Made by a program: the position numbers and the translations under genes. Under the pieces are notes generated by a model that saw only the letters and a list, made by a program, of their open reading frames with translations, ran no database searches and had not been told where the DNA came from. Shown here piece by piece: positions 1-23,938 of a stretch of 23,938 bases of DNA. The first letter of the stretch is position 1. Every line of letters begins with the position of its first letter. This DNA is from a virus, in IMG/VR virus record IMGVR_UViG_3300029787_000327, positions 1 through 23,938 of that record. One strand, given 5' to 3'.

Positions 1-33
1 ACCATTGATAATGCTGAGGTTTCTGAAAGTTAG
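1..33 (+). CDS. C-terminal end of an upstream gene (tentative)
   Basis: Frame 1 is open from the left edge to a TAG at 31-33 and would encode a C-terminus reading TIDNAEVSES. Position just ahead of the terminase would suit a small terminase or an early gene, but ten residues cannot identify a family. The assignment rests only on an open frame touching the edge, so it may be chance. Confidence 0.3.
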   Translation, partial: TIDNAEVSES

Positions 34-52
34 TCACCACATAGTCACCACA
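31..52. repeat. 11-bp tandem direct repeat, two copies
   Basis: TAGTCACCACA occurs twice head-to-tail at 31-41 and 42-52, a period close to one helical turn. The first TAG is also the stop of the frame entering from the left. Read on the other strand the unit is TGTGGTGACTA, which matches the tandem unit at 21165-21186 (TGTGTGGACTA) in 9 of 11 positions and contains the TGGTGAC core found at 20870 and 20933. It may be an integrase arm-type or other protein-binding site. Confidence 0.7.
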
Positions 53-143
53 TAGCCCCCATGTCATGCCCCACAGGTAGGGCATTGCAGAGACAGCGAA
101 CGTGTATATATCACACCCACGCACACACAAAATTTTAACCACC

Positions 144-299
144 ATAGGTTGCATAACACAGTTATGGGAGTTGATCACAAGAAAAGGCCTCTGCAATCAG
201 TAGGATTTATCCTTACAAGCCTCTCCCATCAGATAGGTTGCACAAAAGAAGGGTTGCACAATCACACTGCAACCAAAAATTATATCAGTATAGGTTGCA
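144..299 (+). repeat. Three direct copies of ATAGGTTGCA
   Basis: Exact copies lie at 144-153, 233-242 and 290-299. The last two share a preceding ATCAG, giving a repeat of about 15-16 bp. A partial copy (GGTTGCA) is at 252-258 and an inverted one (TGCAACC) at 268-274. The last copy abuts the ATG of terL, so its AGG doubles as a weak Shine-Dalgarno element. Repeats of this kind could bind a small terminase subunit or regulate terL translation; neither is shown by sequence alone. Confidence 0.75.
252..274 (+). other. Hairpin in the terL leader
   Basis: GGTTGCA at 252-258 pairs perfectly with TGCAACC at 268-274 across a 9-base loop. The 3' arm could alternatively pair with any of the other GGTTGCA copies (147-153, 236-242, 293-299). 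The copy next to the terL start is one of those, so mutually exclusive structures are possible. No T-tract follows, so this is not an intrinsic terminator. Confidence 0.45.
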
Positions 300-1730
300 A
301 TGGCAAAAACAATAAAGCTTGAATATGATCCGCAGCCTAAACAGGCATTATTGCATAAGTGTAGAGCTAGACAGATATTATTCGGTGGTGCTGTTGGAGG
401 TGGTAAGTCTCATGCTTTAAGATGGGATTGTATCGCATTTTGCTGTGAGAATCCTGGCTTGCAGGCATATATCTTTAGAAGGTCGTTACCTGAGTTAGAG
501 AGTAACCATATACAGCAGATTAAGAAGGAGATGCCAACAGAACTGGGTAACTTCTCTGAATCAAGGAAAAGATTTGAGTTCTATAATGGCTCTTATATAC
601 AGTTTCAGTATCTGGAGCGAGATTCTGATTGTGATCGTATTCAGGGTGCAGAAATACATTTTGCAGGTGTTGATGAGGCAGGGCAGTTATCTGCCTATCA
701 GCTAGGGTATATTAAAAGTAGATTAAGGCTTGGTGGATTTGATCCAAAACAGAAACAGTATCTGCCAAGATTGGTCATGACAGCTAACCCTGGTGGTATC
801 AGTCATAACTTCTTAAAAGCGTTGTATATTGATCCATCACCGCCTGAGACATACTTTTATGATGTAACGATGAAAGACCCTCGCAATAAGGGCGATAAGG
901 GTTGGATGTCGATGTATATTCCTTCAAGAATGGAGGATAACAAGTTTATTGACCCTAATTATGGTGCATCTTTGTCTGGTTTGCCTTTTGAGTTGGCTAG
1001 AGCATTAAGAGAAGGTGATTGGGATTTAGTTGTCGGTTCTTTCTTTGGTGATGTTTTTAGAAGAGATCGCCATGTGATAAAGCCGTTTGAACTGCCAGAA
1101 CACTGGCTGAGGTTTAGAAGCTTTGATTGGGGTTCTACAAAGCCGTTCTGTGTCGGTTGGTACACTGTTGCACAGCAGTCTGATGAGTTTCCAGATGGTG
1201 CATTGATTAAGTACAGGGAATGGTATGGAGCAGCAGGGCCAGACAGAGGGTTGAAACTGACGGCTGAAGAAGTTGCACAGGGTATTAAAAGCAGAGAAGG
1301 TTTTGAACGTATCGATTATTCTGTAGCTGATCCATCAATATGGAAATGGGAATCTGGGCCGTCTATTGGAGAACGTATGGCAAAGTTAGGTGTACGTTTT
1401 AGAAGGGCAGATAATTCCAGAGTCGCAGGTTGGGATCAGATAAGACAGCGTTTAATTGGTGAAGATAATACACCGATGATGTATCTGTTTGAAACCTGTA
1501 CAGACCTTATTAGGACATTGCCTCTGATGCAGCATGATAAACATAGGCCAGAGGATATCAATACAAAACAGGAAGATCATGCAGTTGATGAACTGAGATA
1601 CGCTTCTATGAGCAGAAGTTATCAAAGACCAGTTCCTGAAATGAAAGAAGATATGTTTAGACCGCCTACCATAGATGAAATGATGGCAGGTCTTGATAAT
1701 GCAACACCATATAAATCATGGAGATTATAA
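300..1730 (+). CDS. terL: Terminase large subunit
   Basis: ATPase-nuclease motor that pumps phage DNA into the prohead and cuts it. The N-terminal ATPase has a Walker A loop GGAVGGGKS at residues 29-37, a Walker B strand IHFAGVDEAG at 119-128 with catalytic Glu126, and the coupling motif TANP at 161-164. The C-terminal RNase H-fold nuclease shows its acidic residues in FDWG (Asp276), ADP (Asp344) and EDHAVDELRYA (around Asp426/Asp430). At 476 residues the protein is full length for the family. The ATG at 300 directly follows a leader repeat; the ribosome-binding site is weak (AGG at 292-294). The stop is followed immediately by the portal start, so the two are translationally linked. Confidence 0.97.
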   Translation: MAKTIKLEYDPQPKQALLHKCRARQILFGGAVGGGKSHALRWDCIAFCCENPGLQAYIFRRSLPELESNHIQQIKKEMPTELGNFSESRKRFEFYNGSYIQFQYLERDSDCDRIQGAEIHFAGVDEAGQLSAYQLGYIKSRLRLGGFDPKQKQYLPRLVMTANPGGISHNFLKALYIDPSPPETYFYDVTMKDPRNKGDKGWMSMYIPSRMEDNKFIDPNYGASLSGLPFELARALREGDWDLVVGSFFGDVFRRDRHVIKPFELPEHWLRFRSFDWGSTKPFCVGWYTVAQQSDEFPDGALIKYREWYGAAGPDRGLKLTAEEVAQGIKSREGFERIDYSVADPSIWKWESGPSIGERMAKLGVRFRRADNSRVAGWDQIRQRLIGEDNTPMMYLFETCTDLIRTLPLMQHDKHRPEDINTKQEDHAVDELRYASMSRSYQRPVPEMKEDMFRPPTIDEMMAGLDNATPYKSWRL

Positions 1731-3674
1731 TTGGCATACGGATCAGGCGAAACTGAGCCAACAAAAGAAAACGAGCGTGCAGCTTTCTGGAACAGTAAGA
1801 TTACAGAGGCGAGAAGGTTTGAAAGTACCTGGAGAGACAGGTCACAGGCTTTAGTTGAAAAATACAGAGATGATGGCATGGACAGGCAGGAAAGACCTTT
1901 TCATACCATGAACATCTTTTACAGCAATGTTGATACTTTAAAATCGGCTCTGTATTTCAAGACACCGAAACCAAAAGTTTCAAGACGTTTTAAAGATGGT
2001 GATCCTGTCGGCAGGTCTATTGCTGAAGTAATTGAACGTGCTTTGCAGTATCAGCTAGATATGTACAACTTTGACAGCACAATGCGTAGGGCTATTGAAG
2101 ATATGCTCATTACTGGCAGAGGTGTTGTTAGGATGCGTTATGATCCTGTTTTAATCGAAGGTGAGCCAAAAAGAATTGACATAGAGCAGCAGCCTATAGG
2201 TGAAGGTGTATTTAGATTTGTTGACAGAGATGGTACAGAATATACAGCCGACCAGTTAAAGAAAGATACCAGAGGTATTTTTATTGAAGGTGACAAAGAA
2301 GAGGTGGTTGGAGAACAATCTATCTTCTGTGAATATGTACATTGGTCTGATTTTACCATTGAGCCAAACAGAGTATGGGATGATGTCAACTGGATTGCAT
2401 TTCGTATTCTAATGACAAAACAGCAGTTAATTGACCGATATGGTGAAGAAACTGCCATGAATATACCTCTAACCTACAGGCCTGATTACTCATATAATTC
2501 AGAAAACGAAGCAGAGACAGATAGAGCAGAGGTATATGAAATCTGGGATAAGCGTTCTTCTAAGCAAATATTTATTGCTATGGGACATGATAGTATTCTT
2601 GAAGAGAATGATGATCCTTATAACCTGATAAATTTCTGGCCCTGTCCAGAGCCAATGTATGCTGTGAGTACAACAACGACTACAACACCTGTACCAGAGT
2701 TTATGATTTATGAAGACCAGGTAGCAGAACTTGATCTGATTACAGGCAGAATTGGTGTATTGACAGAAGCCTTAAAAAGACGAGGTGTTTATGATGCATC
2801 TTTCTCAGAGCTTCAAAGATTGGCTGATGCAAATGATAATCAGTTTGTACCAGTGGACAATATGGCAATGCTACAGGCAGGCGGTGGTTTGCAGAATGTG
2901 ATGCAGGAAGCACCCTTACAAGGGATTATACAGGCATTACAGCAACTGTATCAGTCAAGACAGGTCATCATACAGACCATTTATGAGATTGTCGGTATCT
3001 CGGATTTAATGAGAGGACAATCTGCAAATAGAGAAACAGCTACTGCACAGCGAATTAAAGGGCAGTTCGGTTCTATGCGATTGGTCAATAGGCAGAGAGA
3101 ACTAGAGCGTTTCATGGATCAGATCATGGAACTCAAAGGCGAAATGCTTGTTGAGAACCTAGAGCCAGATGTATTGCAGAAAGTGACCTCTGTACAGATA
3201 ACACCAGAGATGGTTGCTGTTATGAGAAATGACAGATTGAGATGTTTCAGGGTGAGAATAGATACCGATGAATCACAGGCACTCGATGCAGCAGTTGATC
3301 AGAAACAAAGGACAGAGTTTTTAACAGCATCAGTACAGTTTCTGCAATCAGTTGGCCCATTGGTAGCCTCTGGTGCATTAGGGTTTGATCAGGCAAAACA
3401 GATGCTTTTATTTGCAGCAAAAGGTTTTTCTGGTGCAAGAGAGTTGGAAGAGACATTAGAGTCTTTACAGCCAAGACCGCCTAGTGGCCCATCACCAACT
3501 GATAAATTGGTAGAGGTAGAAGCTGCAAAGGTGCAAGCAGACACACAGAAGGCAGCCGCAGATGCACAGGTAAAAGTCGCAAGATTAGAACTTGATCAAC
3601 AAAGGGCAGAAACAGATGCAAGGCAGAAACAGGAAAAACTTGAAATTGAAAAAGCAAAATTGGTGGCAGGATAA
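1731..3674 (+). CDS. Portal protein
   Basis: Forms the dodecameric ring at the capsid vertex through which DNA enters and leaves. The 647-residue length, position directly after terL and the N-terminal block around residues 55-95 (a conserved NIFYSNVDTLKSALYFKTPK stretch, then SRRFKDGDPVG) fit the P22-like portal type rather than the HK97 type. The last 50 residues are Ala/Lys/Glu/Gln-rich and probably coiled coil. The start is a TTG immediately after the terL stop, with GGAG at 1720-1723 correctly spaced; the first in-frame ATG is about 47 codons later and would remove conserved sequence. The gene ends overlapping the next ATG by one base. Confidence 0.9.
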   Translation: MAYGSGETEPTKENERAAFWNSKITEARRFESTWRDRSQALVEKYRDDGMDRQERPFHTMNIFYSNVDTLKSALYFKTPKPKVSRRFKDGDPVGRSIAEVIERALQYQLDMYNFDSTMRRAIEDMLITGRGVVRMRYDPVLIEGEPKRIDIEQQPIGEGVFRFVDRDGTEYTADQLKKDTRGIFIEGDKEEVVGEQSIFCEYVHWSDFTIEPNRVWDDVNWIAFRILMTKQQLIDRYGEETAMNIPLTYRPDYSYNSENEAETDRAEVYEIWDKRSSKQIFIAMGHDSILEENDDPYNLINFWPCPEPMYAVSTTTTTTPVPEFMIYEDQVAELDLITGRIGVLTEALKRRGVYDASFSELQRLADANDNQFVPVDNMAMLQAGGGLQNVMQEAPLQGIIQALQQLYQSRQVIIQTIYEIVGISDLMRGQSANRETATAQRIKGQFGSMRLVNRQRELERFMDQIMELKGEMLVENLEPDVLQKVTSVQITPEMVAVMRNDRLRCFRVRIDTDESQALDAAVDQKQRTEFLTASVQFLQSVGPLVASGALGFDQAKQMLLFAAKGFSGARELEETLESLQPRPPSGPSPTDKLVEVEAAKVQADTQKAAADAQVKVARLELDQQRAETDARQKQEKLEIEKAKLVAG

Positions 3675-4756
3675 TGACTGAGTTTTTTCCACAAGCACCG
3701 ATGCTGCCTTATTACAAGTACTCTGGGCAAGATAATCTTTTCACTCCCAGGGGTTATGCTCAGGGTACACTTGTTGATTTATTAAGTAGTAGAAACCTTG
3801 CTGATGAAACAGAAGAAATAATTGAAGGTACAACTGAACAGAACCAACCTGCATTTGAGGAGGTACAAGACAGTGACAAACAAAGTTTTTTCGGTGGTAT
3901 GGACATCAATGAGGGCGATAACCTTTCTTTTGATGATCTGTCTGATTTATCTCTTACTGATGGTTTGTTTGGGGGAGTCACAGTCAGTGCTAATTCACCA
4001 AGAGGATGGAATACACAGCACCAAAGAGAGTTTGATTCATTAAGGGCAGCAGGGTTAAAGCCAAGTGCAAAATGGACAGGCAGTGACTGGTATGTATTTG
4101 CAAAAGAATTAGATGGAACGCCATTTGGTGAGCCAGGTACAATGTCCTTAGCTGACAGTTTTACATCTGGTGGCAAGTATGGTGGACAGCCTATGGGCTT
4201 GTTTGGATCAATAGCAGGTTTGGCAACAGGATCATATAAGCCTGCTGAAGTATTTGAAAAGAATCTGCAAGAAGTTCTTGTTGAAAATCCAGACGTTGCA
4301 TTTGGTGGGCCAGGTGGTTTAGGTGGTGATGTTGTAGGAGAGCCACTTGTTGAAGCACCTACTATTAAACAAGCACAGACAATACTTAAAAACACAACTG
4401 CAAGTGATGTCAGAAATGATCCTGATAAAGCAGCACAGGTAGAGCAGGCAAATAAAGCATTAGGTGTAACTGCAAAACGTGGTGGCACTGTCACAGCCAA
4501 ACAAGGCGGTACTGTTAAAGCAAAAGAAGCACCTAAACCTGTAGTTACAAAAACTGTAGTTAAAACACAAAAACAAAAAACTGATGAACTAAGAAAATCA
4601 ATAGAAGCTGCTGTAGCTGCTGCAAAACAGAAAGAGAAAGATAACAGAAGTGAAGAGGCTGAAAAGAATAGAGCAGCACAAGCAAAGGCAAGAGAAGATG
4701 TTCAGAAAGTAAAAAAAGATTTTAGCGGATTTACCAAAGGAGGCTATGGATTCTAA
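3674..4756 (+). CDS. Unknown protein between portal and scaffold
   Basis: A 360-residue protein not assigned to a family. The first half is acidic and Gly/Ser-rich with aromatic patches (WNTQHQREF, GSDWYVFAKEL). A Gly-rich linker lies at about 208-220, and a short internal repeat GGTVTAK/GGTVKAK at about 270-284 is followed by a Lys/Glu/Ala-rich helical stretch (about 298-348) likely to be coiled coil. It ends in the glycine-aromatic tail KGGYGF. It overlaps the portal stop and the next gene's start by one base each, so it belongs to the head operon. It may be a minor virion or head-assembly protein; this is inferred from position only. Confidence 0.8.
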   Translation: MTEFFPQAPMLPYYKYSGQDNLFTPRGYAQGTLVDLLSSRNLADETEEIIEGTTEQNQPAFEEVQDSDKQSFFGGMDINEGDNLSFDDLSDLSLTDGLFGGVTVSANSPRGWNTQHQREFDSLRAAGLKPSAKWTGSDWYVFAKELDGTPFGEPGTMSLADSFTSGGKYGGQPMGLFGSIAGLATGSYKPAEVFEKNLQEVLVENPDVAFGGPGGLGGDVVGEPLVEAPTIKQAQTILKNTTASDVRNDPDKAAQVEQANKALGVTAKRGGTVTAKQGGTVKAKEAPKPVVTKTVVKTQKQKTDELRKSIEAAVAAAKQKEKDNRSEEAEKNRAAQAKAREDVQKVKKDFSGFTKGGYGF

Positions 4757-4977
4757 TGCGAAAAACATACGTTATGGAAAATGGTGACCTGGTAGAAAAG
4801 AAAACCATCATGCAGAAACGCTTGCAGTTAATCAGCGACATTGAACCTTATCAGAACACTGTTGATAGAGGTTGGATTACTGGCAGACGGCAGCACAGAG
4901 AATTTTTAAGAAAAAATAACTTAGTAGAACTTGGAACAAATGGAGGCCAAATAAAAAATGGAAGCACAGCAAATTGA
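4756..4977 (+). CDS. Small conserved phage head-region protein
   Basis: A 73-residue basic protein. The core IEPYQNTVDRGWITGRRQHR (about residues 29-48), followed by EFLRKNNLVELG, recalls a small protein that sits between portal and scaffold in many podophages and siphophages, in some of which it carries an N-terminal zinc ribbon that is absent here. That family link is from memory. No function is established to my knowledge. It starts on the last base of the preceding stop and its 3' end overlaps the scaffold start by 20 bases, which suggests coupled translation. Confidence 0.75.
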   Translation: MRKTYVMENGDLVEKKTIMQKRLQLISDIEPYQNTVDRGWITGRRQHREFLRKNNLVELGTNGGQIKNGSTAN

Positions 4978-5995
4978 TAGCACTGAACAGGAAGTTCAGA
5001 CAGCAGATGAGCCAAATACACCGACACTAAAAGAAACATTGCAGGCAGCAATGCAAGGTGAGGACAGTTTACCAGAAGTACCTGCTGAACCAATGCAAGA
5101 GGTACAGGCAGAAGAACCAGAGCAGACAGAAGAGGTTGCTGAACAGGAACAGGTTGAAGAACAAGCACCTGCATTAGAAGCACTATCTGCACCGAAACAC
5201 TGGCCTAAAGAAGAACAAGAAAAGTTTAATGTCTTAGATGCAGATACACAGCACCTTGTAATGGATCGTTTTAAAGCGATGGAAGGTGATTATACAAGAA
5301 AAACACAGGCAATAGCCAAGTATAAAAAACGCAATGAAGCGTTAGATGAGATTTACGGCCCTTTTAGAGATGACTTTCAAAGGGCAGGCATGGATGACGT
5401 AGCCGCAACAAGACAGTTGTTGGCTGCACACAAGTATTTGAGGGAAGATCCACAACAAGCTATAAAATGGCTTGCAAAGTCTTATGGCGTTGATCTAACA
5501 GCAGTCAATGATGACACAGCTACAGATGAATACGCTGATCCTCAGATGAAAGCAATGCAACAGCAGATTGCCCAGTTGCAAGGCACAATAAATAATCAAC
5601 AGCAACAAGCACAGAATATGCAGAAGCAGGAAGTGCAGGCTATGATTGACAACTTTCAAACAGCAAAAGATGCAGATGGTAATTTAAAACATCCACATTT
5701 TGAAACTGTGCAAAACCAGATGTCAGGTTTGATAAGTTCTGGTGTTGCGAAAGATATTGCATCTGCCTACGATATGGCAGTATTTGCAAACCCAGAAACA
5801 AGGGCAAAAGTCCTTGATGAGCAGGTCAAGAAAACGACTAAGCAAGAGGTGAAAGCCGAAGCAGTCCAGAAGGCCAAAAAGCAGCAAAGGGTAAATGTCA
5901 AAGGTAGCGGTACACCAAGCAATTCAGCAATTCCCAGTGGTATGACGTTGAACGAAACAATTAAATTTTCAATGAAACAACTACAAAAGGGGTAA
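4958..5995 (+). CDS. Capsid scaffolding protein
   Basis: A 345-residue internal scaffold that would guide prohead assembly and then be lost. It has an acidic Glu/Gln/Pro-rich N-terminal arm (residues 1-75), then a conserved-looking block APKHWPKEEQEKFNVLDAD, a helical middle, a Gln-rich coiled coil at about 200-230 and a very basic C-terminal tail (about 285-345) that would contact the capsid shell. The acidic-to-basic layout and placement directly before the major capsid gene are typical of scaffolds. AATGGAGG (4939-4946) lies upstream as ribosome-binding site, inside the end of the previous gene. Confidence 0.85.
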   Translation: MEAQQIDSTEQEVQTADEPNTPTLKETLQAAMQGEDSLPEVPAEPMQEVQAEEPEQTEEVAEQEQVEEQAPALEALSAPKHWPKEEQEKFNVLDADTQHLVMDRFKAMEGDYTRKTQAIAKYKKRNEALDEIYGPFRDDFQRAGMDDVAATRQLLAAHKYLREDPQQAIKWLAKSYGVDLTAVNDDTATDEYADPQMKAMQQQIAQLQGTINNQQQQAQNMQKQEVQAMIDNFQTAKDADGNLKHPHFETVQNQMSGLISSGVAKDIASAYDMAVFANPETRAKVLDEQVKKTTKQEVKAEAVQKAKKQQRVNVKGSGTPSNSAIPSGMTLNETIKFSMKQLQKG

Positions 5996-5998
5996 ATT

Positions 5999-6940
5999 AT
6001 GACAAGTCCAAATTTGTCAGAAATTATCACCACAACTCTGAGAAACCGATCAAGGACTCTTGCAGATAACGTTTCAAATCACAATCCTCTTCTTAACAGA
6101 ATGAGAGAGCGTGGCAATTTGACACAGGTAACTGGTAGAGACATTGTTCGTGAGTTAGAGTATGCTGATAATTCAACAGTGTCCTTCTATAATGGATACG
6201 AAATTTTAGACACATCGCCTGCTGACGTATTAACAGCGGCGGTTTTCGACTACAAGCAACTAGCTGGAAATGTAACAATTTCTGGGCGAGAGCAAATACA
6301 AAACAGTGGCGAACAGCAACTGATAAATTTACTTGAAGCAAGAATTGGAAACCTTGAGCGATCAATGGAAAACTCTCTTGCAACTTCTCTGTTCAGTGAT
6401 GGAACAGGTACAAGTTCAAAAGAAATCGGTGGCTTACAGTTAGTTGTTGCGGATGCAGGAACAGGAACAGTAGGTGGCATTAACTCATCTACTTTTACGT
6501 TCTTTCAGAACAAGGAGGCAACAGCGACAAGTAGTGCATTTAGTACAGCCAACATACAATCTGATATGAATGGTCTTTATATTCAGCTTGTAAGAGGCAC
6601 AGATGCACCTGACTTAGTTGTAGCAGGTTCAACACCTTATACAACGTTCCTAGCCACTCTACAGACTCTGCAAAGAGTTGCAGATAGTAGATTAGCCGAT
6701 CTTGGTTTTACTGCGGTAAAATATCTTAACTCAGATGTTGTTTATGACAGCAACTGTGCTGCAACCAGAATGTACTTCCTTAATACTAATTATTTAAGGT
6801 TGGAAACTGCGGCAGGTAGAGACTTTGTTCCAGGTGATGCCAAGGAATCAATTAACCAAGATGCGACTGTAGTGCCAATGTTTTGGTCAGGTAATTTAAC
6901 CTGCTCTAACAGAAGCTTACAGGGCGTTTTACATACATAG
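5999..6940 (+). CDS. Major capsid protein
   Basis: Main shell subunit, 313 residues. The family call rests on position right after the scaffold, size, and features of capsid proteins of phages with this gene order: an N-terminal SEIITTTLRNRSRTLADN helix, a Ser/Thr/Gly-rich centre, and a C-terminal part with KESINQDATVVPMFWSGNL before the end. No protease gene is visible nearby, so the scaffold is probably released rather than cleaved. AAGGGG precedes the ATG. It is followed 9 bases later by the first of two duplicated small genes. Confidence 0.85.
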   Translation: MTSPNLSEIITTTLRNRSRTLADNVSNHNPLLNRMRERGNLTQVTGRDIVRELEYADNSTVSFYNGYEILDTSPADVLTAAVFDYKQLAGNVTISGREQIQNSGEQQLINLLEARIGNLERSMENSLATSLFSDGTGTSSKEIGGLQLVVADAGTGTVGGINSSTFTFFQNKEATATSSAFSTANIQSDMNGLYIQLVRGTDAPDLVVAGSTPYTTFLATLQTLQRVADSRLADLGFTAVKYLNSDVVYDSNCAATRMYFLNTNYLRLETAAGRDFVPGDAKESINQDATVVPMFWSGNLTCSNRSLQGVLHT

Positions 6941-6949
6941 GAGGGTAGC

Positions 6950-7417
6950 ATGAGTTATATTCCAGTATTAGGGATTGACCCAACTGAGGTACATGACACT
7001 GCTGAGTTTTTATTAGGTCAGCATGGTGCAGTGGTTGGCTCTCCAAGTAAAGTCTATAAGTATGTGCAGTATGACACTGGTTCAGCAGGAACGGCAGCGG
7101 TAGCAGGTGAAGCTTGCTATTACTATACGTTGGATGGGTACAAACTAAATCAGGTTACGTCAGATTTATCTGATTCAGTCGAGATTGGGGCAGGCATCTT
7201 GCAGGCCGTAATGACCGATGGACAATTTGGTTGGATTCAAATCAGGGGAGCAGCCACAATGACTATTGCATTAACGGCTGGAGCAGATGGAGATCCATTA
7301 ACGCCTACAGGTTCTGCTGATGGTACACTTGATGTAAGTTCTGCGGCTACTGATAATGTCTGTGCAATCGCAGGTGACATCTCAGATAAGGAAATTATCT
7401 GTACATTTCCAGACTGA
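6950..7417 (+). CDS. Putative capsid decoration protein, copy 1
   Basis: A 155-residue beta-rich, Gly/Ala/Thr-rich protein with a strong ribosome-binding site (GGAGGG at 6941-6946). It aligns along its whole length with the next gene: both begin with IPVLGIDPT, both have WIQIRG, both contain LTAGADGDPLTPTG, and both end with CAIAGDISDKEIIC plus a short tail. Position between the capsid gene and a terminator implies high expression along with the capsid. A decoration, cement or head-fibre role is inferred; the family has no function I can name. Confidence 0.8.
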   Translation: MSYIPVLGIDPTEVHDTAEFLLGQHGAVVGSPSKVYKYVQYDTGSAGTAAVAGEACYYYTLDGYKLNQVTSDLSDSVEIGAGILQAVMTDGQFGWIQIRGAATMTIALTAGADGDPLTPTGSADGTLDVSSAATDNVCAIAGDISDKEIICTFPD

Positions 7418-7432
7418 TAAAGGGGAACGGCT

Positions 7433-7924
7433 ATGAGTATAATACCAGTTTTAGGTATTGACCCAACAAAGACTTTTTCACCCACTGCTACTGATGAAAC
7501 ATCATTAAGCAAAGGTTTTCGTGTGGGTCAGCTTGGAGCAGTTATAGGTGAAACAACAAAGCTGTATAAGTTTGTTCAAAATTACAGTTTATTAACAACT
7601 GCATCAGCAGGTGACGTTTGTTATTATCAACAAAGTGATGGTTACAAAAATAACCAAGTCAGCACCGATGTTTCTTTTTCTGGAACAGAGGTTGGTGCAG
7701 GTATTATGCAAACATCAGTGACATTTAATCACTATTGTTGGATTCAAATTCGTGGCCCTGCCACTTTGTCAACAGCTTTGACAGCAGGTGCGGATGGTGA
7801 CCCTTTAACTCCTACAGGAGCAGGTGATAAAACACTCGATGTTGCTGCAAGTTTTACTGATAATATCTGTGCGATTGCAGGAGATATTTCAGATAAAGAA
7901 ATAATTTGTATGTTTCCTTACTAA
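7433..7924 (+). CDS. Putative capsid decoration protein, copy 2
   Basis: A 163-residue paralogue of the preceding gene with an 8-residue longer N-terminal region (the TFSPTATDETSLSKGF segment, about residues 14-29). Conserved blocks are at the start (IPVLGIDPT), in the middle (CYY, DGYK and NQV, then GAGI and WIQIRG) and at the C-terminus (LTAGADGDPLTPTG, CAIAGDISDKEIIC). The variable part between residues 14 and 60 is where the pair has diverged, suggesting different binding surfaces. GGGGAAC (7423-7429) is the probable ribosome-binding site. An intrinsic terminator follows directly. Confidence 0.8.
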   Translation: MSIIPVLGIDPTKTFSPTATDETSLSKGFRVGQLGAVIGETTKLYKFVQNYSLLTTASAGDVCYYQQSDGYKNNQVSTDVSFSGTEVGAGIMQTSVTFNHYCWIQIRGPATLSTALTAGADGDPLTPTGAGDKTLDVAASFTDNICAIAGDISDKEIICMFPY

Positions 7925-7930
7925 AAAAAA

Positions 7931-7960
7931 TCATCAGGGGCAGGGCAACTTGCCCCTTTT
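7931..7960 (+). terminator. Intrinsic terminator after the capsid genes
   Basis: AGGGGCA (7936-7942) pairs with TGCCCCT (7951-7957) over an 8-base loop and runs into TTTT (7957-7960). A nested GGGCA/TGCCC alternative (7943-7947/7951-7955) has a 3-base loop. An A-tract at 7923-7930 makes the structure possibly bidirectional. It would separate the highly expressed capsid block from the connector and tail genes. Confidence 0.85.
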
Positions 7961-7980
7961 ACTAACTTTATGGAGTTGAA

Positions 7981-8373
7981 ATGAAAGTACAGTTTTACAA
8001 AAAAATGTTTAATGGTGAAATGCGAGATTTTGCAAGAATACCAGTAACAGATACCAAAGATATTTTAGAAACACCTGTGAGGGCAAGTGATGTCGAGCGT
8101 TTTCCCAAAGAGTGGGCAGAGTATCAAAAAAATAAAAACAAAAAATCTAGTAATGAAACAATTAGTTTACCTGGATTAGCAGAGGATCAAAGAATTGAAC
8201 TTGAACTTAAAGGCATTAAAACAGTTGAAGCTTTGGCTAGTGCAAAAACTACAGTATTGCAAGGCATGGGTAATATCTACGTCACTATGCAAGAAATTGC
8301 TAAATTACAAGTTAAAGCAGACGAAAAATCAAAATCCACTTCCAAAAAATCAGAAGAAAAAAAAGAAGAGTAA
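7981..8373 (+). CDS. Helix-hairpin-helix-like head protein
   Basis: A 130-residue protein. The N-terminal half includes FPKEWAEYQ (41-49). The segment ELELKGIKTVEALASAK (about 73-89) followed by LQGMGN (93-98) looks like a helix-hairpin-helix or SAM-like fold of the kind found in small phage proteins located after the capsid gene; that link is from memory. The tail from about 113 is almost wholly Lys/Glu/Ser and probably disordered. GGAG (7972-7975) is the ribosome-binding site. A non-specific DNA- or head-binding role is inference. Confidence 0.75.
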   Translation: MKVQFYKKMFNGEMRDFARIPVTDTKDILETPVRASDVERFPKEWAEYQKNKNKKSSNETISLPGLAEDQRIELELKGIKTVEALASAKTTVLQGMGNIYVTMQEIAKLQVKADEKSKSTSKKSEEKKEE

Positions 8374-8376
8374 AAA

Positions 8377-9087
8377 ATGACAATTTTGAGTATGTGCCAG
8401 AATGTTGCTGATTTCACAGGCTTTGAAAGACCGACTTCTGTTATCTCTAATACAGACCCAATAGCAAGACAGCTTTTAGCACTTGCACAAAGAGAAGGTA
8501 AGCAATTGATGCGTGTATCTGATTGGGCAATACTTAAAAAAGAACACACATTTTCTACATCAAATGGCACAGCCGCTTATGCTTTGCCAAGTGATTTTGA
8601 CAGATTGGTTTTAGAAACATCATACAACAGATCAGATAATGATATACTGACAGGCCCTATAACCAGTTCAGAATATCAACTGGTTAATCATGGTATGGCC
8701 ACCACAGGCACAACAGAAAAATTTAGATTAAAAGCTGCATCTAATGCTTTGAAGTTTGAATTAGACCCTACACCATCATCAACACAAACTATTGGCTTTG
8801 AATATGTATCAACACAGTTCTGTCAGTCATCTGGTGGTAGTGGGCAAGCTGCGTGGGCAGCAGATACAGATACAGGCATACTAGATGAAACTACAATGGA
8901 AATGGGTATTACTTGGCGTTTCAAAGCAGCACATGGATTAGAATATGGTGAAGATTATAAACAATATCAGTTAGAGGTAAGACAGGCTGTTGCAAGAAAT
9001 GGATCATCACCTGTGTTGCAATTAGATGATGCAAGAAAACTTATTATAGGGCCATATCAATCTGATGGTAATTACGGCCTTAGTTAA
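8377..9087 (+). CDS. Putative head-tail connector / tail tube A-type protein
   Basis: A 236-residue protein starting MTILSMCQNVADFTGFERPT with a helical N-terminus (DPIARQLLALAQREGKQLMR at about 28-47), the WAIL block, and an ALPSDFDRL strand near residue 70. C-terminal helices WRFKAAHGLEYGEDYKQYQL and following would pack as in gp4/tail-tubular-A type adaptors. The call comes from size, position between head and nozzle genes, and remembered similarity to proteins in marine podophages. Its stop overlaps the next start. Confidence 0.65.
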   Translation: MTILSMCQNVADFTGFERPTSVISNTDPIARQLLALAQREGKQLMRVSDWAILKKEHTFSTSNGTAAYALPSDFDRLVLETSYNRSDNDILTGPITSSEYQLVNHGMATTGTTEKFRLKAASNALKFELDPTPSSTQTIGFEYVSTQFCQSSGGSGQAAWAADTDTGILDETTMEMGITWRFKAAHGLEYGEDYKQYQLEVRQAVARNGSSPVLQLDDARKLIIGPYQSDGNYGLS

Positions 9088-10634
9088 TGTTGCAACCACT
9101 TACAACAGCAAACAGATTTAAGGTAAAATCTACATCAGTTCCTGCTCCTATTGGCGGTTTAAACAGTCGTGACTCTGTTGATAATATGCAGCCACTGGAT
9201 GCAATTACCTTGACAAATATGTTTCCTACAGTGGGCAAGATTACACTCAGAGATGGTTACTCATCATTTTGTACAGGTGTTGGATCAGGAAATGTAGAAA
9301 CACTTATTGAACATAATGCAGGATCTAATAGGCAACTGTTAGCAGTTGGTTCAGATGGTGTTTTATATCAAATAAATACTGGATCTGCCGTATCAAAGAA
9401 AACAGGTCTGTCAAATGGCAGATTTCAAACAGCAGCATTTAATGGCAGAACATTATTTGTCAATGGCACTGATACACCTTTTTCATGGGATGGGTCATCT
9501 GCGGCAAACTTATCAATTACCTTATCAGACAGTACAAGTGCAGACAGTTTGAAAGGCGTTCATGTACATAAAAACAGAGTTTACTATTTTAGGGGAGATG
9601 AGCAAAAGTTTTATTATTCAGCCACAGTCGATACCTTTCAAGGGAATTTCACTCTATTCAACCTAGGTCTTGTTGATGATATTGGTGGCAATCTTATTCA
9701 GATAAAAACACTGACAATAGATGGTGGTGAAGGTACAGATGACCTAATAGCATTTATCATGGATTCTGGCATTGTACTTGTTTATTCAGGTGACAATCCT
9801 GGTTCTGGCTTTTCATTAAATGGATCATTCAGAATTGCAGAGCCTGTCAATGAGATAAGAGGTGCAGCTAAGTTTGGCGGTGATGTAGCTGTTATAACAT
9901 CAGAAGGTGTTGTTGCTTTATCAAAGGTATTTAACAGAGACAGAATAGGTACGCAGGCTGTAGCATTATCTGAAAAAATACGAGGTGATGTAATAGCACA
10001 GGTAAAAGAGACTAGAACATCAACAGGGTGGCAGATATTTATTGATCCTAAAGGCGATAAAATATTTATAAATTTTCCTACAGGCAATGCAACAGACCCA
10101 TATAATCAGTTTGTATTTAATCCAATAATTAACGCCTGGTGTTTGTTTCAAAACATACCTGCTGTAGTATGGGGACAGTTCAATGGTGATGTATTTTTTG
10201 GCGGTGCATCAGGTATTGTTTATAAGATAACAGGCAATGCAGATGGCACAGATGCCATTGTTGGAGATATAGCAACAGCATTTAATTATTTTAATGATAG
10301 AGGAAGTATTAAAAAGTTTTCTTCAGTAGCACCAATGTTAGAAGGTGTTGTAAGTAATATAAGCTTTTCATTTGGTGTAGCAGTCGACCATGAGCCAACA
10401 ACATTGCTTGATCTGACACCTGCACAATTTACAACTGATTTAGCTTCATGGGATGAGGCAGAGTGGGATGAGGAACACTGGGCTGATGCTGAAGGCAGTG
10501 CCATAACACAAAGACGTAAAGTTACCAACAAAATGGGTAGATCAATTTCATTAAGAATAAAAATATCATCTAGCACACAGGCAATTAGTTTTGTCAGTGC
10601 TAATTATCATATATTACCAGGAGGGCCGATTTAA
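9087..10634 (+). CDS. Putative tail nozzle (beta-propeller) protein
   Basis: A 515-residue beta-rich protein with the N-terminal VPAPIGGLNSRDSVDNM motif and repeated strand-turn units (for example LLAVGSDGVLYQINTG, RTLFVNGTDTPFSWDG, DVFFGGASGIVYKITG). These read like the blades of a propeller, as in T7 tail tubular protein B or P22 gp10-type nozzles. Position after the connector and before the fibre fits. The C-terminal region (KMGRSISLRIKISSST near 470-485) resembles the closing strands of such proteins. Start and stop each overlap the neighbouring gene by one base. Confidence 0.7.
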   Translation: MLQPLTTANRFKVKSTSVPAPIGGLNSRDSVDNMQPLDAITLTNMFPTVGKITLRDGYSSFCTGVGSGNVETLIEHNAGSNRQLLAVGSDGVLYQINTGSAVSKKTGLSNGRFQTAAFNGRTLFVNGTDTPFSWDGSSAANLSITLSDSTSADSLKGVHVHKNRVYYFRGDEQKFYYSATVDTFQGNFTLFNLGLVDDIGGNLIQIKTLTIDGGEGTDDLIAFIMDSGIVLVYSGDNPGSGFSLNGSFRIAEPVNEIRGAAKFGGDVAVITSEGVVALSKVFNRDRIGTQAVALSEKIRGDVIAQVKETRTSTGWQIFIDPKGDKIFINFPTGNATDPYNQFVFNPIINAWCLFQNIPAVVWGQFNGDVFFGGASGIVYKITGNADGTDAIVGDIATAFNYFNDRGSIKKFSSVAPMLEGVVSNISFSFGVAVDHEPTTLLDLTPAQFTTDLASWDEAEWDEEHWADAEGSAITQRRKVTNKMGRSISLRIKISSSTQAISFVSANYHILPGGPI

Positions 10635-12163
10635 TGCCGTTTTCATCAGGAACATTCTCAAGAGTACATGACTGGACATCAGACAGAGATGCAGGAATAA
10701 AAATATCTGCAAGCAGAACTGATGCTGAGTTTGATGGTATTGCTACTGGTTTGACAACCTGTATCTTAAAAGATGGCACTCAGACTTTAACAGCCATGAT
10801 ACCTTTTACATTAGGTTTAAGTGTGCCAACTGATAAAAAAATACAGCTTAGAGACAGTGCTATATTTATCAATTCATCAGCAGATGGGCAACTTAATGTG
10901 GCTGCTGATACTTCTGTAACAATTACAACACCATCATTAATAGTTTCAGGTGGAGCAGTATTTAATGAAGATTCTGCTAATGCAGATTTTAGAGTTGAGT
11001 CAAATAATAATACTCACATGATTTTTGTTGATGGTGAAAATGATAAAGTAATGATTGGGTTAGAAACACCTGACGTATTTAATGGAACAACGCCACCCTT
11101 ACAAATAGAAGGCACTGATAATAATAAAGCATCTTTATCTATTACAAGAAACTCTAATGATAATGGTCAACCTCTTTTAATACTTAGTAAAAGCAGAGGT
11201 ACAGCCGTTAACTCTGATACTATTGTTCAAGATAATGATGTTATTGGAGAAATAGTTTTTCTAGGTGCTGATGGAACTGATAGAAATAATCAAGTGGCTT
11301 CTATTTCGGCTGAAATAGATGGTACTCCTGGGACAGATGATACTCCTGGAGCATTAATTTTCAGAACAACTGCTGATGGTAGTAATTCAGCAGCAGAAAG
11401 AATGAGAATTGATAATGCAGGTGATGTAACAATAAGCAGAGCAGAAACTGATGGAACTGTAAGATTAAATTTATCTAACACAGGTTCTAATGGTTCAAGC
11501 GAATACTCAGAAATAAAATTTAATTCTACAGCAGGTTCAACTGTAACTTCTATTGTTCAACATAGAAATAACAGTGGTATGAACATAGGCACAACAACAG
11601 ACCATCCTGTAAGTATTATACAAAATAATGCACAGGCACTTACAGTAAATGCAAGTGGTGACATAGATGTTGAAACAGGTGATATATTCTTCTCTACAGC
11701 AGGTAAAGGCATCAATCTAGGTGTAACATCTAATACAGACAGCAACACACTTGACGACTATGAAGAAGGTACATGGGATGTTGCAGTAGCTTGTGGCACT
11801 TCAGGAAGTATTACAATAAGGTCAGATTATAATGAAGGATATTATAATAAAGTTGGTACATTAGTTCATGCTCAAGGCTATATTGTTGTTAGTGGTGTTA
11901 GTTCCCCTAGTGGATATATTAGTATTGGTTTACCTTTTGTTGTTGCAAATACATCAAGTGAAGGTGGAGATTGGAGTACAGCATCTGTTACAATTCAAGG
12001 TTCAGCAAAAAATGTAAATCAAATGAACGCTACACTAATTTCAGGTGGTAGTCAATCAATTTTGGTTTATGCAAGTGATGCAACTACATTACAAGCAGAT
12101 TCTGCTGAAGCAATAGCAGCAGATGATTCTATTTATTTTAGTTGTACATATAGAAGTGGATAA
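10634..12163 (+). CDS. Tail fibre / receptor-binding protein
   Basis: A 509-residue protein with a short N-terminal anchoring domain (FSRVHDWTSDRDAGIKISAS, about 8-27) of the kind that docks fibres to the tail. It is followed by long Asn/Asp/Gly/Thr-rich beta repeats containing FRVESNNNTHMIFVDGENDK and AERMRIDNAGDVTISR, patterns common in trimeric beta-helical fibres. The C-terminal domain begins around DDYEEGTWDV (about 373) and is probably the globular tip. There is no chaperone-type peptidase motif. It is likely to determine host range. The ATG overlaps the preceding stop. Confidence 0.85.
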   Translation: MPFSSGTFSRVHDWTSDRDAGIKISASRTDAEFDGIATGLTTCILKDGTQTLTAMIPFTLGLSVPTDKKIQLRDSAIFINSSADGQLNVAADTSVTITTPSLIVSGGAVFNEDSANADFRVESNNNTHMIFVDGENDKVMIGLETPDVFNGTTPPLQIEGTDNNKASLSITRNSNDNGQPLLILSKSRGTAVNSDTIVQDNDVIGEIVFLGADGTDRNNQVASISAEIDGTPGTDDTPGALIFRTTADGSNSAAERMRIDNAGDVTISRAETDGTVRLNLSNTGSNGSSEYSEIKFNSTAGSTVTSIVQHRNNSGMNIGTTTDHPVSIIQNNAQALTVNASGDIDVETGDIFFSTAGKGINLGVTSNTDSNTLDDYEEGTWDVAVACGTSGSITIRSDYNEGYYNKVGTLVHAQGYIVVSGVSSPSGYISIGLPFVVANTSSEGGDWSTASVTIQGSAKNVNQMNATLISGGSQSILVYASDATTLQADSAEAIAADDSIYFSCTYRSG

Positions 12164-12172
12164 TAAAGGAAT

Positions 12173-12193
12173 ACTCTAGTGGATTGCTAGAGT
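12173..12193 (+). other. Perfect 7-bp hairpin after the fibre gene
   Basis: ACTCTAG (12173-12179) pairs with CTAGAGT (12187-12193) around a 7-base loop. No T-run follows, so it is not a standard intrinsic terminator. It could be an RNA processing or stabilising element, or a protein-binding dyad, between the fibre gene and the next operon segment. Confidence 0.5.
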
Positions 12194-12218
12194 TGGAAGC
12201 CTAAAAAGGAGAAACAAT

Positions 12219-12533
12219 ATGGCAAATGGTGATTTAACCAAAGAAATAGAATACGATAAAATAGAAGTCGTATCAACATGGAACATACAAGTTCGTAAAG
12301 CAACAAAGGTAATGGAAGAACAGGCAGATGGTTCAAAGAAAGAACTAACACGTTCATTTCATCGTCATGTATTAGTACCATTTAGTTCACAAAAAGATAG
12401 TGATGATAAGTGGACACATACTGCTACAGATTTAAGTAGTGAAGATGCTTCTGTAAAAGCTATAGCTGAAGCTGCTTGGACTGATAATGTAAAGACTGCG
12501 TATAAAACATTTAGAGAAAGCCAATCAGTATGA
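12219..12533 (+). CDS. Unknown small protein after the tail fibre
   Basis: A 104-residue, soluble, charged protein with no transmembrane segment; I do not recognise the family. The middle reads as beta strands (KIEVVSTWNIQVRKATKVM, SFHRHVLVPFS) and the C-terminal third as helices. AAGGAG (12206-12211) is a strong ribosome-binding site. A fibre-associated or assembly role would fit its place, but nothing in the sequence shows it. The stop overlaps the next ATG by four bases. Confidence 0.75.
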   Translation: MANGDLTKEIEYDKIEVVSTWNIQVRKATKVMEEQADGSKKELTRSFHRHVLVPFSSQKDSDDKWTHTATDLSSEDASVKAIAEAAWTDNVKTAYKTFRESQSV

Positions 12534-12730
12534 GCAAAATTACAATAGACAACAATGAATATAAACTTGATGATTTATCAGAAAAAGCTAGGTCATACGC
12601 TGAACATTGCCACGATTTGCAGATAAAAATTGTCAATACACAGAAAGATTTAGAGCAGTTAGTTACTGCAAGAAATACCTATTACAACGCTTTAAAGCAA
12701 GAATTAGAAACACCACAAGCGGCTGAGTAA
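12530..12730 (+). CDS. Small coiled-coil phage protein (DUF6447-like)
   Basis: A 66-residue protein with the N-terminal ITIDNNEYKLDDLSEKA block followed by a heptad-like helix (QIKIVNTQKDLEQLVTARN) ending in YYNALKQEL. This layout recalls the small DUF6447 family of marine phages, from memory. There is no signal peptide or membrane helix. It is coupled to both neighbours by ATGA and one-base overlaps. Function unknown. Confidence 0.75.
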   Translation: MSKITIDNNEYKLDDLSEKARSYAEHCHDLQIKIVNTQKDLEQLVTARNTYYNALKQELETPQAAE

Positions 12731-12927
12731 TGGCAAGAAAGTCTGTGCAAACTGTTGAGAGTGATTTGAAGTCACATGAAAGAGAATGTGAAATACGCTA
12801 TCAGTCTATCCTGACACAGATTGAGAAAATAGATAAACGCATATTTAGAATGGAAGGGTTAATACTAGCATCCACAGTGACTGTCTTTGGGTCTGCTGCC
12901 AGTTTGTTTGTCATTCTTTTGAATTGA
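12730..12927 (+). CDS. Coiled coil plus C-terminal membrane anchor (XhlA-like)
   Basis: A 65-residue protein. Residues 1-42 are hydrophilic and predicted coiled coil (SILTQIEKIDKRIFRMEG). Residues 43-64 form one hydrophobic helix (LILASTVTVFGSAASLFVIL) at the very C-terminus. This architecture matches haemolysin XhlA-type accessory lysis proteins of phages, which act at the inner membrane beside a holin. With the two following membrane or exported proteins it may form an accessory lysis set apart from the lysozyme. Role inferred from architecture. Confidence 0.75.
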   Translation: MARKSVQTVESDLKSHERECEIRYQSILTQIEKIDKRIFRMEGLILASTVTVFGSAASLFVILLN

Positions 12928-12930
12928 TAA

Positions 12931-13413
12931 ATGATAGATCCGATTACACTAGGTGCAGCAGTTAGTACTGCTACTACCTGCTATAAGACTGTGGTGTCAA
13001 TGATTCAAGCAGGAAAAGAGTTTGAAGATTGTTCATCTACCCTTGGTAAATGGATGGGTGCTGTTTCTGATATAAATAACATACATAAAAATGCAAATAA
13101 CCCTTCAACATTAGATAAACTTTTTAATGGTTCAATAGAACAAGTAGCTATAGAAAGTTTTACAGCTAAGAAAAAAATACAAAAACAAAGAGAAGAACTG
13201 AAAAACTGGTTAATAGGCCATTACGGCTTACAGGCTTACGATGACCTACTGAGAGAAGAAGGGCGTATTAGAAAGGCAAGACAAGAAGCAATCTATGCCA
13301 AAGAAGAAAAACAGCGAGCCATAAGAGACTACAGTATAATGGGAATTGCCATATTAATAGGTTTAAGTGGCATTGGTTGGATGATCTGGATTGTTAGCAA
13401 GAGTGTATCGTGA
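12931..13413 (+). CDS. Conserved phage protein with C-terminal membrane helix
   Basis: A 160-residue protein. The start MIDPITLGAAVSTATTCYKT and the internal REELKNWLIGHYGLQAYDDL block followed by EEGRIRKARQEAIYAKE recall a protein widespread in marine phages, from memory. The middle is helical and highly charged. Residues 135-156 (SIMGIAILIGLSGIGWMIWI) form one transmembrane helix. It directly precedes an exported small Cys-rich protein with an overlapping start, so the two could form a spanin-like or envelope pair; that is inference, and classic inner spanins carry the helix at the N-terminus instead. Confidence 0.75.
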   Translation: MIDPITLGAAVSTATTCYKTVVSMIQAGKEFEDCSSTLGKWMGAVSDINNIHKNANNPSTLDKLFNGSIEQVAIESFTAKKKIQKQREELKNWLIGHYGLQAYDDLLREEGRIRKARQEAIYAKEEKQRAIRDYSIMGIAILIGLSGIGWMIWIVSKSVS

Positions 13414-13712
13414 TAATTACGCTGTATAATTTTATCTACTATTTTTTGATATTTTTCTGCATTATATCTTTTCTGCTTGTCGTGGCTTTTGCAAGAGATA
13501 AGGAACATACAACCTGTAGATTGGCAAAACAGTTACTAGAAAATAAAACCAGAGTTTGTATCTTTGTTGGTGCGAATAATACTCAATGGAATGAATATGT
13601 GCCTATTGGTGCAGGTGAGTGTCCAAGAGAAATACGTTGTAAGTATAGGCCGAATGAAAAGCCTTTTACTTTAAAGAATGTTATTAAAAGTATTAAAGAT
13701 TCATTTAAGTAA
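13410..13712 (+). CDS. Small exported Cys-rich protein
   Basis: A 100-residue protein read from a GTG that overlaps the previous stop by four bases. The N-terminal 27 residues are strongly hydrophobic and end in VVAFA before RDKEH, which looks like a signal peptide with an A-x-A cleavage site. The mature part has four cysteines (36, 50, 71, 77), enough for two disulphides, and the motif RVCIFVGANNTQW. It should act in the periplasm or at the envelope. A lysis-partner (outer spanin-like) or superinfection role is possible; no lipobox is visible. Confidence 0.75.
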   Translation: MIITLYNFIYYFLIFFCIISFLLVVAFARDKEHTTCRLAKQLLENKTRVCIFVGANNTQWNEYVPIGAGECPREIRCKYRPNEKPFTLKNVIKSIKDSFK

Positions 13713-14185
13713 TGTTGCAGATATTATTAAACAGAGATGACTATGTTTCGGCATGGGTACAGTCTAAGCTTAAAGGCTTTTTATTTAACGACTGTAAAGC
13801 CATAGGAATTATTAAAAATCAAAAGCTTATAGCAGCCGTTGTCTATTCTAATTTAAGAGATGGACAGATAGAAGCAACAATTGTTGTTGAAGATAAAAAC
13901 TGGGCTAATAAATCAATATTGTATGCCTTGTTTGCTTACCCTTTTAAGCAATGTAACTGCCATAGAATATTAGTGACAGTTAGGGATAATAATAACAAAT
14001 CCATTAAGTTAGCCAAGAAACTTGGTTTTAAACATGAAGGGAAACTCAGACAGATGTTTCCACCACATGATGCCGTCTTACTTGGTATGTTAAGAAGTGA
14101 ATGTAAATGGTTGAATATAAAGGAAAATAAAAAATGGGAAAATCTAGACCGCAAGCTCCACCCACACCGAATCCGTCAGATTTGA
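13712..14185 (+). CDS. GNAT-family N-acetyltransferase
   Basis: A 157-residue protein with the GNAT fold signature of RimJ/RimL type. Strands run from about residue 32 to 60, the central strand HRILVTVRDNNNKSIKLAKK (84-103) leads into the motif A/B helix, and KLGFKHEGKLRQ (103-114) precedes DAVLLGMLRSECKWL (120-134). It would transfer an acetyl group from acetyl-CoA to an amine on a protein or small molecule; the substrate is unknown. Such acyltransferases occur among virion genes of marine podophages, from memory. The C-terminal 18 residues are read from the first 52 bases of the next gene in another frame and look like an add-on. Confidence 0.8.
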   Translation: MLQILLNRDDYVSAWVQSKLKGFLFNDCKAIGIIKNQKLIAAVVYSNLRDGQIEATIVVEDKNWANKSILYALFAYPFKQCNCHRILVTVRDNNNKSIKLAKKLGFKHEGKLRQMFPPHDAVLLGMLRSECKWLNIKENKKWENLDRKLHPHRIRQI

Positions 14186-15069
14186 TCGCAGCCGATGCCG
14201 CTGCTAACAGGATAACGCAGTTTACACCTTATGGTAATCTGCTATTTGGCAGTGTAGGAGATCAGGGGCAGTTTGTACAAGGGCAAGTGCCAGAGGGTGG
14301 TTCTGCTGCTGCCTTTACACAGGAGACACCTTTTCAAAGTGATTTGAGGGCATTACAGGAAAATTTAGGAGTAGGTTTAGCTACTGAAGCAGGGCAACAG
14401 TTTGATCAGTTAGCAGCACAAACACCATTTGATTTTACGCAAGGTCTACCAGAATATTCATTCCAAGATGCGACTAATTTACCTGCATTACCAACTGACT
14501 TTGAAGATACCAGAAAACAGGTAACACAATCTGTTTTTGATAGACAGTTGGGATTGCTACAGCCACAGTTTACAAAACAAAAAGAAGATCTTGCACAGAA
14601 CCTTGCTAATCGTGGAATACCTGTTGGCTCTGAAGCTTATAACTCTGCAACAAACAGATTAGACACACAACAGTCTGAACAGACACAGAGACTTGCACAG
14701 GCTGCTGATGTTGCAGGAGGTGCAGAGGCTTCAAGAACATTTGGATTGACTATGCAAGCAAGAAATCAGGCTATAGCTGATCAGTTGAGAGCAAATGATT
14801 TAAGCAACATGGCAAGACAGGCACAACTCAATGAGCGTATTGGATTAAGAGGACAGGGTTTCAATGAACTAGCAGCCTTGTTAGGTGGCCCACAAATACA
14901 GCAACCAACATTCTTTGCTCCAAGTGCAGTTAATACATTAGGTGCAAATCAGTTGGCAATGAGTGGTGCAAACAATGCGTTTAATCAGGGAATGAACACT
15001 TATTCAAGTGGTCTTGGAGGACTATTTGATCTGGCAGGGTCACTCGGTTCTGCATACATATTGAGGTAA
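14134..15069 (+). CDS. Probable internal virion (DNA ejection) protein 1
   Basis: A 311-residue protein beginning MGKSRPQAPPTPNPSDLIAA, a Pro-rich start I recall from marine podophage virion proteins. The centre is Gln/Ala-rich helix (for example LAQNLANRGIPVGSEAYNSA at about 152-171), and the C-terminus is Gly/Ser/Leu-rich and mildly hydrophobic (SGLGGLFDLAGSLGSAYIL). First of three consecutive large helical genes placed between tail and lysis genes, as for ejection proteins of P22- and T7-like phages. The ATG at 14134 has AAAGGA (14119-14124) upstream although it lies 52 bases inside the GNAT gene. Confidence 0.65.
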   Translation: MGKSRPQAPPTPNPSDLIAADAAANRITQFTPYGNLLFGSVGDQGQFVQGQVPEGGSAAAFTQETPFQSDLRALQENLGVGLATEAGQQFDQLAAQTPFDFTQGLPEYSFQDATNLPALPTDFEDTRKQVTQSVFDRQLGLLQPQFTKQKEDLAQNLANRGIPVGSEAYNSATNRLDTQQSEQTQRLAQAADVAGGAEASRTFGLTMQARNQAIADQLRANDLSNMARQAQLNERIGLRGQGFNELAALLGGPQIQQPTFFAPSAVNTLGANQLAMSGANNAFNQGMNTYSSGLGGLFDLAGSLGSAYILR

Positions 15070-15072
15070 AGA

Positions 15073-16482
15073 ATGACAACAGGATTAACATTACAGCAGG
15101 CTCTTATGAGTCCGACAATGAGACAACTTTCAGCACCTTTAAAGAATCCTTCTGCAAACATACAACCTTTAGCACAGCCAATGGCACAATCTATGGCACA
15201 GGGGCAAGGGCCATCATTTAGGTTTCAAAACCTCAATCGTGCTTTTCAGTTAGACCCAAGAAACACACTTGCTAATACCTTAATGCAACAAGGCATGAGA
15301 GGTGGCCCAGTAAGGACACCATTAGAGGGTATAGGACGGCTTTCTCAATCGCTTGTGGCAGCGATGCTTCAGAAAAGGGGATTGGATAGACTTGAACAAC
15401 AGGAAACTGCAACACAATCTGATTTACAAGCACAACAAGATGCTATTACTGGAACTTTACCTGCTAACTTGCAAAGTATATTTACAGGCCCTGCAACTGC
15501 ACAAAGTTTAAGTACACTTCAACAGTTTCAAATTAATCGTGCGTTGCAACCAACTAAAGATGTTAAAACCGCAGATATAGTTGATGGTGGAACATTAAAT
15601 CCTATGTTAAAAGGTTCTGTACTTAAAATTTTAAAAACAAATGAAGATACTACTGATTTTGAAATATTACAAAAAGCACCTGTTGATCCAAAGACACCAA
15701 ACCAAAAAGAGGTTTTTAATAGGCTTACAAACATGCCTGAATTTGCTTCTAATGAAGATATTTCTAACAATGAAAACTTGATACCTCTTGTTAAAGGTAT
15801 GCGTATAAGTCTTGGTTCTGATGGTAATTTTGAATTAGTTGAAGGATTGTCAGGGCAAACAGGTAGTGAATTATCAAAGCCATCAAAGAAAACTTTAGAA
15901 GGAGATATAATTGAAGGTGTTGAAAGTGTTTCAAAACTAAATGATTTGCTAAATGATTTCAAGCCTGAGTTTTTTGAATATGAAACTATAATTGGCGGTT
16001 TTGTACAAGGATTGAAAGAAAAGTTTCAGGCCTCAACACCAGAAGAAGCAGCAAAATTTAAAGATTATAGAGATTTTATTTCAAAGCTTTCAAGAACTTC
16101 AGCACTTGAGATAAATAAATTATATGGTGCAGCTTTATCACAAGGCGAAAATGCTAGAGCCGCAACATTTATTCCAAGTCCTAATGATGCACCATCTGTT
16201 GCACAATCAAAATTACAACAGGCTGTTAGAGAAGCAAAAAGAGGTCTTGCCAGAAAATCATATATTCTTAAAAATGGTTTATTACCTAAAATTAGAAATA
16301 AAGACGATCCTAATAAAGACTTTGCAGATATTATTCCTTTAACTGATATTGATAATATTATTGAAAACAAAGGAGTTGAATTAGCACAGCAATTTAAACA
16401 ACAAAATCCACAAGCTACAGAACAACAAGTAGATAGTTTTGTTTTAAAAGAATTACAAAATGAATTTGGGTTGGTATTCTAA
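15073..16482 (+). CDS. Probable internal virion (DNA ejection) protein 2
   Basis: A 469-residue protein with no membrane helices. The N-terminal third is Gln/Met/Ala/Pro-rich (for example PLAQPMAQSMAQGQG near 32-46), followed by a long helix with many Gln. The C-terminal domain (about 270-469) is helical and charged, ending in AEVA-type amphipathic helices and FVLKELQNEFGLVF. I do not recognise an enzyme domain. Position between two other helical virion-protein candidates supports an ejection or core role. Three bases separate it from the previous gene, and its stop overlaps the next ATG. Confidence 0.6.
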   Translation: MTTGLTLQQALMSPTMRQLSAPLKNPSANIQPLAQPMAQSMAQGQGPSFRFQNLNRAFQLDPRNTLANTLMQQGMRGGPVRTPLEGIGRLSQSLVAAMLQKRGLDRLEQQETATQSDLQAQQDAITGTLPANLQSIFTGPATAQSLSTLQQFQINRALQPTKDVKTADIVDGGTLNPMLKGSVLKILKTNEDTTDFEILQKAPVDPKTPNQKEVFNRLTNMPEFASNEDISNNENLIPLVKGMRISLGSDGNFELVEGLSGQTGSELSKPSKKTLEGDIIEGVESVSKLNDLLNDFKPEFFEYETIIGGFVQGLKEKFQASTPEEAAKFKDYRDFISKLSRTSALEINKLYGAALSQGENARAATFIPSPNDAPSVAQSKLQQAVREAKRGLARKSYILKNGLLPKIRNKDDPNKDFADIIPLTDIDNIIENKGVELAQQFKQQNPQATEQQVDSFVLKELQNEFGLVF

Positions 16483-18638
16483 TGGGTAAATACAGTGATA
16501 TGCTTTATGGTGCAAAGTTATCTCCAACACCAGAAACTTCTGTGCCTTTATCAAGCGATGTTACAATTAGCAGTGAACAACCTGCATCATTCTCTACAAT
16601 AGCAAGGGCATCTTTTGCCAATACAGTGCCAGGACAGGTTGCTATCTTTGCACAGTCAAGATTTCCAAATGAGCCACTGGAGAGAGCATTGTCACGCTAT
16701 GGCATACAGGACAACAGAATATTTTATGTTGATGATGATGGTAGACAATATTTTGAAAACATACCTATATCGAATATTGGTCAACAGCCAACAGTTGCAG
16801 GAAAAGTAGGTTCTGCACTCAGAGAGATACCTGAAACACTGGCATCTGCTACAGGGCCAATATTACAGTCTGCTGCGGCATTACCTGCTTCTTTGATTGG
16901 TTCACCTGCAATTGGTGTACCCACAGCGGCAGTCTTAAGTGGTGGTGCTGAGTTGGGTAAACAAGCATTAGGACAACAGTTTGGCAGTGGAGAAAATATA
17001 AATCCTTTAAGTGTTGCTATAGAAACTGGATTAGGTGCAGGAGGTCAAGCTGTTGGTGACTTAGCATCTATGGCTATAAACAGAGGACGTTTTGCAACTG
17101 ATGTTAACCAACTTAAAGGCCCTGCTCCAGAAGGTGCAATAACAGACCCTTCCATGTCTATGACAAGAGGTGAGTTAAGTCAGAGGATTGCACAAGGCTC
17201 TGAAAGATTTGATGTTCCTACAACTATGGCTGAACAAACTAGATTGCCAAGTTTAGTTACTAGACAAAAAGTTTTGATGAGTAGACCTGAAGCTGCTGAA
17301 CTACTAGATGAATTTTATGAAATACGAAACGATAAAGTAAGGGATGCACTATACAAACAGTTTGACATAATATCACCAATGACAGATGCTTCTGCCGCCA
17401 GAGTAACAGGTGCAAGAGGTGCAGATTTAGTTATTGAATCAGAAAAACAGGCTCTTAGGTTACAGGCTAAACCTTTATATCAGGAAGCTGAACAAGTCAC
17501 TGGCATAGACATCAAGCCACTTATTGATGAAGTAAATGAAATGATGCTGACAGCAAAAAGCACATTGAAAGGGCCATTGACAAAAGCATTAAAAGATTTG
17601 CAGGTTGATGTTCCTGTATCTTTTAAAGGTGGCAAAGTACAAACAAAGAGAGTTGCAGATGATTCATTGATTGGTTTGGATAAAGCACAGAAATCAATAT
17701 TTGACAGCATACAAAAATTAAAAGCAAGCAACAAACCAAATGCTGCTAGAGATTTAACTTTAATACATAAAAATCTTATAGATATTTTAGAAAATTCTAG
17801 CGATGCATATAAACAGGCAAGAGCAATATATGCAGAGGATATGCCTAAAATAACTGCATTGACTGAGAGCCAGGTAGGACAGGCAGCAAAGTTGGGTCAG
17901 AAAGGCAAAGAAATAAATATTACCAACGTCATGTTTAATCCTAGAACATCTGATGGTGCGACAGTAAAAGCAGCAAGAGATGCATTTGTTAAAGCAGGAC
18001 AGGTAGATAAATATAATGGTATTTTAAGATCGTACCTACAGGAAACACTGGAGAATATACCAACATTACAGTCAGGCAAAAAACCAAACATAGGTAGTTA
18101 TTTTAGAAATAAACTTGCAGGTACAAAAAACTCTGCAAACATTTTAAAAGAAGCATTGGGCGGTGGTGACTCACTCAAAGAATTTTTTTGGTTGTTAGAT
18201 ACTTTAAATGCAACTGGAATTGCTACTGGCAAAGAAAGTATTACAGCTTTTGCACAAGCAGCACAGAAAGACATTCAAAGAGAAGGGTCTGGAGTTGTTG
18301 GGCCATTAATAGAGTCGTTAGAGTTTTGGAGATCACCAAGCAGAGTTGCAGGATATATTAAAGGTGTAAATGCTGATAAGTATGCAGCAAGACTTGCAGA
18401 AATATTAACTACAAAAACTGGCAGAGATGCACTTAAAGAAGTATCAAAACTAAAACCTAGAAGTAGAGCTTCAATCGTTGCATTAAGTGGTCTGTTAGTA
18501 CAATCAGGTTTTGAAGGTGCAGTAGCCGCTATCAATAATAGAAGTATGGATTACTCAGCAGCAATGATGGGGCCAGAATTAGTAAATCCAAATCAGCAAA
18601 GACGATCTTACAGCGATAGATTGCTTGGAATAAATTAG
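16482..18638 (+). CDS. Probable internal virion (DNA ejection) protein 3
   Basis: A 718-residue protein, the largest in the window. Residues about 110-165 are long and hydrophobic with Ala/Gly/Pro (ILQSAAALPASLIGSPAIGV), able to insert in membrane. From about 235 on it is helical and charged (SLVTRQKVLMSRPEAAELLD, then long amphipathic helices) with a second Ala-rich hydrophobic stretch near 660-685. Such large, partly membrane-active proteins at the end of the structural block form the trans-envelope channel in podophages. Function is inferred from position and composition; no lytic transglycosylase motif was found. Confidence 0.65.
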   Translation: MGKYSDMLYGAKLSPTPETSVPLSSDVTISSEQPASFSTIARASFANTVPGQVAIFAQSRFPNEPLERALSRYGIQDNRIFYVDDDGRQYFENIPISNIGQQPTVAGKVGSALREIPETLASATGPILQSAAALPASLIGSPAIGVPTAAVLSGGAELGKQALGQQFGSGENINPLSVAIETGLGAGGQAVGDLASMAINRGRFATDVNQLKGPAPEGAITDPSMSMTRGELSQRIAQGSERFDVPTTMAEQTRLPSLVTRQKVLMSRPEAAELLDEFYEIRNDKVRDALYKQFDIISPMTDASAARVTGARGADLVIESEKQALRLQAKPLYQEAEQVTGIDIKPLIDEVNEMMLTAKSTLKGPLTKALKDLQVDVPVSFKGGKVQTKRVADDSLIGLDKAQKSIFDSIQKLKASNKPNAARDLTLIHKNLIDILENSSDAYKQARAIYAEDMPKITALTESQVGQAAKLGQKGKEINITNVMFNPRTSDGATVKAARDAFVKAGQVDKYNGILRSYLQETLENIPTLQSGKKPNIGSYFRNKLAGTKNSANILKEALGGGDSLKEFFWLLDTLNATGIATGKESITAFAQAAQKDIQREGSGVVGPLIESLEFWRSPSRVAGYIKGVNADKYAARLAEILTTKTGRDALKEVSKLKPRSRASIVALSGLLVQSGFEGAVAAINNRSMDYSAAMMGPELVNPNQQRRSYSDRLLGIN

Positions 18639-18647
18639 AGATAAATC

Positions 18648-19091
18648 ATGGACATGGAAAAACTAAGACAACAACTCGTCATAGATGAGGGTGTTAAGTA
18701 TGAATTGTATCTTGACCATTTAGGATTAAAAACCTGTGGCATAGGACATTTATGCAGAGAAGATGAGCCAGAGTTTGAAGAAACAATCGGTACTGAAATA
18801 TCTGAAGATCGTTGCACAGAACTATTTGATGAAGATATCAAGTCTGTCATTAAAGATTGCAAAAAGGTTTTTGATGATTGGGATGACATGGATGAAGAGG
18901 TGAAACAAATCTGTGCCAATATGATGTTTAATTTAGGATTACCAAGATTTAGCAAGTTCAGAAAAACCATCAATAATATTATTAGCAAAAACTATAAGAA
19001 GGCTGCTGAAGAGATGCGTGACAGCCGTTGGTATAGGCAGGTCACTAACAGAGCAGAAAGACTTGCTGTAAGAATGGAAGCAATAGCGTGA
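18648..19091 (+). CDS. T4-type lysozyme (GH24 endolysin)
   Basis: Hydrolyses the glycan strands of peptidoglycan at the end of infection. Residues 13-34 match the T4 lysozyme active-site region: Glu14, Asp23 and Thr29 fall where T4 has Glu11, Asp20 and Thr26, followed by GIGH. The C-terminal lobe has the NMMFNLGLPRFSKF stretch and SRWYRQVTNRAERLAVRME, typical of the family. The length (147) is normal. There is no signal peptide, so release must depend on a holin. An alternative ATG lies two codons downstream. The stop overlaps the GTG of the next gene by four bases. Confidence 0.95.
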   Translation: MDMEKLRQQLVIDEGVKYELYLDHLGLKTCGIGHLCREDEPEFEETIGTEISEDRCTELFDEDIKSVIKDCKKVFDDWDDMDEEVKQICANMMFNLGLPRFSKFRKTINNIISKNYKKAAEEMRDSRWYRQVTNRAERLAVRMEAIA

Positions 19092-19402
19092 CCCAGAAAA
19101 AGTTACAGAAAAAATCTGTTTTTGCAGATTACGACCAAAATTCTGACGGAATTGTAAGTGATGAGGAACTGTCACATATCAAAGAGATAAAAGAGACAGA
19201 AGCACAACTGAGAAAGCAGATCGCACAGCTTAGAATGGCTAGATACACACTTATCGGCATGGGTGTATTTACTGCTGCAATGTTTTTTATGCCAACAGAA
19301 AAAATTAATGCATTATCTGATATCAGCAACCTTCTATATATTAGTGGGGCAGGTATTGTAGGCACATACATGGGTACATCTGCATGGATGGCTAGGAAAT
19401 AG
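19088..19402 (+). CDS. EF-hand membrane protein, holin candidate
   Basis: A 104-residue protein started by a GTG that overlaps the lysozyme stop. Residues 16-27 (DQNSDGIVSDEE) form a canonical 12-residue EF-hand loop: Asp1, Asn3, Asp5, Gly6, Ile7/Val8 and Glu12 of the loop are in place. A charged helix follows (to about residue 50), then two membrane helices at about 52-68 (YTLIGMGVFTAAMFFM) and 82-100 (LLYISGAGIVGTYMGTSAWM). Coupling to the lysozyme suggests a holin or holin regulator, possibly sensing calcium. Similar EF-hand/two-helix proteins occur in marine phages, from memory. Only one EF-hand loop is present. Confidence 0.8.
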   Translation: MTQKKLQKKSVFADYDQNSDGIVSDEELSHIKEIKETEAQLRKQIAQLRMARYTLIGMGVFTAAMFFMPTEKINALSDISNLLYISGAGIVGTYMGTSAWMARK

Positions 19403-19734
19403 TGCTATGGGTATTGATAGTCATACTACATGGAACGGATATTCAGGAACGTGTTTTTTTCTCAGATCTTAGCACATGTCTTACGTTCGCAGAAAAAATT
19501 AGGAATCAAAACACACACCAACAAACAGCCTTTAGCAAAGTTTACGTTACAACCTATTGTATTCCTAAAAAAGATAAGTGACAGAATTAGAAAAAAAAAG
19601 ACATAGAGTTATGGGGAGTGTTCGTCAGGGGTGTCAGCACTTCTCACCAGTTATGAGGGGTGATTGTTTTATGCTAATTTCATTTTTGTTGAAACAGATA
19701 ATGCAAACATCCTTCACCAAACAAAGGATAAATT
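19403..19734. other. Non-coding gap between two membrane-protein genes
   Basis: A 332-base stretch without a convincing gene. It contains a 7-T run (19454-19460) and an inverted repeat TTAGGAAT (19499-19506) / ATTCCTAA (19561-19568). Two related boxes start with AGTTATG at 19607 and 19649 and also match the leader at 160-175. TCACC (19644-19648) and GGTGA (19659-19663) can form a stem across the second box. A weak promoter-like pair TTGATA (19414-19419) and GATATT (19438-19443) has 18-base spacing. This could hold a promoter for the holin and basic-protein genes or a small RNA; neither is proven. Confidence 0.4.
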
Positions 19735-20190
19735 ATGATTAGTTTACTAGGCTCATTATTGGGTTTTGGAACAAGCTTTCTGCCATCTATTTTAGATTTC
19801 TTTAAACAGGCACAAGCACATAAGCAAAAACTAGAAATGATGAAAATGCAGAGTGAGTTGCTAGAAAAAAAATCTGCCTTGCGTTTACAGGAATTGGACA
19901 AACAAGCAGAAATAAAAGAAGTGGAAGGATTGTATAAACATGATGCAAGTCTGGATGGCGGTAAGTTCGTTAACGCTCTACGAAGTTCGGTTCGCCCTGT
20001 TATCACTTATATTTTTATGGGCTTATTTATTGCCGTAGAAGTTTCAATAATAGTCAAGTTTATGGAAACTGGTGGTGATTGGACAGAAGCAGTTAACCTT
20101 TTATGGTCTGATGAAGTTGCAGGATTATGGTCAGCTATCTTAGCCTTCTGGTTTGGCAACAGAGCAATATCTAAATTTCAGAGCAAGTAA
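19735..20190 (+). CDS. Holin-like membrane protein (3-TM holin family type)
   Basis: A 151-residue protein. An N-terminal hydrophobic helix (LLGSLLGFGTSFLPSILDFF, 4-23) is followed by a long charged coiled coil (about 25-70), then FVNALRSSVRPVITYIFMGL at about 78-97 leading into a second membrane helix, and a third near the end (WSAILAFWFGNRAI). This fits the holin family first described in gene transfer agents (three membrane segments with an ALxRSxRP block); that link is from memory. It would form inner-membrane lesions for lysozyme release. AAAGGA (19723-19728) is the ribosome-binding site. Confidence 0.8.
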   Translation: MISLLGSLLGFGTSFLPSILDFFKQAQAHKQKLEMMKMQSELLEKKSALRLQELDKQAEIKEVEGLYKHDASLDGGKFVNALRSSVRPVITYIFMGLFIAVEVSIIVKFMETGGDWTEAVNLLWSDEVAGLWSAILAFWFGNRAISKFQSK

Positions 20191-20487
20191 ATGAGAAAAC
20201 AAGTTAAATTATTAGCTAAACATAAATCACCTTCTGGCGGTTTAAATGCAGCAGGTAGGAAAGCTGCCAAAGCACAAGGTTCTAATTTAAAAGCACCAGT
20301 AAAGTCAGGCGATAATCCCAGAAGAGCAAGTTTTCTCGCAAGAATGGGTGCAGGTCGTGGCTCTGATTACAAAGATGGAAAGCCTACAAGAAAGTTACTG
20401 GCACTCCGAAAATGGGGAGCTAGTTCATCTGCTGATGCAATTAAAAAAGCTAAAGCAATATCTAAACGCAACAAAAAGAAAGGTTAA
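20191..20487 (+). CDS. Basic small protein (DUF6321-like)
   Basis: A 98-residue protein with roughly 28 Lys/Arg against 4 Asp. The start HKSPSGGLNAAGRKAAKAQG (11-30), then KSGDNPRRASFLARMG and DGKPTRKLLALRKWGASS, look like a family of unknown function in cyanophages and other marine phages, which I recall as DUF6321. The C-terminus is SKRNKKKG. It starts directly after the holin stop (TAA then ATG) and leads a row of four basic genes. Binding to nucleic acid is likely from charge; the role is unknown. Confidence 0.8.
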   Translation: MRKQVKLLAKHKSPSGGLNAAGRKAAKAQGSNLKAPVKSGDNPRRASFLARMGAGRGSDYKDGKPTRKLLALRKWGASSSADAIKKAKAISKRNKKKG

Positions 20488-20491
20488 CATT

Positions 20492-20581
20492 ATGCCAATG
20501 GGTAAAGGAACTTATGGTTCTAAAAGAGGTAGACCACCAATGAAGAAGACAAAGAAAAAAACTAAGAAGGTGAAAAAATAA
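20492..20581 (+). CDS. 29-residue AT-hook-like basic peptide
   Basis: ATG at 20492 with AAGAAAGG just upstream opens a 29-residue peptide. The segment KRGRPPMKK (11-19) has the Arg-Gly-Arg-Pro core and flanking basic residues of an AT-hook, which binds the minor groove of AT-rich DNA. The rest is almost only Lys with some Thr/Val; 13 of 29 residues are Lys/Arg and none is acidic. Its stop overlaps the next ATG by one base. A longer open frame reaches upstream to 20348 inside the previous gene, but the ribosome-binding site and packing favour this start. Confidence 0.65.
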   Translation: MPMGKGTYGSKRGRPPMKKTKKKTKKVKK

Positions 20582-20748
20582 TGGCTAAAAGACCTGGACT
20601 ATACGCAAACATTCATGCGAAAAGAAAAAGGATTGCCGCAGGTTCTAAAGAAAAAATGCGTAAAGCAGGAACAAAAGGCAGACCCACAGCAGCAGCTTTT
20701 AAACAGGCAGCAAAGACTGCTAAGAAGCCTAAGAAGAAAGGCAAATAA
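20581..20748 (+). CDS. 55-residue basic phage protein
   Basis: An ATG overlapping the previous stop (TAATG) opens a peptide starting MAKRPGLYANIHAKRKRIAA, then SKEKMRKAGTKGRPTAAAFK, and ending in a Lys-rich tail. 20 of 55 residues are Lys/Arg, with one Glu. KGRPT resembles a degenerate AT-hook core. I recall the GLYANIHAKRKRIAAGS block as conserved in small proteins of marine phages, without known function. Overlaps on both sides indicate one translational unit with its neighbours. Confidence 0.75.
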   Translation: MAKRPGLYANIHAKRKRIAAGSKEKMRKAGTKGRPTAAAFKQAAKTAKKPKKKGK

Positions 20749-20864
20749 TGCCTTTTAGTAAGTACTCACCTAAACAGAAAAAGCTTGCCAGAGTAGCAGC
20801 ACCCAGAACTAAAATCACTAGTGCAGATTTTAAGAAGATAAAAAAGAAGAAGAAAAAAAAGTAG
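20748..20864 (+). CDS. 38-residue basic phage protein with poly-Lys tail
   Basis: An ATG overlapping the previous stop opens a peptide MPFSKYSPKQKKLARVAAPR followed by TKITSADFKK and a run of lysines to the stop. 16 of 38 residues are Lys/Arg. The YSPKQKKLARVA...ITSADF pattern recalls a small conserved phage family of unknown function, from memory. It is the last gene before the attachment region and is followed after 5 bases by a terminator-like hairpin. Confidence 0.75.
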   Translation: MPFSKYSPKQKKLARVAAPRTKITSADFKKIKKKKKKK

Positions 20865-20869
20865 CATTA

Positions 20870-20891
20870 TTGGTGACTCACCAACACTTTT
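20870..20891 (+). terminator. Terminator-like hairpin after the basic genes
   Basis: TTGGTG (20870-20875) and CACCAA (20879-20884) form a 6-bp stem with a 3-base ACT loop, followed by CAC and TTTT (20888-20891). The stem is short and the T-run weak. It lies exactly where the late operon should end. The same bases form a near-perfect dyad containing TTGGTGAC, so it may instead or also be a protein-binding (integrase arm) site. Confidence 0.55.
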
Positions 20892-20932
20892 GACCTTATG
20901 GGTACAATATGGTAACAATGTTGTATGTTAAT

Positions 20933-20951
20933 TTGGTGACAAGTTGGTTAC
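20933..20951 (+). repeat. Left-arm candidate integrase sites
   Basis: TTGGTGAC (20933-20940) and the close variant TTGGTTAC (20944-20951) repeat with an 11-base start-to-start spacing. A third TTGGTGAC is at 20870-20877 and a weaker ATGGTAAC at 20909-20916. One helical turn between copies on one side of the tRNA core is what arm-type sites of tyrosine integrases look like. Assignment is inference from arrangement. Confidence 0.5.
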
Positions 20952-20999
20952 GTTGAAATGCTAAATAATTGTTTTTATTATCAAAATCAGGCAGAAGTC

Positions 21000-21027
21000 A
21001 CGAGTTCAAGTCTCGTCACTCTCGCCA
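21000..21027 (+). other. attP: tRNA 3'-end fragment: phage attachment core (attP)
   Basis: ACGAG (21000-21004), loop TTCAAGT (21005-21011) and CTCGT (21012-21016) form a perfect 5-bp T-arm with the invariant TTC. It is followed by a 7-base acceptor strand CACTCTC (21017-21023), discriminator G and encoded CCA (21025-21027). No matching 5' acceptor half (GAGAGTG) or D-arm is upstream, so this is only the 3' part of a tRNA. Temperate phages carry such fragments so that integration restores the host tRNA. Bases upstream (about 20988-20999) may also be tRNA-like. I could not identify the tRNA. Confidence 0.85.
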
Positions 21028-21164
21028 TATCCTATTATTTTCAGACCCTATGTTTTCTGCCAGTTTTTAAGGCACAGCAAGGGTTTGAAACATATCTTAA
21101 TAAATATTTCCCCATAACACTACAATATCATTCCAACGCATTTCCAACTAATTTACAATTAAAA

Positions 21165-21186
21165 TGTGTGGACTATGTGTGGACTA
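21165..21186 (+). repeat. Right-arm candidate integrase sites, 11-bp tandem repeat
   Basis: TGTGTGGACTA occurs twice in tandem (21165-21175, 21176-21186) about 140 bases right of the tRNA core. Tandem boxes of this type between an attachment core and an integrase gene are typical arm-type sites. The unit matches the reverse complement of the 31-52 repeat in 9 of 11 positions. Confidence 0.6.
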
Positions 21187-21216
21187 AAGGTCGCAAGTTT
21201 TATACTTGTAACCCTC

Positions 21217-21245
21217 TTGACATACTAGGCGTTTATGCCTATATT
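21217..21245 (+). promoter_or_regulatory. Sigma70-type promoter of the methylase-integrase operon
   Basis: TTGACA at 21217-21222 is a perfect -35, and TATATT at 21240-21245 is a near-consensus -10 with exactly 17 bases between. Transcription would start near 21252, giving a leader of about 35 bases before the methylase-like gene. It is the best promoter match in the window. Confidence 0.8.
21226..21241. promoter_or_regulatory. Operator-like dyad between -35 and -10
   Basis: TAGGC (21226-21230) and GCCTA (21237-21241) form a 16-bp dyad with a 6-base centre, lying almost wholly in the promoter spacer. A repressor bound here would block polymerase. The likely protein is a phage regulator, possibly the minus-strand gene at the right edge; that link is speculative. 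Confidence 0.5.
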
Positions 21246-21274
21246 ATAACTATTAACGCAAATAACAATAAATT

Positions 21275-21284
21275 GGAGAATGAC
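21275..21284 (+). promoter_or_regulatory. GGAGAATGAC ribosome-binding leader, copy 1
   Basis: GGAGAATGAC followed by GAA and the ATG of the methylase-like gene. The same ten bases precede three more starts (21936, 22120, 23549). This copy decides the start at 21288 over the upstream open frame. Confidence 0.8.
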
Positions 21285-21287
21285 GAA

Positions 21288-21935
21288 ATGAAAGTATTAA
21301 TAGGATGTGAAACAAGCGGTGTAGTTAGGGAGGCTTTTTTAAATGAAGGTCACGATGCCTGGTCATGTGATGTATTGCCCTCAGACATACCTACAAACAG
21401 ACACATTCAAGATGATGTTAGAAATGTTCTTGAAATGGAAAAATGGGATTTGCTCATGGTTGCTCATCCCCCATGTACAAGGCTCTGTAATTCTGGTGTT
21501 AGATGGCTGCATAAAGCACCACCAGGAAAAACACTAGAACAAATGTGGAAAGAGTTAGATGAGGGTGCAGCTTTGTTTTCAGATTTATGGAACGCTGATG
21601 TACCTAGAATAGCAGTTGAAAATCCTGTGATGCACAAACACGCCAAACAAAGAATCTTAAATTTTAAAGATTTCTCACAAAGTGTACAACCTTATCAATT
21701 TGGACATGATATTGATGGCCCTGATAATGTTACTAAACGTACTTGTTTATGGCTTAAAAATTTACCAAAGCTTGTACCAACTGGTTCTTTGGATGGTTCA
21801 ACTGCAAGAGATGAAATACACAAAGCATCACCAAGTCCAGATAGATGGAAAATAAGATCAAAATTTTTTCCAGGCCTTGCAAAAGCAATGGCAACACAAT
21901 GGGGCAATTATGCCCTCAATACATTAGCAGCATAA
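21288..21935 (+). CDS. Cytosine-C5 DNA methyltransferase-like protein
   Basis: A 215-residue protein. IGCETSGVVREAF (5-17) resembles the SAM-binding motif I, AHPPCTRLCNSGVRWL (59-74) carries the Pro-Cys of motif IV, and AVENP (109-113) corresponds to motif VI, with Pro where classical enzymes have Val. The last 100 residues include KRTCLWLKNLP and SKFFPGLAKAMATQWGNY. It is much shorter than restriction-system C5 methylases and lacks room for a normal target-recognition domain. Related short proteins are common in phages and their substrate is unclear. The start at 21288 has the GGAGAATGAC leader; the longer frame from 20958 would read through the attachment site. Confidence 0.75.
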   Translation: MKVLIGCETSGVVREAFLNEGHDAWSCDVLPSDIPTNRHIQDDVRNVLEMEKWDLLMVAHPPCTRLCNSGVRWLHKAPPGKTLEQMWKELDEGAALFSDLWNADVPRIAVENPVMHKHAKQRILNFKDFSQSVQPYQFGHDIDGPDNVTKRTCLWLKNLPKLVPTGSLDGSTARDEIHKASPSPDRWKIRSKFFPGLAKAMATQWGNYALNTLAA

Positions 21936-21945
21936 GGAGAATGAC
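21936..21945 (+). promoter_or_regulatory. GGAGAATGAC ribosome-binding leader, copy 2
   Basis: Begins directly after the methylase stop (TAA 21933-21935) and is followed by one G and the ATG at 21947. An in-frame ATG inside the element (21941) is an unlikely start because it overlaps the Shine-Dalgarno bases. Confidence 0.8.
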
Positions 21946-21946
21946 G

Positions 21947-22120
21947 ATGACACCGATACAAGCAATTAAAGAAATAGATACTGTAATAGAGCAAATCATT
22001 TCTAAAACTGAGAAGGACAAAGCTGAGAAGCTTAAGAAAGCCTATGAAGTAGTTAAGAAAGACTATCAGGATAAAATCAATCTATCTGTTATTAGAACAG
22101 ATCACAGCCTTTACTTGTAG
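21947..22120 (+). CDS. 57-residue helical protein of unknown function
   Basis: Starts MTPIQAIKEIDTVIEQIISK and is almost wholly charged helix (KTEKDKAEKLKKAYEVVKKD), ending RTDHSLYL. There is no helix-turn-helix, membrane segment or Cys pattern. It lies between the methylase-like gene and the integrase with the shared GGAGAATGAC leader, so it is expressed with them; position would suit a recombination directionality or accessory factor, but nothing in the protein shows that. The open frame extends back to 21845 inside the methylase gene; leader placement selects 21947. Confidence 0.65.
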   Translation: MTPIQAIKEIDTVIEQIISKTEKDKAEKLKKAYEVVKKDYQDKINLSVIRTDHSLYL

Positions 22121-22129
22121 GAGAATGAC
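22120..22129 (+). promoter_or_regulatory. GGAGAATGAC ribosome-binding leader, copy 3
   Basis: Overlaps the last base of the preceding TAG stop and directly abuts the integrase ATG at 22130, so termination and reinitiation may be coupled. Confidence 0.8.
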
Positions 22130-23344
22130 ATGGATATTAAAGTTAATTATTTAAAATCAAGAAAACTTTATTATGCGACTGTCAAAGATGGCAGTAAGTA
22201 TGGCAGAAAGGTTTATGCTACAACACCAGAATTTGTGAAACAAAAGCTACAAGGTTTCTGGTCTATGCCTACTAAGCAAAACAAAGATTTAATGACAGTG
22301 GCAGACTTTACAAAAGGTTATCTGTTGCACATGGAGAAAAGAACATTAGGCAAGATTGATGGTGAAAAAAGAATTAGAATACAATCTTTTGAAACTTATG
22401 AATTGCATTATAAAAATATATGGAACTTTGATGATGAAGAGTATGCTAAAGGTATTGGTAGACGTATTTATATCAATGGTAAAAAGATTATTGATTATAA
22501 TGTTACTCAGGTAAATGATACTTTTCTCAAAGAGTTAGTCAATCAGATTGAGGTTAACTTTAACACCCACAGTTCTAAATATAAGCACTCTATCTTTGCA
22601 AGCTTTAAAAGTGGTTTGTTATGGTTGCACAAGCAAAACAGAGAACTATACCCATTGTTAGACGTTAGAGGCTTTTCTATACCGCTTGTAAAGAAAGAAG
22701 CATTTGTGCCTAAGAGATTAGATGCACAGCTTGTTCTTAGAACTGTTGACCAGGTATGCAAGGAAAAGTATGCAATCTATGTTCATCTCTGTGCAAATGG
22801 TTTAAGAGCATCTGAAGCAAATGGTTTAAAGCCATCTGACTTTGATCCAACTAATAAAACTTTTCATGTGCAAAGAACTGTAGACAGATCAAGAAATGTT
22901 ATTGCTACAGAAACTGGCTATGAATTATCGACTAAAACTCTGTCATCTAACAGAAAACTACCTCTTGGATCAGAACTAGCCACAAGGATTAGAAAGTTTA
23001 TTATGGCTAACCCTAACTTAGAATGGATGTTTCAATCAGAGCAAAAGTATGATGGTAAGCCTATCATTCAGCATAATTTGGCTAAGTTTGGTTTACACAA
23101 GGCATTAAAGCATCTTAAATCCAAAGGGCAAAATGTAGAGTGGAAAGGTGCAATGCATGGCCTTAGACACTATTATGGCTCTTTGTTATTGGCTGAAGCT
23201 GCTAAACTTGGTAGAAACCCAACATGGGTGCAGAAGAGGCTAGGACATAGCAATTTGCAAACAACTCTTGGCATCTACTCACATGATATTGACGAAGATA
23301 ACCAAGAGTTAAACAATGAAGTAGAAAGAAGATTAAATGGTTAA
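22130..23344 (+). CDS. int: Tyrosine-family site-specific integrase
   Basis: A 404-residue recombinase that would join attP to a tRNA gene in the host. All catalytic residues are visible: Arg226 in GLRASEANGL, Lys269 in STKTLSSNRKLPL, His343 and Arg346 in MHGLRHYYGS, His373 in LGHSNLQTT and the nucleophile Tyr383 in GIYSH. Residues 1-45 look like an arm-binding domain (NYLKSRKLYYATVKDGSKYG), and 50-190 form the core-binding domain. Its length and three-domain layout are those of lambda-type integrases. The gene lies 1.1 kb right of the tRNA-fragment core, in the same operon as the methylase-like gene, and overlaps the next gene by 8 bases. Confidence 0.95.
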   Translation: MDIKVNYLKSRKLYYATVKDGSKYGRKVYATTPEFVKQKLQGFWSMPTKQNKDLMTVADFTKGYLLHMEKRTLGKIDGEKRIRIQSFETYELHYKNIWNFDDEEYAKGIGRRIYINGKKIIDYNVTQVNDTFLKELVNQIEVNFNTHSSKYKHSIFASFKSGLLWLHKQNRELYPLLDVRGFSIPLVKKEAFVPKRLDAQLVLRTVDQVCKEKYAIYVHLCANGLRASEANGLKPSDFDPTNKTFHVQRTVDRSRNVIATETGYELSTKTLSSNRKLPLGSELATRIRKFIMANPNLEWMFQSEQKYDGKPIIQHNLAKFGLHKALKHLKSKGQNVEWKGAMHGLRHYYGSLLLAEAAKLGRNPTWVQKRLGHSNLQTTLGIYSHDIDEDNQELNNEVERRLNG

Positions 23345-23852
23345 ATTTGATGAAGCTTTTTGGGAAAAAAATACTGTTGATATTATTATTGATTTAGCCG
23401 AAGACCTTACCTACGATGAAATTCAGGATGTAGTTGATGTTATTGATGGCATGGACACTTCAGATTATACTGATAAAGAATTAGACAAGTTAGATTTAAA
23501 TATACAAAAAAAAATAACTAATAAAAGAAAAATAAAACAAAAGTTTAAGGAGAATGACATGAATATAGAGTTGACAATTAGGGATGCAAAAGACTTAGCA
23601 AGTGCAATATGTGAAAGTTTTTACTTTGGCAGAGAAGATGAGTTTGAAATTTTATCAGAGAATATTCCCAAAGGTAATAACAAAGATCAAGTCATGTATT
23701 TTTATGATACAAAACTTGAAGCTTTATTATCAAGCAAGACCTTTATAGTAAATGATCCAAACACTGCAATAATTTATAGAGATAATGAAGAATACATAGT
23801 TATTACAAGTGGGTCTGTAGATACAGTATCAGATTGGATAAATAGAAATTAA
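23337..23852 (+). CDS. Unknown acidic protein with internal second start
   Basis: A 171-residue frame starting inside the end of the integrase gene (8-base overlap). The first 55 residues are acidic (DIIIDLAEDLTYDEIQDVVD), followed by a basic stretch (KKITNKRKIKQKFKEND) up to residue 74. Residue 75 is a Met preceded by a perfect GGAGAATGAC leader, so the C-terminal 97 residues are also likely made separately. I recognise no family. The stop at 23850-23852 touches the stop of a convergent minus-strand gene. Either one gene with two products or two former genes fused by loss of a stop. Confidence 0.6.
   Translation: MVKFDEAFWEKNTVDIIIDLAEDLTYDEIQDVVDVIDGMDTSDYTDKELDKLDLNIQKKITNKRKIKQKFKENDMNIELTIRDAKDLASAICESFYFGREDEFEILSENIPKGNNKDQVMYFYDTKLEALLSSKTFIVNDPNTAIIYRDNEEYIVITSGSVDTVSDWINRN
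23549..23558 (+). promoter_or_regulatory. GGAGAATGAC ribosome-binding leader, copy 4 (internal)
   Basis: Identical to the leaders of the three preceding operon genes and directly abutting an ATG, but located inside a longer open frame. Its spacing equals that at the integrase. It is the strongest evidence that translation starts at 23559. Confidence 0.75.
23559..23852 (+). CDS. 97-residue product from the internal start
   Basis: In frame with the longer ORF from 23337, starting MNIELTIRDAKDLASAICES. It is a compact alpha/beta protein (DQVMYFYDTKLEALLSSKTF, then EEYIVITSGSVDTVSDWINR) with no recognised family. The start has the operon's shared leader, while the 23337 start has no clear Shine-Dalgarno element and would depend on coupling to the integrase stop. 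I judge this the more certain of the two products. Confidence 0.65.
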   Translation: MNIELTIRDAKDLASAICESFYFGREDEFEILSENIPKGNNKDQVMYFYDTKLEALLSSKTFIVNDPNTAIIYRDNEEYIVITSGSVDTVSDWINRN

Positions 23853-23938
23853 CTACTCCACAGGCCAAAGGTTGCGAGTAGCACCTCTCTTTTCTAGCTT
23901 GCCGCTCGCAATCAATTTCTTTACAGCAAAGTCAAAAG
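23853..23938 (-). CDS. C-terminal part of a convergent gene, winged-helix-like
   Basis: Partial gene running in from the right edge and ending at a TAG (complement of 23853-23855). The 27 visible residues include KKLIASGKLEKRGATRNLW, which reads like the last helix and the beta-hairpin wing of a winged-helix DNA-binding domain. Its GC content is higher than that of its neighbours. Convergent placement next to the integrase operon would suit a regulator or replication gene. Most of the gene lies outside the window. Confidence 0.6.
   Translation of the reverse strand, partial: FDFAVKKLIASGKLEKRGATRNLWPVE

Follow-up and report, generated by a model that had tools for sequence, protein, structure and literature searches.

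Four consecutive genes at positions 20191-20864 of a viral record encode very short, lysine-rich proteins. We asked whether they are real genes and what such proteins would do for a phage. The record (IMGVR_UViG_3300029787_000327) was analysed over a stretch of 23,938 nucleotides, called the window below. An initial annotation had described the row as a possible histone-like kit that includes AT-hook peptides.

All four open reading frames lie on the plus strand and encode proteins of 98 residues (20191..20487, family A), 29 residues (20492..20581, family B), 55 residues (20581..20748, family D) and 38 residues (20748..20864, family E). The TAA of the upstream gene ends at 20190 and the ATG of the 98-residue gene begins at 20191. 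The gap between the 98- and 29-residue genes is 4 nt, and the 29/55 and 55/38 pairs overlap by 1 nt each (TAATG). The location, lengths and coupling given in the initial annotation were reproduced, as was its description of the products as rich in Lys and Arg and poor in acidic residues. In the 98-, 29-, 55- and 38-residue proteins, Lys and Arg make up 28.6%, 44.8%, 36.4% and 42.1% of the residues, acidic residues number 4, 0, 1 and 1, and net charges are +24, +13, +19 and +15 (sum +71). The pI values range from 11.1 to 11.9. In 28 further tabulated genes of the window, Lys plus Arg is 3-19%.

Basic composition by itself was a weak argument against chance. We counted open reading frames of at least 25 residues with at least 28% Lys plus Arg and at most 5% Asp plus Glu, including out-of-frame ones and with mechanically assigned starts. 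Counted in this way, shuffled windows held a mean of 1.1 and a maximum of 4, and the real window held 5, which is only moderately unusual. The ratios of non-synonymous to synonymous differences per site are 0.07-0.27 across the 98-, 55- and 38-residue genes, indicating translated genes under purifying selection; for the 29-residue gene the ratio is 0.47, from few sites. Chance is excluded by the conservation of the families, namely the two catalogued ones described below (DUF6321 and phrog_16028), the relatives of the 29- and 38-residue proteins (at least 309 and at least 561 confirmed in viral contigs, respectively) and these low ratios. The charge of the cassette proteins drops as the GC content of the locus rises. 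AT-rich codons as the cause of the basic character were mostly rejected, since Lys plus Arg is still 22-31% in loci above 48% GC.

The 98-residue protein matches Pfam DUF6321 (PF19846) with E = 2.9e-17 and 63.5 bits against a gathering cut-off of 28.5. The match covers residues 11-75 (nt 20221-20415) and model positions 1-72 of 72, and is followed by a basic C-terminal helix. The protein also matches phrog_4689. The family is represented in 455 phage records, and our protein is a full-length DUF6321 member with the motifs SPSGGL..GR, RR.SF.AR and PTR..L..W. It differs from cyanophage members, which carry a Cys pair (SFCARM ... KWNC) where the clade of the window has Leu and Gly, and this clade adds the C-terminal helix. 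Among sampled members, Cys follows SF in those ending in the Cys of W.C, and members with Leu or Ala there do not have the W.C Cys. This suggests that the two Cys residues act as a pair, in a sample that is small and related by descent. The predicted DUF6321 model has four helices (mean pLDDT 87.9, pTM 0.66). It had no fold match in the PDB at E<1, and no significant PDB sequence match was found for the 98- or 55-residue families; the sole DUF6321 match at E<1 among PDB sequences was ribosomal uL2 (E = 0.46, not significant). No paper in the literature that we searched mentions DUF6321.

The 55-residue protein (GLYANIHAKRKRIAAGS.EKMRK.G.KG.PT motif) matches phrog_16028 with E = 9.8e-24, residues 4-50 aligning to positions 3-49 of the 50-position profile. 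Like DUF6321, this is an already catalogued family without an assigned function. Over residues 1-36, identity is 75-92% in most cyanophage, pelagiphage and some roseophage matches, and falls to about 64% in weaker ones. The predicted structure consists of two helices at low confidence. An AT-hook variant, KGRP, had been read in this protein. We rejected it because KGRP occurs in 3 of 37 aligned relatives (the window, L005 and L050), and the rest mostly have KGAP, KAAP or similar at this place. Members of the family in CRP-810 (gp49; L089, 5001-5159), S-B28 (H86) and WH11-B (H84) carry the label "ribonucleotide reductase A subunit", which looks like a spreading misannotation. The 38-residue protein (MPFSKYSPKQKKLARVAAPRTKITSADFKK, then a Lys tail) had no match at a useful score in Pfam, PHROGs or NCBIfam. 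Its relative from L005 had no match among 50,697 deposited phage records.

The 29-residue protein (MPMGKGTYGSKRGRPP, then a Lys tail) likewise had no useful match in Pfam, PHROGs or NCBIfam. A relative of it has 31 matching records in deposited phages, in most of which the gene is unannotated, and standard virion proteomics would therefore miss the product. Short family-B genes, mostly unannotated, are seen in the P-SCSP1, P-GSP1, SS120-1 and Jormungand records (H222-H250). Its RGRP core, at residues 12-15 (20525..20536, plus strand), had been called an AT-hook. To avoid circularity, the DNA pattern with which we searched viral contigs covered residues 1-9 only. GRP was present at residues 13-15 in 74 of 74 unique family-B peptides, followed by P, K, S or A and then a Lys-rich tail. 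At residue 12, Arg, Lys and Val are similarly frequent, with Val at about 30%. Because GRP is invariant in a search that did not use it, the Gly-Arg-Pro core is, at the level of sequence, a real constraint of the kind a minor-groove binder would need, and the leading Arg of classical AT-hooks is not constrained. The Pfam AT-hook model had no match at E≤10 in six family members; the motif is so short that hmmscan hardly detects it. Overall, the AT-hook reading splits, with GRP fixed in the 29-residue family and KGRP unconserved in the 55-residue one.

We ran nine family profiles (A, DUF6321; B, the 29-residue family; C; D, the 55-residue family; E, the 38-residue family; F; G, DUF5824; H; I) over 383 loci. 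All 947 of 947 family members lie on the majority strand of their own locus. Consecutive family pairs are at most 60 nt apart in 364 of 587 cases, with a median gap of -1, and adjacent genes often overlap by 1-4 nt. Orders differ among cassettes, for example B-E~I-A, C-E~G-A and A~C-D-E. Single reading frames fuse B-C, E-H, H-I and A-I, and phrog_11180, which matches D as well as A, is a D-A fusion. The four genes do not always occur together: among 80 loci found with E, A is present in 54, I in 39, B in 28 and C in 15. A fixed four-gene kit was rejected, as the families reassort among loci. The closest loci, L002-L005, carry other family members at the same site behind the holin-like gene. 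Judged by these profiles, the four genes of this marine-type phage were drawn from a pool of at least nine small basic families. A cellular origin was also rejected: two conserved peptides, run against 84,980 species genomes, produced only 10 matches, all on MAG contigs. No cassette family was present in the first 40 kb of the Prochlorococcus siphovirus PSS2. As far as our tools reach, two uncatalogued micro-protein families, the cassette with its fusions, the invariance of GRP and the connection to published virion proteomes are new.

We then recorded by PHROG the nearest larger gene on each side of the cassettes, as raw counts without a background rate for random phage genes. Upstream, two terminase small subunit families were matched in 10/110 and 9/110 cases, which may be the same members; head assembly followed with 7, head scaffolding with 6, holin with 5 and endolysin with 4. 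Downstream, terminase large subunit had 9 and 5, which may overlap, portal and head-tail adaptor had 5 each, and capsid and integrase genes were also seen. Hundreds of uncultured phages carry members of the set, mostly next to terminase, scaffold, capsid, portal or lysis genes. In HTVC022P, B-D-A lies between the scaffold and capsid genes, and in S-TIP37, A-D lies between the capsid assembly (scaffold) gene and the capsid gene. P-SCSP1d has B-A-D after the capsid gene and before the tail tube gene, and P-SCSP1u has the same order B-A-D. The capsid and tail of P-SCSP1u have reportedly been solved by cryo-EM. Gp30-32 of HTVC022P are not named in the main text of the report on its late expression. 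In the window, the last gene before the cassette (19735..20190, plus strand) encodes a holin-like membrane protein of phrog_6637, a family without assigned function. It has a near-identical counterpart in L002 and a weak Pfam match to GTA_holin_3TM, below the cut-off. Holin or endolysin genes can likewise precede the arrays, as in the window, which counts against a packaging role.

Other genes of the window were noted on the way. The product of a gene at 19088-19402, beside the lysozyme gene, is small and has a single EF-hand-like loop (DYDQNSDGIVSDEEL) and what look like hydrophobic segments; its EF-hand matches are weak and below the cut-off. Two adjacent genes after the major capsid gene (6950-7417 and 7433-7924) have similar products, with VLGIDPT and ICAIAGDISDKEIIC.FP motifs in common, and are a tandem duplication, perhaps of a head decoration protein. 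An Acyl-CoA N-acyltransferase (13712-14185; phrog_4470, E = 3e-38) lies within the structural gene block. At 20990-21028, alone in the intergenic region before a tyrosine integrase gene (22130-23344), the sequence AGAAGTCACGAGTTCAAGTCTCGTCACTCTCGCCA resembles the 3' end of a tRNA gene, with a T-arm and an encoded CCA. ARAGORN found no complete tRNA there. The element is likely an attP core, and with the integrase gene behind it the phage is probably temperate. A member of the phage DNA methyltransferase family phrog_757 (21291-21935, E = 1e-56) is encoded between this att-like site and the integrase.

Published virion proteomes bear on DUF6321. In T4-like cyanophages the domain forms the C-terminus of a larger protein, whose gene usually lies between the two terminase genes. 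S-CREM2 gp137, which scores 40.8 bits against the DUF6321 cut-off of 28.5, was detected in the virion proteome with 4 unique peptides and 4.1% coverage (Table 3, PMC10665884). S-SCSM1 ORF29 has DUF6321 at its C-terminus (E = 9e-23) and was deposited as "virion protein", a label that we infer stems from mass spectrometry; the S-SCSM1 publication gives 45 proteins by this method (PMC9602691). The reported presence of DUF6321 proteins in these two virions supports a virion or packaging role. In S-SZBM1, translation placed the domain in gene 192 (165 residues), and genes 190 and 194 were rejected as candidates. Gene 192 is absent among the 30 proteins detected in S-SZBM1 (PMC9146016). The packaging or virion role put forward in the initial annotation is therefore supported in part, by the late head and packaging neighbourhood in many unrelated phages and by two proteomes, and the S-SZBM1 result counts against it. 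CsCl-purified virions can retain sticky basic contaminants. The T4-like cyanophage proteins also hold other short Cys-bearing basic modules (L384, 42662-44215; L086, 658-3207; L090, 2873-4204), such as KWF.GSKSKDGK.GWVNV..GGTCASD and DACY.KVKSRYSVWPSAYASG.LV.CRK, and DUF6321 may be one among several of these.

The explanation we favour, giving it slightly less than an even chance, is that these are late-made genome-binding proteins that enter the head or help to fill it. The row would be this phage's version of a cassette, spread across phages, of very small basic nucleic-acid binders acting at genome packaging. Judging from gene order and start-stop overlap, the four proteins would be translated together from the end of the late transcript. 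The 29-residue protein could insert its invariant Gly-Arg-Pro into the DNA minor groove, as its motif suggests, with the Lys tail on the phosphates; the frequent Val ahead of GRP and the missing Pfam AT-hook match count against this explanation. The DUF6321 protein, a predicted small helical domain, would become part of the virion; the published mass spectrometry behind this step concerns only large relatives that contain DUF6321, from T4-like cyanophages. The 55- and 38-residue proteins may contribute basic helices and tails. The set would join the genome or the head interior at packaging and probably travel with the DNA.

The histone-like bulk condensation of the initial annotation fits poorly with the stoichiometry. 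The 24 kb of the window carry 47,876 phosphates, and at +71 per set, balancing the window alone would take about 670 complete sets. A local or structural role is therefore more plausible than bulk neutralisation, which is unlikely: the set would more probably pin or order particular stretches of DNA, or line the head or portal. No HU, IHF, H-NS or histone fold or profile was found in Pfam, NCBIfam or PHROGs. Cations and polyamines are believed to balance the packaged DNA of tailed phages. A 2012 study sees no evidence that basic proteins contribute much, and the lack of precedent for DNA-neutralising basic proteins in tailed phages counts against our favoured explanation (PMC3281028).

The same proteins could instead act in the cell as nucleoid-binding or silencing factors with an H-NS/Lsr2-like Gly-Arg core, compacting the DNA of host or phage during late infection or lysogeny. 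We consider this unlikely, though a serious contender. The xGRP core resembles minor-groove motifs, and the integrase gene and tRNA-like att site lie just downstream, a typical place for accessory genes in temperate phages. Loci with B also have a lower GC content than DUF6321 loci that lack it (0.405 vs 0.457), a difference that the locus-finding method may confound. However, the cassettes sit within head and packaging blocks, also in phages not known to integrate, and DUF6321 proteins are present in virions. The neighbouring head and packaging genes also speak against RNA- or ribosome-binding helpers of late translation, which we regard as improbable. Small Lys-rich, Gly-containing proteins do resemble ribosomal protein tails, and uL2 gave the non-significant match above, but none of the families matches any ribosomal protein.

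In HTVC022P and S-TIP37 the genes stand between those for scaffold and capsid, and head scaffolding and head assembly families occur upstream of cassettes. This would suit helpers of capsid assembly or of the scaffold, binding to head proteins by charge and without a specific function on DNA. The invariant GRP core and the near-absence of acidic residues are left unexplained by such helpers, and we give them little credence. That position in T7-like phages also argues against cationic lysis peptides rupturing the outer membrane, as phage phiKT disruptin is reported to do. The holin-like gene stands directly before the cassette in the window phage and in L002-L005, and a lysozyme gene lies 1.1 kb upstream, yet hydrophobic content, Ala excluded, is just 13-21%, and endolysins and holins are a minority among the neighbours. 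A lytic function is very improbable.

Genome binding at packaging remains our preferred reading. Since one cassette protein type was detected in purified particles, the proteins may coat or organise viral DNA. More tentatively, and with rather low expectation, combinatorial micro-proteins may coat or organise the packaged genome in many uncultured marine and freshwater tailed phages, a protein-based layer of a kind undescribed in tailed phages. The set includes two families absent from Pfam and PHROGs, one of them also from the 50,697 deposited phage genomes. A widespread basic cassette beside packaging genes makes the cation and polyamine view testable in the cultured phages P-SCSP1u and HTVC022P.

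Three known systems can be compared. The gp114-type proteins of T4-like cyanophages (Syn9 gp114, T4 GC0119 in the S-E7 record, S-CREM2 gp137, S-SCSM1 ORF29) share the C-terminal DUF6321; in most of the genomes that we looked at, their genes lie between those of the small and large terminase subunits, and two of the proteins have been reported from virions. They are multi-module proteins of 443-849 residues, in contrast to the free proteins of 70-100 residues. The AT-hook and xGR motifs of the HMGA, Lsr2 and H-NS type are matched by the invariant Gly-Arg-Pro in a Lys-rich peptide, whereas the 29-residue family has a variable first core Arg, a conserved MP.GKGTYG N-terminus and no Pfam AT-hook match. 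Finally, although ours are mini-proteins from tailed phages and no sequence relation is claimed, they resemble basic proteins of eukaryotic dsDNA viruses (PBCV-1 A278L/A282L, baculovirus P6.9, ascovirus P64), which are small or basic, virion-linked and proposed to bind the packaged genome.
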